Assembly: GCA_009781755.1 (NCBI GenBank)
Contig: WQVD01000002.1
Coordinates: 1-64,000 of the forward strand
DNA from: Defluviitaleaceae bacterium
GTDB lineage: Bacteria > Bacillota > Clostridia > Lachnospirales > WQUN01
DNA length: 64,000 nucleotides
Direction: 5' to 3'
A program made the translations under genes and the position numbers. Each line of letters begins with the position of its first letter. Positions within the stretch are counted from its first letter, which is position 1. This document shows positions 1 through 64,000 of this stretch, piece after piece. The notes beneath the pieces were generated by a model, which saw nothing but the letters and a program-made list of their open reading frames with translations, did not search any database and was not told the DNA's origin.

Positions 1-18
1 ACCAAGGAGGCGTTTCCC

Positions 19-1212
19 ATGGGAAAAGCAAAATTTGAAAGGAACAAGCCCCACGTCAACATCGGCACCATCGGCCATATTGACCATGGTAAAACCACGT
101 TGACCGCCGCAATCACAAAGACGCTGCACGAGCGTTACAAGTTGGGCGCAGCCGTTGATTTTGACAAAATTGACAAAGCCCCTGAAGAAAAAGCACGCGG
201 AATTACGATTTCTACCACGCACGTAGAGTACGAGACCCCCGCACGTCACTATGCCCACGTGGACTGCCCCGGCCATGCCGACTATGTAAAGAACATGATT
301 ACCGGTGCAGCGCAAATGGACGGAGCCATCTTGGTAGTAGCGGCTACCGACGGCCCCATGAGTCAAACACGCGAGCATATCCTGTTGGCACGCCAGGTAA
401 ACGTACCCAAAATCGTAGTATTCATGAACAAGTGCGACATGGTTGACGACGAAGAAATGCTTGAATTGGTAGAAATGGAAATCCGCGAACTGTTGGATAA
501 ATATCAATTCCCGGGTGATGACACCCCCATTATCCGCGGTTCTGCTTTGCAATCTTTGAATGATCCCAACGGCCCCTGGGGCGATAAAATCCTTGAACTG
601 TTCGAAGCGGTGGATACTTTCATCCCCACGCCCGAGCGCGATCAAGACCGTCCGTTCCTTATGCCTGTTGAAGACGTATTCACCATCACCGGCCGCGGTA
701 CCGTTGTTACCGGCCGTGTAGAGCGTGGTACGCTCAACCTCAACGACAAAGTGGAAATCGTCGGCTTTACCGAAGAATCCCGCGAAGTTGTTGTTACCGG
801 CATTGAAATGTTTAAGAAAGATCTTGGCACCGCCATGGCGGGTGACAATGCAGGCCTCTTGCTTCGCGGCGTGCAACGTACCGACATCGAGCGTGGTCAA
901 GTTTTGGCGAAGCCCGGCAGCGTAACCGCGCATACGCAATTCACCGCGCAAGTTTACGTACTGTCCAAGGACGAAGGTGGCCGTCATAAAGCCTTCTTCT
1001 CCAACTACCGCCCGCAGTTCTACTTCCGTACAACCGACGTAACCGGTGTTTTCCAGTTGCCCGACGGTGTAGAAATGTGTATGCCCGGCGACCATATCGA
1101 AATGACCGTAGAGCTCATCTCTCCAATCGCGATGGAAGAAGGATCTCGTTTCGCTATCCGCGAAGGCGGCCGTACCGTAGGCGCAGGCTCGGTAGTAAAA
1201 ATCATTAAGTAA
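19..1212 (+). CDS. tuf: Translation elongation factor EF-Tu
   Basis: EF-Tu is the cytoplasmic GTPase that carries aminoacyl-tRNA to the ribosomal A site. The 397-residue length is typical. The P-loop GHIDHGKT is at residues 19-26, the G3 motif DCPGH near residue 82 and the G4 motif NKCD near residue 137, followed by the two beta-barrel domains. The start is fixed by AAGGAGG at 4-10, eight bases before ATG. It begins at the window edge, so any upstream partners such as fusA cannot be seen. A strong terminator at 1431-1456 ends the transcription unit. No anomaly is visible; identity is essentially certain. Confidence 0.98.
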
Positions 1213-1325
1213 GACGAATGTCGCGAGTCTTAATCGACACAAGATATTCGGCAACACCCCGCAACAAGACAATTGAATATCACCACCGGCTACGGCCTTA
1301 GGCTAAGCCAAAGTAACAAATTGGT

Positions 1326-1396
1326 TTTCCACTTCATAAACGGACTCAAATTTGTTACCCGCAACACCATTGTTACAATTTCCACTTCATAAACGG
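1326..1396. repeat. 18-bp direct repeat in the tuf-protease gap
   Basis: The sequence TTTCCACTTCATAAACGG occurs at 1326-1343 and exactly again at 1379-1396. Short GTTACAA/TTGTAAC words lie around both copies. The rest of the 356-bp gap 1213-1568 holds no gene that I can see, only this repeat, the terminator at 1431-1456 and the AT-rich leader of the protease gene. The function is unknown. Confidence 0.7.
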
Positions 1397-1430
1397 CACT
1401 TTGTAACAATATTTCCACTCATACAATTGA

Positions 1431-1456
1431 GCCACTCCGCAAGGAGTGGCTTTTTT
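1431..1456 (+). terminator. Rho-independent terminator after tuf
   Basis: A perfect 8-bp stem GCCACTCC / GGAGTGGC with loop GCAA is followed by six T residues. It lies about 220 bp after the tuf stop and before the AT-rich protease gene, so it separates the two units. Confidence 0.9.
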
Positions 1457-1568
1457 GATTCAGACGATTAATTTTAAGAACTTGCACAATTCACAGTGTA
1501 CATACGCACATCTTTATATAATAATATTCTTACATAAAATCCATATAAACGATTTCGAGGAGGAAATT

Positions 1569-2954
1569 ATGAAGCGAACAGCATGGAAACGAGCCTCACT
1601 TGCATTTACATTGATTATGGTTTTATTTTTCAATACATGGATACCTGTTCATGCCGTCGGAAATGAACCTTATCTATCTTTTGATTATGAACAATTAAAA
1701 ATTAATTTTGAAAATGAATTGCAAGCATCATTTATCGCGGAATTTGGTTATGACTTTGTACGAAATCATAATATATCGGTTGAAAATGCAATTTATTTAA
1801 CCGATTCTTTTGCTTCTTCACGTTCATCGCAAAATGTTTATCCAAATTATTTTGCCGGATTATATATTGACGATAATGGCAACTTGGTTGTATTAGTTAC
1901 GGAATGTAATAATAATTCTTATCGTGAAATTAATTCGTTAATGGCAAACAACCGATTTGCGAATACAATTTTTCGCACAGTTAATTATTCCTATAATGAA
2001 TTGCAGGAATTGTGGCTTTATTTATTGCAACCTGATAATGAAATTTATTTATTAGAATATGCACAATCATGGTTTGTTGATATTTATAATAACAGAATTG
2101 TTATTCGTTTGTTTGATTATAACGAAGAAATTATTAAAATCCTTAAACAAAATATTATTGATTCGTCAATGATTGTTTTTGAAGAGGCATGCAACTATCT
2201 TTTAAAGCACTTTAACGATAGCAATCATGTACTTCCAATAATGGAAACAGAAGATTTGTATTATGTGGAAATAATGCCATTAAATGTTATAACCCTAACT
2301 TCGGGGCAAGGTATATATAGAAGGAGTCCGGGAGGATTTGTTAGAACGGGGTCTATCGGATACCGCGCCGTAGATCAAGTCGGAAGAGTCGGATTTATGA
2401 CAAACGCGCACGGCACTCGTACAGGGAATGAAACAATATTTACGAACATGTTGACAAGAGGAATGGATATATATATAAGATTGCTGGGCACTAATATCCA
2501 TAGACGTATAGGAACTGTTCAACTTTCACATTTGCAAAGAACCGGTGACAATAACACCCCTGCACCGCATCGAATTGACGCTGCTTTTGTTCTGTTAAAT
2601 CCCGAACCCGGAACAATCATTAATTTGAATCTTCCCCATGGAATAAATGCCGGCTCAAGAAGTCCCATTCGTGGTGAACGAGTTGCTATCAGAGGAACTC
2701 CAATGGGTCAGACAACCGCTTCAACATTTAATAGAGCAGTTAGAGACCTTCATCATGTATGGAATATTGGAGGTGCAACTATTGATGTAACCACTGTAGA
2801 AATGTTTGAAGCACCTTTTACATTAATTCCCAGTGGTGTTAGCGGTGGCATAGTATGGTTTTTATCTGATTCACGCGTGGCAGGCATTAATTTAAGTGAT
2901 GGCGGGTGGTTCAATCAAGTTAATAGTATTAATAGAATGTTTATATATGGATAA
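1569..2954 (+). CDS. Secreted trypsin-like (S1-fold) serine protease, low GC
   Basis: A 461-residue protein starting at ATG 1569, chosen because GAGGAGG sits at 1557-1563; an upstream in-frame start at 1446 lies in the terminator and has no such site. Residues 1-35 form a signal peptide (KR-rich head, hydrophobic core, VHA end). The C-terminal 200 residues carry a plausible S1 triad: His281 in NAHG, Asp337 in RIDAAF, and Ser425 in GVSGG. The N-terminal 240 residues match no family I recognise. AT content is much higher than in neighbouring tuf, which suggests acquisition. The lipoprotein at 3024 shares its direction and composition. The protease call is inferred from motif order; the substrate is unknown. 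Confidence 0.75.
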   Translation: MKRTAWKRASLAFTLIMVLFFNTWIPVHAVGNEPYLSFDYEQLKINFENELQASFIAEFGYDFVRNHNISVENAIYLTDSFASSRSSQNVYPNYFAGLYIDDNGNLVVLVTECNNNSYREINSLMANNRFANTIFRTVNYSYNELQELWLYLLQPDNEIYLLEYAQSWFVDIYNNRIVIRLFDYNEEIIKILKQNIIDSSMIVFEEACNYLLKHFNDSNHVLPIMETEDLYYVEIMPLNVITLTSGQGIYRRSPGGFVRTGSIGYRAVDQVGRVGFMTNAHGTRTGNETIFTNMLTRGMDIYIRLLGTNIHRRIGTVQLSHLQRTGDNNTPAPHRIDAAFVLLNPEPGTIINLNLPHGINAGSRSPIRGERVAIRGTPMGQTTASTFNRAVRDLHHVWNIGGATIDVTTVEMFEAPFTLIPSGVSGGIVWFLSDSRVAGINLSDGGWFNQVNSINRMFIYG

Positions 2955-2973
2955 TTAAACGTTGATATATAAA

Positions 2974-3004
2974 ATAGGGTTGCGATAATCGCAACTCTAT
3001 TTAT
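2974..3004 (+). terminator. Hairpin between protease and lipoprotein genes
   Basis: An 11-bp stem (TAGGGTTGCGA / TCGCAACTCTA, one G-T pair) with a TAA loop is flanked by AT-rich sequence but has only a weak T tail. It may be an attenuating terminator or a processing site between the two genes. Confidence 0.5.
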
Positions 3005-3023
3005 ATATCATAGAGGAGAAATA

Positions 3024-3677
3024 ATGATAGAACTATTTTTTATTCGAAAACTAAATAAATTCATATGGATCATTTTAATTATTATTGTTTTGACAAGTTG
3101 CAACCGTTCAGATGAAGCACAAGAGAGGTACTTGCAAAACACGATTGATAGTATTAGTTTGCTTCCAATTGTTTTTTTGCCTGCGGCTGAATATATAACC
3201 ATAGATTATTATGGGTTGCAACCAACGCACTCGCCTTACGCATGTACCAGCGAAATCTTGTATAACAATTCTATGACTATAACAGAGAACAAACATTGCA
3301 ATTCCATTTTTGCAACCATTAATAATCCTACCGATTATTGGATTTTTTGGGATAGATGGAATGCATTTTCACACCCAAATACTATGAGAAACAATTTTCA
3401 TGGGTTATACAATATTCTCGAATATTTTGATGGATATAATTGGTATTTGCTTTCTCCAAGGTATAATATTATTTATTTTTCTATTGGAACAATTCCTATA
3501 CATCCTATGGAGTCTTGTGTGTTTTGGTTTGATATTGAATGTATTTTTGGTATCTTGCCACCGGGATTATATAGAATCCGTATGCAAATAGGACTTGGAA
3601 CATATATAAACAGTTTAACTGAGCAATTAAAATTTCATCACTTATTATTGGATTTTACTATTCCCTTTGAAAACTAA
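3024..3677 (+). CDS. Small lipoprotein of unknown function, low GC
   Basis: A 217-residue protein with a type II signal peptide: a hydrophobic stretch to about residue 25 ending in lipobox LTSC, so it should be lipid-anchored on the outer face of the membrane. GAGGAG at 3012-3017 supports the start. The body is rich in Tyr, Trp, Ile and Phe, which suggests a beta-rich fold, but I do not recognise the family. It follows the secreted protease by 69 bp, with the same strand and AT-rich composition, so the two may form one acquired unit, perhaps a protease and a protective or anchoring partner. That link is inference only. Confidence 0.65.
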   Translation: MIELFFIRKLNKFIWIILIIIVLTSCNRSDEAQERYLQNTIDSISLLPIVFLPAAEYITIDYYGLQPTHSPYACTSEILYNNSMTITENKHCNSIFATINNPTDYWIFWDRWNAFSHPNTMRNNFHGLYNILEYFDGYNWYLLSPRYNIIYFSIGTIPIHPMESCVFWFDIECIFGILPPGLYRIRMQIGLGTYINSLTEQLKFHHLLLDFTIPFEN

Positions 3678-3722
3678 ATTAATGTTAGTAGGTTATTGAA
3701 TTTAAAATGAAAATAAACCAAC

Positions 3723-3756
3723 AAAAATCCCGCTGCGTTTGCACAGCGGGGTTTTT
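3723..3756. terminator. Bidirectional terminator between convergent genes
   Basis: AAAAATCCCGCTG and CAGCGGGGTTTTT form a stem with A and T runs on both sides. It lies between the plus-strand lipoprotein and the minus-strand zinc-ribbon gene and can serve both. Confidence 0.88.
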
Positions 3757-3782
3757 ATTGATCGATATTTGGTGAATTGTGT

Positions 3783-4253
3783 TTATGCAGTTACAAACTT
3801 ACGCAGCCCCGGCCGCCATTTTTCGGTTTCTCTTTTTGACAGATTAAAGGTATACATGGCACCGCTGTTGGTTTGTATGGTGTGACGGACTTTGTTTTTG
3901 AACAGGCCGAAGATTTCTTCGTGGGTGGCCACAATGTCTGCCAGCATAATTGCGTTATATTTGCTTGAATTTCTGGAAAGCATGCCGGAAATGGCACCGA
4001 CGATCAATCCGCCGCCCACACCGGACATGCCGTCTTCCTTGAAAATCAAGCGGTGATCTGTCAAGAGAATTTCGACCAAATCGGCTTTTACGCCGCCGGC
4101 TTCGTGTTGCACAACCGTGCGGTGTGTTTGCGTTTCAGTGTTTTTGTTGATTAAATCAGTGGCGCACAAAGTGCAATGTACAGGCACTTCTTCGCCTTTG
4201 GCCGTTTTCATGATGTTGTAGCAGATGTGACATTGTATTTTTGTCTTTCCCAT
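3783..4253 (-). CDS. Zinc-ribbon protein with a PH-like (GRAM-type) domain
   Basis: A 156-residue cytoplasmic protein. Two Cys pairs, CHIC at about 8-11 and CTLC at about 27-30, form a zinc ribbon. Residues 55-150 read as one beta-rich domain (ILLTDHRLIF, then VRHTI and YTFNL strands and a final helix), resembling bacterial PH or GRAM-type domains, interrupted by a Gly-rich stretch GVGGGLIVGAISG. GGAGGA lies six bases before ATG. It may share an upstream promoter with the lipoprotein gene that precedes it on this strand by 22 bp. The function is unknown and the domain reading is tentative. Confidence 0.6.
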   Translation of the reverse strand: MGKTKIQCHICYNIMKTAKGEEVPVHCTLCATDLINKNTETQTHRTVVQHEAGGVKADLVEILLTDHRLIFKEDGMSGVGGGLIVGAISGMLSRNSSKYNAIMLADIVATHEEIFGLFKNKVRHTIQTNSGAMYTFNLSKRETEKWRPGLRKFVTA

Positions 4254-4275
4254 TTAGGTTCCTCCGATTTGCGTT

Positions 4276-4902
4276 TTAATCGCGGCGCGTGTAATAAAAT
4301 ACTTCGCTTGCATTGCGGGTGTTTTGTAATCTTAGCGTGTTGCCTGTGATGGTAACATTCCAACTATCGGTAACATTGGTGGCTCCCAATGCAAAAATAC
4401 GCAATTGGCCATTGACCATACCCCATATAAAATGATTTACATCCCCTTCAAAACCTCTGTTGCCGCCACCCGCTTCACCAAAGACATATCGCCAAGTGGG
4501 GTCGTCGTTCCATTCCCATGTGCTTGCAAGTGCGGGGTCAACAATCCCGACTTGGTTAAAGTTTAATATAAAGCCTCTTTCTTGTTGGCTGCTAAGGCGA
4601 AGTGTTTGATTATCACCAATGGTGAAGGTCCAACGTTCGTTTCGGATTTCTCCCGATTCTACGTATTGCCTGTCGCGGTTTATACGAAGGGTATCGCCCG
4701 ATACGCTCCATGTAAATGTTTCGCCTCGGCGGCTGCCGGTTCCGTCTTCATTAAAGGTGAACATCATTGCCATCGATTGCGTTGACTGCCAACGCCCCAC
4801 AAGGTCTTCATAAATTTCGCCGCCGCCGCAACCGGTCAGCAAGCCAGTAAGTACAAATAACAGCGTGGCCATGGCGAGCAAATACTTAAAATACTTTTTC
4901 AT
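4276..4902 (-). CDS. Lipoprotein with lipocalin-like beta fold
   Basis: The signal peptide ends in lipobox LTGC, so the product is a membrane-anchored extracytoplasmic lipoprotein. The mature part has LVGRWQS near its start and alternating strands (MMFTFNEDGTG, TFTWSVSGDTL, then a second similar half), the pattern of lipocalin-like or DUF5640-type stress lipoproteins. I chose the second ATG at 4902: AAAGGAG directly abuts the first ATG at 4911 with no spacer, but sits nine bases from the second. That gives 208 residues. The ligand is unknown. It lies just upstream of the zinc-ribbon gene on the same strand. Confidence 0.6.
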   Translation of the reverse strand: MKKYFKYLLAMATLLFVLTGLLTGCGGGEIYEDLVGRWQSTQSMAMMFTFNEDGTGSRRGETFTWSVSGDTLRINRDRQYVESGEIRNERWTFTIGDNQTLRLSSQQERGFILNFNQVGIVDPALASTWEWNDDPTWRYVFGEAGGGNRGFEGDVNHFIWGMVNGQLRIFALGATNVTDSWNVTITGNTLRLQNTRNASEVFYYTRRD

Positions 4903-5040
4903 CTTTGTCATCTCCTTTTTTTATGAAAATATAGCAGGAGCGCAAATTAATGTCTGTGATGTTTTACGCACATTACTTACATGCGTTGATTTATAATCGA
5001 TATTCGCCCATGATTTTATTTCAACGATCATGACGGGGCA

Positions 5041-5802
5041 TTAATACCTATGTAGTGTATAAAGGCACAGCAAAAGGCCGACGCTGTTAAAAATAATAAA
5101 GAGCAACCCATCCGCGGCTTGGTTGTCCACCAACGCCAGCACAAAGGCAGCCACCACACCCAACAATGAAAACGCCGTAAACAAGCCCAATCCTCGTAGC
5201 GGTGCGTATTCACGCAGGGTGATACGCCGCTCGATGCCCGTCAGCACCTTAAACAACGGCCGGATGTATAACATTACAACGGCGAAAATACCCAACCCAA
5301 GCCCCGCCAACACAATCAAAACAAACACAAAAATATACGCCGCCACCATGCCCACAATCAAGCCGCCGTACATCATATAAGGCACTTCCTGTGCCAACGC
5401 TACCGCCAATCCGACGATAATCATAACCAGCGCCAACACCGACGCAATCTTAAACATTTTCAACGCCAGCAGCGTTTTGTTAATCTTCCTGCGCCGCGAA
5501 AACAACGCCTCATACATCATCATCCACAACGGCACGATATAAACAGCCGCAAAAACAATTTCAATAATCCCCAGCCACAACGGCAGTATAAACGCGCTGC
5601 CTATTGTACCCAGCGTCATCAACACGCAACCCACAACAAACGGACCGCCCGTAACCAAATCCTTCATCTTTTTTATGTAATCAACGTCCCCCGCCGCGTG
5701 GGGGACGTTTTTCTTGCCGCACATTTCACAAAGTAAGTTGCCGTTGTTTAAGAGTTCGCCGCATTCGCTGCACATGGGGTGATTATCTTCCACCCTTATC
5801 AT
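5041..5802 (-). CDS. Zinc-ribbon membrane protein
   Basis: The N-terminus holds two CxxC knuckles (CSECG and CEMCG, 12 residues apart), a zinc-ribbon head. It is followed by about six hydrophobic helices in three pairs, with a cytoplasmic linker rich in Lys and Arg near the middle. This is a common Bacillota layout of unknown function. The start is uncertain: ATG 5802 overlaps the 3' end of the upstream permease by 20 bp, which suggests translational coupling; TTG 5829 and ATG 5775 are alternatives. It is the last gene of the ABC importer cluster by position, but whether it works with the transporter is not known. Confidence 0.6.
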   Translation of the reverse strand: MIRVEDNHPMCSECGELLNNGNLLCEMCGKKNVPHAAGDVDYIKKMKDLVTGGPFVVGCVLMTLGTIGSAFILPLWLGIIEIVFAAVYIVPLWMMMYEALFSRRRKINKTLLALKMFKIASVLALVMIIVGLAVALAQEVPYMMYGGLIVGMVAAYIFVFVLIVLAGLGLGIFAVVMLYIRPLFKVLTGIERRITLREYAPLRGLGLFTAFSLLGVVAAFVLALVDNQAADGLLFIIFNSVGLLLCLYTLHRY

Positions 5803-6754
5803 ACGCCTGCCCCAATGCCTTGGGTGCAAGGGTATTTTTCGAGGTCAGGGCCAACACGATCAGCGTTGCCACGTAGGGCGCCATACGGAAGAAGTTGGCG
5901 TGTATGCCCGAATCCCGCAGGATGGGAATGCCCGAAAATTGTGACGCCACGCTAAGCATCAAGCCGAAGAAAAACGCGGCGAAGAAAATCCGCTGCGGCT
6001 TCCACGCGCCGAAGATGAGTACGGCCAACGCGAGGAAGCCGTAGCCCGCTACATTGCCACTAAACGCCGCCATAACCGGCACCACATATATCATGCCACC
6101 CATACCTGCCAACGCGCCGGAAATAATTACACCCGAATAACGCATCTTGGCAACGGACACGCCTACACTGTCCGCCGCTTGGGGATGCTCGCCGCAAGCC
6201 CGCAGCCGCAGGCCGAATTTTGTCTTGTACAACACAAACGCCGCCACCGCCAGGATGACAATTCCTAACAACGAAGTCAGGTACGTATTGCGGAACAGCA
6301 TGGGCCCCAGGAAGGGGATGTTGCCCAACAGGGGTACGCTTTCGATGCGGAACACGTTGGTGAAGTGGATGTGCTGCGTATCGATGATCGTTTGCGCGCC
6401 ATAAATGGCAAACGCCGCCGCAAACATATTAATAGCAATACCGCTGATGACTTGGTTGGCACGCAAATTTATGGACGCAAACGCATGCGCCAAGCTCACA
6501 ACAACGCCCGTTAGTGTGGCAATCAGCAACGTCAATAGCAGCAACAACGCTGCATGAATTTGTACTTCCCACACACGCTGCATGTAATGGATAAACATCG
6601 TACCCGTAAATGCGCCCAAAATCATCTTGCCCTCAAGCGCGATGTTAACCACGCCACTCTTCTCGGAGAACAACCCGCCCAACGCCACCACAATTAGCGG
6701 AATCATGATGTACACGGTCCAGTGCATGATGCTGTAAAAAACTTCTATACTCAT
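5783..6754 (-). CDS. ABC transporter permease, BMP/nucleoside type (NupQ-like)
   Basis: A 323-residue inner-membrane permease with about nine hydrophobic helices. The conserved cytoplasmic region FGLRLRACGEHPQAADSVG is typical of the branched-chain/BMP (BPD_transp_2) family. With the neighbouring permease, the dual ATPase and the lipid-anchored binding protein it forms a complete importer. Members of this clade (B. subtilis NupNOPQ and spirochaete BMP systems) take up nucleosides. It overlaps the upstream permease by four bases. Substrate is inferred from family only. Confidence 0.88.
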   Translation of the reverse strand: MSIEVFYSIMHWTVYIMIPLIVVALGGLFSEKSGVVNIALEGKMILGAFTGTMFIHYMQRVWEVQIHAALLLLLTLLIATLTGVVVSLAHAFASINLRANQVISGIAINMFAAAFAIYGAQTIIDTQHIHFTNVFRIESVPLLGNIPFLGPMLFRNTYLTSLLGIVILAVAAFVLYKTKFGLRLRACGEHPQAADSVGVSVAKMRYSGVIISGALAGMGGMIYVVPVMAAFSGNVAGYGFLALAVLIFGAWKPQRIFFAAFFFGLMLSVASQFSGIPILRDSGIHANFFRMAPYVATLIVLALTSKNTLAPKALGQAYDKGGR

Positions 6755-7962
6755 GCTTGGTCACCTCCGTTTTGAGTGGGTTCTTCATCCGTGATGGGTT
6801 CTTCCGGTGCGGTGGGCTCTTCTAATGCGGGCGGTTCTTCTGCCGGTGCGGTTTCCTCCGGCGGCGCCGACCGTTCCTTAAACCATGTGACTATTCGCTT
6901 GCCCAAGAACATCTTCACCAGCGATACAAACGCGCAGAAATAAATAATCACAGAAATAACAATTTCCACGACCTCAAGCGGGAAGCCTAAGACTTGCACA
7001 CGCGCCCCGCCCAAGAAGAGGTGCGATATCAACGTTCCGCTGAAGATGATACCAATGGGATTACTGAGCCCCAAGAAAGCCACAGATATCCCCGTGAAGC
7101 CGTAGGGCAGCAGCGAATTGCCTACGCCCATATGCACCGTGCCGCTCATGTACAACATGGCACCGCCCAACCCCGCCAACGCGCCCGATATCATCATGGA
7201 CGAAATAATATTGCGGTTTTGGCTGATGCCGGCGTATTTGGCCGCGTCTTTGTTAAAACCGCAGGCTTTTAATTCGTAGCCGAAAGTGGTTTTTTCCAAG
7301 ATAACATACACCAAAATGGCCGCAATGATGGCGATGAATATACCGATATTGATCTGCGACGACCGGTAAATACCCGACCCTCGGATAAATTCACTTCGGA
7401 AGATATTTTCCAATCCAAACGTGGGCAAATTGGAATTGGGCGGCAAGCTGGCGCTGCGGTTTTCTATCGGGAAGAAAGCATAGCGTTCGATAAGGAACAC
7501 CACGAAGAACATACTAATGTAGTTGGTCATGATGCACGAGATAACTTCATGTACATTGCGGAAGGCCTTCAAGATGCCGGGGATTGCGCCCCACAACGCC
7601 CCCACCACCGTAGCCGCCACCAGCGCAAATAGAATACGCACACCGTCCGGCGTGCCTTGAAAGTTAAGGCCAATTAAAATTGCCGTGATGCCCCCGGCCG
7701 CAAATTGCCCCGTAGCACCAATGTTAAACAAGCCCGTCTTAAACGCGAACGCCACCGACAAACCCGTCATAATGATGGGTGTTGCCCCTTGCAACACATT
7801 GCCGATGCTGCGCATTTCACTGAAGCCGAAGGTCAGGATCGTCCGAAACGCTTCCCATGCTGCGCTTGGGTTGCTTATAAGCATAATCAAGAAGCCCACC
7901 AACAAGCCAATCGCCAACACCACCAGCGACGACATGAAACTCATGAATCCATCGCGGTTCAT
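6751..7962 (-). CDS. ABC transporter permease, BMP/nucleoside type (NupP-like)
   Basis: A 403-residue permease with eight to ten membrane helices and the cytoplasmic EAA-like segment FGYELKACGFNKDAAKYAG, the partner of the permease at 5783. The last 45 residues are an unusual Pro/Glu-rich repeat tail (EEP, APEEP units) that should project into the cytoplasm; the family core does not need it. The start overlaps the ATPase stop by four bases (ATGA), which points to tight coupling. Its role in nucleoside-type import is inferred from gene context. Confidence 0.88.
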   Translation of the reverse strand: MNRDGFMSFMSSLVVLAIGLLVGFLIMLISNPSAAWEAFRTILTFGFSEMRSIGNVLQGATPIIMTGLSVAFAFKTGLFNIGATGQFAAGGITAILIGLNFQGTPDGVRILFALVAATVVGALWGAIPGILKAFRNVHEVISCIMTNYISMFFVVFLIERYAFFPIENRSASLPPNSNLPTFGLENIFRSEFIRGSGIYRSSQINIGIFIAIIAAILVYVILEKTTFGYELKACGFNKDAAKYAGISQNRNIISSMMISGALAGLGGAMLYMSGTVHMGVGNSLLPYGFTGISVAFLGLSNPIGIIFSGTLISHLFLGGARVQVLGFPLEVVEIVISVIIYFCAFVSLVKMFLGKRIVTWFKERSAPPEETAPAEEPPALEEPTAPEEPITDEEPTQNGGDQA

Positions 7963-9521
7963 GCGGACACCTCCGTTTCGGTTTTGTCGTATGCAATATC
8001 GTCCATGCGCTTGGCACCGGACATGTACAGCCCCAATTCTGCAAATGTTACTTCCTTGGGGTTCACATCGGCCACAATTTCACCCTCGTACATGACCAAG
8101 ATGCGGTCGGATACGTTCATGACTTCTTCCAATTCTAGCGACACGAGTAAGACGGCCTTGCCGTTGTCGCGCTGCGCCAATAATTGGCTGTGAATGTACT
8201 CGATGGCGCCCACGTCCAGCCCGCGCGTGGGTTGCACGGCGATAAGCAACTGCGGGTCGCGGCTTATTTCGCGGCTCAGGATTACTTTTTGTTGGTTGCC
8301 GCCGGACATGGAGCGTGTGGGCGTGACTTCGCCTTGCCCACTGCGGATATCAAAACGCTCAATCAATTCCCGCGCATATTCCGCAATCACATTCATCTTC
8401 AAGAAACCGCCGCTTTGGAATTCGGGCGTGTAGTACGTTTGCAAAATCGTGTTGTACGCCAGCGTATAATCTAAAACAAGGCCGTGTTTGTGCCGGTCTT
8501 CGGGGATATGCGCGATGCCTGTTTCGGTACGTTTGCGGATTTTGGCCTTGGTGATGTCTTGCCCGTTCATGGTAATCGTACCGCTGTCGATGTTGGATAA
8601 ACCTGTCAGCGCGTACACCAGGTCCGTTTGCCCGTTGCCCTCAATGCCGGCGATGCACAAAATCTCACCTGCGCGCACATCAAAACTAACATTGTTAAAT
8701 TTGGCCTTGCCAGATTTTTTCTCATTGCCGCGGCGCGTTAGGTTGCGTACTTCCATGATGACCTTACCCGGCGTTGCTTCTTTTTTATCCAACGACAGGA
8801 TGACCTTGCGGCCTACCATCATTTCGCTCATTTCTTCTTTGCTGGTAGATGCCACATCCACCGTGCCAATCATCTTGCCCTTGCGCAATACACTGCATCG
8901 GTCGGCCACCAATTTTATTTCGTCCAACTTGTGCGTAATAAACAAAATCGACTTGCCTTCTGCCGCCATGTTGCGCATGGTTTGCATCAGCGCGTCAATC
9001 TCCTGCGGGGTCAATACCGCTGTGGGCTCGTCAAAAATCAAAATCTCGTTCTGCCGGTACAGCATCTTTAAGATTTCGACCCGTTGCTGCATACCTACGG
9101 ATATTTGCCCCACTTCCTTGTCAATGTCGATATCGAATCCGTATTTGGCCGACAACGCAAGCACTTGCTCGCGCGCTTCGGCCATTTGCAACACACCTGA
9201 CCGCGTCGTTTCCACGCCCAGCACAATGTTCTCCAATACCGTAAAATTGTGCACCAGTTTAAAGTGCTGATGCACCATGCCGATGCCCAAGCGGTTGGCG
9301 TCGTTGGGGCCCGCAATGGCCACGGGCTCGCCGTCTTTAAAAATTTCGCCCGCTTCCTGCTTGTACAACCCAAAAAGCACGCTCATCAGCGTGCTCTTGC
9401 CCGCGCCGTTCTCGCCCAGCAGCGCGTGGATTTCGCCTTTCTTGAGTTGCAAGGTGATGTCGTCGTTGGCAATAATACCAGGGAATTCCTTGGTGATGTT
9501 GCGCATTTCGATGATATACAA
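7959..9521 (-). CDS. ABC transporter ATPase with two nucleotide-binding domains (NupO-like)
   Basis: A 520-residue protein with two ABC modules. The first has Walker A GENGAGKS, signature ISVGMQQ and Walker B ILIFDEPTAVL. The second has a degenerate Walker A (IEGNGQTD) but an intact SGGNQQK signature, a pattern typical of sugar and nucleoside importers of this class. The start is most likely TTG 9521: AAAGGAG lies ten bases upstream, whereas the first ATG (9506) is too far away. It powers the two permeases that follow. A hairpin at 9555-9581 separates it from the binding-protein gene. Confidence 0.9.
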   Translation of the reverse strand: MYIIEMRNITKEFPGIIANDDITLQLKKGEIHALLGENGAGKSTLMSVLFGLYKQEAGEIFKDGEPVAIAGPNDANRLGIGMVHQHFKLVHNFTVLENIVLGVETTRSGVLQMAEAREQVLALSAKYGFDIDIDKEVGQISVGMQQRVEILKMLYRQNEILIFDEPTAVLTPQEIDALMQTMRNMAAEGKSILFITHKLDEIKLVADRCSVLRKGKMIGTVDVASTSKEEMSEMMVGRKVILSLDKKEATPGKVIMEVRNLTRRGNEKKSGKAKFNNVSFDVRAGEILCIAGIEGNGQTDLVYALTGLSNIDSGTITMNGQDITKAKIRKRTETGIAHIPEDRHKHGLVLDYTLAYNTILQTYYTPEFQSGGFLKMNVIAEYARELIERFDIRSGQGEVTPTRSMSGGNQQKVILSREISRDPQLLIAVQPTRGLDVGAIEYIHSQLLAQRDNGKAVLLVSLELEEVMNVSDRILVMYEGEIVADVNPKEVTFAELGLYMSGAKRMDDIAYDKTETEVSA

Positions 9522-9554
9522 GGTGCGTCAACTCCTTTAATTGGGCAAATATGT

Positions 9555-9581
9555 AAAAAAAGGGGCGCATTCCGCGCCCCT
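9555..9581 (-). terminator. Intra-operon hairpin after the binding-protein gene
   Basis: On the minus strand AGGGGCGC / GCGCCCCT forms a perfect 8-bp stem with a 5-nt loop, followed by a run of T residues. It sits 15 bases after the BMP gene and before the ATPase, so it probably lets the binding protein be made in excess over the membrane parts. Confidence 0.82.
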
Positions 9582-9596
9582 TTGTCGGGTACTTAA

Positions 9597-10709
9597 TTAA
9601 ATTTCGGTTACAGTTACGATGCTCAGGCTTGCGATGATACCGGGGGTGTCATCGGGATGGCCAGCGTTGTTGATGTTTACGCTACCGCCAGCAACTGCGG
9701 CGAAGATAGCGTCGTATTGTGCTTGGGTAAAGGTCGAGAAGCGGCTATTGTTCATGGGCAGTGCCACACCGTTGGTGGATGCATCGAACGTGATGATTTG
9801 GCCGCCGCGGAAGTTGCCGTTCATGATATCTACCAGCATTTCATAAATGGTGCCTTCCAAGGATTTCATCGCGGAGGTGATTACGCGGGGAGACAAGTGA
9901 TATTGGTCAACGTCTACGCCGATCATCCATGCGTTGCTGGCTTCGGCTGCAGCGGCTACGCTGTTACCAGCCGCGCCTGCGGCTACGAAGATAACTTCGG
10001 TGCCATCGGCATACCATACGTTGGCAGAAGCGGTGATTTCCGGCGATGCGCCGAAGCCGCCCAAGTAGTGGAAGTTAACATTAACGGTACCGGGTTCCAA
10101 GCCCATGGCTTGCGCTGCATAGTCTGCGCCTTGCAAGAAGCCGTGGCCAAAGCGTACAACTGCGGGTACGGGGTTGCCGCCCATGAAGCCCAATTGGGTA
10201 AAACCTTCACGTACAGCGGCATAACCGGCCAAGAAGCCCGATTGATGCTCGGCATACAGCAAGCCTACCAAGTTGGAAGCAGGTGCGCCGCTGGGGCCAG
10301 AGTCAACCACGATAAAATGCGTGTTGGGGAACATAGCTTGCGCTTCATATGCGGCTTGTGCAAAGTGGAAGCCGGGCAATACAAGCACATCTGCACCATT
10401 TTCAATGGCGTCAAGGAAGATGTCCAAGCGCGCTTCAACGGTAGGTTCGTGGGGTTGCATGAATCTGAAAGAACCGCCGTGTGCAGCTACAAAACGGCGC
10501 GCGCCGTCTGCAGAACCTTGATTAAAGCTGCCATCGTCCAATGTAGAATCGGGCGCGGGGCTGTGAGAAATCAAGAATACGTTCATGTTGTCGTTGTTGC
10601 CGTTGCCATTTCCATTGTCGTCATCATCATTGCCGCCGCATGCTGTAAAGCCTACAATTGCGCCTGCCAATAATGACAGTACCAAAAGCAGTTTCAAAAC
10701 CTTCTTCAT
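9597..10709 (-). CDS. BMP-family substrate-binding lipoprotein
   Basis: A 370-residue extracytoplasmic binding protein. Lipobox TACG at about residues 22-25 follows a signal peptide, then an Asn/Gly/Asp spacer, then the BMP fold: DDGSFNQGSADGARRF near the start, VLPGFHF, and GVDVDQY near residue 263. The family binds purine nucleosides in Bacillus and Treponema. AAAGGAGG lies seven bases upstream of the ATG. It is the first gene of the ABC cluster, followed by a terminator-like hairpin. A hairpin GGGGC-ACA-GCCCC lies between it and thiI; no purine riboswitch was recognised. Confidence 0.92.
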   Translation of the reverse strand: MKKVLKLLLVLSLLAGAIVGFTACGGNDDDDNGNGNGNNDNMNVFLISHSPAPDSTLDDGSFNQGSADGARRFVAAHGGSFRFMQPHEPTVEARLDIFLDAIENGADVLVLPGFHFAQAAYEAQAMFPNTHFIVVDSGPSGAPASNLVGLLYAEHQSGFLAGYAAVREGFTQLGFMGGNPVPAVVRFGHGFLQGADYAAQAMGLEPGTVNVNFHYLGGFGASPEITASANVWYADGTEVIFVAAGAAGNSVAAAAEASNAWMIGVDVDQYHLSPRVITSAMKSLEGTIYEMLVDIMNGNFRGGQIITFDASTNGVALPMNNSRFSTFTQAQYDAIFAAVAGGSVNINNAGHPDDTPGIIASLSIVTVTEI

Positions 10710-10779
10710 GGAATTGCCTCCTTTTGAATAGAGGGGCTGTGCCCCGTAATATGTTCGTAACCAAATTGTAATAGACGGG

Positions 10780-11991
10780 CTATGACCGTGTCAAGGCATG
10801 CTCCGCTGCCGCCAAAATCATCTCGCGCAGCCCTATTTCCATCAAGCGCGATTCCATGCGCTCGATGACTTGGGCATTGGGTTTATTTTCGGGGTGCTTG
10901 GCAACAAACAGCGTGCAACAGTCTTCAAAGGGGCGGATGGAAATATCAAATGTGCCAATACGCCGCGCGATGGCGATGATTTCGTGTTTGTCCATGGTGG
11001 TCAGGGGGCGCAGGACGGGCAGGGGCGTAGCAGAGTTGACGGCGGCCAGGCTTTGCAACGTTTGGCTGGCGACTTGGCCCACTGCGTCGCCGGTGATTAA
11101 GCAGAGTGCTTTCTCCGCGGCAGCCACGTGCGATGCGATGTGCATCATGGCACGCTTGAGGAAAATGGTGAGTTTTTCTGCCGGTACGTGTTCTTGCAAA
11201 TAGAGTTGGATGTCCGTGAAGGGCACGACACGCAGGGGGATAACGCCCGTGTAGGGGGCCAGTGCACCCAGCAAGTCGTTAACCTTGTCCGTCACGCGCT
11301 CGCTCACATACGGCGGCGAGTGAAAGTACAGCGGAATCAACGACACGCCGCGTTTGGCTGCCAAGTACCCTGCCACCGGCGAGTCAATGCCCCCCGAAAG
11401 CAGCAGCACGCCCCGCCCCGCCGAACCATAAGGCAATCCGCCCTCGCCACCCACCGACGTTACATAGAAGTACACATGGTTGCGCACCTCCACATGAAAA
11501 ACCGTATCCGGCGCATGCAAATCCACCCGCGCCCCCGGCATATTATCAAACAAGCATTCCCCAATGTCCGCAGATATCTCCTGCGAGGTTAACGGAAACC
11601 GCTTGTCCGCCCGCTTCGAAGCCACTTTAAACGACCCGCCGCGCAACTTATCCCGAAAGAACTCCAGCGCAATCTGCCGCAGTGCGCCCATCTCCCGCTC
11701 CGTAGTCTTGATGCCCACACAAAAAGCAATGCATCCGAAAATCGTTTGCACCAACGGCAGCACCGCATCCGTGTCCAAGTCGCCGCTCAAGTCCTCAATG
11801 ACAAACCGGCCTTGTTCGCGGAATACACGAATATTGCCCGTATGCAGGCTTTTAATCCGACGCCGTATGTCGTCCATAATTTGCTTCTCGTAGAAGCCGC
11901 GGTTGCCTTGCCGCAGCGCGACCTCGCCATACTTGACGAGGAGGATGCGTTTGGTGGTGGGGGGTGGGGGGGTTGTTTGTGGGTTGGACAT
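10780..11991 (-). CDS. thiI: tRNA 4-thiouridine synthase ThiI
   Basis: ThiI adenylates U8 of tRNA and transfers sulfur from a cysteine desulfurase persulfide; it can also feed thiamine synthesis. The 403 residues hold a ferredoxin-like/THUMP region to about residue 175 and the PP-loop SGGIDSP at about 199-205. There is no C-terminal rhodanese extension, as in the Bacillus type. GGAGG lies six bases before ATG. The dedicated sulfur donor is probably the NifS-like gene just upstream at 12281, as in many Bacillota where the two are adjacent. A repeat cassette of about 220 bp separates the two genes here. Confidence 0.95.
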   Translation of the reverse strand: MSNPQTTPPPPTTKRILLVKYGEVALRQGNRGFYEKQIMDDIRRRIKSLHTGNIRVFREQGRFVIEDLSGDLDTDAVLPLVQTIFGCIAFCVGIKTTEREMGALRQIALEFFRDKLRGGSFKVASKRADKRFPLTSQEISADIGECLFDNMPGARVDLHAPDTVFHVEVRNHVYFYVTSVGGEGGLPYGSAGRGVLLLSGGIDSPVAGYLAAKRGVSLIPLYFHSPPYVSERVTDKVNDLLGALAPYTGVIPLRVVPFTDIQLYLQEHVPAEKLTIFLKRAMMHIASHVAAAEKALCLITGDAVGQVASQTLQSLAAVNSATPLPVLRPLTTMDKHEIIAIARRIGTFDISIRPFEDCCTLFVAKHPENKPNAQVIERMESRLMEIGLREMILAAAEHALTRS

Positions 11992-12039
11992 GTGTGCCTC
12001 CGGATTTTTGTTATTTGGTGGTTGCTAAAAGTAAAAGAT

Positions 12040-12264
12040 AAGACCCTGGGCGCTGCCCAGACCCGCGAGGGGAAGCGTTCCCCTCGACCCGCGCTGTGTT
12101 TCGCGAGGCTCGGATTATTGGCTGGTGCAAATTTTCAGTTGGTTGCAAATTGCAACCAACTGGATTTTTATCCTAGCCATGATTGAAAGGGGGCGACGCC
12201 CAGATCAGGGGTCAAGGGGCGCGAGTGCCCCTTGCGGGGTTTGGGGCGGATGCCCCAAGGTCTT
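12040..12264. repeat. Composite intergenic repeat cassette (first copy)
   Basis: Three parts lie in order: a GC-rich double hairpin in reverse orientation (12040-12093, CCTGGGCGCTGCCCAG and a GAGGGGAAGCGTTCCCCTC stem), a 27-bp palindrome (12136-12162), a short TAGCCATGATTGAAAGG stretch, and a second double hairpin in forward orientation (12207-12264). The same parts occur in the same relative order, inverted, at 58027-58366. It fills the gap between the desulfurase and thiI. No gene is seen in it. Confidence 0.85.
12136..12162. repeat. 27-bp palindromic element, copy 1
   Basis: Arm CAGTTGGTTGCAA, one central A, then the exact reverse complement of the arm. It is identical to the copy inside the ECF ATPase gene at 17211-17237. 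There is no T run beside it, so it is not an ordinary terminator. Confidence 0.9.
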
Positions 12265-12280
12265 AATCTTTTGACTTTAA

Positions 12281-13465
12281 TCATTTGGCAACCAGCCGCC
12301 AGCCGCTTACTTTGCGCAGCTGCGCTACGCACTGCACCAGCGCGTGTTTCGTTTCTTTTACCTCTTCCAGCGTGTTCATGTGCGCGAAGGAGAACCGCAC
12401 AGCACTTTCGGCACGATCTTTGGCGTAGCCCATCAAAGCCAACGATGAGGTGTCACGCTTGTTACGGGATTTGCAAGCGGCTCCCATGGACACGTAGATA
12501 CCGCGTTCGGACAACATGTGAACGAGGACTTCGCCGCGCGTGCCTAGGAAGGATAGGTTCAGTATGTGCGGGGAGGTTTCAAGTAGCGTGGCTTCATGTA
12601 GCGTGGCACCGGGCGGAATGACTTGAGCGGCGTTGATATGCGTGGCAGCGATTTCGTGGCAAATGGCGGCTAGGTTAGTATTTAACAACGCGATGTGGGT
12701 GTGATGTTCATTACAATGCGCATGCAGGAACTGCGCGGCTTGAGCCAGGGATACGGCAGATGCTACATTTTCTGTACCCGCGCGTAGGTTGGCCTCTTGG
12801 CCGCCGCCATGGAAAAGCGGCGCAAGTTTGACGGGCTTGCGTATGGTGATGCAACCGCCTGATGCGTGGATTTTGTGCCCGCTGATGGTATATATATCGG
12901 AAGCGTTATAAACGGACGCGGCTTGGGGATCCTTGCAAAAACCTTGTGCGCCATCGGTGAAGATGACGGTTTGTGGGTTGGCGGATTTGAGTTTTTGCGC
13001 TAGGGCGGGGATGTCGGTACGGTCGCCGGTTTCGTGGTTGATGTGGGATAGGCAGGCCAGCGTGGGCGCGGCGGTGATTTTTTCTGCCCATTCGGTGGCG
13101 GATGCAACGGTTACTGTGGCGTAGCCCATTTGTGCGGCGTGTTGCGCGGGTGCTAACACGGATGGATGCGCCCACGGCTCCACCAAAATAGATGGCATCA
13201 TGCCGCCATGCCGCGTCTTGCTTATGTAAGACAGCGCGAAACCCAACACAGCCATGTTATTCCCCTCCGTGCCACCCGAAGTGAAGAAAACATCGCGCGG
13301 GTCGCAGGACAAAATCGCCGCCAATTGAGCGCGGGCTTGTGTCAGGGTGCGTTCTGCGGCAATGCCCGCCGCATGGGGCGACGACGGGTTGGCGTAGAAG
13401 GGTTGCGCCGCAACGTCGGAAATTTGTAATGGCGGCGTGGTAGCGGCGTGGTCGAGATATATCAT
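12281..13465 (-). CDS. Cysteine desulfurase, NifS/IscS family
   Basis: A PLP enzyme that releases sulfur from cysteine as a persulfide. It is 394 residues long, starts with the family signature YLDHAATTPP, has the PLP lysine in SGHKIHASGG and the catalytic loop Cys in MGAACKSR. GGAG lies eight bases upstream of ATG. It precedes thiI on the same strand, so its main role is probably tRNA thiolation, although Fe-S cluster assembly cannot be excluded. No scaffold or iron-sulfur assembly gene is next to it. Confidence 0.92.
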   Translation of the reverse strand: MIYLDHAATTPPLQISDVAAQPFYANPSSPHAAGIAAERTLTQARAQLAAILSCDPRDVFFTSGGTEGNNMAVLGFALSYISKTRHGGMMPSILVEPWAHPSVLAPAQHAAQMGYATVTVASATEWAEKITAAPTLACLSHINHETGDRTDIPALAQKLKSANPQTVIFTDGAQGFCKDPQAASVYNASDIYTISGHKIHASGGCITIRKPVKLAPLFHGGGQEANLRAGTENVASAVSLAQAAQFLHAHCNEHHTHIALLNTNLAAICHEIAATHINAAQVIPPGATLHEATLLETSPHILNLSFLGTRGEVLVHMLSERGIYVSMGAACKSRNKRDTSSLALMGYAKDRAESAVRFSFAHMNTLEEVKETKHALVQCVAQLRKVSGWRLVAK

Positions 13466-13498
13466 GCAGGTAGCTCCGTTCTTATGAACACATCTTCA

Positions 13499-13657
13499 TT
13501 ATTGCGCCAATTCCTTCATTTGTTTTTTGTCCTTGATGAATTCCCAGCGCAATGTTTCAAAGTTTAAAAGCAGCAACAAACGGGAAGTAATTAATGCGAA
13601 GATACAAAAAAGGTACAAAGAAGCCTTGAATGAAACAAAATGCAGCGCTTTGTATTT
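13499..13657 (-). other. In-frame open continuation beyond the stop of the small ORF
   Basis: Directly after the TAA of the 54-codon ORF (13658-13660) the same reading frame stays open for 52 more codons to a TAA at 13499-13501. It encodes a second hydrophobic stretch (LYLFCIFALITS) and a charged tail. It has no clear start or ribosome site of its own. It may be the second half of a membrane protein broken by a nonsense mutation, or chance open sequence. Confidence 0.35.
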
Positions 13658-13822
13658 TTACGTTCGCCGCTTTTCAGCGTTCTTCTTTAGCTTGGCCAAA
13701 TACAATTGATCAATTAACAACACAATGGTAATCAGATTCCATATATAAGTGCGCAACGCAAATCCATCCGTTCCCCGCGCAAACACACCATAATAAGTAA
13801 ACAAGCCGTATATTACGGCCAT
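13658..13822 (-). CDS. 54-residue membrane protein, translationally coupled
   Basis: ATG 13822 lies inside the last codons of the DUF4405-like gene (stop at 13813-13815), so the two genes overlap by ten bases and are probably coupled. The product is a small protein with one clear membrane helix (IWNLITIVLLIDQLYLA) and a Lys/Arg-rich C-terminus. It is too short to recognise. Because the frame stays open past its stop, it may be the front half of a broken 107-residue protein. Confidence 0.4.
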   Translation of the reverse strand: MAVIYGLFTYYGVFARGTDGFALRTYIWNLITIVLLIDQLYLAKLKKNAEKRRT

Positions 13823-14265
13823 ACTCCGCGATTTTTATTAAAGCCGAGATACGATTTAATTTGCGGGATATGCTGCACCACGTGGATGACGATCAGCACT
13901 AAGCCCACCCGCGCTGTAATACCGTGCAATCTACCCCAACCAAAACCACCTTCAACTCCACCAAAAAACGGTACTAACGCGACAAAACCCGTAGCAATAG
14001 AAATCCCCCAAACGGCTAATAAAAGCATGTTTATAACATATTTTCCGCGCACTGCTTTTTTCAATTTGCCCGCGAAGCATGATTGGGTTGTGGCTTTAAT
14101 CCATTTTCGATGCACAAAAACATGCATGGAAAAAAACAACGTACAGGCGCTGCCCACAATAATATGATAAATGGCACCACTCGTACCATCCCAACGGATG
14201 AACGAAAGGACGACGAAGAGGGTCATGGAAATGTCAATGATGATTTTTGTGCGCTTTGTTTGCAT
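13813..14265 (-). CDS. DUF4405-like four-helix membrane protein
   Basis: A 150-residue protein with four hydrophobic helices. His residues are placed in helix 2 (YHII, SMHVFVH) and helix 4 (LHGITARV, IHVVQHI), the pattern of DUF4405 and cytochrome b-like proteins that may bind haem. I chose ATG 14265 because AGGAG (14273-14277) lies seven bases upstream; a longer in-frame start at 14307 lacks a site. It is downstream of prmA-rsmE on the same strand. The haem role is family inference. Confidence 0.65.
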   Translation of the reverse strand: MQTKRTKIIIDISMTLFVVLSFIRWDGTSGAIYHIIVGSACTLFFSMHVFVHRKWIKATTQSCFAGKLKKAVRGKYVINMLLLAVWGISIATGFVALVPFFGGVEGGFGWGRLHGITARVGLVLIVIHVVQHIPQIKSYLGFNKNRGVWP

Positions 14266-14333
14266 GTTGTAACTCCTATGTGTGAAGTTGCTAACCGGCA
14301 GTTTCAATCGCTGGATTTTGTTTTCCGATTTGG

Positions 14334-15161
14334 TTATTTACTACTTTCCCAAAGCAGTGAAATCTGCGCCAAAAGCGCGGGCGCGGCGGTTTCGGTACGT
14401 AGGACACGCGGCCCCAATGATACGGCGTGTGCACCGACGGACAGCAAGCTATCCACTTCGCCGCGCGAGAAACCTCCTTCGGGACCTATCCAAATACTCA
14501 GCGATGCAGGCAGTGCGGGGTGATTAAGGCAAGACTGCGACGCGGCATACAACGACCGCACCAACCCTACTAATGTAGGCAACGACTCCGCACCCGTTTC
14601 CGAAGGGGATAACGCGGCAATCCACAAATGTTGGGAGGGTTTTGTTCCTACCGCGTTCTCAAACCGCACCGGCATTGTCACTTCGGGCAAGATGCCGCGG
14701 TTGCATTGTGCGGCGGCGGCGTGGGCTATTTTTTGGTAGCGCGGTTGTTTTTTCTCGATATTTTTGGCAAGGGTATGGGCGGTGTATAGGGGGATGATTT
14801 TGGCCGCGCCCAGTTCAACGCTTTTTTGGATGATGGATTCAATTTTGTCGCCTTTGGGGTGGGCTTGGTAGACGGTGATGGGCATGGGTGGTTCAGTGGC
14901 GCAAGGTGTGCTGGCGATAATTTCGAAAGCGCATTCAAAATTACGGGAATCAGTTGGTTGCAAGTTGCCACCAACTGGTCGCAACTTGCGACCGGTTGAT
15001 TCACGCAGAATGGCAGTGTAATCCATACGCGCGCCATCGCACAGGGTTACCTCTGCACCCGGCTTCAAGCGCAGGACGTGCAGTAGATGGTGCGCCGTTT
15101 CGCCACGCAAGGTTACGACATCGCCCATTTTATCCCCCGGAACAAAAAAATACTTAGGCAT
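14334..15161 (-). CDS. rsmE: 16S rRNA m3U1498 methyltransferase RsmE
   Basis: A SPOUT methyltransferase that methylates U1498 of 16S rRNA. It is 275 residues: PUA-like N-terminal domain to about residue 85, then the knotted domain with IWIGPEGGFSRGEVD and LGPRVLRTETA motifs near the C-terminus. The ATG overlaps the prmA stop by eight bases, the usual prmA-rsmE arrangement. Residues 55-71 are encoded by two overlapping copies of the 27-bp palindrome (14951-14998), giving a 16-codon in-frame insertion in a loop of the PUA-like domain. The remainder looks intact, so the enzyme probably works. Confidence 0.93.
   Translation of the reverse strand: MPKYFFVPGDKMGDVVTLRGETAHHLLHVLRLKPGAEVTLCDGARMDYTAILRESTGRKLRPVGGNLQPTDSRNFECAFEIIASTPCATEPPMPITVYQAHPKGDKIESIIQKSVELGAAKIIPLYTAHTLAKNIEKKQPRYQKIAHAAAAQCNRGILPEVTMPVRFENAVGTKPSQHLWIAALSPSETGAESLPTLVGLVRSLYAASQSCLNHPALPASLSIWIGPEGGFSRGEVDSLLSVGAHAVSLGPRVLRTETAAPALLAQISLLWESSK
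14951..14998. repeat. Two overlapping 27-bp palindromic elements inside rsmE
   Basis: The first copy is 14951-14977 (arm CAGTTGGTTGCAA, one mismatch to the other arm) and the second 14972-14998 (arm CAACTGGTCGCAA, one mismatch). They share CAACTG. Together they are 48 bp, a multiple of three, and keep the rsmE frame open. Confidence 0.88.
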
Positions 15162-16167
15162 GAATGCACACCAAGCAATGCCAGCCCTCGCGCTGTTGGT
15201 CGGCGATGAGGGATAACGCGGGCGGCAACGCGGCGTGCACATCGGCAGCGCGGTCGTCAATGATGCCCGAGGCAATAAAAATCCCGCCCGGTTTTAGCAG
15301 GACGGGAACAAGCGGCAACAGCGCAATGACCACATCAGCCACGATATTGGCGACGATTACGTCGTATTTGCGCGCTGCCACGGTATCGCGGACGGATTTA
15401 TCGGTAATAATATTGCCGTGTAGCACTTCCAGTCGGGCGGATTGAATGCCTTGCGCCGATTGCTGTGCGCGGCATTCAATCGTGCCAACGCTATTGAGTG
15501 CGGCGTTTTTATGCGTGGAAGAAATGGCCGACGGATCGATATCGCAAGCGGTCACGTGTGCCGCGCCCAACTGCAAGCCGATGACGGACAAGATACCGCT
15601 ACCGCAACCCGCGTCCAACAGCACATGCCCCTCACGCACATAATTTTGCAACGCCTCCACGCAAAGGTAAGTCGTAGCGTGTTGCCCCGTGCCGAATGCC
15701 GAACCGGGATCCAGTACAAAGGTAATTGGACTTGTTTCGGGCGAGCCGTTAATCGCAGGCTCCGCTTGCGGTGGTACATCCCACGCGGGCACAATCGTAA
15801 CACGCCCCACACGTATGGGCACAAAGTGCTTTTTCCATTCCTCCAGCCAGTCCGCGTCATCCACGAATTCCATTTCCAACCGAGTAGCGAAAGACAAAGA
15901 CGGCAGCGCTTCCTTTATATCTACCAATGTTTGTGCGCCTTGCGCATCGGCGGGCAGGTAGCACACCACGCAAGCAGCGTCATCTGCGGGAATATTTACC
16001 AGCGCGTCGTCCACATAATCCCATGCGGTGGTGTCCTGCGCCAAAAAAACGGCGTACTCCTGTGGATCAATGATTTCCACAGCTGCGATGCCGAAGTCAG
16101 GCAGCCAAGCAGCCAGCGCGTCAATGTGGCTAGATGTAGCGTGAATACGAATTTTTGTCCATTTCAT
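15154..16167 (-). CDS. prmA: Ribosomal protein L11 methyltransferase PrmA
   Basis: PrmA trimethylates ribosomal protein L11 with S-adenosylmethionine. About 337 residues: an N-terminal substrate-binding domain, then a Rossmann methyltransferase core with DPGSAFGTGQHATT, LDAGCGSGILS, and the NIVADVV motif (family NPPY-like NI-A). ATG 16167 is preferred over TTG 16179: GGAG lies six bases before the ATG. It is first in the prmA-rsmE operon and divergent from the ECF module. Confidence 0.94.
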   Translation of the reverse strand: MKWTKIRIHATSSHIDALAAWLPDFGIAAVEIIDPQEYAVFLAQDTTAWDYVDDALVNIPADDAACVVCYLPADAQGAQTLVDIKEALPSLSFATRLEMEFVDDADWLEEWKKHFVPIRVGRVTIVPAWDVPPQAEPAINGSPETSPITFVLDPGSAFGTGQHATTYLCVEALQNYVREGHVLLDAGCGSGILSVIGLQLGAAHVTACDIDPSAISSTHKNAALNSVGTIECRAQQSAQGIQSARLEVLHGNIITDKSVRDTVAARKYDVIVANIVADVVIALLPLVPVLLKPGGIFIASGIIDDRAADVHAALPPALSLIADQQREGWHCLVCIHA

Positions 16168-16348
16168 GGGCGTCTCCAAATTTCAATATTTGATATTGCG
16201 ATTTTGCAATACGACTTGCACTTTCGCAATGTTGAAGATTGCGATGGCGCGATTTTGCGCATTTCGCGATTATATCGCGGGGGTTTGCGCATGACAATCC
16301 TATACGATCACCGTAGCACGACATGCAACGGCATGATATGATGCGCGA
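16168..16348. promoter_or_regulatory. Divergent intergenic region prmA / ecfA with GCGATTTTGC words
   Basis: This 181-bp region lies between divergent genes. It is packed with short GCGATTTTGC, TTTCGCAA, GATTGCGAT and CGCGATTATATCGCG words, the last an almost perfect inverted repeat. It should hold two promoters; I cannot assign them with confidence. Confidence 0.45.
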
Positions 16349-18106
16349 ATGATTACCGCAGAAAAGCTTTCCTACACCTACCCACCGACGGAACCGCGCG
16401 ATGCCGCGACTCCGCCGGCGCTTTTCGGTGTGGATTTGGCGATTGCGCAAGGTGCCTATGTAGCAATCGTAGGGCACAACGGCTCAGGCAAGTCCACTTT
16501 GGCACGCCACATGAACGCGCTACTTGCGCCCACTAGCGGTACGATGTACATAGACGGTAAAAACACCGCCGACACTCATTTATTATGGGAAATCCGCAAA
16601 ACCGCGGGCATGGTTTTCCAAAATCCGGACAATCAATTGGTAGCCACTTCTGTAGAAGAAGACGTGGCTTTCGGACCCGAAAACTTAGGGCTGCCTTCAG
16701 AAGAAATCCGCACCCGCCTCAACGATGCGCTGGCCGCCGTAGGCCTTAGCGATTTTGCCCAGCATGCGCCCTCGCGCTTATCCGGCGGGCAAAAACAACG
16801 TGTAGCCATCGCAGGCGTTTTTGCCATGCAACCGCAAATATTAATTTTGGATGAACCTACCGCCATGCTAGACCCCGCAGGCCGCCGCGAAGTCATGCAA
16901 ACCATTGCCGCACTCAACCGTACAGGCATCACTGTGGTGCTAATAACACACTTCGTGGAAGAAGCCGCAACGGCCGACCGCATCATTGTCATGCACAAGG
17001 GGCAAGTAACCATGGACGGCAGCGCCCTCGAAATTTTCGCACAACCGCAAAAACTGGTGGAACTCGGACTTGCCTTGCCCACACCCATTGCACTGGCCGA
17101 ATTATTGCGCAAACATGGAATAGCAATTGCACCAAATATCATTACTGCAGCAGATTTATTAGCGGACACCACTTTGCAATTAGTGATTACTGCAGGACAA
17201 ATACAAAATCCAGTTGGTTGCAAATTGCAACCAACTGAAATCTCAGCCCCCGTTCGTCAATATGCTCCCGCGAATACCGGCAATGCGCTATTGGAACTCC
17301 GCAACATCTCCCACACTTACAACCGCGGCACCACCTTCGAAATCACTGCAATACGCGACGTATCCCTCACCGTACACACCGGCGAAATTCTGGGCATCAT
17401 CGGCCACACCGGTTCCGGCAAAAGTACACTCATCCAACATTTGAACGGCCTGCTTACACCCACATTGGGTCAAATCATTCCGCCCCTTGACGCAAAAACG
17501 CGCCGCAATGTGGGGTTAGTTTTCCAATATCCCGAACATCAACTCTTCGAATCAACCGTGTACCGCGATGTCGCCTTCGGTCCAACGAAAATGGGGCTGC
17601 AGGGCGATGCACTTGACACCGCCATACGTCATGCACTGACGCTGGTGGGGTTACCCGATGACACATGGGAGCGTTCACCATTCGCATTATCGGGCGGGCA
17701 AAAACGCCGCGCCGCTATCGCAGGCGTGCTAGCCATGCAACCGCAAATCCTCATCTTAGATGAACCTACCGCCGGTCTCGACCCCGCCGGTTGTAAAGAA
17801 ATCTTAGACCTCATCGCAGCCATGCGGCACGAACGTGCCATTGTGTTGGTTTCGCATTCCATGGACGAAATTGCACGTTTGTGTGACAGCGTTGTGGTCA
17901 TGAACCACGGCGAAATCGCCTTACAAGGCAGCCCGCGGGAAGTTTTCGCTCAGCAAAAGCAACTTGAAAACATGGGGTTGGACGTACCACAAATCACCCA
18001 TATCATGTCACGCCTGGCAGAAATAAATCCGGCATTACCAACGGATGTTTTATCGTTGACAGAAGCCGCCAATATTATCGCGGGTATATCTGAGGTTTCT
18101 TCATGA
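16349..18106 (+). CDS. ECF transporter ATPase, EcfA-EcfA' fused in one chain
   Basis: A 585-residue protein made of two complete ABC ATPases that are usually separate genes. Domain 1: Walker A GHNGSGKST, signature LSGGQKQR, Walker B ILILDEPTAMLD. Domain 2 from about residue 308: Walker A GHTGSGKST, signature LSGGQKRR, Walker B ILILDEPTAGLD. Together with EcfT it energises exchangeable S components for vitamin uptake. The linker at residues 288-297 is encoded by a perfect 27-bp palindrome also present elsewhere. EcfT starts within its stop (ATGA). No clear ribosome site precedes ATG 16349. No S component is seen in the window. Confidence 0.93.
   Translation: MITAEKLSYTYPPTEPRDAATPPALFGVDLAIAQGAYVAIVGHNGSGKSTLARHMNALLAPTSGTMYIDGKNTADTHLLWEIRKTAGMVFQNPDNQLVATSVEEDVAFGPENLGLPSEEIRTRLNDALAAVGLSDFAQHAPSRLSGGQKQRVAIAGVFAMQPQILILDEPTAMLDPAGRREVMQTIAALNRTGITVVLITHFVEEAATADRIIVMHKGQVTMDGSALEIFAQPQKLVELGLALPTPIALAELLRKHGIAIAPNIITAADLLADTTLQLVITAGQIQNPVGCKLQPTEISAPVRQYAPANTGNALLELRNISHTYNRGTTFEITAIRDVSLTVHTGEILGIIGHTGSGKSTLIQHLNGLLTPTLGQIIPPLDAKTRRNVGLVFQYPEHQLFESTVYRDVAFGPTKMGLQGDALDTAIRHALTLVGLPDDTWERSPFALSGGQKRRAAIAGVLAMQPQILILDEPTAGLDPAGCKEILDLIAAMRHERAIVLVSHSMDEIARLCDSVVVMNHGEIALQGSPREVFAQQKQLENMGLDVPQITHIMSRLAEINPALPTDVLSLTEAANIIAGISEVSS
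17211..17237. repeat. 27-bp palindromic element inside the ECF ATPase gene
   Basis: A perfect palindrome with 13-nt arms and a central A, identical to 12136-12162. It encodes part of the linker between the two ATPase domains (PVGCKLQPTE) and keeps the frame. Confidence 0.92.
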
Positions 18107-18888
18107 GCCGCATCACCTTAGGACAATACTACCCAGCCAATACCTTGCTGCATCGGCTGGATCCGCGCGTCAAGTTGTTGGCAGTTGTCGTTTTTGTCAC
18201 TACTTTATTATTTGTTTCGCAATGGTTGGGGTTGGCAATCGCTGCAGTGGGATTGAGTTTAACTATTTATTTCTCACGCGTGCCGTTGGGATTCCTTTTC
18301 CGCGGATTGCGGATGATTTTTTTTGTCGTAGGTTTCGCCATGCTGTTGAACATTTTTTTAACACCGGGCGAAAATGTGCTTTTTTCCATCGGTTTTATAC
18401 ACATTACAACGGAAGGCATTTATCGTGCATTTTTAATGGCTTCCCGGTTGGTGTTGCTAGTGGTGGGCTCATCGTTACTCACCCTCACAACCTCGCCGAT
18501 AAAATTAACCGATGGCATCGAAGCGCTGTTGCGCCCTACACCGCTGCCCGCACACGACATTGCCATTATGATGACCATTGCATTACGCATGATTCCCACC
18601 CTGGCAGAAGAAACAGACAAAATCATGAAGGCACAAAAGGCACGAGGTGCAGATTTTGGCGGCGGGCCGATTAAACGCGTGCGGGCTTTTTTGCCCATTA
18701 TGGTGCCCTTGTTTGTATCTGCGTTCAAACGAGCAGACGAATTGGCCACCGCCATGGAGGCAAGGTGCTACCGCGGGGGAGAGGGGCGCACCAAGCTGTC
18801 ACCCCTACGCATGCAACCCACCGATTGGGCGGTGTTGGTGATCGCCGTGGTTTTTTGTGCGGGGTTATTGTTGACGCGGTTTGTTTGA
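18103..18888 (+). CDS. ecfT: ECF transporter transmembrane protein EcfT
   Basis: The membrane scaffold of the ECF transporter. 261 residues, about six hydrophobic helices, and the two cytoplasmic coupling helices: QKARGADFGGG (Ala-Arg-Gly motif) and MEARCYRGGEGRTK (second motif, Ala-Arg-Cys instead of Ala-Arg-Gly). The ATG overlaps the ATPase stop by four bases. Usually this module sits after rplQ with truA downstream; here it stands alone, followed by tRNA-Val. Confidence 0.93.
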   Translation: MSRITLGQYYPANTLLHRLDPRVKLLAVVVFVTTLLFVSQWLGLAIAAVGLSLTIYFSRVPLGFLFRGLRMIFFVVGFAMLLNIFLTPGENVLFSIGFIHITTEGIYRAFLMASRLVLLVVGSSLLTLTTSPIKLTDGIEALLRPTPLPAHDIAIMMTIALRMIPTLAEETDKIMKAQKARGADFGGGPIKRVRAFLPIMVPLFVSAFKRADELATAMEARCYRGGEGRTKLSPLRMQPTDWAVLVIAVVFCAGLLLTRFV

Positions 18889-18917
18889 ATATGATAGAGT
18901 TGCTAACGTAAGCATAG

Positions 18918-18990
18918 GGTCAGTTAACTCAGTTGATAGAGTGCTACCTTGACGTGGTAGAAGTCGAGGGTTTGAGTCCCCCACTGACCA
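18918..18990 (+). tRNA. tRNA-Val (anticodon GAC)
   Basis: A 73-nt cloverleaf. Acceptor GGTCAGT pairs with ACTGACC plus discriminator A; D stem ACTC/GAGT; anticodon stem CTACC/GGTAG with loop TTGACGT; T stem GAGGG/CCCCC with one A-C mismatch. CCA is not encoded beyond the discriminator. A terminator follows 15 bases later. Confidence 0.93.
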
Positions 18991-19005
18991 TATTTGCAAC
19001 ACAAT

Positions 19006-19027
19006 AAACCGCGCACGGCGCGGTTTT
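19006..19027 (+). terminator. Terminator after tRNA-Val
   Basis: AAACCGCGC / GCGCGGTTTTT forms a stem with a short loop and a T run. Confidence 0.85.
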
Positions 19028-19047
19028 TGCGTTTGGGAGGTAAGATT

Positions 19048-20241
19048 ATGCGTGTCATCGGCACATCTGCGTTCGGTTTGCGTTTACCCATTATTGGCCC
19101 GGGGGATGATTTAATCACCCACGTGGTTGATGCGGTGCAAGCCGCCGTTACACAATTAAACACACCGCTTAAATCCGACGATATCGTCGCCATCACCGAG
19201 TCCATGGTCGCCAAGGCCGAAAATAACTTTTGCGATATCGCTGACATTGCCGCCGATATACGGACCAAATTCCCCGGTGGCGAAGTGGGTTTGGTGTTTC
19301 CCATGTTGTCGCGCAACCGTTTCTTTAACATCCTTAAGGGCATCGCCGCCGGATGCGACAAATTGCACATCTTGCTCTCCTATCCGCACGATGAAGTAGG
19401 CAACCCCGTCATGGATCCCGATCAATTGGACAACGTAGAAGATTTTTTTAACCTACGCTTGATGCAAGATTATGATACCTACGTGACCGCAGACGACTTT
19501 CGTGAAGTAACTGGCGCTTACAAAATGCCGTTCACCGGTGTAGATTATGTAGAACTGTATAAATCCGTCGCACCGCATGTGCATATTTATTTTTCCAATG
19601 ATCCGCGTTCTATTTTGGATATTACACCCCATGTATTGGTGGGCGAAATACACAGCCGTCACCGCACTGCACTCCGCCTGCGCAAAGCCAATGCACAAAC
19701 CGTACACACCCTATGCCAAATTTTAAACGCACCTGTCAATAACAGCGGTTTTAATGCCGAATACGGTGTACTGGGTTCCAACCTCTCGACCGATACCACG
19801 CTCAAGTTATTCCCCAACGACGCACCCGCCTTCGTAGAAAAACTACGCACTCGTTTGCAACAAGCGTGCGGCGCTGCTCCCGAAGTCCTTGTTTACGGTG
19901 ACGGTGCCTTTAAAGACCCCGTATGTGGTATTTGGGAATTGGCCGACCCCGTTGTATCCCCCGGCCACACACCCCGCCTAGCCAACACTCCCACTGAAAT
20001 TAAAATGAAAATGGCCGCAGATACTGCCTTCGCCGGATTGCAAGGCGAAGAAAAACGCGAAGCTATTACGCAAATGATCAAAGAAAAAGACGATAACCCG
20101 CAAGCCTTCCGCGAAGGCACCACCCCGCGCGTATACGCGGATTTGTTGGGCAGCCTAGCGGATTTGGTATCCGGCTCGGGCGATAAGGGTACGCCGGTGG
20201 TGCTGGTGCGTGGATATTTTGATAATTATTCAAATAATTAA
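19048..20241 (+). CDS. CofE-like (F420-0 gamma-glutamyl ligase family) protein
   Basis: About 397 residues from ATG 19048, which has GGGAGG seven bases upstream. The N-terminal two thirds carry family features: PIIGPGDDL, DIVAITESMVAKAE, SRNRF, and later VYGDGAFKDPVCGIWELADP, as in coenzyme F420-0:gamma-glutamyl ligases (PF01996). No F420 biosynthesis gene is nearby, and Clostridia-like bacteria commonly encode such homologues without F420, so the substrate is uncertain; an amide-forming ligase acting on another acid is possible. It stands alone between tRNA-Val and oriC, with its own terminator. Confidence 0.72.
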   Translation: MRVIGTSAFGLRLPIIGPGDDLITHVVDAVQAAVTQLNTPLKSDDIVAITESMVAKAENNFCDIADIAADIRTKFPGGEVGLVFPMLSRNRFFNILKGIAAGCDKLHILLSYPHDEVGNPVMDPDQLDNVEDFFNLRLMQDYDTYVTADDFREVTGAYKMPFTGVDYVELYKSVAPHVHIYFSNDPRSILDITPHVLVGEIHSRHRTALRLRKANAQTVHTLCQILNAPVNNSGFNAEYGVLGSNLSTDTTLKLFPNDAPAFVEKLRTRLQQACGAAPEVLVYGDGAFKDPVCGIWELADPVVSPGHTPRLANTPTEIKMKMAADTAFAGLQGEEKREAITQMIKEKDDNPQAFREGTTPRVYADLLGSLADLVSGSGDKGTPVVLVRGYFDNYSNN

Positions 20242-20276
20242 TTGACCAACCATTAAATGGAGACTTGTTTTAAGTG

Positions 20277-20305
20277 AAGGACTGCCTTATTGGGCGGTCT
20301 TTTTT
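20277..20305 (+). terminator. Terminator after the CofE-like gene
   Basis: GGACTGCC / GGGCGGTC stem with a TTATT loop, then a run of T residues. Confidence 0.83.
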
Positions 20306-20319
20306 ACTTCCTTTTTTAC

Positions 20320-20487
20320 CTTTTCTCCCCAATACCATGAACAATGCTTGTGCATACCTTGTAAATTACCTGTGCATATCTGTGGATAACTTCCTTGCAA
20401 TTTGATATAATTCAATTTGCGTTGTTTTAGTAATTAACATCTTGTGGATAACTGTGTGGAAAAGCGAACAAATGGGGGATAATTAAC
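20320..20487. other. oriC, left part: DnaA-box cluster upstream of dnaA
   Basis: Two consensus DnaA boxes TGTGGATAA lie at 20381-20389 and 20443-20451. Near-consensus boxes lie at 20349-20357 (TGTGCATAC), 20371-20379 (TGTGCATAT) and 20455-20463 (TGTGGAAAA), all in the same orientation. AT-rich sequence lies between them at 20400-20440. Together with boxes after dnaA this matches the bipartite origin of Bacillota. Confidence 0.85.
20383..20411 (+). promoter_or_regulatory. Probable dnaA promoter overlapping a DnaA box
   Basis: A -10 hexamer TATAAT at 20406-20411 is spaced 17 bp from TGGATA at 20383-20388, which is part of the first consensus DnaA box. DnaA bound there would block it, giving autorepression. 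Inferred from sequence only. Confidence 0.5.
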
Positions 20488-21816
20488 ATGAACGTACATA
20501 CGATTTGGGAAAGAACCTTAACATTACTAGAGTCATGCGCCACTGAGGCAACCTATTTGACGTACTTAAAGCCGTTGTATCCGCATTCATACGATAACAA
20601 CATACTTTCTTTGAAAACACCGGAGGATTTCCACAAGCCTACGATTATCAAACGATATTTATTTGACATCAAGCGATGCTTCAACGAAGTCATTGAATCC
20701 AACGACAACGATGTAATCATCGTATCTCCAGAAGATTTTGCCGACTCGGGCGAGCAATCGGCCAAGCATAATAATTATAAAATGACAAACCTGCGGCCAG
20801 GCTATTTATTTGATACGTTTGTCGAAGGCAGCAACAATTTGATGGCAGCTTCCGCAGCCAAAGCCGTAGCAGATGCATCGGGCACAGGGGCTTCAGTATA
20901 CAACCCATTATTCTTGTACGGCGGCGTAGGTTTGGGCAAAACACATCTCATGCATGCCATCGGCAACCAAGTCATCGAACAAAAACCTTCTATTAAAGTG
21001 CGATATATTTCATCCGAAACCTTCACCAACGAATTCACCGCCGCCCTACGTGAGAAAACCATGCCCGAATTCATTAAAAAATACCGCGATTGCGACCTTA
21101 TCCTCATCGATGATATACAATTCCTAGAAGGCAAAGAACGCACACAAGAAGAAATGTTCCACACTTTTAACGACCTATACAACAACAACAAGCAAATCGT
21201 CATCGCATCCGACCAACCCCCCGCGCGCTTGGGCGGGCTGGAAGAACGCCTCACGTCGCGTTTTGCCATGGGCTTGCAAGTGGACATCACCAAACCCGAC
21301 GACGCCACCCGCGCCGCCATCCTAGATAAAAAAATGCAACGCGAAAACATCGACATTCCTACGGACGTCAAAGAATTTATCCTTAAAAATTTCATCAACA
21401 ACATCCGCGATTTGGAAGGTGCTTTAAATAAAATCCTTGCTTATGCACGTCTTTCTAGTGTACCCATTTCCTTGGAATTGGCAGAAAATGCGCTCAAAGA
21501 TCAATTAATTAACCACGCACCTCCCGTCCTTACCATGGATTACATCCAAACCATCGTAGCCAACCATTACAACCTCACCACCGAAGAAATCAACAGCCGC
21601 AAGCGTACACAAAACATCGTATTCCCAAGGCAAATTGCCATGTACCTATGTCGCAAGCTCATGGACGTAAGCCAACCCGAAGTAGGCAAGTTTTTCGGCG
21701 GCCGCGACCATACCACCGTTATTCACTCCTGTGAAAAAATATCCGCGGAACTCGAATACGACATACAACTAAAAGAAGCGATTTCGCTATTGGAAAAAAT
21801 TATTAAGGGGGAATAA
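20488..21816 (+). CDS. dnaA: Chromosomal replication initiator DnaA
   Basis: DnaA binds DnaA boxes and opens the origin in its ATP form. 442 residues: domain I to about residue 80, a short linker, AAA+ domain III with Walker A GGVGLGKTH and Walker B LILIDDIQF, and domain IV ending in the DNA-binding signature GGRDHTTVIHSCEKI. GGGGA lies 8 to 12 bases upstream of ATG. Flanked by DnaA boxes on both sides. Confidence 0.98.
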   Translation: MNVHTIWERTLTLLESCATEATYLTYLKPLYPHSYDNNILSLKTPEDFHKPTIIKRYLFDIKRCFNEVIESNDNDVIIVSPEDFADSGEQSAKHNNYKMTNLRPGYLFDTFVEGSNNLMAASAAKAVADASGTGASVYNPLFLYGGVGLGKTHLMHAIGNQVIEQKPSIKVRYISSETFTNEFTAALREKTMPEFIKKYRDCDLILIDDIQFLEGKERTQEEMFHTFNDLYNNNKQIVIASDQPPARLGGLEERLTSRFAMGLQVDITKPDDATRAAILDKKMQRENIDIPTDVKEFILKNFINNIRDLEGALNKILAYARLSSVPISLELAENALKDQLINHAPPVLTMDYIQTIVANHYNLTTEEINSRKRTQNIVFPRQIAMYLCRKLMDVSQPEVGKFFGGRDHTTVIHSCEKISAELEYDIQLKEAISLLEKIIKGE

Positions 21817-22162
21817 AAAGAGATCGTGTAATTCAAGTGAGTACATACGAGGGAACGGGGGTATGGGTAAGCGTGCCTTTCTAGCAGCATAATCGTACAG
21901 CACGCGTCTCGTATACCCTGCAGCACTTTCCCGTTCTTCACACGCTTATGTGGATTACGCGGGGATGCATTGTGCATAAATTTAGTGTATAATAATGAAG
22001 GTGGATAACGTGGATATCCGGCATTTTTATACACCCAAACCCAACAAAGTTACACACAACGAAAAAATGCACAGTTATTGGACGTGCATAGCTTTTCCAC
22101 ACAACCCACAGCCATTAATATTACGATTACTTTTTCAACATATATAAATGATGAGGTGTGCC
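21817..22162. other. oriC, right part: dnaA-dnaN intergenic region
   Basis: This 346-bp gap has no gene. It contains DnaA-like boxes TGTGGATTA (21949-21957), TGTGCATAA (21971-21979), GGTGGATAA (22000-22008) and TTTTCCACA (22093-22101, reverse). The part 21850-21950 contains several short inverted words (ACATACGAGG with CTCGTATA; GTAAGCGTG with CACGCTTA) and may fold. Confidence 0.7.
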
Positions 22163-23326
22163 ATGAAATTGTCATGCGTGAAGTCCGTTCTGTTGGAAGG
22201 TTTAAACTTGGTGTCACGTGCAGTATCGGCGCGGACGACCAAACCTATATTGGAATGTGTACTTTTGTTTACGCGGACGGACAAGGGGCTTACGCTGTGC
22301 GGCAACGACACGGAGCTTACAATAACCACCGCCATGTTGGAAGCGGACATTGAAACACCCGGCATGATTGCTTTGAATGCAAAATTATTTACCGACATTA
22401 TACGCAAGATGCCCGGCGACTACGTGACCATCGAAGTAGATGAAAAAGGCGTGGCAGAAGTAACATCCGGTCGTGCGGTCATGAAGATATTTGGTTTGCC
22501 TGGCGAAGAATTCCCCATGATACCCGAGCATGAATTGGAACATAAAAACGGACGCTATCGCATCGCCGCTTCACAGCTACGTGATATGATCCGTCAAACG
22601 ATATTCAGTGTATCGCTGGATCAAAGTAAAGCCATTCTTACCGGCGAATTATTCGATATTCAAGACGGCAACTTACAAATTGTGAGCGTGGACATGCACC
22701 GTATTTCCTACCGCTCATATAAATTTCCTCAAACAACGCCAGAACAGCGCGACCACAGCGCGGTCATCCCCGCACGGGCTTTGCATGAAATATCACGCAT
22801 ATTTTCCGGCGACGATGAAACCGAAGTGACTTTTTATTTTACGGAAAATCGTGTGGTGTTTGACACGCCGGAGTTCACATTCGTATCGCGTTTGTTAACA
22901 GGTGATTTCATCCGTTACGATCAAATATTTAATGAAGATTTCAACACATTGCTGACTGTAGACCGCCTTACTTTATTAAATGCATTGGAACGCGCTATTT
23001 TGGTGGCAGGCGAAAATAAACAAATCCCCATAAAATTGTCTATCGGCGACGATGAATTAACCGTAAATGCCCAAACTGCCGACCGCGGCCAAGCCCATGA
23101 CGAAATCCCCTGCGGCACCGACGGGCAGGATTTGGTCATTTATTTCAATCCGCGGTATATCATTGATGTACTGCGCGTTGTCGAAGAAGAACAAGTACAA
23201 ATTAAATTTATGGGCCCCAAGAGCGCAGCGACCATCCGTGGCGTAAAAGCAACCAACCCCGAAGAAGCCACCAACTTGCCCGACGATCAAAAATATTTAA
23301 TCGTACCCCTGCGCGGCCCCGCTTAA
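22163..23326 (+). CDS. dnaN: DNA polymerase III beta sliding clamp
   Basis: The clamp ring that tethers DNA polymerase. 387 residues from ATG 22163, preferred over 22148 because GAGGTG lies four bases before it. The three clamp folds are visible, with KPILECVLL near residue 30, LPGEEFPMIPE at about 115 and the C-terminal YLIVPLRGPA. It follows dnaA and precedes recF by three bases. Confidence 0.97.
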   Translation: MKLSCVKSVLLEGLNLVSRAVSARTTKPILECVLLFTRTDKGLTLCGNDTELTITTAMLEADIETPGMIALNAKLFTDIIRKMPGDYVTIEVDEKGVAEVTSGRAVMKIFGLPGEEFPMIPEHELEHKNGRYRIAASQLRDMIRQTIFSVSLDQSKAILTGELFDIQDGNLQIVSVDMHRISYRSYKFPQTTPEQRDHSAVIPARALHEISRIFSGDDETEVTFYFTENRVVFDTPEFTFVSRLLTGDFIRYDQIFNEDFNTLLTVDRLTLLNALERAILVAGENKQIPIKLSIGDDELTVNAQTADRGQAHDEIPCGTDGQDLVIYFNPRYIIDVLRVVEEEQVQIKFMGPKSAATIRGVKATNPEEATNLPDDQKYLIVPLRGPA

Positions 23327-23329
23327 TAC

Positions 23330-24427
23330 GTGATTATCCGTAGCCTATCCACCGAGTCCTTCCGAAACTTAAAAATAAGCACGGTAGATTTGTTGCCGGG
23401 CATCAATATCTTACAAGGCGACAACGCACAAGGAAAAACCAATTTTTTAGAAGCGGTGTATTTTTGCGCATTAGGCAGACCATTACGTGCCGAACAAACC
23501 CGTGAATTAATTCCCATTAGTGACACAGGTGTAACCGGTGCACATGCACGTGCCGTATTTGGCGACATGTCGCCATTTACAATAGATGCTGCCATCACAC
23601 CCCAAAAAGGAAAATATGTAAAATCCATCGCCATCGACCGCATTCCCATCAAAAATACGCGCGAATTATTTGGCCGCGTTCCCATTATCAGCTTCGCCCC
23701 CGAAGATTTGCGCTTGATCAAATCTGGCCCCGCAGAACGTAGAAAATTTCTTGACATCGAAATATGCCAATTATCACCTGTATATTATCAAGAACTCCGC
23801 GCCTATTATCGTGCCTTGCGCCAACGTAATCACTTACTTAAATTGACGCAAAAAGATAAAAAACAAGCCGATTCCTTGGCTATATGGGACACACAACTCA
23901 TTGAACATGGTCTACGGATAAAAAAAACACGTGCGCAATTCATCACCCAACTCAACCAACAAGCTGCTGACATCCACGCCCACATCACCCAAAACAAAGA
24001 AACACTCACCTTAGAATACAAACCCAATATCACAGACCCCTTTCAATTCGCCACTGCACTGGATCGTCACCAAAAACGTGATATTCTCTTAGGCTCCACA
24101 TCTACGGGCATCCACCGCGATGACGTGATTTTTCATGTCCGCGGTTTATCTGCGCGTTCATTTGGTTCGCAAGGACAAACACGTACTGCTGTACTGTCTG
24201 TTAAGTTGGCAGAAATCCGTTTAATCACAGAGCGGTTAGGTACATCGCCCATACTGTTGTTGGATGACGTTTTTAGTGAATTGGACGCAGCAAGACAACA
24301 TTTTTTGCTGGAGCAAGTGAAAGATGTGCAGACTTTACTAACATGTACCGGTGTTGATGATGTGTTGAAAAAGGTGCCGCAGGAATGTGCTATTTTAAGT
24401 GTGATAAATGGCAATATTGTAGTATAA
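23330..24427 (+). CDS. recF: Recombination and repair ATPase RecF
   Basis: RecF loads RecA at gaps and stalled forks. 365 residues with GTG start three bases after the dnaN stop, so it is coupled. SMC-like ATPase features: Walker A GDNAQGKTN at about 29-37, signature SFGSQGQTRT, Walker B ILLLDDVFSELD. The small S4-domain gene yaaA that normally sits between dnaN and recF in Bacillota is absent here. Confidence 0.96.
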   Translation: MIIRSLSTESFRNLKISTVDLLPGINILQGDNAQGKTNFLEAVYFCALGRPLRAEQTRELIPISDTGVTGAHARAVFGDMSPFTIDAAITPQKGKYVKSIAIDRIPIKNTRELFGRVPIISFAPEDLRLIKSGPAERRKFLDIEICQLSPVYYQELRAYYRALRQRNHLLKLTQKDKKQADSLAIWDTQLIEHGLRIKKTRAQFITQLNQQAADIHAHITQNKETLTLEYKPNITDPFQFATALDRHQKRDILLGSTSTGIHRDDVIFHVRGLSARSFGSQGQTRTAVLSVKLAEIRLITERLGTSPILLLDDVFSELDAARQHFLLEQVKDVQTLLTCTGVDDVLKKVPQECAILSVINGNIVV

Positions 24428-24517
24428 TAAGGGTTGAAAAGATTAATAAAAAAAACTGAGCCTTAAGCGGCGTGTTTTTATATATAATAGCCCTTCAAAC
24501 CAATGCTTGCGAAGCGC

Positions 24518-24604
24518 ATAGGGGTCAAGGGGGGCTGTGTGTTAAATAAAACTTTTGCTGGCACCCTTGCGGGATTTGGAACAGCGTCCCCAAGGTCTTA
24601 ATTT
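24518..24604. repeat. GC-rich double-hairpin repeat, divergent copy
   Basis: AGGGGTCAAGGGG at its left end and CCCCAAGGTCTTAA at its right end match the copies at 12207-12264 and 30955-31018, but the first hairpin is broken by about 20 bp of AT-rich sequence. It lies in the 223-bp recF-gyrB gap. Confidence 0.72.
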
Positions 24605-24623
24605 TTTGACTTTGATCTTTTGA

Positions 24624-26645
<2,022 letters not shown>

Positions 26646-26667
26646 GATTGAGCAAGGAGGTAAATAA

Positions 26668-27003
26668 ATGGAATTTGATTTATATACAATTGATTGGGTA
26701 GCAATCTCATCAATTATTACATTATTTATGGTTATGTTGACTTTTATATCTATCATTAATGCTCGTCGTGCAAATAAAATAGCAAATGATGCACTACTAG
26801 AAGCGTTTAAGCAATTGGAAGAATATAAAAGAGCTAATGATATTGCTCAAAATAGTTTAAATGAAATAATTATACAAACAAAATTAAAAGAGCAAGAAAT
26901 AAAAGATGAAAAAGAACGTTGGGAAAAAGAAAAACGGGCGACACAGAGAATGTTATCAGGTGATAATTATAAAGATATATTTAAAGATGAATATGGTATT
27001 TGA
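26668..27003 (+). CDS. Small membrane protein with long coiled coil
   Basis: 111 residues, AT-rich. Residues 8-30 form one membrane helix (WVAISSIITLFMVMLTFIS), then a long Lys/Glu-rich helix to about residue 98, likely a coiled coil. AAGGAGG precedes the ATG, so expression looks likely. It is the first gene of the AT-rich insertion between gyrB and gyrA. I do not recognise it. The layout resembles short phage or defence-associated anchors, but no function is claimed. Confidence 0.6.
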   Translation: MEFDLYTIDWVAISSIITLFMVMLTFISIINARRANKIANDALLEAFKQLEEYKRANDIAQNSLNEIIIQTKLKEQEIKDEKERWEKEKRATQRMLSGDNYKDIFKDEYGI

Positions 27004-27115
27004 ATTCATCTTTGAAGTAAAATTATTACCGGATGAAGCAGAAGCTATCCGCTTAGGTCGTGAAGAAATCCGCCGTGGTGAATTTGTTTCTCACGATGAA
27101 ATTGATTGGAATTAA
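26993..27115 (+). pseudogene. Probable antitoxin remnant (C-terminal fragment)
   Basis: A frame of about 40 codons overlapping the end of the previous gene. Its end, EAIRLGREEIRRGEFVSHDE, resembles the C-terminal tail of small antitoxins of the RelB/YefM kind, which often read as Gly-Arg-Glu-x-x-x-x-Gly-x-x-Val/Ser-x-Asp-Glu. The N-terminal DNA-binding part and a ribosome site are missing. It may be a broken antitoxin or a very short gene. Confidence 0.4.
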
Positions 27116-27117
27116 TC

Positions 27118-27411
27118 ATGCTAACCATCCCCCAAATAAAAAACGCCATCGCGCAAATCGCTCCCGAATACCCCGTCAAGCAAGTACAACTTTTCGGGTC
27201 GTATGCGGATGGGTTGGCTACGGAGAAAAGTGACGTGGATATTCTCGTGGAATTTTCCGAATGGCCGATTTCTCTTTGGGATTATTGCGGGTTTCAACAG
27301 GCAATCGCGGATGCGCTTAATATAAAAGTAGACTTGCTTAGATTTCCATTATCACAAGAGGCATCTTCGTATATGGAAATACAAAGAACGGTGGATTTAT
27401 GGATAAAATAA
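27118..27411 (+). CDS. MntA-like nucleotidyltransferase (antitoxin type)
   Basis: A 97-residue minimal nucleotidyltransferase. The motif GS-x10-DxD is present as GSYADGLATEKSDVD at about residues 27-41, with a third Asp in VDLLRF. In characterised MntA-HepT pairs this enzyme inactivates the HEPN toxin by transferring AMP to a tyrosine. Start ATG 27118 follows two bases after the previous frame's stop; its ribosome site is weak. It overlaps the HepT-like gene by 13 bases. The function is inferred from the family and pairing. Confidence 0.82.
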   Translation: MLTIPQIKNAIAQIAPEYPVKQVQLFGSYADGLATEKSDVDILVEFSEWPISLWDYCGFQQAIADALNIKVDLLRFPLSQEASSYMEIQRTVDLWIK

Positions 27412-27749
27412 ATCGCAGAGATGATATTGTTGCAAAAAAGGTCATTCGTGAGATTGAAGATATCCAAAGGTACATTGCGGGAATGACATCAGAAAACTTT
27501 AATATGGATGATAAAACGCAAAAAGCCGTTGTAATGTCATTGATTAATATCGGTGAATTATCCAAAGCATTTTCAGAAGAATTTGTCACATTTAATAGCC
27601 AAATATCATGGAAGCACATACAAGCAACGCGTAATGTTGCCGCATATAGGTATGAAGCCATTGACTTCCAACTTGTATGGAAAACAATTAATGACGACTT
27701 GCCTGTTTTACAAAATATATTGAATAATTCAATAACCCCACAGGAGTGA
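27399..27749 (+). CDS. HepT-like HEPN protein (DUF86) with altered active site
   Basis: A 116-residue all-helical DUF86 protein, the usual toxin partner of MntA. The family motif R-x4-6-H-x-Y appears here as RNVAAYRYE: the catalytic His is replaced by Tyr while the following Tyr, the residue adenylylated in known systems, is kept. The following AIDFQLVW and DDLPVL match the family well. The change may abolish RNase activity. The gene ends three bases before gyrA, placing it in the gyrase transcription unit. Confidence 0.82.
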   Translation: MDKINRRDDIVAKKVIREIEDIQRYIAGMTSENFNMDDKTQKAVVMSLINIGELSKAFSEEFVTFNSQISWKHIQATRNVAAYRYEAIDFQLVWKTINDDLPVLQNILNNSITPQE

Positions 27750-27752
27750 CCC

Positions 27753-30377
27753 ATGGACGACTTTGAGAACAACAACTTACCGCAGGACCCCCCTACCCCC
27801 GATGACTCCCCCCCGGCGGATAGGGTCAACAATGTAGACATCACCAAGGAGATGCAGGAATCCTTTATTGCGTATGCCATGAGTGTTATTGTGGCGCGGG
27901 CATTGCCCGATGTGCGCGATGGGTTGAAACCGGTGCATCGCCGTATTTTGTATGCCATGAAGGAGCTGAACCTGAGCCCCACGGGCGGTTACCGTAAATC
28001 GGCCAAGATTGTGGGCGACACGATGGGTAACTACCACCCGCATGGTAATAAGGCGATTTATGACGCGATGGTGCGCTTGGCGCAGGACTTCTCGATACGG
28101 TATTGCTTGGTGGATGGGCATGGTAACTTTGGTAGCATGGACGGGGACGAGCCCGCGGCGGACCGATATACCGAGGCGCGCATGACCCGCTTGACCATGG
28201 AGATGCTGGCCGATATTGATAAAGAAACCGTGGATTTTGTGGACAACTACGATGGTTCTTATCAGGAGCCCAGCGTGTTGCCCTCGCGGTTCCCGAATTT
28301 GTTGGTAAATGGCTCGACGGGTATTGCCGTGGGTATGGCCACGAATATTCCGCCGCATAATTTGACGGATGTGTGCGAGGCGATTTTGCACCGCATCAGT
28401 GATTTGCGCGAGGGTCGCGAAACGGAATTGCATGATTTGATTAATATTGTTAAAGCGCCGGATTATCCCACAGGCGGAGGGATACTGGGCACGGCATCGG
28501 TGCGTGAGGCGTACAAGACCGGGCGCGGGCGTGTGGTGTTGCGCGGCGATGTGGTCATTGAGCCTCTGGGCACCAAGGCCGGGGCGAAGAATCCGCAACC
28601 TCGCAACGATGGCCGTGAGCAAATCCGCGTTACGGCGGTGCCGTATCAAGTGAACAAAGCCGAGTTAGTGAAGAAAATCGCCGATTTGGTCAAGGAAAAG
28701 AAAATCGACGGTATTACCGATATCCGTGACGAATCCAACCGCCAAGGTGTGCGCATCGTCATTGAGTTGCGGCGCGATGCGAATACGCAGGTGATTTTGA
28801 ACCAGTTGTACAAGCTGTCCAGTTTGCAAACCAGTTATGGTATTACGATGTTGGCGTTGGTGAACAATGAGCCCAAGACGTTAAACTTGGCAGAAATGAT
28901 CGAGCATTACATCGACCATCAAAAGGACGTTATCACCCGTCGCACGCAATTTGACTTGGACAAGGCCGAACGCCGCGCGCATATATTGGAAGGGTTGCTA
29001 AAAGCGCTCGACCATATCGACGAAATCATTCAAATCATCCGTTCGTCCAAGGACGACAGCGAGTCATTGCCGCGTTTGATGGAGCGTTTCGGCTTCAGTG
29101 AAATCCAAGCCAAAGCCATCCTCGACATGCGCCTGCGCACGCTGCAAGGCCTGTCACGCGAGCGTTTGGAAGCGGAATATGCCGATTTAATGAAACTCAT
29201 TGGTGAATTGCGTGCCATCCTGGCCAGCGAGAACCGCTTGTTGGAAGTCTTCGCCGAAGAGTTGACCGTCATCCAAAATCGCTTTGGCGATGCGCGGCGC
29301 ACGGCTATTTTGCAAGATATGGGCGAAATCATGGATGCCGACCTCATCGACGAGGAAGAATCCGTTATCACGTTGTCGCATATGAACTACATCAAGCGCA
29401 TGCCGTTGGAAACCTACCGCGCACAACACCGTGGCGGACGCGGCGTGGTAGGCTTGAAGACGCGCGAAGAAGATTGGGTCAAGGATTTATTCGTATCCAG
29501 CACCCATGACCAAATCCTATTCTTCACCAATTTTGGCCGCGTGTACCGCAAGCGTGCGTTTGAAATTCCTGTGGCGGGGCGTACCGCGCGTGGGTTGGCG
29601 TTGGTTAATTTGCTCAACCTCAACCCCGGCGAGACAATAACTGCCATGATTCCCATTAAAGTCAAACAAGACCCGCCCGAACGCCGTCGCCAGTATCTAA
29701 TCATGGTCACGAAAAAAGGCATCGTAAAGCGTACCGCGCTGGATGCGTTTAATAACATCAACAAAAACGGCCTTATCGCGTTGACCATTCGCGAGGACGA
29801 CGAATTGATTGCCGTACTCAAGACCGATGGACGGCGGGAGCTTTTCCTTGCTACCGTCAATGGCAAGGGCATCCGCTTCCAAGAAGACCAAGTGCGTGCC
29901 ATGGGGCGTACTGCCAGCGGTGTGCGCGGTATCAAATTGCGCGCGGGCGACAATGTCGTGGGTGCTACCGTGGCGGACGAACAAGTCATGCTCGTATCCG
30001 ACAAGGGCTACGGCAAGGGTACGCTCCTGGCCGATTGCCGCGGGCAAAAACGCGGCGGCATGGGCTTGACCGTATACAAACCCAACGACCGCGTCGGCAA
30101 ACTCGTGGGCATCACCGCCTGCGGGCAAGACAACGAAAACGATGAACTTATGCTCATCAACTCCGAAGGGGTTATCATCCGCCTGCGCATCGCCCAAATC
30201 AGCGTTCAGGGGCGTTACGCCAGCGGTGTCAAGCTTATCAGCTTGGACGAAGGTGCCACTGTGGTAGCTTTGGCCAAGATTATCGACGGTGCGCTCATGG
30301 GTGATAAAAACGATGAATTAACGGAAGAAACCGACGAATCCGGTGAAGACGCCGGCACAGACACCGCGCAAGAATAA
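27753..30377 (+). CDS. gyrA: DNA gyrase subunit A
   Basis: The DNA breakage-reunion subunit. 874 residues with the catalytic Tyr in AADRYTEARMT, the N-terminal EMQESFIAYAMSVIVARALPD signature region, and a C-terminal beta-pinwheel containing the GyrA-box-like GQKRGGMG, which favours gyrase over topoisomerase IV. AGGAGT precedes ATG. It ends with an acidic tail (Glu/Asp-rich). Confidence 0.97.
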   Translation: MDDFENNNLPQDPPTPDDSPPADRVNNVDITKEMQESFIAYAMSVIVARALPDVRDGLKPVHRRILYAMKELNLSPTGGYRKSAKIVGDTMGNYHPHGNKAIYDAMVRLAQDFSIRYCLVDGHGNFGSMDGDEPAADRYTEARMTRLTMEMLADIDKETVDFVDNYDGSYQEPSVLPSRFPNLLVNGSTGIAVGMATNIPPHNLTDVCEAILHRISDLREGRETELHDLINIVKAPDYPTGGGILGTASVREAYKTGRGRVVLRGDVVIEPLGTKAGAKNPQPRNDGREQIRVTAVPYQVNKAELVKKIADLVKEKKIDGITDIRDESNRQGVRIVIELRRDANTQVILNQLYKLSSLQTSYGITMLALVNNEPKTLNLAEMIEHYIDHQKDVITRRTQFDLDKAERRAHILEGLLKALDHIDEIIQIIRSSKDDSESLPRLMERFGFSEIQAKAILDMRLRTLQGLSRERLEAEYADLMKLIGELRAILASENRLLEVFAEELTVIQNRFGDARRTAILQDMGEIMDADLIDEEESVITLSHMNYIKRMPLETYRAQHRGGRGVVGLKTREEDWVKDLFVSSTHDQILFFTNFGRVYRKRAFEIPVAGRTARGLALVNLLNLNPGETITAMIPIKVKQDPPERRRQYLIMVTKKGIVKRTALDAFNNINKNGLIALTIREDDELIAVLKTDGRRELFLATVNGKGIRFQEDQVRAMGRTASGVRGIKLRAGDNVVGATVADEQVMLVSDKGYGKGTLLADCRGQKRGGMGLTVYKPNDRVGKLVGITACGQDNENDELMLINSEGVIIRLRIAQISVQGRYASGVKLISLDEGATVVALAKIIDGALMGDKNDELTEETDESGEDAGTDTAQE

Positions 30378-30466
30378 TAAATGTCAGCAACGTCAGATAA
30401 ATGAATGCCGGCGAAGATAGCGGCTTGCGGCATTCGATAACAGGGACGAAACCGGGGAGGAATAGC

Positions 30467-30820
30467 ATGGGGAATTATGCGGCGTATTTACCACACATCA
30501 ATGCCGAAGAGGGCATCAAGCGCATCATGAACAACAAGAAGCTCTACATTTCAATGCTTACGCGTTTTAAATTGCAAGAGATGACCGATGCGCTCTTGGA
30601 GTCCGTTGCTTCCGGTGACCATGAAAAAATCATTTTTGCCGCGCATGCGCTTAAGGGAGCGGCTGGTAATCTAGGATTACCCACGTTGCAAGACCTGACG
30701 GGCATCATGGAACAATCGGCCAAGGAGAAGAATGACGTTGCACATTTATTGCCCGATTTACGTGCATTAGTTGGTGAAATAACGCTGTTGATAGAGGCGT
30801 TTATACGGGATGAAGTGTAG
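30467..30820 (+). CDS. Histidine phosphotransfer (Hpt) domain protein
   Basis: A 117-residue stand-alone Hpt protein: a four-helix bundle carrying the phosphoacceptor His in AAHALKGAAGNLG at about residue 60. GGGAGG before ATG 30467 defines the start; a longer in-frame start at 30401 lacks one. Hpt proteins relay phosphate from a hybrid kinase receiver domain to a response regulator. The window has one hybrid kinase lacking its own Hpt (51075), a possible partner; that pairing is inference. Confidence 0.85.
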   Translation: MGNYAAYLPHINAEEGIKRIMNNKKLYISMLTRFKLQEMTDALLESVASGDHEKIIFAAHALKGAAGNLGLPTLQDLTGIMEQSAKEKNDVAHLLPDLRALVGEITLLIEAFIRDEV

Positions 30821-30890
30821 GGCGCTACCCCAAACCCCACGAAGGGCACAGATATCCACATTATCACGCAAAAACACCTAACCACAACAA

Positions 30891-30916
30891 AAAAAGCCGC
30901 GATTAAGCGGCTTTTC
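30891..30916 (+). terminator. Terminator after the Hpt gene
   Basis: AGCCGC / GCGGCT stem with A run before and TTTT after, 70 bp past the stop. Confidence 0.8.
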
Positions 30917-30954
30917 ATTTTAACGCACCCAACATGGCTAACTTGCGGTAGCAA

Positions 30955-31018
30955 ATAGGGGATACAAGGGGCGCTTGTGCCCCTTGGCGGGGTTTGGGGC
31001 GGATGCCCCAAGGTCTTG
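30955..31018. repeat. GC-rich double-hairpin repeat, intact copy
   Basis: Two adjacent stems, AAGGGGCGC-TTGT-GCCCCTT and TTTGGGGC-GGAT-GCCCCAAGG. It closely matches 12207-12264 and the reverse of 58027-58090. It lies between the Hpt gene and the convergent ABC-2 permease. Confidence 0.85.
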
Positions 31019-31101
31019 GTCGTGGCGCCGATGTTATCCATCGGATTGCCAAAATGTTTTAATCTGAACGGCTACTTATGCCGCGAGGTAGTCCGCACTG
31101 T

Positions 31102-31878
31102 TTACCACTCTTGTTGCTTCAACCGCCATACTGCTAGCCATAAGCATAACACCGCCAGTACCACAGCCACGCCTACTTGCATGGCGAAGTCATCGTAAAT
31201 ATACCCCATCGACAGTGCGGTATTGTTGCCTGCCAAGCCGCCGGGTAGGAAACGACCTACGGTCGGAAGCGAGCTTAGTAATAGCATCAACATGTAGCCA
31301 ACAAAGCCCAATACCGCTGCGGTGGCGGTGGATTTGGCGATGGTGGAGGCGAGGATGACCCACGCGATGACCAGGATGAGGAAGATGCCGTATGCAGCTG
31401 CACCCAAAAGTACATAACCGATTTGCCCGGCTTCTTCAAAGAGGTAGAGGGTGTAACCGAAGTTGACAAAAATGGCTGCAAGCAAAGCCAGTAGCGTTAC
31501 GCTAACGGCAACGGTAAACTTGGATAGGACGAAGGATACGGGCGTCACGCCCTTGCAAAAGAGCAGGTCGATGGTACCGGATGATTTCTCGCGGTGGATG
31601 AGGCCCATGAAAAGGATGACAGTAACGATGGCACCGACTTGCGCCATGTTGGAATAGAACTGCGTGTAGGCATCGTGCCATTCGGGGTCGGGGAAGATCG
31701 CCATGAAAGCCTCGGCCTCACCGGCGGGCAAGAGGAATTCGAAGAATTCGCCCATGAAGCGTGCCATCATGGGGCTGAGAATGGCGAAGGATACGAATAC
31801 GCAGGCTAGGACGAGGAGCTTCTTGGTGCGCAGGTTCTCGCGCAGTTCTTTTTCGAGTAAGACGGTGAAATTACGCAT
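31102..31878 (-). CDS. ABC-2 type transporter permease
   Basis: A 258-residue membrane protein with six hydrophobic helices, the layout of ABC-2 permeases (NosY/CcmB-like). An N-terminal amphipathic start (LLEKELRENLRTKK) is typical. GGAGG lies six bases before ATG; the start overlaps the ATPase end by eight bases. With the ATPase and the PLDc_N-like protein it forms a three-gene operon. The substrate, perhaps a peptide, lipid or antibiotic, is unknown. Confidence 0.87.
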   Translation of the reverse strand: MRNFTVLLEKELRENLRTKKLLVLACVFVSFAILSPMMARFMGEFFEFLLPAGEAEAFMAIFPDPEWHDAYTQFYSNMAQVGAIVTVILFMGLIHREKSSGTIDLLFCKGVTPVSFVLSKFTVAVSVTLLALLAAIFVNFGYTLYLFEEAGQIGYVLLGAAAYGIFLILVIAWVILASTIAKSTATAAVLGFVGYMLMLLLSSLPTVGRFLPGGLAGNNTALSMGYIYDDFAMQVGVAVVLAVLCLWLAVWRLKQQEW

Positions 31879-32896
31879 GGCGCACCTCCGTTTCGTTTTG
31901 CGCGGGTTTTTTAATGACCGCTAAGAAGATTTCTTCCAACGACGGGGAATGCGCGGTGTAGGATTCGATGCTTAGGTCATTGGTGTGCAGTGCGGCGTTG
32001 ACCGCGCGGGAGAGGGCCGCCGATGCAATGTCGCATTGTTCGTCGGTTTGGGGCGCATCGGGCGCGGATTGGCATAGGCGTGTGGTGAATTGCACGGGCG
32101 ATGTCGCTTCCAATGTAAAAGTGCCGCCGTTAGCAATGGATGTAAATTTTTCTGCCATGCTGGCTTCGTGGAAGCGGATGACGGCTTCGTTGCGGCGGTG
32201 TTTGCGTTTCAGGTTAACCAAATAATCCTGCGCCATGATTTTGCCGTGCTCGATGATGAGCACATAGTCGCATACGTCCTCGACATCGGCCAAGATGTGG
32301 GTAGATAGGATGACGGTCGTGTTGGCCGTTTGCTTGAGCGTGCGGATGATTTCGGTTACATCGCGCCGGCCGATGGGGTCGAGCGCGGAAATGGGTTCGT
32401 CCATGAACACGACCGCGGGGTCGTTGATGAGCGCCTGCGCGATGCCCAAACGCTGCTTCATGCCACGGGAATAACCGGCGATGGTGCTGCGCGCGCGGGA
32501 TAGACCGACGGTTTCCAGCAATTGTGTCACTTTGGCTTTGCGCATGTTGGCGGGGATGCCACATAGCTTGGCGCACAGGGTCAGGAATTCTGCGCCGTTC
32601 ATGTAGCTGTAGTAATTGGGTACGTCGGGCAGGTAGCCAAAGGGCAATTGCGTGGGCGCACCGTAAATCAGCGGTTCGCCCATGATGGTGATTTCGCCCG
32701 CGGTGGGGCGCTTGAGACCTACCAGCATCTTGAGCGTGGTGGTCTTACCCGCGCCGTTTTTGCCTAGGAAACCGCAGCATACGCCCGCGGGAATGTGAAT
32801 GGAAATATCATCTACCGCACGCGAGGTCTTGTAAATCTTGGATAACCCGCGCGCCTCTACCGCAGCGGGCCTGTTATTTGACTCGATTGTGCTCAT
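31871..32896 (-). CDS. ABC transporter ATP-binding protein
   Basis: A 341-residue exporter ATPase: Walker A GKNGAGKTT, signature YSRGMKQR (Arg in place of the usual Gly), Walker B VVFMDEPISALD. ATG 32896 overlaps the stop of the previous gene, with AAGGAGG nine bases upstream; longer in-frame starts lack a site. The C-terminal 110 residues are an extra domain typical of CcmA/NatA-like ATPases. It pairs with the ABC-2 permease. Confidence 0.92.
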   Translation of the reverse strand: MSTIESNNRPAAVEARGLSKIYKTSRAVDDISIHIPAGVCCGFLGKNGAGKTTTLKMLVGLKRPTAGEITIMGEPLIYGAPTQLPFGYLPDVPNYYSYMNGAEFLTLCAKLCGIPANMRKAKVTQLLETVGLSRARSTIAGYSRGMKQRLGIAQALINDPAVVFMDEPISALDPIGRRDVTEIIRTLKQTANTTVILSTHILADVEDVCDYVLIIEHGKIMAQDYLVNLKRKHRRNEAVIRFHEASMAEKFTSIANGGTFTLEATSPVQFTTRLCQSAPDAPQTDEQCDIASAALSRAVNAALHTNDLSIESYTAHSPSLEEIFLAVIKKPAQNETEVRHA

Positions 32897-33213
32897 GACA
32901 TGCCGCCTCCTTGATGGGGCGGATAACCGCCGCCGCGTTGTTGATCGCGCAGGTCTTGTTCTTGTGCCCATTTTCCGTCCAGCATGCCCGAACCCAGCGC
33001 AAAGTAAATTACCGGCCCGATGATGCTAACAAGAATAGCAAGCAATAACCACAAGATTTTCTCGTTCCAGGGGTTGGGTTTCTTGGCAATGCTGATGATG
33101 GCTGTGATCATCAATGCCCATTGAACAATCAGCATCGGAATCAAAATGGGCAGCATGCGTGTGATTAAGTCAACAGCTGCATCCCAATCTGTTGTGCCAA
33201 AGTTTACATTCAT
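32893..33213 (-). CDS. PLDc_N-domain small membrane protein
   Basis: 106 residues with two membrane helices (IPMLIVQWALMITAIISI and ILWLLLAILVSIIGPVIYF) and the KPNPWNEKILW segment typical of the PLDc_N family, usually found beside ABC-2 exporters. A Gly/Gln-rich tail follows. GAGGTG lies before ATG. It leads the exporter operon. Confidence 0.85.
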   Translation of the reverse strand: MNVNFGTTDWDAAVDLITRMLPILIPMLIVQWALMITAIISIAKKPNPWNEKILWLLLAILVSIIGPVIYFALGSGMLDGKWAQEQDLRDQQRGGGYPPHQGGGMS

Positions 33214-33250
33214 TTTGTCACCTCATTTATATTTTTCCGCCACTTATGTG

Positions 33251-33433
33251 TCATTTAATGCAGCGGGAGTTTACGAATTGCGTTAGCGTCTTGACGATCT
33301 GTTTAAAATCGGCGTTGTCTTGCAAGGGTGTGAAGAGGGGATCGTACAGGTATTGGAGCATGTCATGTCGCACGATCGCTTCATTGCGGGGGATTGGGGC
33401 AGCGTTTTCTACGATAAAATCATCTAGTTTGTT
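33251..33433 (-). other. -1 frame extension of the HTH regulator gene
   Basis: After the regulator stop (33424-33426) the -1 frame stays open for 60 codons to a TGA at 33251-33253, reading NKLDDFIVENAAP and on to FVNSRCIK. The regulator ends with codons GAT TTT TTA ACA AAC TAG, so T-TTT-TTA is a canonical -1 slippery heptamer in the correct phase. Either programmed frameshifting or a one-base loss in a T run is possible. Confidence 0.5.
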
Positions 33434-34365
33434 AAAAAATCATCGCCCCGTACTGCGAAGGGGAAGAAATCGTTGATGCAAACATCCGCATATTTTTTGA
33501 GTACCGACAGGGATTTTTCCGTATGCGTGGCGGTTTGGTACATCATTGCGCCCAATATGTACAGCATGGCCATATTGTTTACGTTTATGCGCCTCATATT
33601 GAAAAGATCAGCCAGTGCTTCTGCCCGTAAGTAGAGTGCTTCCGCCCGTGCGAAGTCGTTTATGTTGCTTTGCAATGCCACCATCATGGATTGGAAGATT
33701 TCCATGATTTTTATGAACAAATCGGCCTGCATGGTTTCTTGTGCTTTATCTTCGTTGCCCATCAGCCGATGCGCTTGTGCTATGTGCGTGCGGTCGGGCA
33801 GCGACATCATCATGGAATCGCCCATAAGTTCCAACACGGCTTCGCCTTCGTTAACGGCCAGGTGGCACACGGCTTGTATGTTAATGGTCGCCCATGTGAG
33901 TTGCTGGTCTTTACTGTTGCCGGTGACTCTTTGGCACAGTTTGATGGCGGCGCGGATGATTTGCGCGGTGCGTTCTGCGTCGCCGGCCATGGGCGCGTGG
34001 TTGATGTACAGCAACGCCATGCGGTGCAGCAACGAATAGCAGGAATAGTACTTTTTAATCATTCCTTCGATTTCGGCGATGACCGATTCAAAGGGTTGTT
34101 GGGTAAAATCCAACGCCAGCCGCTGGTACAGCTTCACGATTTCGGCTTCAGGCATCTGTGGCGCGTAGTTGATTAATGTGTCGACACTGATGTCAAAAAA
34201 AGCCGCCAAAACAGGCAGTTGCGCAATATCGGGATAGCTCGCGCCCGTTTCCCACTTGGACACGGTGGCTTTGACTACGCCCAAGTGTGCGGCGAGTTCT
34301 TCTTGCGTGATGCCTTTTTGGCGGCGGTGCTCCGCAATGACGGTTGCACAGTTGATTTGTTTCAT
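33424..34365 (-). CDS. HTH transcriptional regulator with TPR-like C-terminal part
   Basis: About 313 residues. Residues 9-65 form an XRE-type helix-turn-helix (RRQKGITQEELAAHLGVVKA, then TVSKWETG). The rest is helical, in pairs, like the TPR domains of Rgg/PlcR-type peptide-responsive regulators, but no peptide gene is seen. Start taken at ATG 34365, with a weak ribosome site. A 12-bp palindrome lies just upstream. A -1 frame continuation would add 60 residues (33251-33433). Confidence 0.72.
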   Translation of the reverse strand: MKQINCATVIAEHRRQKGITQEELAAHLGVVKATVSKWETGASYPDIAQLPVLAAFFDISVDTLINYAPQMPEAEIVKLYQRLALDFTQQPFESVIAEIEGMIKKYYSCYSLLHRMALLYINHAPMAGDAERTAQIIRAAIKLCQRVTGNSKDQQLTWATINIQAVCHLAVNEGEAVLELMGDSMMMSLPDRTHIAQAHRLMGNEDKAQETMQADLFIKIMEIFQSMMVALQSNINDFARAEALYLRAEALADLFNMRRINVNNMAMLYILGAMMYQTATHTEKSLSVLKKYADVCINDFFPFAVRGDDFLTN

Positions 34366-34386
34366 GTGCATACTGTACCACGATAC

Positions 34387-34398
34387 AAAGTCAACTTT
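34387..34398. promoter_or_regulatory. Candidate operator upstream of the HTH regulator
   Basis: AAAGTCAACTTT is a palindrome with 5-bp arms about two dozen bases before the regulator start. A second half-like copy, GAAAGTCAAC, lies 30 bp further upstream. It could be the regulator's own binding site. Confidence 0.4.
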
Positions 34399-34458
34399 CA
34401 AGCAACATGTCATTGATTTTGCGTGCGAAAGTCAACGGATGGGAAACATTTTTGTGCG

Positions 34459-36009
34459 TTACAACCCCAACATCGCCGACACTGCATACACGGGCGAGTT
34501 CCAATAAATTGTAACTTCGTTGGCAGAATAACTGTCTTGGTGGTCGATGTAGGCCTTGGACGGAGGTGCGCCGTTGCGGTGTGTTTTCATGGCGTCATCT
34601 TGTTGGGTGTTGCGGTTGGGGCCGCCCACGACCATGCCGGGCAGACATTGCCCAACGGCCACGGACGGGCGGTGATGCGGGTGGCGTGCGGCGTTTTCGC
34701 CAAAGCCGGTGATGTAGCTTTGTGACAGTGGATTGCGACCCAATAAATAATGAAGATGTTCCCACGCGGCTTGGGTGAGTTGTTTTTGGGTGAAGCCTGC
34801 CGTGTGGGTGAGCTTGCGTGTGATTAACAGCATGAGGGCGTTGTTGGCAACGGTCATATTGCTGCCCCACATGTAGTTATCCCCCAGCGAATTGCCGTAG
34901 GGGTCAGCTGCTTGCAAATCCAAAATACGCGCAGATTGTGACAATAGTGTGTCACGCATGGCGGCGGCGAGGGTTTCGTCTTGATTGTGTGCGTGAAAGA
35001 GGTATTCGTAGATTCCATAGGTGCCAACTTGCCCCCAACCCAAGCCGACGAGGATTTCGCTTCCTTTTACATAGTCGTGGAATTCGGCTTCGCCCGTGGC
35101 GGCGTATAAGGCGTTGGCCGCCCAATAACGTTCATCCGCATCGGTACGTGCGCCGTAACCCCCGGTAAAAATATCGTCCGGATTCTTAAAAGTTGGATAG
35201 TCGGGGTTTGCTTGCAACCATGCCCATGCATTGCGGGCGGCGGTTAGCATATCTGTAGCATCATCGGGGAAGAACCGCCCCGCCATCGCCATAATAGCGG
35301 CGAAGTCCGCCGTGGCTGTGGCTGATATGGGGGATAATACCAACGCGTTGTGTTCGTCGTGGGGCATTTCGTCCAGCGCGTTAAAATGATGGCACGATAC
35401 TTTGTGATACACGCCGCCGGTTTTATCGCATTGCATCTTGCGCATCCAATTCAACTCGAAGCGGACGGTTTCCAATAAGTTGGCATCGGGATTGGGCGTA
35501 TTTTCGTGGCCGATGAGCAAATCCGCCACGGCCTTGGCTGCAGGTACGATGTAACGCCCGTAATCACCTGCGTCATGCCAGCCGCCGGTTACATCTTTCG
35601 TCTCGTTGGTGCCGTAAATCGTAGCGGGCGTGGTGTGGCACGGCGGGTGCGCCCATGCGCCGCCGCCAACTTCTACCCCGCATTTTTGGTATTCAAAGAA
35701 GTCCAGCAGTGCCTTGCGCAAGCCGTTGTACGGCTCGTTGCACACCATGAAGGGGTAGGATTCTTCGCTACCCTCGGCTATTTCCGCCACCAGCACAAAG
35801 TCGCCCTTCTCTTGCATCGCAGAAAAATCTGCCACACGCACCGTTTCGTCGGAAGGGGCATCGTAAATCGCATCGCCCGGCGTGCCTTCAAAAGCAAAAG
35901 AGCCGTCTACCCGCACCACACGAAAAAACGTGGCGTTACCCGGTAAGACGGCCTTTTTGATATCGGCGGGGCGGTAGCCCAGTTGATTTAAATGGATGTT
36001 GGGGGTCAT
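34459..36009 (-). CDS. Glycoside hydrolase family 9 enzyme without signal peptide
   Basis: 516 residues. An N-terminal Ig-like domain (HLNQLGYRP, typical of family 9 endoglucanases) leads to an (alpha/alpha)6 barrel with DAGDYG near residue 146, the C-terminal His motif GFGENAARHPHHRP and the catalytic Glu in SANEVTIYW. GGAGCG lies before ATG. No signal peptide precedes the Ig-like domain, so the enzyme appears cytoplasmic and may cleave imported oligosaccharides (as cellodextrins or other beta-glucans). No dockerin or carbohydrate-binding module is seen. Confidence 0.93.
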   Translation of the reverse strand: MTPNIHLNQLGYRPADIKKAVLPGNATFFRVVRVDGSFAFEGTPGDAIYDAPSDETVRVADFSAMQEKGDFVLVAEIAEGSEESYPFMVCNEPYNGLRKALLDFFEYQKCGVEVGGGAWAHPPCHTTPATIYGTNETKDVTGGWHDAGDYGRYIVPAAKAVADLLIGHENTPNPDANLLETVRFELNWMRKMQCDKTGGVYHKVSCHHFNALDEMPHDEHNALVLSPISATATADFAAIMAMAGRFFPDDATDMLTAARNAWAWLQANPDYPTFKNPDDIFTGGYGARTDADERYWAANALYAATGEAEFHDYVKGSEILVGLGWGQVGTYGIYEYLFHAHNQDETLAAAMRDTLLSQSARILDLQAADPYGNSLGDNYMWGSNMTVANNALMLLITRKLTHTAGFTQKQLTQAAWEHLHYLLGRNPLSQSYITGFGENAARHPHHRPSVAVGQCLPGMVVGGPNRNTQQDDAMKTHRNGAPPSKAYIDHQDSYSANEVTIYWNSPVYAVSAMLGL

Positions 36010-36106
36010 GGAACTCGCTCCTTTACAAACAGCGTGTTAACCGCTTTGGCTTGCCGCAAAAGGGTACACACTTATTGTAAAAAATGCAAGCTAAATGCGG
36101 GTGAAA

Positions 36107-37465
36107 TTAATCGTGATTTACCGCTACGGGGCGGGTTTGGCGGGGGGTGGCGCCGATGCCCAGCTGGCCGTAATGATTGGCACCCCATGTGAAGATTTGC
36201 CCCTCGTCGTTGATGGCCGTGGTGTGGCCGCGGCGGGTGGTGACGTGCGTGATGTTGTCCAAAATGCGCACGGGGCGGTTGCGATTGGACATGGAACCGT
36301 CACCGATAATGCCTTCATCATTGAGCCCCCAAGCCCACAGGCTGTGATCATCGCGGATGGCTACGGCGGTGGTCCAAACAGATGTATATCGCACGCCGTC
36401 CATGACACGCACGGGCGAGCTCACACGCGCGTTTGAGCTACCATTGCCCATTTGCCCTTCGTTGCCGCGCCCCCACATCCACAGGGTATGGTCGGCGTCG
36501 ATGGCACTGCTCACATTGTAACCGGCGGAAATGGCGACGATATCGGTCAGGGTTTGTACGGGTTCCAATCGGTTGTTGCGGTTGCCCAAGCCCAACTCAC
36601 CAAAGTCATTCTCACCCCAGACCCATAAATTGCCGTCGGTATCGAGTGCCAGCGTGTGTCCGCGCCCGGTAGCCACCGATGCAAAAGTCAAATCCGCCAT
36701 GATACGGGTGGGTTCGGCGCGGTTGGTGGTGGTGCCGTCGCCCAATTGCCCTTCCCAATTGCGCCCCCATACGTACAGCGCGCCGTCGTGGGTAATGGCT
36801 GCCATGTGCCGCCAACCGCCGCTGGCCGTGGCCACATTGCCCATGATGCGCTGCGGCGTGTTGCGGTCAGTGCGGGTGCCGTCACCCAATTGGTGGTACT
36901 GGTTAGCGCCCCATGTGTACAAGTAACCGTCACGGCATATGGCCCCAGCAAAAGCCTGCCCCGGTATCACCGCTTGGATATTACTCATTATTTGCACAGG
37001 ATAAAAATGCTGCGTGTCATCCCCCGTGCCCAGTTGGTAATAGGTATTGCCGCCCCAAGTATACAAATCGCCATTGGCCATCAACCCCAGCGAAAAAACA
37101 CCGCCGTTCGCCACCGTAGCAAACCGCGGGAAGATTGGTTCGGGAATGTATTCCGGAACGTACTCAGGGATGTACTCCGGTTCGGTGGGTTCGTCTGCGG
37201 GGTCATCGGCATCTGCCGACGGGTCGTTGGCAGTATCGGCAGGGGGCGTCGGTTGGGTAACGGGAGCTGTCTGCGCCGCCGTAGGTGTTGGTGCAGGCGC
37301 CGCGGTTTGATTTTGAATTTCCTGCGCAATGTCCAAAAAATTGCCGGTCATGTTGCCGATATGGTTCAAGATATCGCGCGCATCTTGTAGGTCTTGGTTG
37401 TCACTGCGCCCGCACGCGGTTAATGCCAACACCAAAAACAAAGCAAAACCAATTAAATACTTCAT
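36107..37465 (-). CDS. Lipoprotein with seven-bladed RCC1-type propeller
   Basis: A type II signal peptide ends in lipobox LTAC, then a Pro/Ala/Thr-rich and acidic spacer to about residue 105, then seven RCC1 repeats with the recurring YTWGxNxxxQLGxG pattern. Extracellular RCC1 lipoproteins are found in Bacillota but lack a known role; ligand binding is likely. ATG 37465 is preferred: AGGAG abuts the first ATG (37474) but sits nine bases before this one. Confidence 0.85.
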   Translation of the reverse strand: MKYLIGFALFLVLALTACGRSDNQDLQDARDILNHIGNMTGNFLDIAQEIQNQTAAPAPTPTAAQTAPVTQPTPPADTANDPSADADDPADEPTEPEYIPEYVPEYIPEPIFPRFATVANGGVFSLGLMANGDLYTWGGNTYYQLGTGDDTQHFYPVQIMSNIQAVIPGQAFAGAICRDGYLYTWGANQYHQLGDGTRTDRNTPQRIMGNVATASGGWRHMAAITHDGALYVWGRNWEGQLGDGTTTNRAEPTRIMADLTFASVATGRGHTLALDTDGNLWVWGENDFGELGLGNRNNRLEPVQTLTDIVAISAGYNVSSAIDADHTLWMWGRGNEGQMGNGSSNARVSSPVRVMDGVRYTSVWTTAVAIRDDHSLWAWGLNDEGIIGDGSMSNRNRPVRILDNITHVTTRRGHTTAINDEGQIFTWGANHYGQLGIGATPRQTRPVAVNHD

Positions 37466-37551
37466 GTTCATCATCTCCTGACTCTAATTATTTGCTCTAT
37501 TTACATTAGATACAGGAAAATGCTTCGAGGTTTGGTTTATTGCGTCAAAAT

Positions 37552-38778
37552 TTAAAATATTGATCCTATGTTAATAAAAAATGAAAAAATAAATGCACAT
37601 GATAAAGTAGCAAAAAACAATACGATAAACCATATCCAATTCAATTTTTTCGTATCTTTATTTTTGTACGCATATGCCAGCACCAATAACATCAATAATA
37701 ATAAAGTGATAAAAGCAATTAAGAAAACGGTCGTTAGTATTGGATTGTTTGTATATATGTAATGCCTTCTGAATAAAGCTTCTTCTGAAAACCACCATAT
37801 AAGTATCGCGATTTCCACGAAAAATAAAATAATATTGGCATATAATAAATAAGGATATTTTCTTTTTAAACGTTCATAAGAATTACATGTTTTGTCACAA
37901 CACGAACAAGGAGTTCTATTACTGGCAACGCCTTTGTACATATGCTCGCGCCTAGGTTCCAAATCGAAGTTTCTGCATTCCGTTCCAAGAGGTTTTTCGG
38001 CTAATCGGGATACAAAGTGCATAAACATAAAAATAAGCATCAACAATAGATGCCCAGTGATTAACAAAATAAAAATGAATGATTGTGTACCCATTTCATA
38101 TGATAGGATACGAAATGAGTCAACAATCGTGAGACCGCTGAAAAATGTCATTAAAATAACGGCAAAAATACTTAATATCGTTATGCTTTGCGTTAGTACA
38201 TTGCTTACTTTATCATCGGTTGTTTTTGCCATTTTTTCCGTTTCGTTTACGGTGTCTTGTATCTTAACAATCTCGATTGCAATTGACTGTGCATTTTGAT
38301 TTGCTAATGAAATAGTTTCCTTAGCTTCATTATGTAGTGATTCCATCTCGCTTTTTTGTTGATCAATATGCTTGAATTTATCCCACGTGTTAAGAAGAAA
38401 ATAATTTTTTCCTTTGTTTGCGTTGATACGCATATAAGCAACAAAATACGAAATTCCATTAACCACCGCGTCCGCGTTAGCAAACTCAGTATTAGCGGCA
38501 TCAAGTCTATTTAACGTAATGTTAAAAATATCAATTAAATCATCACAAAACCCCAAGCGGCGGTCTATTTCGCCAATCGTTTCAAAAACACCCAAAAAAG
38601 CGATGTCAACCACTTCTTCCACAGAAGATACTGCTTCATCAGGGTTAATCGATTTTCCAATGGTTATCAATTCATCGGTGTGTTTGTTTATTTGTGATTT
38701 TCTGTTTGATAAAAGTGGGTAATCATTTAAAACATCCAATAAAAAGGTATGAAGTAATGCGTGCAGATTTGGGGTCAT
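37552..38778 (-). CDS. Five-helix membrane protein paired with a Panacea-domain gene
   Basis: About 408 residues, AT-rich. The first 140 residues are soluble and helical, a coiled coil runs to about 190, then TM1 (197-221) and TM2 (235-258), a cytoplasmic or external loop with a Cys cluster (CSCCDKTC at 293-300, possible metal site), and TM3 to TM5 (311-332, 348-372, 383-406). GAGGA lies five bases before ATG 38778. It follows the Panacea gene by 24 bases, on the same strand. Proteins in this position of PanAT pairs are toxins, some of them membrane-active; here that role is inference, as no family is recognised. Confidence 0.65.
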   Translation of the reverse strand: MTPNLHALLHTFLLDVLNDYPLLSNRKSQINKHTDELITIGKSINPDEAVSSVEEVVDIAFLGVFETIGEIDRRLGFCDDLIDIFNITLNRLDAANTEFANADAVVNGISYFVAYMRINANKGKNYFLLNTWDKFKHIDQQKSEMESLHNEAKETISLANQNAQSIAIEIVKIQDTVNETEKMAKTTDDKVSNVLTQSITILSIFAVILMTFFSGLTIVDSFRILSYEMGTQSFIFILLITGHLLLMLIFMFMHFVSRLAEKPLGTECRNFDLEPRREHMYKGVASNRTPCSCCDKTCNSYERLKRKYPYLLYANIILFFVEIAILIWWFSEEALFRRHYIYTNNPILTTVFLIAFITLLLLMLLVLAYAYKNKDTKKLNWIWFIVLFFATLSCAFIFSFFINIGSIF

Positions 38779-38802
38779 GTCCATCCTCGGCAGTAAATGA
38801 TT

Positions 38803-39252
38803 TTAATTTTGTAATTGTGCGAAAAATGTTTTGATACTTTCTTTTGATATGATATTTGATTGGAGGGGATCAACCCGCCACCGTTCAAACGTTTCAATAT
38901 ATATGAGATGTGATTTGGTTGTTGCGACTATTTCATCCCTGTTCATATTCCCATATTGTGCCCGAACATGATTAATGGTTTCTTTTTGTATATCCGTCGG
39001 TTCATGATCCATGCCATTGTTAAAATGCTCTGCTTTAAAATTGAAGATTTCATATTTATCTTTGATCTCTGCAATTGCTGGACCGCATGGCCACGCAAGC
39101 ACATCTTCATCAAAAAAAGGTTCAGCGTATTCGAATAAATGATGCCCTTGGCATAAATACAACATTTTTTGCAACTTGACATACCCGATGCATATTTTAT
39201 GCTTGGTTAAGTCAGCGATCAAGTAATTTGCCAATCCAATTAATTTGTGCAT
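38803..39252 (-). CDS. Panacea-domain (DUF4065) protein, likely antitoxin
   Basis: 149 residues. The domain core is clear: KICIGYVKLQKMLYLCQGHHL near residue 18, FFDEDVLAWPCGPAIAEI near 46, and DKYEIF. Panacea/SocA-like proteins act as antitoxins paired with varied toxins (PanAT). GGGGCAGG lies before ATG. It is first of a two-gene AT-rich unit with the membrane protein downstream. The 278-bp upstream gap (39253-39530) holds no gene. Confidence 0.8.
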   Translation of the reverse strand: MHKLIGLANYLIADLTKHKICIGYVKLQKMLYLCQGHHLFEYAEPFFDEDVLAWPCGPAIAEIKDKYEIFNFKAEHFNNGMDHEPTDIQKETINHVRAQYGNMNRDEIVATTKSHLIYIETFERWRVDPLQSNIISKESIKTFFAQLQN

Positions 39253-39530
39253 GGCCTGCCCCTAATGGATTTATTGTATAACATATGATGCATGGTACAC
39301 AGAAAATGTGTCAACCAACAAAAAAGACCCAGCCCTTGCATAAATAAATGCCGGGCGCGAGTCTAAGAAAAAGAAAAAATAATGGTAACGAGCATGTTTC
39401 ACCACAATCTAGCCAGCCGTATAAGTCAGCAGCATGCAGATAATAAATCAATGCTTGTCCTGTTGTCAATGAAACCATCAATATTTACAATCAAGCGCTC
39501 CGCAAAAATCACGAAAGCCGAGGAATCTCA
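39253..39530. other. Intergenic region between Panacea unit and ribokinase
   Basis: It must hold divergent promoters. A TTGACA hexamer on the minus strand near 39310 is a possible -35 for the Panacea gene, with no good -10 at the usual spacing. A hairpin-like AGAC...GTCT segment with T run (39320-39365) reads as a weak minus-strand terminator. No gene is seen. Confidence 0.35.
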
Positions 39531-40481
39531 ATGACGAAAAAGAAACCACGCATTTTGGTTATCGGTAGTATTAACATGGATTTGCTGATACTAACCCCAC
39601 GTCTGCCCGCTGCGGGCGAAACGATGCTGTCCGACCGCTACCATTTCAATCCGGGGGGTAAGGGCGCCAACCAAGCCGTAGCGGCTGCGCGCTTGGGTGC
39701 AGAAGTCACATTCGTAGGCAAAGTGGGCGGCAATGCCTTCGGCACGCAATTGATGCACGGCTTGCGAGCAAATGGTATTCAAACCGATTATGTAAGTACA
39801 AGCACGGACCATCCATCAGGCTTTGCTGTCATTGTCATGGAAGCGGGCGGTGACAACCGCATCATCGTGCACCCCGGCAGCAACGCCGATTTGACTCCGG
39901 CAGACATCGACCGCGCCTTTGCGCACGACTACGACGCCATGATCATCCAATTCGAAATCCCTGTGGACATCGCAATCCACGCTTGCCAAACCGCGCGCAA
40001 ACGCGGCATTCCTTTCATTGTGGACGCGGGCCCTGCGTTGGATTTTCCATTAGAAGATATCACCGGCGCAGAAATCCTAAGCCCCAACGAAACAGAAACA
40101 CATGCCCTAACTGGCATCCATCCCGCCGATGAAATCACCGCAATCAAAGCCGCCCGCGTATTGATAAAACGAAGCAACGCCAAGCACATCGTCCTAAAAA
40201 TGGGTGAACGCGGTGCCTTGCATTACACCCACAATCCGTCGCCAACCGGCACGGCCACTTTTCATCCGGCCTTCCCGGTAACCCCCATAGACGTAACCGC
40301 CGCGGGCGATGTATTCACCGCAGCATTAACCGTCCAATATGTAACCCACGGCAACATAGACGAGGCCATCCGCTACGCCAACGCCGCCGCCGCGCTGTCC
40401 GTAACCAAACCCGGCGCACAACAAGCCGCCCCCACCACCGAAGAAGTAGAAAACTTTATCCAAAATCATAAACGCGCATAA
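39531..40481 (+). CDS. rbsK: Ribokinase (PfkB family)
   Basis: Phosphorylates ribose to ribose 5-phosphate. 316 residues with PfkB signature 1 GGKGANQAVAAARLGAEV at about 40-57 and signature 2 VTAAGDVFTAAL near 255, with the catalytic Asp. GAGGA lies before ATG. No ribose transporter or pyranase is adjacent; ribose may come from nucleosides taken up by the importer at 5.8-10.7 kb. Related sugar or nucleoside kinases are the main alternative. Confidence 0.9.
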   Translation: MTKKKPRILVIGSINMDLLILTPRLPAAGETMLSDRYHFNPGGKGANQAVAAARLGAEVTFVGKVGGNAFGTQLMHGLRANGIQTDYVSTSTDHPSGFAVIVMEAGGDNRIIVHPGSNADLTPADIDRAFAHDYDAMIIQFEIPVDIAIHACQTARKRGIPFIVDAGPALDFPLEDITGAEILSPNETETHALTGIHPADEITAIKAARVLIKRSNAKHIVLKMGERGALHYTHNPSPTGTATFHPAFPVTPIDVTAAGDVFTAALTVQYVTHGNIDEAIRYANAAAALSVTKPGAQQAAPTTEEVENFIQNHKRA

Positions 40482-40514
40482 AATACAATATCACAAACCG
40501 CTAAGAGGCCGTTT

Positions 40515-40778
40515 ATGTTCGACAATCTTATATCATCGGTACTTTCGGGCACATTATTCAGAAAAGTGCTGAACAATGAACAAATCACCCTTTTCGAATT
40601 CAATTTTATCACCAGCGTGCTCATAAACAGCAACATCCCCTTCGACACCTCATTCGCCAGCGGAACGCGCAAGGACGCGGCGTCACTACAACTCACCATC
40701 CATATAAACCCCTCAACCACTTTGGTGCTGGTGGTATCCCTAGAACCCGGCGCGTCGGTGTTTGCACCCAGCCCGTAA
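40515..40778 (+). CDS. Small hypothetical protein
   Basis: 87 residues, 33 bp after ribokinase. AGAGG lies six bases before ATG, giving weak support. It reads as mixed alpha/beta, with LQLTIHIN and TLVLVVSL strands near the end. I do not recognise it. The overlapping minus-strand frame (117 codons) looks less likely because it runs into the tRNA-Pro terminator. Confidence 0.45.
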   Translation: MFDNLISSVLSGTLFRKVLNNEQITLFEFNFITSVLINSNIPFDTSFASGTRKDAASLQLTIHINPSTTLVLVVSLEPGASVFAPSP

Positions 40779-40794
40779 TTTTCATTGCAACGCA

Positions 40795-40829
40795 AAAACC
40801 CTGCAGGCCACAAGCCCACAGGGTTTTTA
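40795..40829 (-). terminator. Terminator after tRNA-Pro (bidirectional)
   Basis: AAAAACCCTG ... CAGGGTTTTT forms an imperfect stem with A and T runs at both ends. It sits four bases beyond the 3' end of tRNA-Pro and may also end the plus-strand unit. Confidence 0.8.
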
Positions 40830-40832
40830 TTA

Positions 40833-40907
<75 letters not shown>

Positions 40908-40969
40908 TATTACAATGTTCCATTCGCACAATCGCAAGCGATTCTGCTCATATCGCCCTTCGGCGATAC

Positions 40970-40986
40970 GCTGCGCTACTCCCCGA
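40970..40986 (-). repeat. Duplicated 5' fragment of tRNA-Pro
   Basis: GCTGCGCTACTCCCCGA is repeated exactly from 40891-40907, the 5' end of tRNA-Pro. Such fragments can be scars of tRNA-targeted integration, although no integrase is seen in this window. Confidence 0.75.
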
Positions 40987-41037
40987 ACGGGAGGTATTAT
41001 AACCGCAATGCAATAAAATACGCAACCGTATCCAAAT

Positions 41038-41064
41038 CAACCGGTGGCAAATTGCCACCAGTTA
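41038..41064. repeat. 27-bp palindromic element, copy near 41.0 kb
   Basis: Arms CAACCGGTGGCAA and TTGCCACCAGTTA around a central A; two differences between arms, one a G-T pair. It lies just past the stop of the fusion gene on the minus strand. Confidence 0.82.
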
Positions 41065-41079
41065 ATTTCCACCGCACAA

Positions 41080-44000
41080 TCAATCCATGCGCAAAACAGT
41101 GATGGCTTGGGGATAAGCAAAGGCATCCATAGGAGCATCGGTTTGTATAGTAACATGTATCCAATTTTGTCCCAAGTGGAAAACAGAAACCACGACGGCG
41201 TTTGCGCCCCCGGTTGTGAGTACTTGTGCGTTTTCCAAGCGTGCAACGTTATATTCAGTTTGTTCTAATAGGATGACTTGGTCAACGCGGTTGATGCCAT
41301 TATACCAATGGTAATCGGTGAGTGACGTCGCTCGTACCGTGCCTGCGTTATGCAGTTCTTCAATGGGTGTAAGGGCAAATATATCACTGTCACCCACCCG
41401 AATAATGACATGATTCCTGCGTAATATCGATGCCCAATGGTTGGTGGCATCATACATAAATACATAATTGGGGCGGATAAAATTTTCTACGTGGAAGAGG
41501 AAGCGTTCTTCATTCAAGCCAATGCCCATGCCCGGTAGTTGAAATGTGAGGATGCCGGTATGCGCGCCAAACTCGTTTACAGACAGCCCACCCAAGTTAA
41601 ACAGCCGTATGTCGCGGTTGTGTTCATTTGCGTGCTCGGTTAGCAATTCTGCCAGCTGTATGGTGTGCTCCGGTACAGTGATGCGCGGCATATCCACGAT
41701 GGGCGATCGCATCCGGTCATGCATATGTTGCACAGTAGGTTGCACAACGGAAGTTATTGAAACAAGGCCTATAACGATGACAAGGCCTATCCAAGCCATG
41801 GGCTTCGGTTTGGCTTTAGCCAAGTAGCATAAGATAACGAATAACATAATGATGTTCGTCTCGGCATGTAGGCGGAAATCACCGTAGCCCATTAAGTAGA
41901 TGACGACAGTCTTAGCCACATAAATAACGGTCGTAAATATGAGTAAAACACGCATGCCGCGTAAGTCGTTGTTGTTCTCGTTGCGGATGACGCTAGATGC
42001 GATGCCGATGGCGGCTGCGCCCACTAAAACAATCATTTCCACCGGGCGCGTAAGCATTTGCATCAAGTTGGTAATACGCACCACGATAATGTCTTGGCGG
42101 CTGGTTATCCAAGCAGCGCGGTCGGTGAAGAACGTAGGAATGATCTCGCCCGGCATATTCGGACGTATCGGTGCGGACGGGTGAATCAAAAATATTGTAC
42201 TGCTGTTGTCGAATACCCAAATCGTGTCAAAATGCATTAGCGAATAAACAATCCACGGCCAAGTAAACACCAACAAGCCCAATACATAAAACGGCACAGT
42301 CAAAAGCAACCGCCGCTTTGCCAAAAATACAAAAAAGAAAGCGATGCCCATTAATAGAGCAATTGCCATGAAGTCAAACCGCATCACCATACCCGCGCCA
42401 GCAAACATGCCAATCAGGAACAAATCACGCGGTGCGGCAGTTTTGCGCAGGAAGGCTTTAAATTTGGATTCTTGCGGATCTATAAATGCATCTTCGTCCG
42501 CGTCGGCAGTATTAATTTCGAATATCTTGGAATGCGCCATCACATTCAATATCAATAACACGCACAACACCGATAACGGCACCGCCCGTGCAGACAACAC
42601 TTCGTCCATATATTCGGGGTTAAACACCATCAACGCCGCCCCAATAATACCGGGGTAAGTAAAACCGGTTAGCTTGGCCGAAATGCGGATAAACAAATAA
42701 ATCGACACAAATACTGCAACCAAGTTAATAACATTACCGGAATAAATGCTAAAGCCCGTCAACATATTCACAACCGAAATCATTACCGGAAAAAGATAGG
42801 GGAACGAAACCGCTAATTCACTATGTATGACGTATTGCCGTACCGCGCCCGTGACTCCAAAATTAGTGAAAATCGAATGCGACATGTCGTAATAGCTGAA
42901 AGAATCAACGGTATACACCACGCCGCGGTTAATAAAAATGATCATCAGCGATACAACTAAAAATACCACCGACGTAGCGGTGACATAAAGTTCTGTTTTA
43001 TTTTCGGCGTCCTCGTGGCTTCGGATGTAAATAATCGCGCCCATTAAGAGATAGAAGAAAATAAACAGCAACCAAAACAAGCCCAAATTGAAGGTTTCAT
43101 TCACCAGCACCAACGCATAAAAAGCAAAAGGCCCCAGCAAAAACGCAAATTCTGCGAACGAAGCATTTTCAAATTTTAAATCAAGCCGCTTGCAAAGAAC
43201 GAGCAGCAAGCAACCCAGCAACGCACCCAACGCAACGGTGCCCGGTATGTTGCCCATATTAACCCGGCGGAAATCTTCTAATATTGCCAACAAAAATGCC
43301 GCAGGGTGCAGCGCAATAATAAAAGCGATGACAATCTTAAACGCTGAAAATTCGGACGCCGAAGGTTGCGGTTGAATCGGCGGCTGTACCGGTGGTGGCA
43401 ATTGCGGCGGCGGGGGTTGTAATGGTGGTGGCTGCAATGGCTGCAGCGGCGGTAATGACTGCAGCGATTGCAAAACCGGCGGTACTTGTGTTGCAGGGTT
43501 AGCGTCTACAGCGGCACGCGGCATTCGTTGTTGCGGCGGCGGTTGCAAGGGCGGCGTTGGCGGCGCTTGGGAAGCATCAACGCGCACATTCACCTCTGTG
43601 GTCGTAACCAACTTTTTTATATCGTGTGCGACGCGTGTTTTGTCGCATATATAACCGTTGGGAACGCCGCTGCCCAACAACGCTGCGTGCCTTGTTTTGA
43701 AGAAGCTATAATCAAAAGGATTGGCGCTTATTGCGTTGTTGAAGGGTTCGTTGTAGATATTTTGGTATAGTTCGGCGGCGCTGATGGGCTCGTTGGCCAT
43801 GTGAGCGAGCGTTACTTGGTTGGCCAGCAGCATTTGTATGTGTGTCCACAAATGATTCAAGTTGTAAAAAGAAAACCGCGAGCGCGAATCTGTGAAGTTG
43901 AGCGCAGAGAAACCCAAGCGTTTGAAAATGGCTTTTAATTTAATTTTTTCGTCGGGCGGCAGGTTGGGTTGCAAGCGGTAGAAACCGTTGGCATCCGGCG

Positions 44001-44529
44001 TGTAATAGTGTGCGACTTGGCTTTCCTTTAAGGTTAATTCAACGAATTTGTCCAATTTAAGCATGGCTGGAATGTAGTGCATCATATCGTAGACGAAATT
44101 CTTCTTGAGTCCGCGGCCAAATAATGCGGGCAAGCGGATGATTAACGCTTGCGGGTAAAGCTTGCGGACTTCGTTTTCCAAGTACAAGCGGTTGCGCCCG
44201 TAGGGGGTTAGTGCGGCGGTATTGTAAGGAGTATCTTCATAAATATCGCCGCGTTGCATCGCCGGGATAACATCCACGGTAGAAATTAACACCAATCGCT
44301 TGGGTGCGATGCGTTTGATATTTGCCAGTGCGCCATGAATATGCGCCAAATCTTCTTCGGGGAAGTTGTCCGCGCGGAATTTTTCTGATCGCACGCCGCT
44401 GTACACGCACAAATCCGGCGCGGTGCCGTAAGCGTCGCTGACATTCTTCGAGTTGTATAAACCGTCGAAGTTATGCCGTGCGTGCAGATTTTGCCCAACA
44501 AAGCCGGTGTAACCTACTAATATATTCAT
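41080..44529 (-). CDS. Fusion: NAD-dependent epimerase/dehydratase plus GT-C type membrane glycosyltransferase
   Basis: About 1149 residues. Residues 1-310: extended SDR/epimerase domain with Rossmann motif [11 protein letters not shown] and, at the active site, YGRNRLYLE (Arg where Lys is usual). Residues 325-395: a linker of Pro/Gln/Leu repeats. From about 400: a polytopic membrane part with a dozen or more helices, and an acidic loop near residue 610-650 ([10 protein letters not shown], as in PMT/ArnT-like GT-C proteins), then a C-terminal soluble domain. Start ATG 44529 has TAGGAGG 13 bases upstream. It lies 17 bp after RNase J in the same direction. It probably makes or transfers a modified sugar at the membrane; substrate unknown. 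Confidence 0.75.
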
Positions 44530-44546
44530 GGTGATAACCGTGCCTC

Positions 44547-46223
44547 CTACAGCTCCATCAAAATGGGGAAGATCATCGGATTGCGTTTGGTCTGCTTCCA
44601 TATGAATTCCTTCAAGTCATCGCGGATGCGGTTGCGGATGGTGGCCATGTCGGCTTTTTTGTTGGCGAGGTCGTACATGGTTTCCTTGACGCAGGCGCGT
44701 GCGCCTTGCATGAGTTCGTCGTTTTCCTTCACGAATACGAAGCCGCGGCTGATGATATCGGGGCCGGATACGACTTCTAAGTGGCCGTCTTCGGCTACGA
44801 TGCCTACAGCGGCAATGATTAGGCCGTCTTCGGACAGGTGCTTGCGGTCACGCAGTACGACGTTGCCCACGTCGCCGATGCCCAAGCCGTCGATGAGGAC
44901 TTGCCCACTGGGAACATTGCCGTTCAATTTGGCGCCGGTGTTGGAAACCTCCAGCACTTGCCCAATATCGGCTAGGAACACGTTGTCCTTGGGCATGCCC
45001 ATGGAAATGGCCAAATCTTTGTGGTGTTTGAGATGGCGGTATTCGCCATGAATGGGCAGCAGGAATTCGGGGCGAATGAGGGCGTGCATGAGCTTGAGCT
45101 CCTCTTCCTTGGCGTGGCCGGAGACGTGCACTTCCATCATGCCCTCGTAGATGACCTCTGCGCCCAGTTTGAGCAAGTCATTAATTACGCGGGAAATCAT
45201 TTTCTCGTTGCCGGGAATGGGCGAAGCGGAAATGATGATTTTGTCCGACGGGGTGATGACGATTTGCCGGTGATCGCTGGCTGCCATGCGCGACAATGCC
45301 GCCATTTGCTCGCCTTGTGAACCAGTGGTGACAATACATAACTGCTGTGGCGTATAGTTACGCGCCTCGTGGATGTCGATGACCGCGCCCTTGGGGATGT
45401 CCAAATAACCCAATTCGCCCGCGGTTTTGACCGCGTTGATCATCGACCGCCCCATAAACATCGTCTTGCGCCCGTGCTGTACAGCAGAGGTAATGACTTG
45501 TTGGATGCGGTCAATATTGGACGAAAACATCGCGATCATCAATCGATGATTGGGCGATTCTTCAAACACTTGCTCGAACATGCGCCCTACGCGGCGTTCG
45601 CTCATCGTATATCCCTTGCTCAACACATTGGTTGATTCGCAAAGGAAAAGCTTGACGCCCTGATCACCCAACACGGCGAAGCGTTGCAAGTCCATGGGGT
45701 CGCCCTGTATGGGCGTAAAGTCCACTTTAAAGTCGCCGCTGTGGATGACCATGCCCACCGGTGTATCCACCGCAATGGCCACACTGTCCACCACACTGTG
45801 CGTCACGCGGATAAATTCTACTTCAAAGCAACCGGCGGTAATGGCTTCGCCGGGGTTAATGCAAGTCATCTCGGCCGCGGCACTCAATCCGTGTTCCTTC
45901 AATTTATTGGCCACCAGTCCCAACGTGAGCCGCGTGCCAAAAATGCGCATGTTCACTTCGCGCAGCAAATAAGGCACACTGCCGATATGATCTTCGTGCG
46001 CATGGGTTAAAAATAACCCGCGTATCTTGTGCGCGTTCTGCACCAAATAAGTGAAATCGGGAATTACCAAGTCGATCCCCAACATCCCATCCTGCGGAAA
46101 CGCTACCCCGCAGTCGATAATGATAATGTCGTTACCATACTCCAGTACGGTAATGTTCTTGCCAATTTCGCCTAATCCGCCCAAGGCGAATACTTTCAAC
46201 TTGCTGTTCTTCTTAGCTGCCAA
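44547..46223 (-). CDS. rnj: Ribonuclease J
   Basis: A metallo-beta-lactamase/beta-CASP RNase with 5'-to-3' exonuclease and endonuclease activities, central to mRNA decay in Bacillota. 558 residues, the family length. It has the zinc motif THAHEDHIGSVPYL, a beta-CASP domain and a C-terminal domain. Start TTG 46223: AGGAAGG lies nine bases upstream; longer frames enter the large hairpin. A 240-bp fold-back structure (46271-46510) lies in the presumed leader. The SDR/glycosyltransferase fusion follows 17 bp downstream. Confidence 0.94.
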   Translation of the reverse strand: MAAKKNSKLKVFALGGLGEIGKNITVLEYGNDIIIIDCGVAFPQDGMLGIDLVIPDFTYLVQNAHKIRGLFLTHAHEDHIGSVPYLLREVNMRIFGTRLTLGLVANKLKEHGLSAAAEMTCINPGEAITAGCFEVEFIRVTHSVVDSVAIAVDTPVGMVIHSGDFKVDFTPIQGDPMDLQRFAVLGDQGVKLFLCESTNVLSKGYTMSERRVGRMFEQVFEESPNHRLMIAMFSSNIDRIQQVITSAVQHGRKTMFMGRSMINAVKTAGELGYLDIPKGAVIDIHEARNYTPQQLCIVTTGSQGEQMAALSRMAASDHRQIVITPSDKIIISASPIPGNEKMISRVINDLLKLGAEVIYEGMMEVHVSGHAKEEELKLMHALIRPEFLLPIHGEYRHLKHHKDLAISMGMPKDNVFLADIGQVLEVSNTGAKLNGNVPSGQVLIDGLGIGDVGNVVLRDRKHLSEDGLIIAAVGIVAEDGHLEVVSGPDIISRGFVFVKENDELMQGARACVKETMYDLANKKADMATIRNRIRDDLKEFIWKQTKRNPMIFPILMEL

Positions 46224-46270
46224 TTTTAAAATCCTTCCTGTTATATAGTTCGTGTGGGTAGTGCGCTGCC

Positions 46271-46510
46271 GATTGCGCCTGTGGTGCAATTGCCACTGCG
46301 CGAGTACGCTTTTGTCGGGGTTTGGGCGCACGCTCATTTAGTGCTTGCGTTAGTCTTCTTTTTGAATCCCTGCGTTGGGCGTTGTGGAAGTTATTGTGCG
46401 TTGGGCAGGGAGTCAAAAAGGAAGCCGAACGCCAAGCACTAAATTCGCGCACACCCAAACCCCGGCAAAACCGTAAGTTCGCGCAGTGGCAATCGACCAC
46501 AGGCGCAATC
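46271..46510. repeat. Giant imperfect hairpin upstream of RNase J
   Basis: Left arm 46271-46373 and right arm 46408-46510 are imperfect reverse complements; the outer 14 bases GATTGCGCCTGTGG match exactly. Further matched blocks are GCCACTGCGCG, GGGGTTTGGG and TTTAGTGCTTG. The 34-nt tip is itself partly paired. It lies 48 bp before the RNase J start codon on the minus strand and encodes no protein. Confidence 0.88.
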
Positions 46511-46727
46511 TACTTCCCCCACGCAAACTTTATGGGTATTAAATTATTAATCTACTTGGAGGGAGCTGGGGACTCCCGACCTATTCCAACATTAATTCCA
46601 TGATTCACAAATTACATATTTACTAATTGAGGAGGTCATGAGCCGCGATTCCCTCCCACACTCATCCTTCCCTAGCGCTCAGCGCCGGAATGCGAAGCAC
46701 CGGGCGAAATGGCATTGGTACTATGCA

Positions 46728-46921
46728 GCGCGGGGTGTCGGGTGGGGGTGGCACATGTCTGTGCGCATAGCGGAATAGCGTGCACGGCGGTGCGTAGCGG
46801 GCTTACGTGAATCCGAGAAGGCTCCGTAGGAGACGAGCGGATTCACTTGCCCGATGCGTGTCGACGGGTACGATCTTCCGCGCAGCACAGGCATGTGCCA
46901 CCCCCACTCGACACCCCGCGC
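46728..46921. repeat. Second giant imperfect hairpin, unrelated to the first
   Basis: Arms run from GCGCGGGGTGTCG (46728) to CGACACCCCGCGC (46921), with strong matched blocks GTGGGGGTGGCACATG and GTGAATCCG, and tip CTCC-GTA-GGAG. It starts seven bases after the stop of the ruvX-DUF1292 gene on the minus strand. Between the two hairpins (46511-46727) I see no gene, only a small GGGAG/CTCCC hairpin. Confidence 0.87.
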
Positions 46922-46927
46922 GGGGCT

Positions 46928-47683
46928 TTACTCCTCCAATTCCAACTCTACGCCCAAAGCTTCGTAATCCGCCGCGAACAGCTCGATCATCCAGTCGAAT
47001 TCGTCGCTGTCTTCTTCGACGGGTTCGAAGATTAAATCTTCGCCTTCGGAGGCTACATTTTTGAAGTGGATGATTTCGGCTTCGTCTTCATCGGATGTGT
47101 CGGCGGCTAGTAGATATAAGATGCCGTTCATTTCTCGGGTGGCTAGGATGTCGAAGGCATATTCGGTACCGTCGTCATCGGTCATGATGAGTTGTTCGGG
47201 GTGTTGGGCTTGGTTTTCCATTTGGTTCTCCTTTGTAACGGCTTGTGCCGTGTTATTTTTTGCATCTAGGAAACCTTGTAAAATGAAGGTCGCGGCCATT
47301 TCATCCACGCGCTGAGCGTGTTGCAAGGTGCGCTTGACGGCATGCGTGGACAATCGCTCGTCCCAAAATTCCAAGGTCAGGCGTTTAAAATTGCGGGCGA
47401 GCCTTTCCGCGAAGGCAAAGGTTTTTTCGCTACGGGCGGAAGGGTTGCCGTCCATATGTAGGGGATTGCCGAGTACGATGTGAGTGATGCCGTAATGATT
47501 GATGAGTTCACGCAGGCGGGCGATGGCGGGTTTCATTGCGGCGGGGTCGCTGCGGCGCAGGGTTTCCACCCCGGTGGCAACGATGGCGCGCGGGCAGCTT
47601 ACAGCTATGCCGATGGTGGCATCGCCAAAGTCCAGCCCCAAGTAGCGCGGGTCAGTCGGGGTTGCCGATATGCCTTCGGTCAC
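46928..47683 (-). CDS. ruvX: RuvX (YqgF) nuclease fused to DUF1292
   Basis: 251 residues. Residues 12-145: YqgF/RuvX RNase H-fold nuclease with [18 protein letters not shown] and VDEMAA (catalytic acids), involved in Holliday junction or rRNA processing. Residues 165-251: acidic DUF1292 (YrzB-like) domain. In most Bacillota these are separate neighbours. The fusion keeps AAAGGAG six bases before an internal ATG at 47221, so a free DUF1292 protein may also be made. GTG start overlaps the ireB stop (GTGA). Confidence 0.88.
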
Positions 47684-47961
47684 GCGTTGCCTGTTGGGGT
47701 CGAATCGGGCAGGGAGCGACCCAAATAATCACGCAGGAGTTCTTCCAACAACTCGTCGCGTTCCAGCTTGGCGATGGCCGCGCGCGCGCCGTTGTGCCCG
47801 GTGATGTATGTAGGGTCGCCGGACAGGATATAACCAATGAGCTGCGTGTAAGGGTTGTATCCCTTGTCGTTGAGCGCGTCGAAAACTTGATTCAAAATAC
47901 GCTGCGTTTCCTGACCTATGGTGCGCTCGAACGTGAATTTTTGCGTGTCGGAATGCGTCAT
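47680..47961 (-). CDS. ireB: IreB family regulatory protein
   Basis: 93 residues from ATG 47961, with AGGAG seven bases upstream. The fold matches the DUF965/IreB family: [39 protein letters not shown] and [13 protein letters not shown]. In enterococci IreB is a substrate of the Ser/Thr kinase IreK and tunes cephalosporin tolerance. It overlaps mtaB at its start (ATGA) and ruvX at its end (GTGA), a tightly coupled chain. Confidence 0.93.
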
Positions 47962-49253
47962 ATTAATTCTCCTATCAATGCCTCGCGGTCGAAGCCGGTT
48001 ATTTTGACTTGCGCGAGGGTATTGGGTGTTATCGGATGTGGAATGTGAACGGTGCAATAATTGCGCGTATGTCCCGCGGTGGGCGTTTCAAAAAGGACTT
48101 CTGCGGTTGTGCCAACCTGCTTGGCCAGAAAATCTTGTTGCAAGGTTGCGGCCAGCGCCAACATTTGTGCGGCGCGGGCTTTTTTGATCACGGGGGAAAC
48201 TTGATCTGCGAAATCTGCCGCGGCTGTACCCGCGCGTGGCGAATACGGGAATACATGCACCCGCGCAAAGCCCATTTTACGCACAAAGGCCATGCTTTGC
48301 GCGTGATCGTGCTCCGTTTCGCCGGGGAAGCCTACAATGATATCTGTGGTTAGTGACAAGCTACCCTCGCCGGGGTACAACTTGCGCAAGGCGTACACGG
48401 CCTGCGCATATACGTCCGTTGTGTAGCGGCGGTTCATGCGCATCAGCGTGGCATCGCAACCGCTTTGCAATGACAAATGGAAATGCGCACACAGCGCAGG
48501 ATTGCCCGCTGCCGCATCCAAGAAGTCATCATCCACGGCATTGGGTTCCAAACTGGACAAACGCAAGCGCGGCACGTTGGGTATATGCGCCAACCGGCGG
48601 ATGAGGCCGGGCAAGGTCTCGATTTCCGTCCGATTGCCCAACGCTTCCTCTTCATTGTGACCGTAGGCGGCCAGTTGTATACCCGTAAGGACGATTTCCT
48701 TCGCGCCTTGGGTGGCGTGTGCGGCTACGCTTGCGGCTGCTTCATTTATAGTAACGGAGCTAAGCGCCCCGCGTACATACGGTACGATACAGTATGCGCA
48801 AAAACGGTCGCAGCCGTCTTGCACTTTCAAGAAAACACGCGTTTTGTTCTGCACGATGGGTGCTGCGTCACCGACTTTAACATGCAAATCATGTGGCAAG
48901 TCTGTTGCAAATCGTGCGTTCAAGATATCCAGCAACCCTTGTGGCTGCCGCGTATCAAATACATAATCCGCGCCTTCGATATGCGGTATATTTTTTTTCC
49001 GTGCCAAGCAACCGCATATGGCCACAAATGCCGCCGGATTTAACCGCCGGGCGCGGCGTAGCAATTGCATGCATTTTTTATCCACCGTGTGTGTGACGGT
49101 GCAGGTATTAATAAGGAAGATATCCGCCGCGTGCTTACCGAAAGGAACTTGTGCGTACCCCGTTTCCAGCAAGCGGGCGGCCAGTGTGTCGCCGTCGCAT
49201 TGGTTCACTTTGCAACCCAGCGTTATAAGCGCGAAGGTGCGTTGCGTAATCAC
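47958..49253 (-). CDS. mtaB: tRNA t6A37 methylthiotransferase MtaB
   Basis: A radical-SAM enzyme that makes ms2t6A at position 37 of tRNAs. About 431 residues: N-terminal UPF0004 domain with [11 protein letters not shown] and two more Cys for the auxiliary cluster, radical-SAM motif CDRFCAYC, and a C-terminal TRAM region. GTG 49253 overlaps the flavodoxin stop (GAGTGA), so they are coupled. A flavodoxin next door may serve as electron donor; that is inference. Confidence 0.93.
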
Positions 49254-49732
49254 TCGGGTTTGGGATGGACGACAGTTTCCAACCAATCATTTATATGTTC
49301 GCGCAGGATTTCTGCTTCGGGGGGTTGTTTGGTTGTGGCAATTTGAAAAATTTCGCCCAGTGTGGCGCCGGCTTTGTCCATTAATTTTTTAACAGAAGCG
49401 ATGTGCTGCCGCGACGGCGTTGCCGCGGTGAGCAATACGTGTACGCGCACGCGTTCCAACTTCGCGTTGGCGATGAAGTATTTCATGGGGCCGGCCGGTT
49501 CGCCCGCCCATACGGGTGCGCACAAGTAAATTTCTTCGGGGAGGGTATCGGGCATGTTGCGCACCGACAACCCCTTGGGGTCAAAGGCTGCCTTGATTGC
49601 TTTAAAAGCAAATAAAAACCCCTTTGCGTCGGTAATGTCCGATTCAAGGGGATACAAAGGCAAGCCCGTGATGTCATGCAGGGCTTGTGCCGCAGCTTTT
49701 GTTTTGTCCGTGCGGGAAAAATAAATAATCAT
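49250..49732 (-). CDS. Flavodoxin-like protein
   Basis: 160 residues with the FMN phosphate loop at the very start (IIYFSRTDKTKAAAQAL), then CAPVWAGEPAGPMKYF and VLLTAATPSRQ, the pattern of short flavodoxin-fold proteins. ATG 49732 has AAGGA seven bases upstream. It is coupled to mtaB downstream. It may bind FMN and carry electrons. Confidence 0.8.
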   Translation of the reverse strand: MIIYFSRTDKTKAAAQALHDITGLPLYPLESDITDAKGFLFAFKAIKAAFDPKGLSVRNMPDTLPEEIYLCAPVWAGEPAGPMKYFIANAKLERVRVHVLLTAATPSRQHIASVKKLMDKAGATLGEIFQIATTKQPPEAEILREHINDWLETVVHPKPE

Positions 49733-49778
49733 AATTCGATCCTTGTGCAGCAGATTCAACCAATACTAGCACAATGGG

Positions 49779-49797
49779 AAAAAATTGGCAATTTTTT
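49779..49797. promoter_or_regulatory. AT-rich palindrome between divergent genes
   Basis: AAAAAATTG and CAATTTTTT around a single G form a 19-bp palindrome between the flavodoxin and the DUF1659-like gene. It could be an operator or a short bidirectional terminator. Confidence 0.4.
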
Positions 49798-49915
49798 ATG
49801 CCCAATTCTAAGAAAAAGGCTAAGAAAACGCCGAAGGTTTTGTCAGAACACCCCCTGTAAAATACAAACATCGAACGCGCTCGAACAAAATCTTGCAACG
49901 GAAAGGAGGTAAAAC

Positions 49916-50116
49916 ATGAACGTAATCAATGTTCCCATCAGTGCCACGCTACGTGCCGTTAGCATGCAGAACGAAACGATCCAAAGTTTGCATCGCATGC
50001 GCCCCGGCATTATCGCGGCAGAAGTTGGGCTAGTCTTGGATGCAATATCCGTCATCCGCAACTTGCCCATCGGCAATGGTTTTCTAACCATTACCAATGA
50101 ACTGCGCCAAGCGTAA
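49916..50116 (+). CDS. Small DUF1659-like protein (first copy)
   Basis: 66 residues, AAAGGAGG before ATG. N-terminal strand (NVPISATLRAVS), then a helix and IGNGFLTITNEL at the end, similar to DUF1659. First of four tiny genes in a row, each with a near-perfect ribosome site. The role of this family is unknown. Confidence 0.65.
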   Translation: MNVINVPISATLRAVSMQNETIQSLHRMRPGIIAAEVGLVLDAISVIRNLPIGNGFLTITNELRQA

Positions 50117-50154
50117 AGCTAGCGTTCCATTAAATTAAAAAGGAGGTGAAACAA

Positions 50155-50379
50155 ATGGCAACTACTACCACGCATAATGCAGTGCTTCAATTCCGGTCTG
50201 ATACCAATGAAGCAATACGCTTGACCATCCCGCGTGCACGCTTGGATATTACCGAGTCCGAAGCGCGCGCAATCATGGAAAACATGATTACCGGCGGTAT
50301 CGTCGTAACGGCCGCCGGCCGACCCGCAGCGGTCAAAGGCATGGAAATCGTAACGACCCAACGTGCCGCAATCGTGTAA
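50155..50379 (+). CDS. Small DUF2922-like protein (first copy)
   Basis: 74 residues from ATG 50155, preferred over 50146 by AAAGGAGGTG. The pattern is NAVLQFRSD, IRLTIPRARLDITESEA, a helix, then GRPAAVKGMEIV, as in DUF2922. Genes of DUF1659 and DUF2922 commonly sit as pairs in Bacillota. Function unknown. Confidence 0.7.
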   Translation: MATTTTHNAVLQFRSDTNEAIRLTIPRARLDITESEARAIMENMITGGIVVTAAGRPAAVKGMEIVTTQRAAIV

Positions 50380-50406
50380 CACTGCGCTAATCCATTTAGA
50401 AAGAAA

Positions 50407-50467
50407 AATTCTGCTACGCAGAATTAGCCCGTTCATAAACTGCAAGAAAAGCCTGCAGTTTATGAAC
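50407..50467. repeat. Two perfect hairpins between the small-gene pairs
   Basis: AATTCTGC-TAC-GCAGAATT (50407-50425) and a 14-bp arm GTTCATAAACTGCA (50431-50444) with its reverse complement (50454-50467) around nine bases. Together they separate the first and second gene pair. Neither has a clean T run. Confidence 0.8.
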
Positions 50468-50486
50468 TAGAACAGGAGGTGAAATT

Positions 50487-50660
50487 ATGAATCTACACGC
50501 GACAAATTTGGTACTGCGTTTTAATCCGGGACGATTTACGTTTAATCGTTTCGACCACACAGCCAACGATGCGGAACTCTTCGCATTGGCGCAAAAAGTA
50601 AACGCATTCCAAACCGACGATGCGCAAATCGTAAAAGTCCAAGTATTCTCGGTGCATTAA
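50487..50660 (+). CDS. Small DUF1659-like protein (second copy)
   Basis: 57 residues with AGGAGGTG before ATG. Reads NLVLRFNPGRFTF, a helix ELFALAQKVNAF, then AQIVKVQVFSV. Similar in shape to the first DUF1659-like gene and placed before the second DUF2922-like gene, so the pair seems duplicated. The short length explains why it is easily missed. Confidence 0.6.
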   Translation: MNLHATNLVLRFNPGRFTFNRFDHTANDAELFALAQKVNAFQTDDAQIVKVQVFSVH

Positions 50661-50697
50661 CCGATACAAATCAATCCATTGAAAAGGAGGTGAAAAA

Positions 50698-50925
50698 ATG
50701 AAGGAATCTTGTCAAATGACGTTTTCTACGTCGCTGGGCGGTACGCGAACCGTTTCCGTACCCGATCCGCACGCAGGGCTTAACGCTGCCGCAGTAAATG
50801 AAGCAGCCGGTATGTTCATCATGGCCAACCCGTTTAACGCAGAAACCGGCGCACTGGTAGAACTGTTGCGCGCCAGCCGCGTAACAGTAAGCCGCCAAGT
50901 AATCATCGCAACGCCTGCGGCGTAA
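50698..50925 (+). CDS. Small DUF2922-like protein (second copy)
   Basis: 75 residues with AAAAGGAGGTG before ATG. Reads QMTFSTSLGGTRTVSVPDP, helix AAAVNEAAGMFIMAN, then ASRVTVSRQVII, the DUF2922 pattern. It ends the four-gene row and is followed by a strong terminator. Confidence 0.7.
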   Translation: MKESCQMTFSTSLGGTRTVSVPDPHAGLNAAAVNEAAGMFIMANPFNAETGALVELLRASRVTVSRQVIIATPAA

Positions 50926-50941
50926 TGCCGAAAGGCACAAT

Positions 50942-50978
50942 AAAAAATCGCGTAAGCACATGCTTACGCGATTTTTTT
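50942..50978 (+). terminator. Strong terminator after the small-gene row
   Basis: A perfect 16-bp stem (AAAAATCGCGTAAGCA and its complement) with a two-base loop and T run; works in both directions. Confidence 0.92.
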
Positions 50979-51014
50979 GTGCGTCGCGGGGGGGGGATTC
51001 GAAAAGATTAAAAT

Positions 51015-51075
51015 CTTGGGTGCCGGTTAAAGCCTTATTTGGCGCTGCTCAGGGTTTTGGTTTTGACCTGCTTTT
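51015..51075. repeat. Partial repeat-cassette copy downstream of the kinase gene
   Basis: GCCGGTTAAAGCCTTATTTGGC matches the reverse strand at 58097-58118 exactly, and GGTTTTGACCT matches the end of the cassette near 58371. It links this gap to the same repeat family. Confidence 0.65.
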
Positions 51076-53957
51076 TAATCCTTTGCCACGCCTGCATCCT
51101 TCCGCAGAAATCGCACTAAATAAGCATTCAACCGCGTCATGTCAATGGGCTTGGTCATGAAGCCGTCGAAACCGTTGGTCACGAACAGCTCGGCTTGGCC
51201 TTTAACGGCGTTGGCGGTGAGTGCCACGATGGGCGCGGTGTATCCTTGTGCGCGTAGGGTTTTTGTTGTTTCTATGCCGTCAGGTTCGGGCATCATGTGA
51301 TCCATGAATATGATGTCGTAGATTGCGCCGTTGCGTATTTTATCTAGTGCGGCGGCACCGCTGTTAACCAAGTCGGGCGTGATGCCGTAGGCTTGCAACA
51401 TAGATTCGGCTACATATAAGTTGGTTTCTACATCGTCTACGACCATGACGCGGGCGTTGGGGAATTGTAGGTCGGTAAAATCGATTTCTTTGATGGACGA
51501 ATGGGTAATGCCTTCGAAGTTTTGCAAGGATTGGGCGTATTCAAATCCGATGGGTTCGGCATCGCAAATTTGTTGTGGAATGCGCAGAGTGACAGTGGTG
51601 CCAAAGCCGATGTTGCTGCGCATTTCGAGTTTAGCGTTCATGAGTTGCGCCAAATTGTGCACGATGGGGATGCCCAAGCCTGTACCGCTTACAAAGGGGC
51701 GTTCGGTTTCGTGCAAGCGGATGTATTCGGTATGGGCGGTGTTGAGTTGTGCTTCGCTCATGCCCATACCGGTGTCGGATATTTCGATGATGATGAGGGG
51801 AGTGTTGTCGATATTTTCGTATTCCAACGACAAAGTGACGGCGCCCGTGTCGGTATATTTGAACGCATTGGATAGCAAGTTATTGATGATTTGGCGGATG
51901 CGCATGGCATCGCCCACGAATTTTTTGGGCAGGTTTTCGTCCACGTCGATGACGAAGGTGATGGGTTTGTGCTCGGCGTAGATGGCGAAAAGTTGCGTGG
52001 CATCGGCTATAAGTGAAGGCACACAGTATTCCGCAGCAATGATATCCATTTTGCCAGATTCGATTTTAGAGAAGTCCAAAATGTCGTTGACGATGTGCAG
52101 CAATGTATTGGACGAGTCGTAGATTTTGGCAAACGCTTCTTCCAACCCGGGGGGGATGCCCTGCACGCGCAGTTGCATTTCGGATATACCTAAAATGGCG
52201 GTCAAGGGGGTGCGTATCTCGTGCGACATGCGTGCCAAGAAACGGGATTTGGCGCGGTTGGCTTCCTCTGCGGCGTCGATGCGCTGTTTTTCCAATAATT
52301 TGATGGGGCGCAAGTCGTAGCTGTAGCCCACGATAATATGCCGCCCTTGGCGATTGAGCCGGGCAAAAACCACTTCAGCCGGTAATTCTTCGCCATTGGG
52401 TAGGCAGTGCATCCATTCTGTACGGGCAGAACCTTTATGCAATACGGTGGTTAGCAATGCCGTTATTTTGTCCTTGGAAGGGGTACCGCAAGGCTGCGTG
52501 GATGGCGAAAATCGGAGATAGTCGTTAATTACATCTTCGCGGTTTTCGATGCCGAAGGTTTTAGCGAATTGGGTATTGCATTCGATCATGCTGAGGTCTT
52601 CGTCCCAGATTTCTACCAATAAGGGGGTGGCGTCGTACAGGGCGTGGGTGTATGCCTCGTTGGCTATTTCTTCCCGCAGGTCGCGCAGGTAGGAAATAAA
52701 CATATAAGTGTCGTCGTAATCCACGCGTACCAAATTAATCATAACGGGCAATTCCTCGCCGGTGCGGCTGAGGTGTACCCACTTGAATCGGGCGACACCG
52801 TCTTCTTGCGCGCGGTTAAACCAAGGGTCGGCGAGGGCGTCACTGCGTGCACCGTTGGGTTGCAACTCGGGCGAATAATCGTAAAATCGTTGGCTCAGTG
52901 CCTCTACCAATTCTTCTTGCGTATCAAAACCGTACAAGCGCACGGCTTCTTTGTTGCAATCTATGGCCACTCGCTGTGCGCTGTAGCACGTAACGCTGAT
53001 GGGGCTGTGATCCAAGATTAATTGCAAGCGTGTGTTAAAGGCGCGTTCCCGCAGTTGACTTTCTAATGCGTGTTCACGCTGCATGGCGGCTTTAACGGGG
53101 CGCAAGTCGTGGCTGTAGCCGATATATATCGGCCCACTGTTACTTTCTACGTGTACATAGGTAAAATCCACGGGCAACAATTCGCCGTTTTGGGTTTGTA
53201 ACGTCCATTCGAAGCGGGCGCTTCCTTGATTTTTGGTTTGCGCGATGAAATGATCCATTTTTTCCGAAGAGAGTGCGCCGCAGGGTTGATATTGCGGTGC
53301 GTAATTTAAATAGTTGGTAATAAAATCTTGCATGTCGTCGGCTTGTAATGCATTCAACAAGTTTTGATTGCAATAAGTAATGTGGCCCTCCGCGTCGCGC
53401 AGGATGATATACATGGGCGAATTATCTAAAAATTGGCGTGCTAAATTATTTTGCGCATCTACACGGCGGCGCGTGCGCACTTGTACGGTAACGTCGCGGA
53501 TAAATTCCAAGATAGCGAATTTGTTGCGGTACGGGATGCGTGTCATCGTAAATTCGACCATAAAGGCCGTGCCGTCGGTGTGCACGTTGTCAAACATGCG
53601 GCAAGATACGTAACCCTCTCTAACCACTGTGGCAAAATATTCTTGCAACATGTCTTTGGTAGGGCGTCCGTTGTCTTGTTGGGTGGGCATTAATTGGTAG
53701 TAATTCTTAATAAAATTTTCTTTGTTGTCGACGCCCCATAATTCCAGTGCATATCGGTTGCAATCCACCGGCGTGCATGTATGGTCATACATAATCACCG
53801 CCATGGGCGTGGATTCCATGATGTGCGCCGTTCGCTTTATTTGCTGCTTGCGCATGTACAAAAACCATAGCACCACACAAGCCGCAACCACCACAGACAC
53901 AATCAATAGCGATAAAATAAACGAAAATACGGAAACACCATCCAATGCATTAAACAC
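51075..53957 (-). CDS. Hybrid sensor histidine kinase with four PAS domains
   Basis: About 960 residues from GTG 53957, which has AAGGAGGGG six bases upstream. One N-terminal helix (residues 9-33) anchors it; four PAS domains follow to about residue 570 (recurring YxCNQN/YxFxxxPxxQPxG patterns). HisKA carries His in ARMSHEIRTPLT, then a HATPase_c domain with DTGMGM and GTGLGI, then a receiver domain with DD and the acceptor Asp in IIFMDHMMPEPDG. No Hpt domain; the stand-alone Hpt at 30467 could be the next relay step. The signal is unknown, probably a small molecule or redox state. The GTG start overlaps the CoA-transferase end by eight bases. Confidence 0.9.
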   Translation of the reverse strand: MFNALDGVSVFSFILSLLIVSVVVAACVVLWFLYMRKQQIKRTAHIMESTPMAVIMYDHTCTPVDCNRYALELWGVDNKENFIKNYYQLMPTQQDNGRPTKDMLQEYFATVVREGYVSCRMFDNVHTDGTAFMVEFTMTRIPYRNKFAILEFIRDVTVQVRTRRRVDAQNNLARQFLDNSPMYIILRDAEGHITYCNQNLLNALQADDMQDFITNYLNYAPQYQPCGALSSEKMDHFIAQTKNQGSARFEWTLQTQNGELLPVDFTYVHVESNSGPIYIGYSHDLRPVKAAMQREHALESQLRERAFNTRLQLILDHSPISVTCYSAQRVAIDCNKEAVRLYGFDTQEELVEALSQRFYDYSPELQPNGARSDALADPWFNRAQEDGVARFKWVHLSRTGEELPVMINLVRVDYDDTYMFISYLRDLREEIANEAYTHALYDATPLLVEIWDEDLSMIECNTQFAKTFGIENREDVINDYLRFSPSTQPCGTPSKDKITALLTTVLHKGSARTEWMHCLPNGEELPAEVVFARLNRQGRHIIVGYSYDLRPIKLLEKQRIDAAEEANRAKSRFLARMSHEIRTPLTAILGISEMQLRVQGIPPGLEEAFAKIYDSSNTLLHIVNDILDFSKIESGKMDIIAAEYCVPSLIADATQLFAIYAEHKPITFVIDVDENLPKKFVGDAMRIRQIINNLLSNAFKYTDTGAVTLSLEYENIDNTPLIIIEISDTGMGMSEAQLNTAHTEYIRLHETERPFVSGTGLGIPIVHNLAQLMNAKLEMRSNIGFGTTVTLRIPQQICDAEPIGFEYAQSLQNFEGITHSSIKEIDFTDLQFPNARVMVVDDVETNLYVAESMLQAYGITPDLVNSGAAALDKIRNGAIYDIIFMDHMMPEPDGIETTKTLRAQGYTAPIVALTANAVKGQAELFVTNGFDGFMTKPIDMTRLNAYLVRFLRKDAGVAKD

Positions 53958-55227
53958 GGTGCGCCCCTCCTTCGGATAATTGTTTGCGATAATCGGGGTG
54001 CGCGATGGCAATCAACCGCTGCACGCGTTCGGCTAATGACGTACCGCGCAACGCCGCCACGCCGTATTCCGTAACCACAAAATCTACATCATTGCGCGAT
54101 AACGTAACCGTGGCGCCTTGCTTGAGCATGGGCACAATTTTGGATACGCGCTCGCGTTCGCCTTTTTCATTTTTGATCATGGCCGTGGAATAGAGTGCGA
54201 TGAAGGAGCGCCCGCCTCGTGCCCGTTGCGCACCAATGGCCGTGTCTGCCTGCCCGCCGGATCCGGAATACTGCCGCGCCCCGATGCTTTCCGAGCAGCA
54301 CTGCCCTGTCAAGTCAATTTCCAGTGTGGTGTTGATGGAAACTTGATCGTCATTCTGCGCGATGGTATAGGGATCGTTTACATAGTTGGCATCAAACAGC
54401 AGCACGGATGGATTGTCATGAATATATTCGTACACCTCATGCGTGCCCAAAGCGAAAGTTGCCACTGTCTTGCCGGGGTGCAGGGTCTTGCGCTTGTTGG
54501 TGGCAACGCCCGCGCGCAGCAACTTGACCAAGCCGTTGCCCAGCATTTCGGTATGGATGCCCAAGTTACGCTTGTTCATTAGTGCATCGGCCACGGCATT
54601 GGGAATGGCGCCGATGCCCAATTGCAAGCAATCGCCGTCGTTGATATACCCCGCAATGTGCGCGCCGATAATAGCGTCCAACTCACCCACGGGGGCATCG
54701 GGTAGCTCCGGTACAGGGTAATCCGCTTCAATAAAATAATCCGCGTCGTTTACGTGCAATTCAACATCGCCGAACGTGCGCGGATAATGGGGATTGATTT
54801 CCAATATAACAATGTCCGCTGCGTCTATCATGCGGCGTTCGTAGGTATTGCTTACGCTGAGACTCACGTAACCGTGTTTATCGGGCATGCTTGCTGCGCC
54901 CACATAGATGTTAGGTTTGATGTGTTGCAAGCGCTTGGTTGCGCAGTGTTGCAAATGGCCGGGGATGTAACAAGCGTTGCCCGTGTCCTGCATGGCACGC
55001 GCGGGGCCGGTCATGAATATAGATTCGTTGTTAAAAATGTGCGCGTATTGCGCGTCCATGAAGGGGTACGAACGCAGCGACAAACAAGTCGTGAGCGTAA
55101 TATCGCGCGCGTCGATGGTATGTAATTGCGAAAGAAAGGATTGCGCCTCGGCTGCGCCTAGGGCGGATGCGATGTGGTGGCCGGATTTAATGAAAGATAG
55201 TGCTTGCGTTACGGATATTTTTTGCAT
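53950..55227 (-). CDS. Acetyl-CoA hydrolase / butyrate-type CoA-transferase
   Basis: About 425 residues from ATG 55227 (GGGGA before it); the in-frame extension upstream is not supported. Family I CoA-transferase fold with the catalytic-region FVVTEYGVAALRG near the C-terminus and LQLGIGAIPNAVADAL and GGQADT motifs, as in 4-hydroxybutyrate or acetyl-CoA transferases. It would exchange CoA between short-chain acids. It is upstream of and overlaps the hybrid kinase by eight bases, an unusual pairing. Confidence 0.85.
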   Translation of the reverse strand: MQKISVTQALSFIKSGHHIASALGAAEAQSFLSQLHTIDARDITLTTCLSLRSYPFMDAQYAHIFNNESIFMTGPARAMQDTGNACYIPGHLQHCATKRLQHIKPNIYVGAASMPDKHGYVSLSVSNTYERRMIDAADIVILEINPHYPRTFGDVELHVNDADYFIEADYPVPELPDAPVGELDAIIGAHIAGYINDGDCLQLGIGAIPNAVADALMNKRNLGIHTEMLGNGLVKLLRAGVATNKRKTLHPGKTVATFALGTHEVYEYIHDNPSVLLFDANYVNDPYTIAQNDDQVSINTTLEIDLTGQCCSESIGARQYSGSGGQADTAIGAQRARGGRSFIALYSTAMIKNEKGERERVSKIVPMLKQGATVTLSRNDVDFVVTEYGVAALRGTSLAERVQRLIAIAHPDYRKQLSEGGAHRV

Positions 55228-55384
55228 GGATATCCCCGCCTTAATTGGTTTATTACCACAATGAAGAATAGGCGATTGGCGTGATTTTGTCAAAGGCGGC
55301 GGCAGTTTTGACCCATGCTTTGACACCGTGGGCTTTAATGCGTATATTACAATTGGATTGCAAGCCAAATCCATGGGGGCAGCC

Positions 55385-55999
55385 ATGAAAATCGTAAAAG
55401 CATATAAATACGACATAGAAAGCGAATACATAAAACGCGGTATCACCGAAGAAAATGGTTGGGTACATGCGGTAAATTGGGAAAAATTTAACAAACGAAA
55501 AATAATCCCAAATATGGCATTGACGGTTATGGTTTTTGGTTTCATGGTATTGCTGTTTATGATGGATCCGTTTGTGGCAACTTTTTATGATGCAGATGTG
55601 TTTTGGCTTTTCTTTGTTATTTTTTGCGTCAGTTTTTTGAATGTGGTTGTTGTAGTACCACTCCATGAAATTTTGCATTTTATCCCACTGGTGGGTTTTA
55701 AGTTGGATGACAGGTGTTTTATTGGTTTTGAGCGGTGGGGTGGTGCGCGTATGTTATATGCCGACCCAATCACGCGCAGGCAACATCTCATTTCGTTGAT
55801 AACACCACTTGTTGTGCTTAGCTTGTTGTTTATCGCGGGTATTATATTTTTGACGGGATTGCTGCAAGTGGGTGCGGTTTTCTCTTTGGGTTTTCATATT
55901 ATGAATTGTAGCACGGATATTCATGTGTTTTTTTATTACCTCAAAAAATTCCCGAAGGATACGATTTTCTTTGGTAGTCGGTATCGTGTTTCGCATTAA
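55385..55999 (+). CDS. DUF3267-type membrane zincin
   Basis: About 204 residues from ATG 55385 with a GGGGG-rich site upstream. Four to five hydrophobic helices. The metalloprotease motif HEILH sits near residue 97 at the end of a helix, with MLYADP and DIHVFFYY near the active face, as in DUF3267 putative zinc proteases. Intramembrane or membrane-associated proteolysis is a family inference; substrate unknown. Confidence 0.8.
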   Translation: MKIVKAYKYDIESEYIKRGITEENGWVHAVNWEKFNKRKIIPNMALTVMVFGFMVLLFMMDPFVATFYDADVFWLFFVIFCVSFLNVVVVVPLHEILHFIPLVGFKLDDRCFIGFERWGGARMLYADPITRRQHLISLITPLVVLSLLFIAGIIFLTGLLQVGAVFSLGFHIMNCSTDIHVFFYYLKKFPKDTIFFGSRYRVSH

Positions 56000-56025
56000 A
56001 TTATTAAGAAAGTAGGTCAACGTTT

Positions 56026-56862
56026 ATGGAAATCTCCCCCCAATCTTTAATCCTAGAAGGCCGCAAAGCCGTCTTGGAAGCCCTTAACCACGAAAAACCC
56101 ATCGACCGCATACTCATACGCGTGGACGGGAAACACAAACCCGGTGCCGCACAAGCCGCAAGCGAAGCGGGCGGCAACGATGCCGTGTACAACAAACCCG
56201 AAGGCACCCTGCGCCTCATCGCCGCCAAAGCACGCGCGTTGAAAATCGTCGTGCAGGAAGTAGAGCGCGCCAAGTTGGACGAGCTGAGCGAAACTGGCCA
56301 CCACCAAGGCGTGATTGCGCTGTGTCCGGCGGTGCCTTATGTACAAATATCAGACATCCTTGCGATAGCGGAAGAACGCGGCGAGCAGCCTTTTGTCATT
56401 GTGTTGGACGGTGTGACCGACCCGCACAACTTGGGCGCAGTGTTGCGTACAGCAGATGCAGGCGGTGCGCACGGAGTTATTATTCCCAAGCGGCGTGCGG
56501 TGGGGTTGACGGCAACCGTGGCCAAGACCAGTGCCGGAGCCATTGCGCATGTGCCCGTGGCGCGGGTGTCCAATGTCACGCGTGCATTGGAAGAATTAAA
56601 GCAAGCCGGCCTGTGGGTCACCTGTGCCGACGCGAGCGATACCGAAGGTCATGGGGCGCAATCCTTGTTTGACGCGGATTTGTCCGGCCCGATTGCGCTG
56701 GTGCTGGGTGCCGAAGGCGAAGGTGTGTCGCGTTTGGTGCGCGAGCAAGCGGATTTCGTCGTGGGCATTCCTATGCTGGGGCGCATTCAGTCATTGAACG
56801 TGAGCGTCGCCGCGGGCGTGCTTATTTATGAAGTTGTACGAAAAAGACGTAGCCGTGCGTAA
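56026..56862 (+). CDS. rlmB: 23S rRNA (guanosine-2'-O-)-methyltransferase RlmB
   Basis: A SPOUT/TrmH-family enzyme; 278 residues. N-terminal substrate-binding domain, then knot motifs DPHNLGAVLRTADAGG, LVLGAEGEGVSRLV and IPMLGRIQSLNVSVAAGVLI. It starts the conserved rlmB-yacP-sigH block; its stop overlaps the next start (TAATG). Confidence 0.95.
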   Translation: MEISPQSLILEGRKAVLEALNHEKPIDRILIRVDGKHKPGAAQAASEAGGNDAVYNKPEGTLRLIAAKARALKIVVQEVERAKLDELSETGHHQGVIALCPAVPYVQISDILAIAEERGEQPFVIVLDGVTDPHNLGAVLRTADAGGAHGVIIPKRRAVGLTATVAKTSAGAIAHVPVARVSNVTRALEELKQAGLWVTCADASDTEGHGAQSLFDADLSGPIALVLGAEGEGVSRLVREQADFVVGIPMLGRIQSLNVSVAAGVLIYEVVRKRRSRA

Positions 56863-57392
56863 TGGCAAATTATCTACTGGTTGACGGTTACAACATCATC
56901 CATTCGGACGAATCGTTGACGCGTTTGGCGGAGGACTCGCTGGAAGCTGCGCGTATCAAGCTGTGTGATTTGCTGCGCGAATTCGCAGCGCTTAGCGTGT
57001 ACCGTATCATCGTGGTATTTGATGCGCACCTCGTGGCCGGTGGTTTGGGCAGTGATACGGATTACGGCAATATCAAGGTGGTTTTCACCAAGGAAGCGGA
57101 AACTGCCGACCATTACATAGAACGCGCCGCTTATGACATGGCGCGGGGCAAACACGACAAAATCACCGTTGCCACTTCCGACGTGTTGGAGCAACTCATT
57201 ATATTGGGTAGCGGTGCCGCACGCATCGGTGCGGATGCCTTGTTAGCAGAAATTGAAGCCGCTCGCAAACAAATGCGCCGCCGCCACATCCTGAACCGAC
57301 CCGTCAAAAATAACCCCTTCGAAGGCCTGCTGGACAAGAAAACAGCCGCCATCCTTGAGGACATGCGGCTGGGGAAGCGAGGCAAACCATGA
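56862..57392 (+). CDS. YacP-like NYN/PIN-fold ribonuclease
   Basis: 176 residues starting LLVDGYNIIHSDESL, the NYN domain signature with the catalytic Asp. In Bacillus the orthologue (Rae1) cleaves mRNA on the ribosome. ATSDVLEQLIILGSGA fits the second acidic site. It overlaps rlmB and sigH at both ends. Confidence 0.9.
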   Translation: MANYLLVDGYNIIHSDESLTRLAEDSLEAARIKLCDLLREFAALSVYRIIVVFDAHLVAGGLGSDTDYGNIKVVFTKEAETADHYIERAAYDMARGKHDKITVATSDVLEQLIILGSGAARIGADALLAEIEAARKQMRRRHILNRPVKNNPFEGLLDKKTAAILEDMRLGKRGKP

Positions 57393-57991
57393 CGCCAAAT
57401 CCGCAAGAAGAGCAACTTATTCAAGCCGCCAAAGCGGGTGATGCCTTCGCCATGGACGCGTTATTTGCGCGTTATAAATCGCTTGTGCGGGCCAAGGCGT
57501 CCATGTACTACATATCCGGCGGTGACCGCGATGATTTGATTCAAGAGGGCATGATTGGCTTGTACAAGGCTTTCCTCGATTACGATCCGCAGCGCAATCC
57601 CGTATTCGCTGCCTTCGCCTCCCTATGCATCAACCGCCAAATCCAAACCGCCATCAAATCAGCCGCGCGGCAAAAACACGCACCCCTCAACGCTGCCCAG
57701 ACGCTGGACGTCGCCGAAGCGCCAGCAGGTATTGCCGCCAACGTTACTAGCGCCGCCAGCACTACTAACCCCGAAATCCTTTTCCTGGGGCGCGAATCGA
57801 TCAAAAACATTGCATTATTCATTCGCGAGCATCTTTCTCCGTTAGAACGAGACGTGTTGCTGTTGCATATAAACGACCAGACCCATGCACAAATCGCGCA
57901 GCGGATGGGCAAGACTGTGAAGTCCGTGGACAATACGTTGCAACGTGTGCGGAGGAAGGTGCGGGTGTTTCGGGATGGCGGCGGCGGTTGA
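57389..57991 (+). CDS. sigH: RNA polymerase sigma factor SigH-type
   Basis: 200 residues. Region 2 with YISGGDRDDLIQEGMIGLYKA and region 4 with AQRMGKTVKSVDNTLQRVRR. Position after rlmB-yacP and the sequence match SigH, which drives transition-state and sporulation genes in Bacillus; in a Clostridia-like host it may control a similar set. Overlaps yacP by four bases. Confidence 0.92.
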   Translation: MTPNPQEEQLIQAAKAGDAFAMDALFARYKSLVRAKASMYYISGGDRDDLIQEGMIGLYKAFLDYDPQRNPVFAAFASLCINRQIQTAIKSAARQKHAPLNAAQTLDVAEAPAGIAANVTSAASTTNPEILFLGRESIKNIALFIREHLSPLERDVLLLHINDQTHAQIAQRMGKTVKSVDNTLQRVRRKVRVFRDGGGG

Positions 57992-58154
57992 CTGCCAAGG
58001 TTGCCAGGATTGCCAAGAGCAAAGGCAAAACCTCGGGGGACGCTGCCCCCGAACCCCCGCAAAGGGGCACAAGCGCCCCTTTGATCCCCTATGTGGGCGT
58101 TGCCAAATAAGGCTTTAACCGGCCCCCCTCTCAATCATGGCTGGGACACATTTT

Positions 58155-58181
58155 CAACTGGTGGCAAATTGCCACCAGTTG
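58155..58181. repeat. 27-bp palindromic element, perfect copy
   Basis: Arm CAACTGGTGGCAA, central A, exact reverse complement. It differs from the 12136 copy at paired positions in both arms, so pairing is kept. Confidence 0.92.
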
Positions 58182-58239
58182 GGATTCATTCATTACTCTC
58201 ACAGTGCCACCGCAATAAAGTCAATGCAAAATAAAAACA

Positions 58240-58266
58240 ACCCCGTGCCACTAGGCACGGGGTTTA
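58240..58266. terminator. Terminator between sigH and the YfhO-like gene
   Basis: CCCCGTGCC-ACTA-GGCACGGGG stem flanked by AA and TTT; between convergent genes. Confidence 0.85.
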
Positions 58267-58390
58267 GCTTTGTACTATCAATAAATCAACATCGGCGAAT
58301 GCCATAACGCGGGGTCGAGGGGGAACGCTTCTCCCTCGCGGGTCTGGGCAGCGCCCAGGGTCTTGATCTTGGTTTTGACCTTAGCAACCG

Positions 58391-61069
58391 TTATTTCTTG
58401 CGCTTACTAGGCGCCGCCGCTCCGCCGAATCCAATCAACTTCAAAGCAAAGCCACTCGCAATCAACACCACCAAGCTCACCACCGAAATCACCACACCTA
58501 CACGGAACGACGAGTTGACATGACGGAACACGATATCGTGTGTGCCTGCGGGCAATTCTACGGCTACCATGGCATCGGCGAAGAGTACGGCTTCTGCGCG
58601 TTCGCCATTAACGTAAACGCGCCAGTTGCCTGCGTGGGGGATGGAAGTATACAGCAGGCCACCCTGTGTGGTGACGGTACCCTCGATGCGGGTATCGCCC
58701 ATGTGGGTCACTACGAGGGGTTCGGCGGCCAGTAGGGTATGGCCATGGGCGAATAAGCCATGATCAATCGTAGCGGCAAAAACATTTACCGCAGTATTTG
58801 CGGCAGATGTTTGCGATTCAATCACGGCAATATCACCGGCATTGAAGCTGCCCATGCGGAAGATATAAGACGAATGCGTAATGTCCACGGTATTAATGAC
58901 TTCACCATTGCGCAGCACGCGTGCTTCCGTACCGCCGTGGTAATGGATGAAGCCATACAAGCAACCATCGCGCGGCACAACAAACTCGAAGCGCAATGTA
59001 CCGCCGGAGTCCGGATTAATGCGCGCCATGTCGCGTGTACCCGCATCGTTTCCGTAGGTGGTGAAGTTGATGTGGTTGTACGTCATGGGCAGCAGCGTGA
59101 ACAACTCTTGTTGCAACCCAGTCGTCAGACGGAAGAGTTCATTTTGCGATGCGAACGGATGTGTGATGCTGCCTTCAAACATAGCGGCTTGCGAACGTAC
59201 CATGAAACCCAAGGGTAATGCGTAACGGTTACGCATGAGATTTAAGCTGCCTTCATAAGCGATTTGCTCCCAAAATACACCCGTGTCGGCTTGATGGCCG
59301 GAACGATGCACCAAGTAGCGCATGTTAAGGAATGCGTTGGTCAGGGGCGTGGTTTCGGCATAGTTGATGCTGTTGGAACGCCTGCGGTACGGCAAGCCCA
59401 ACCGTTGGATATAACTACCCAACGTGTAATCAAACATGGACGAGAACAACGCCCAGCCCTGATAACCGTACAGCGTGGTATCGTTCGAACTCCACCACCG
59501 CGTAAACTCCGTGCGGAAGAAGTCCGTTTCGTCCGTCATATTGCGTTGCGCCAGCAGATACTGCACTTCATCATTATGCCAAGGATAAGGCTCGCGCGGA
59601 GTGGTGGTATTGGATTGCACCGCCGCCACCGCCGCGATGGAAACTTCAAATATCAATATCATTGCAAATAAAATCGGCACCGCGCCCTTAAGCACACGTT
59701 GCGCTTTAAATAAGATGTGCGTCTTGTGCACAGCGGGTTCGGCCGCGCCGGTTATCATAAACAAAATCAAATACAACAGGACAAATAAAGCGCCAAAACC
59801 TACATACCGGCCTTCTTGCCGTCCAATCGTGGCCATCAGCGCGAAGAACGCGCCACCCAGCACCAACGCCAGCGTATGCCCCGGCTTCTTCGTATCGAAG
59901 ATAAGGTAAGCCTTGTAAGCCAAAGCCACCAGCAAAAACGAAGCGATAAACGCATAACGGAACGGCAACGCATGGGGGAAACTGAATCCATGCAGGATAA
60001 AATCTAAATACCGGTTATTACTGCTGATGATTAAAAATGCCAGTGCTACTGAAAATGCAATCTTCTCGCGCTTGTTGATTTTGTCGGAAATAAGAAATAC
60101 CGGCAGCAACATCAACGATATCACACCGGTAAAGAAGCTCGGCAAGGCAATGGGCGGGTGTTTTAAATCATGGTGGTGCTGTGCAAAGAAATTACCCAAC
60201 ACATCCGCAATATTCGTAAACCAAGCTTCATGGATGGATTCCATCGTGTTTACACTATTAACCGCGTTGTACGAACGATCCAGCGCAACAAAAGTGGGCA
60301 ATGTAATAAAAGCCGTAAGCCCGATGGCCAATAGCGAACACAACCCAACTGCCAACAATTTCATTAAAAAATCCATTGGCTTCAATTTGGCAATGTATGC
60401 CTGCATGAAGAAGTAAATTGCAACAAAGATGCAAATGAATACACCCATCAGGAAGTTAAAGATAATCGCCAATGCCAGCGACACAACAAAAAGGCGGTAC
60501 CGCCCCGTATGCACGAGTTGATACACGCCAATCATCACCACGGGCACCAGCGCGAAGCTGTCCATCCACATGATGTTCCAATAATACGCCAGCGCAAAGC
60601 CGCACAACGCATACAACGTAGCAAAAAACGGCGTCATCAAATTAATCTTCTTGGTCGTATAATGCAAAAATGCACACATGGCCGCGCCCGCCAAGCCCAA
60701 CTTGATGACCAGGAAAACCTGCACCAACGGGCGCAACATTTCGTAGGGGAACAGCGCCGCCAGTAAATTGAACGGGCTGGCCAAATAATAAGCAATGTGC
60801 GCCAAGAAATTGTGCCCGCCGCCCGCGGTCCAGGACCACAATAACGAGTCACCGCCACGCAGCCTATGCCAATAATCGCTAATAAACGGATAATATTGCT
60901 GCCAAAAGTCCGAAACCAAGATCATCCGGTTGGCTTCCTCGCCTGTCCTAAACGGGAATACCCCCTGCGCCGCAAACACCCCCCACAAAATCGCCATCGG
61001 TGTCAACACCGCCAGCGCATAATATAGGCGCATCGCAAAACGCGGATTATCTGTTAAATACTTTTCCAT
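58391..61069 (-). CDS. YfhO-family membrane glycosyltransferase-like protein
   Basis: 892 residues from ATG 61069, with GGAGG eight bases before it. About 12 to 14 membrane helices in the first 500 residues (starting LYYALAVLTPMAILWGVF, with DFWQQYYPF as in YfhO), followed by a large external domain of beta strands ending in one helix and a Lys-rich tail. YfhO proteins glycosylate lipoteichoic acid in Listeria and Bacillus. No teichoic acid gene is adjacent. Confidence 0.85.
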   Translation of the reverse strand: MEKYLTDNPRFAMRLYYALAVLTPMAILWGVFAAQGVFPFRTGEEANRMILVSDFWQQYYPFISDYWHRLRGGDSLLWSWTAGGGHNFLAHIAYYLASPFNLLAALFPYEMLRPLVQVFLVIKLGLAGAAMCAFLHYTTKKINLMTPFFATLYALCGFALAYYWNIMWMDSFALVPVVMIGVYQLVHTGRYRLFVVSLALAIIFNFLMGVFICIFVAIYFFMQAYIAKLKPMDFLMKLLAVGLCSLLAIGLTAFITLPTFVALDRSYNAVNSVNTMESIHEAWFTNIADVLGNFFAQHHHDLKHPPIALPSFFTGVISLMLLPVFLISDKINKREKIAFSVALAFLIISSNNRYLDFILHGFSFPHALPFRYAFIASFLLVALAYKAYLIFDTKKPGHTLALVLGGAFFALMATIGRQEGRYVGFGALFVLLYLILFMITGAAEPAVHKTHILFKAQRVLKGAVPILFAMILIFEVSIAAVAAVQSNTTTPREPYPWHNDEVQYLLAQRNMTDETDFFRTEFTRWWSSNDTTLYGYQGWALFSSMFDYTLGSYIQRLGLPYRRRSNSINYAETTPLTNAFLNMRYLVHRSGHQADTGVFWEQIAYEGSLNLMRNRYALPLGFMVRSQAAMFEGSITHPFASQNELFRLTTGLQQELFTLLPMTYNHINFTTYGNDAGTRDMARINPDSGGTLRFEFVVPRDGCLYGFIHYHGGTEARVLRNGEVINTVDITHSSYIFRMGSFNAGDIAVIESQTSAANTAVNVFAATIDHGLFAHGHTLLAAEPLVVTHMGDTRIEGTVTTQGGLLYTSIPHAGNWRVYVNGERAEAVLFADAMVAVELPAGTHDIVFRHVNSSFRVGVVISVVSLVVLIASGFALKLIGFGGAAAPSKRKK

Positions 61070-61147
61070 AAAAATCGCCTCCACACGTATTCTAACATGA
61101 AGAAATGCAAAAAAGCCACCATTTCCATTGATTGTAAGGTTTTGAGA

Positions 61148-61187
61148 TAAAAAAGGATGCCGACATTATCGTCAGGCATCCTTTTTT
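61148..61187. terminator. Bidirectional terminator
   Basis: AAAAAAGGATGCC and GGCATCCTTTTTT stem with a 15-nt loop, between the YfhO-like and AbrB-like genes on the minus strand. Confidence 0.88.
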
Positions 61188-61195
61188 GCGATTGG

Positions 61196-61378
61196 TTAGT
61201 TGGCTTGTTTTTGCGGTTCATTAATGATGACAGAGGTTATGTCTGGTTTTTGCATGGTGATTTCGCCGTTCTTGTTTTGCAAAAAGATAATTTTATCACC
61301 CGATTTGATTTTTAATGCGCGGCGGATTTCTACGGGTACGGTGATTTGCCCGTTGGATGATACTTTGGCCAGGTTCAT
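61196..61378 (-). CDS. AbrB/SpoVT-type transcription regulator
   Basis: 60 residues from ATG 61378; AGGAGG lies six bases upstream and the ATG overlaps the surface-protein stop (ATGA). Swapped-hairpin fold: LAKVSSNGQITVPVEIRRAL then LKIKSGDKIIFL. This domain serves in DNA-binding regulators and in antitoxins. No toxin gene is adjacent; it may regulate the surface protein it follows. Confidence 0.88.
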   Translation of the reverse strand: MNLAKVSSNGQITVPVEIRRALKIKSGDKIIFLQNKNGEITMQKPDITSVIINEPQKQAN

Positions 61379-64000
61379 CTTGAGCCTCCTATTCTTTTGC
61401 GGTTTTTCGTTTTTATCATAATCAGCGAGCCAAGGCCGCCAATCAATACAACGTTGACAATTGCGGCAAACCATAATGCGGCGGTGGATAAACCCGTTTG
61501 GGGCATGCGGCCGATGGGTATGGGTGTGTTGTTTATTTCTATGAAGTCCCATTGATTGGTGTCGTTATTCCATGTCCATTGGCCCTGGGGCACGCCTTGG
61601 TTATCCAGTTCGAAGTAACCGTTGCCGCTGCCATCGGGCACCAGCGTATTGCCGCCGTTGACGGGCGGACGCAGGAGCGGACGATAAGGCGATTGACCGG
61701 GCGTGTTATTGCCGCCGTGCATGATAATAAAGTGGTTGACCAGCTCATTGTTGGGCGCAAAACTGCCTGCCACAAACGTGAAAGTAATCGTATTGCCCAA
61801 GCCAAAATACGCAGGTACCGTGCCGAAAAATAGGCCAATCTCCGTGTAATGCAAATTGCCGGGTTGCGGCAGCGTAAAGTTGAACGGTCTGGATGCGTCA
61901 ACGCTGCTTACCAGCGTGCGCCAAGTGTTACTGCCTTGCACCATGTAACGGATGTCATAAGTCACGCCCGCACTGTTATTGAATGCAGGAAGACTACCGG
62001 ATACGAAATTAAGGCCGACGCCGGGCATATCCACAATAGCAAAGTTGGTTACTGCTGCCCCCGTGCGGTTGTGGAAACCATGCAACGTCCACGAAACTGT
62101 TCCTCCAACGGGTACTTCCATGACACTGGGAAACTTAATCAATGGCGAAGCTGTGGTGGTGGGTGGTGTAGTGGGAACGCTGGTTTGGTTGGGCGTAGTG
62201 GTGGGCGTAGTTGTTGGCGCGCTAGTGGGTGTCGCCGTGGTGGATGGGAAAGTAACAACACGCGTAGGCGGATCCGTGGGTGGTTGCGTTGGCGGCAGCG
62301 TTTGTTGTGGGGTAGTTTGCGGTGGCGTAGTTTGCTGCGGTGTTGTTTGTTGTGGCGCGGTTTGCTGTGGTGTCGTTTCAACTGGAGTAGTCTCTGCTGG
62401 TGTTGTCGGTTGCGGCGTAGTTTCAGCTGGAGTTGTCTCCGCGGGTGTTGTTTGTTGCGGCGTAGTTTCAGCCGGGGTAGTCTCCGCTGGCGTGGTCTGC
62501 TGTGGCGTAGTTTCAGCCGGGGTAGTCTCCGCTGGCGTGGTCTGCTGTGGCGTAGTTTCAATCGGAGTAGTTTCCGCTGGTGTAGTCTGCTGCGGCGTAG
62601 TTTCAACCGGTGTAGTCTCCGCGGGTGTGGTCTGCTGTGGCGTAGTTTCAACCGGTGTCGTCTCCGTGGGTGTGGTCTGCTGCTGCGTGGTTTCAGCTGG
62701 GGTAGTCTCCGCGGGTGTGGTCTGTTGTGGCGTAGTTTCAGCCGGGGTAGTCTCCGTGGGTGTGGTCTGCTGCTGCGTGGTTTCAGCTGGGGTAGTCTCC
62801 GCGGGTGTGGTCTGCTGTGGTGTTGTTTCAACCGGTGTCGTCTCCGCGGGTGTCGTGGGTGCTGGCGTTGTCGGCGGGGATGTTGTGGGTGCTGGAACGA
62901 CCACGGCTACTTCATTACTGGTTGTTAAGTATGCTTCATCTTCGCAATGGATAGTTGCGGTATTGTATATAGTTTTCCCTGCGGCATATTCAAGAACAAT
63001 TACATCAAAAGTGACATAAACAGGGATATTGGCATATAAATCAACACGTACACGCAATACGCCTGTAGAAGAATTAAATTCATATGCACTTGTCAAAACG
63101 CCGTCAACACGAACCGTACCCGGCACAAATTCTACAAGCGTTATATCAATAACATCTGTGATGATTGCATTGGGCAAGAGGGGGGTATCGGAAGTTGTGG
63201 ACATGATCTCTCCGGTAAATGCAATCGCATCACCCCTATGACGCTGATAATGCCGGGTTTCGTTTGTGCGCAGGTTATTAACAAAAGCATGATTTGCGAC
63301 AACGTGCGGTTCAACTCCCGGTCGGTCATCATAAAAAGGTTGTATTTGTACTGCAAAACATACAGTCACGGCACCGTGGGGGGGAATATTGGGGATGACC
63401 CAGTGCACTTCATTTCCTATAACCATCCTGTTTCCCATTGGGCCAAAGCCCATGACACACTGTGAACCGCAAAAACAAGGCGAAGCCATGGGCGTTATTG
63501 ACGTTGGGATTGCCCACTGCGGAAGCACATCCCGCACCGTAACCGACCCTGAAGGGGTGTTTCCGGTATTCCGAACGGTTATGGTGTAAAACATCCTATT
63601 ATTGTCAGGAACAATTGCATAATCGGGCAGCGGAACTCCCGGAGCTGAATAGGCTGTTTTTACACCGTAAATGGTTGGGCGGACAACAACATGGGTCGTG
63701 GTTAATGCTTCGCTGGAACTATCCTTTACGGATGCCCGGTTAAATATAATGGTTCCGGCCGGCGCAGTAGGATCAACTATTACCGAAAAACGAAAGATCA
63801 TGGTTTCCCCAGGCCCTAAGTTTTCAACGGTCCAAGTTACGGCATTATTAGAATATGTTCCTATCACGTTGGGCGGAGAATCGATGGATCCCGGAACAAA
63901 TGTCGTGAACACAGGAATGGGGTCGGAAACGGAAAAATTTCCGGTGTCCGTATCCGAAGTGTTTGTGACTGTAATGGTGTAGTGAATGGCATGACCGGCC
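61375..64000 (-). CDS. Cell-surface protein with DUF11 repeats, TTP repeat stalk and sorting signal (5' end missing)
   Basis: The frame is open to the window edge, so the N-terminus is outside. From the edge inward: beta-sandwich DUF11-type repeats (HYTITVTNT, FYTITVRNTGNT), then a Thr/Pro/Glu/Gln stalk of 11 tandem 15-residue units (ETTPAETTPQQT-like), then another beta-rich domain, and at the C-terminus MPQTG, a hydrophobic helix and a Lys/Arg-rich tail, a variant of the LPxTG sortase signal. It is probably wall-anchored. No sortase is seen. The stop overlaps the AbrB-like start. Confidence 0.85.
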   Translation of the reverse strand, partial: AGHAIHYTITVTNTSDTDTGNFSVSDPIPVFTTFVPGSIDSPPNVIGTYSNNAVTWTVENLGPGETMIFRFSVIVDPTAPAGTIIFNRASVKDSSSEALTTTHVVVRPTIYGVKTAYSAPGVPLPDYAIVPDNNRMFYTITVRNTGNTPSGSVTVRDVLPQWAIPTSITPMASPCFCGSQCVMGFGPMGNRMVIGNEVHWVIPNIPPHGAVTVCFAVQIQPFYDDRPGVEPHVVANHAFVNNLRTNETRHYQRHRGDAIAFTGEIMSTTSDTPLLPNAIITDVIDITLVEFVPGTVRVDGVLTSAYEFNSSTGVLRVRVDLYANIPVYVTFDVIVLEYAAGKTIYNTATIHCEDEAYLTTSNEVAVVVPAPTTSPPTTPAPTTPAETTPVETTPQQTTPAETTPAETTQQQTTPTETTPAETTPQQTTPAETTPAETTQQQTTPTETTPVETTPQQTTPAETTPVETTPQQTTPAETTPIETTPQQTTPAETTPAETTPQQTTPAETTPAETTPQQTTPAETTPAETTPQPTTPAETTPVETTPQQTAPQQTTPQQTTPPQTTPQQTLPPTQPPTDPPTRVVTFPSTTATPTSAPTTTPTTTPNQTSVPTTPPTTTASPLIKFPSVMEVPVGGTVSWTLHGFHNRTGAAVTNFAIVDMPGVGLNFVSGSLPAFNNSAGVTYDIRYMVQGSNTWRTLVSSVDASRPFNFTLPQPGNLHYTEIGLFFGTVPAYFGLGNTITFTFVAGSFAPNNELVNHFIIMHGGNNTPGQSPYRPLLRPPVNGGNTLVPDGSGNGYFELDNQGVPQGQWTWNNDTNQWDFIEINNTPIPIGRMPQTGLSTAALWFAAIVNVVLIGGLGSLIMIKTKNRKRIGGSR
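62371..62865. repeat. 45-bp tandem repeat array in the surface-protein gene
   Basis: Eleven copies of a 45-bp unit, beginning at 62371, 62416, 62461 and so on every 45 bp to 62821. It encodes the 15-residue stalk units. Near-identity of several copies suggests recent expansion and possible length variation. Confidence 0.92.

Follow-up and report, generated by a model that had tools for sequence, protein, structure and literature searches.

The 64,000-nucleotide stretch of Defluviitaleaceae DNA analysed here (the window) carries the same kind of 27-bp palindrome in six places, within genes as well as between them, which raises the question of what this sequence is, where it came from and what keeps its two arms matched. 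All six copies named in the original prediction were found at the positions it gave, each consisting of two 13-nt arms around a single central base. The copies and their surroundings are as follows.

10780-11991, minus strand: thiI-like gene, left neighbour of the 12136 copy
12041..12262 (approximate limits): larger GC-rich, multi-hairpin dispersed repeat centred on the palindrome
12136..12162: palindrome copy CAGTTGGTTGCAA-A-TTGCAACCAACTG, intergenic, within the larger dispersed repeat
12281-13465, minus strand: aminotransferase class V gene, right neighbour of the 12136 copy
14334..15275, minus strand: RsmE-like RNA methyltransferase gene with an in-frame double insertion (Pfam Methyltrans_RNA, 1.7e-40; alignment)
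14951..14977: palindrome copy with one mispaired position, in frame in the RsmE-like gene, between its PUA and methyltransferase domains
14972..14998: second palindrome copy in the RsmE-like gene, overlapping the 14951 copy by 6 bp (period 21)
16349..18106, plus strand: ABC ATPase gene with two ATPase domains
17211..17237: palindrome copy, in frame (PVGCKLQPTE), in the linker that joins both ATPase halves of the duplicated ABC ATPase
41038..41064: palindrome copy mispaired at two positions, about 16 bp 3' of the stop codon of the minus-strand gene 41080-44601
57389-57991, plus strand: sigma-70-type gene, left neighbour of the 58155 copy
58105-58154: second window site of the larger repeat
58155..58181: palindrome copy between convergent genes, adjoining the left part of the larger repeat
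58391-61084, minus strand: YfhO-like gene, right neighbour of the 58155 copy

The prediction also held that arm position 9 varies between copies with a matching change in the opposite arm, and that positions 3 to 5 change in pairs. The former applied to five of the six copies, the exception being that at 14951 (T/C). The latter was upheld for pairs 3, 4 and 5 across the genome, with exceptions at position 5 in the copies at 14972 (T/G) and 41038, which is mispaired at position 1 as well.

A search of the 2.64-Mb genome that holds the window (G000, a draft in which gene calls are ORF-based) with the core GGTNGCAANTTGCNACC returned 135 strict copies, as compared with none for the reversed control, so that the further copies expected elsewhere in the genome do exist. 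Ninety-seven copies, with the consensus CARYYGGTNGCAANTTGCNACCRRYTG, were fetched and read for covariation and placement. Since the search pattern itself fixed pairs 6-8 and 10-13, covariation was judged on the free pairs only. Watson-Crick pairing was seen at pairs 3, 4, 5 and 9 in 99%, 94%, 75% and 81% of these copies, respectively, as compared with 50%, 48%, 53% and 34% expected for independent arms. The two half-sites were identical in 51 of the 97 copies (shuffled mean 8.4, maximum 19), and all nine combinations of three main arm types with three position-9 bases occurred as perfect palindromes. The covariation score of the dispersed copies was 0.263, above that of shuffled arms (0.129) and of slid controls (at most 0.134), and the covariation predicted from the window was thereby confirmed in the genome. 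These data suggest that the symmetry of the palindrome is itself being kept. The earlier proposal that selection keeps a paired structure was supported as to the maintained pairing, seen in the genome copies and, as separate evidence, in Bro-N genes of several phyla (described below); the keeper may be either selection or hairpin-templated correction. A sub-family with the core GGYYCCAAATTGGRRCC occurs alongside the main one in the same genome (C2:82406, C3:30023, C5:13376, C9:44074 and others) and also at L053 and L080. An Rfam search of the window at curated thresholds returned two tRNAs only and left the palindromes unmatched. With no Rfam match, no GTAG or CGTC tag and no RAYT, the view that no named element has this core held up; in its behaviour the family is like REP and Rickettsia-palindromic-element repeats.

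We examined the placement of the copies, counting as intragenic those within an ORF of at least 120 aa (a simple ORF rule, under which such ORFs make up 86% of the fetched DNA). Thirty of the 97 copies were inside ORFs and 65 in gaps between ORFs, the gaps being tandem (30), convergent (18) or divergent (17). A run of at least four T or A was found within 9 nt of 38 of the 67 non-intragenic copies, as compared with 13% of random intergenic positions, and in the window the 12136 copy is followed by GATTTTT; the claim that no T runs flank the palindromes was therefore wrong. The flanks showed an AT-rich Y|R preference, AAAAWY|RWTTTT, and frequently extended the palindrome: runs of at least 6 numbered 8 in the window genome (larger repeat removed), 6 in G014 and 8 in G016, both of the same family, as compared with 0.6, 0.4 and 0.8 in shuffled flanks. 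The copies thus tend to lie midway in other dyads, many of which resemble terminators. By blastn, the genome regions fetched contained more than 20 copies of the larger repeat that surrounds the 12136 copy, and in a few of these an ordinary terminator hairpin took the palindrome's central place.

Such replacement, together with the A/T runs, is what would be expected if the palindromes were RNA hairpins serving mostly as intrinsic, often bidirectional, transcription terminators. However, about 30 of the 97 copies lie in ORFs and 17 between divergent genes, and the palindromes inside genes show no G-U preference; we regard this explanation as very unlikely. The layout of an intrinsic terminator, in which a GC-rich hairpin precedes a T run where a gene ends, was seen at about half of the intergenic copies only. 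The original remark that these are not ordinary terminators thus fits the copies inside genes and between divergent genes, but not the many that sit mid-way in terminator-like dyads.

The intragenic copies used all three reading frames, the commonest reading being QLVANC(N/H/D)QL or similar. The two overlapping copies in rsmE add about 15 aa (STGRKLRPVGGNLQP), and alignment with four congeneric orthologues showed that these lack them; the empty orthologous sites that the prediction had proposed to look for were thus seen for rsmE, at the protein level only, in orthologues of about 50-55% identity. The copy in tgt corresponded to a net gain of 2 aa relative to solved homologues, and that in asnA to no length change, suggesting, as far as such distant homologues allow, that copies may overwrite as well as insert. 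No PDB relatives were found for two further host ORFs. The ABC ATPase that carries the 17211 copy looks like fused ECF-transporter ATPases, and in G016 its halves match two separate adjacent ORFs.

The distribution across genomes was patchy. The exact core was absent from four congeners, and among the 96 genomes searched only one other had it, namely G016, from another genus of the same family, with 24 nearly identical copies. A relaxed core recovered dozens of variant copies in G014 (reading QPVSFCHRL) and about eight in G001 (reading QPVTICYRL); three other genomes of the family thus carry amplified variants. Judged by their sequences, the G014 and G001 readings resemble the Bro-N motif. The expected presence in relatives was therefore borne out in G016 and, as variants, in G014 and G001, but not, for the exact core, in the four congeners. 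Eighteen genomes at the level of the order had one copy each (one of them an overlapping pair), in most cases inside a Bro-N gene at QLVTNC(H/N)QL. None of the viral contigs searched had the exact 27-mer, and its carriage by phage was rejected. Single exact 27-mers were also noted in an Omnitrophota assembly, beside an apparent ORF6N remnant (L098:1028-1054), and in a Tannerella assembly, within an ORF6N-like gene (L106:4232-4258).

The palindrome is also found inside Bro-N genes, in bacteria as well as in phages, where the 27 nt encode QLVTNCHQL-like residues of the protein (Pfam Bro-N), and two of the window genome's own Bro-N genes contain the same core. The dispersed family and the Bro-N gene palindrome have both the core and its coding sense in common. 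Because Bro-N homologues align without a gap at the palindrome, it is not an insertion in these genes. The symmetry was assessed in 40 non-redundant Bro-N genes collected through protein or family searches that made no use of the palindrome (the median of their pairwise DNA identities being 56%); the order-level loci L129-L147 were left out because they had been found through it. Mispairs averaged 1.65 of 10 at this place, as compared with 7.55 when every position was taken (z -9.1; the runner-up position had -3.9), and 33 of the 40 genes had at most 2 of 10. The symmetry was kept through a full turnover of the amino acids (QLVTNCNQL, ELTTNCSQL, ELSTICRQL, YIGTNCPQV, NWGTICTLV, QLSEEIGQL and QLVGFSDQL). 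Random synonymous coding of the same peptides gave 6.3 mispairs of 13, as compared with 1.9 observed, and the covariation score was 0.590, as compared with 0.177 for shuffled and at most 0.14 for slid controls. The mispairs comprised 9 G/T and 13 A/C; this lack of a G/T excess favours double-stranded symmetry over an RNA helix, and selection for an RNA hairpin in Bro-N-type genes was rejected on this ground. That widespread DNA-binding genes should keep a palindrome in their coding DNA through paired base changes, and change amino acids to do so, is unusual in itself, and no paper on palindromes in RhuM, ORF6N or Bro-N genes was recognisable in the literature searched. The feature is not universal in Bro-N proteins, as 56 non-redundant classic phage Bro-N/Ant genes have no palindrome at this place.

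Compensatory changes could also arise without selection if the palindromes were functionless and quasi-palindrome correction, i.e. replication template switching in a hairpin, copied one arm onto the other, and this would apply to gene-internal and dispersed copies alike. Correction does not account for the single fixed codon position in very divergent genes, in which no other position keeps a palindrome, and it leaves the spread of the family and the second copies upstream of some genes unexplained; we consider it highly improbable as the whole explanation.

Two further settings of these genes were observed. On the Arcobacter cloacae plasmid pACLO (L223), a type I-B CRISPR locus includes, between its cas4 and cas1b genes, a Bro-N gene whose palindrome is perfect. 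On Treponema saccharophilum pTS1 (L229, L314), a type I restriction-modification locus contains two palindrome-bearing genes: one, annotated as Fic adenylyltransferase, has an N-terminus of the Bro-N type and a palindrome of its own, and the other is an ORF6N gene whose palindrome is perfect.

At the matching place, palindromes of unrelated sequence were found in RhuM (AACTGTCGCAAAATTTGCGACAGTT, AACTACTCGAAAAATTCGAGTAGTT, AACTGTTCGGGATTTCCGAACAGTT), in ORF6N (CTTGAGGTCGAAAATTTCGACCTCAAG) and in some DinD genes (GACCATTTTTCCGACGTTGGAAAAATGGTC). The best palindrome of the whole gene fell in one 17-residue window in 17 of 23 RhuM, ORF6N and DinD genes (P about 1e-16 if randomly placed, a value that overstates independence because the genes are related); it was missing from two ORF6N genes (Haliovirga and Legionella) and three DinD genes. 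The viral contigs contained no relatives of RhuM or of the Segatella-type ORF6N. A resident ORF6N gene as the source in the window genome was rejected, there being none.

Second copies were seen near a few of these genes. An ORF6N gene on a Segatella hominis plasmid has the window's core twice, near the N-terminus and at the wing codons (L336:24408 and 24630, 222 bp apart), these being the only two in 50 kb. A Butyrivibrio ORF6N gene has its own palindrome repeated 16 bp upstream of the start codon, and in G012 a matching palindrome lies upstream of a Bro-N gene. Two further palindrome-plus-AAAATG units stand in tandem upstream of the latter gene (L162:270-340), as if copied from the wing segment. 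Such second copies would look like operators, but they are few: a second matching palindrome was nearby in only three of about 58 genes, and a general upstream operator was rejected.

These upstream copies at three related genes, the two-fold symmetry with its fixed GGT..CAA core, and the overlapping pairs of sites spaced 21 bp apart, equal to two helical turns, would all suit protein-binding sites, either operators or nucleoid-protein sites, that function throughout the window genome and are kept by selection. Against this are the in-frame copies in rsmE, tgt, asnA and other housekeeping genes, the congeners without the core, and the lack of any fixed placement with respect to gene starts, since copies occur in tandem, convergent and divergent gaps alike. 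Binding sites of this kind seem to us distinctly unlikely to account for the family.

We also looked for marks of mobility. The Y1/RAYT transposase family (PF01797) was absent from G000, G016 and G001-G004, with positive results in control genomes, and a RAYT-driven REP was rejected since there is no Y1 transposase. No consistent target-site duplication was found, apart from a slight excess at 5-6 bp (6 and 2 of 97 copies) and none of 7 bp or more. In about 16% of the genome, 179 half-sites were paired and 1 was solo; this practical lack of solo half-sites, in the part read, speaks against terminal repeats of an IS. The family might still be a REP/RPE-like miniature mobile element whose transposase is yet to be identified, with Bro-N and related genes merely hosting insertions. 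Its high copy number, patchy occurrence across genera, in-frame copies and targeting of dyad centres are in keeping with this, and CGTC-type REPs likewise have no known transposase (PMC3733652). However, neither a target-site duplication nor, in six genomes, a Y1 transposase was found, the Bro-N segment aligns gap-free to its relatives and so holds no insertion, and the palindrome sequence differs by gene family at one fixed place. We consider such an element unlikely.

A phage Bro-N protein was modelled (mean pLDDT 82, pTM 0.66). In the model, the palindrome-encoded residues come after a long helix and fall in a short helix and the first beta-hairpin strand; the palindrome would thus cover the codons of the predicted first wing strand. 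Foldseek with this model returned DdrC chains as the only good matches (best E 6e-7, TM-scores 0.30-0.53), and no PDB sequence homologue of the Bro-N protein was found. DdrC binds ssDNA and anneals strands (PMC5436757), which, from the fold likeness alone, makes an annealing-based copying route conceivable.

We prefer the hypothesis, at a probability of about one half, that the 27-bp palindromes form a dispersed, REP-like family and that the unit they repeat is a native DNA dyad of Bro-N/KilA-N-type genes. In these genes, the dyad would keep its palindromic form while the DNA sequence and the encoded amino acids turn over. Most likely it would be recognised, as double-stranded DNA, by a symmetric dimer, probably of the encoded protein or of its small HTH partner, which would make it a candidate intragenic operator. 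In a few Lachnospirales-type lineages (those of the window genome, G016, G014 and G001), the unit may have been copied to many places, descent presumably running from the gene to the dispersed copies, which would have landed in A/T-rich spots, at the centres of dyads already present, terminators among them, and in frame in ORFs. The absence of a target duplication, the near absence of solitary half-sites and a net length gain that varies by site suggest that copying proceeded by hairpin- or annealing-based template switching, in which a patch is inserted or overwritten, rather than by a cut-and-paste transposase. Several findings weigh against this reading, among them the classic phage Bro-N/Ant genes that have no palindrome at this place and the scarcity of second copies near the genes. 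In addition, a search of G014 returned no Bro-N gene at the E cut-off used, so that its copies are independent of a resident Bro-N protein unless that gene was lost or missed, and the dispersed copies of the window genome have no clear Bro-N flank beyond the 27 bp.

More tentatively, it is possible, if rather doubtful, that in the Bro-N LVTNC-type, RhuM, ORF6N and part of the DinD genes the wing codons themselves contain the dyad which the wing recognises, that site and protein coevolve, and that copies can break away and multiply as REP/RPE-like elements. Both for small palindromic repeats that lack a transposase and for palindromes within protein genes, an origin has yet to be established. 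The Bro-N gene palindrome offers a source for the dispersed repeats, and a self-encoded site that escapes, if true, would provide an origin for untagged palindromic repeats.

Among known systems, REPs (GTAG and CGTC types; PMC3733652) are palindromes of 20-40 bp in high copy number, mostly intergenic, sometimes paired and sometimes in genes, and the present family, at 27 bp and 135 strict copies, is like them in size and number. It differs from REPs in having no unpaired GTAG or CGTC tag, its flanks showing the AT-rich Y|R preference only, and in being symmetric over nearly its full length around a single central base, with no RAYT. Unlike REPs, moreover, it often occupies the middle of other dyads and also occurs inside Bro-N genes. 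The family is also without the consistent target-site duplication of MITEs. The likeness to proteins of the DdrC/Bro-N fold (PDB 8u0g, 7udi, 7qvb) lies in the predicted fold of the product of the palindrome-carrying gene; for DdrC (PMC5436757) no such palindrome is described, and the similarity is one of fold only. The coding palindromes PARCEL (PMC2996958) are likewise coding DNA with dyad symmetry that has spread horizontally, but they are tandem 25-residue repeats in surface-type proteins and thus another kind of unit. Rickettsia palindromic elements (PMC10969869; RPE-4 and RPE-6 in PMC3733652) similarly place palindromes in the reading frame of unrelated protein genes. Those reviewed in PMC10969869 are about 150 bp long and known from Rickettsia, whereas the present family is 27 bp long, uses all three frames, occurs in Lachnospirales-type genomes and has a likely source gene.
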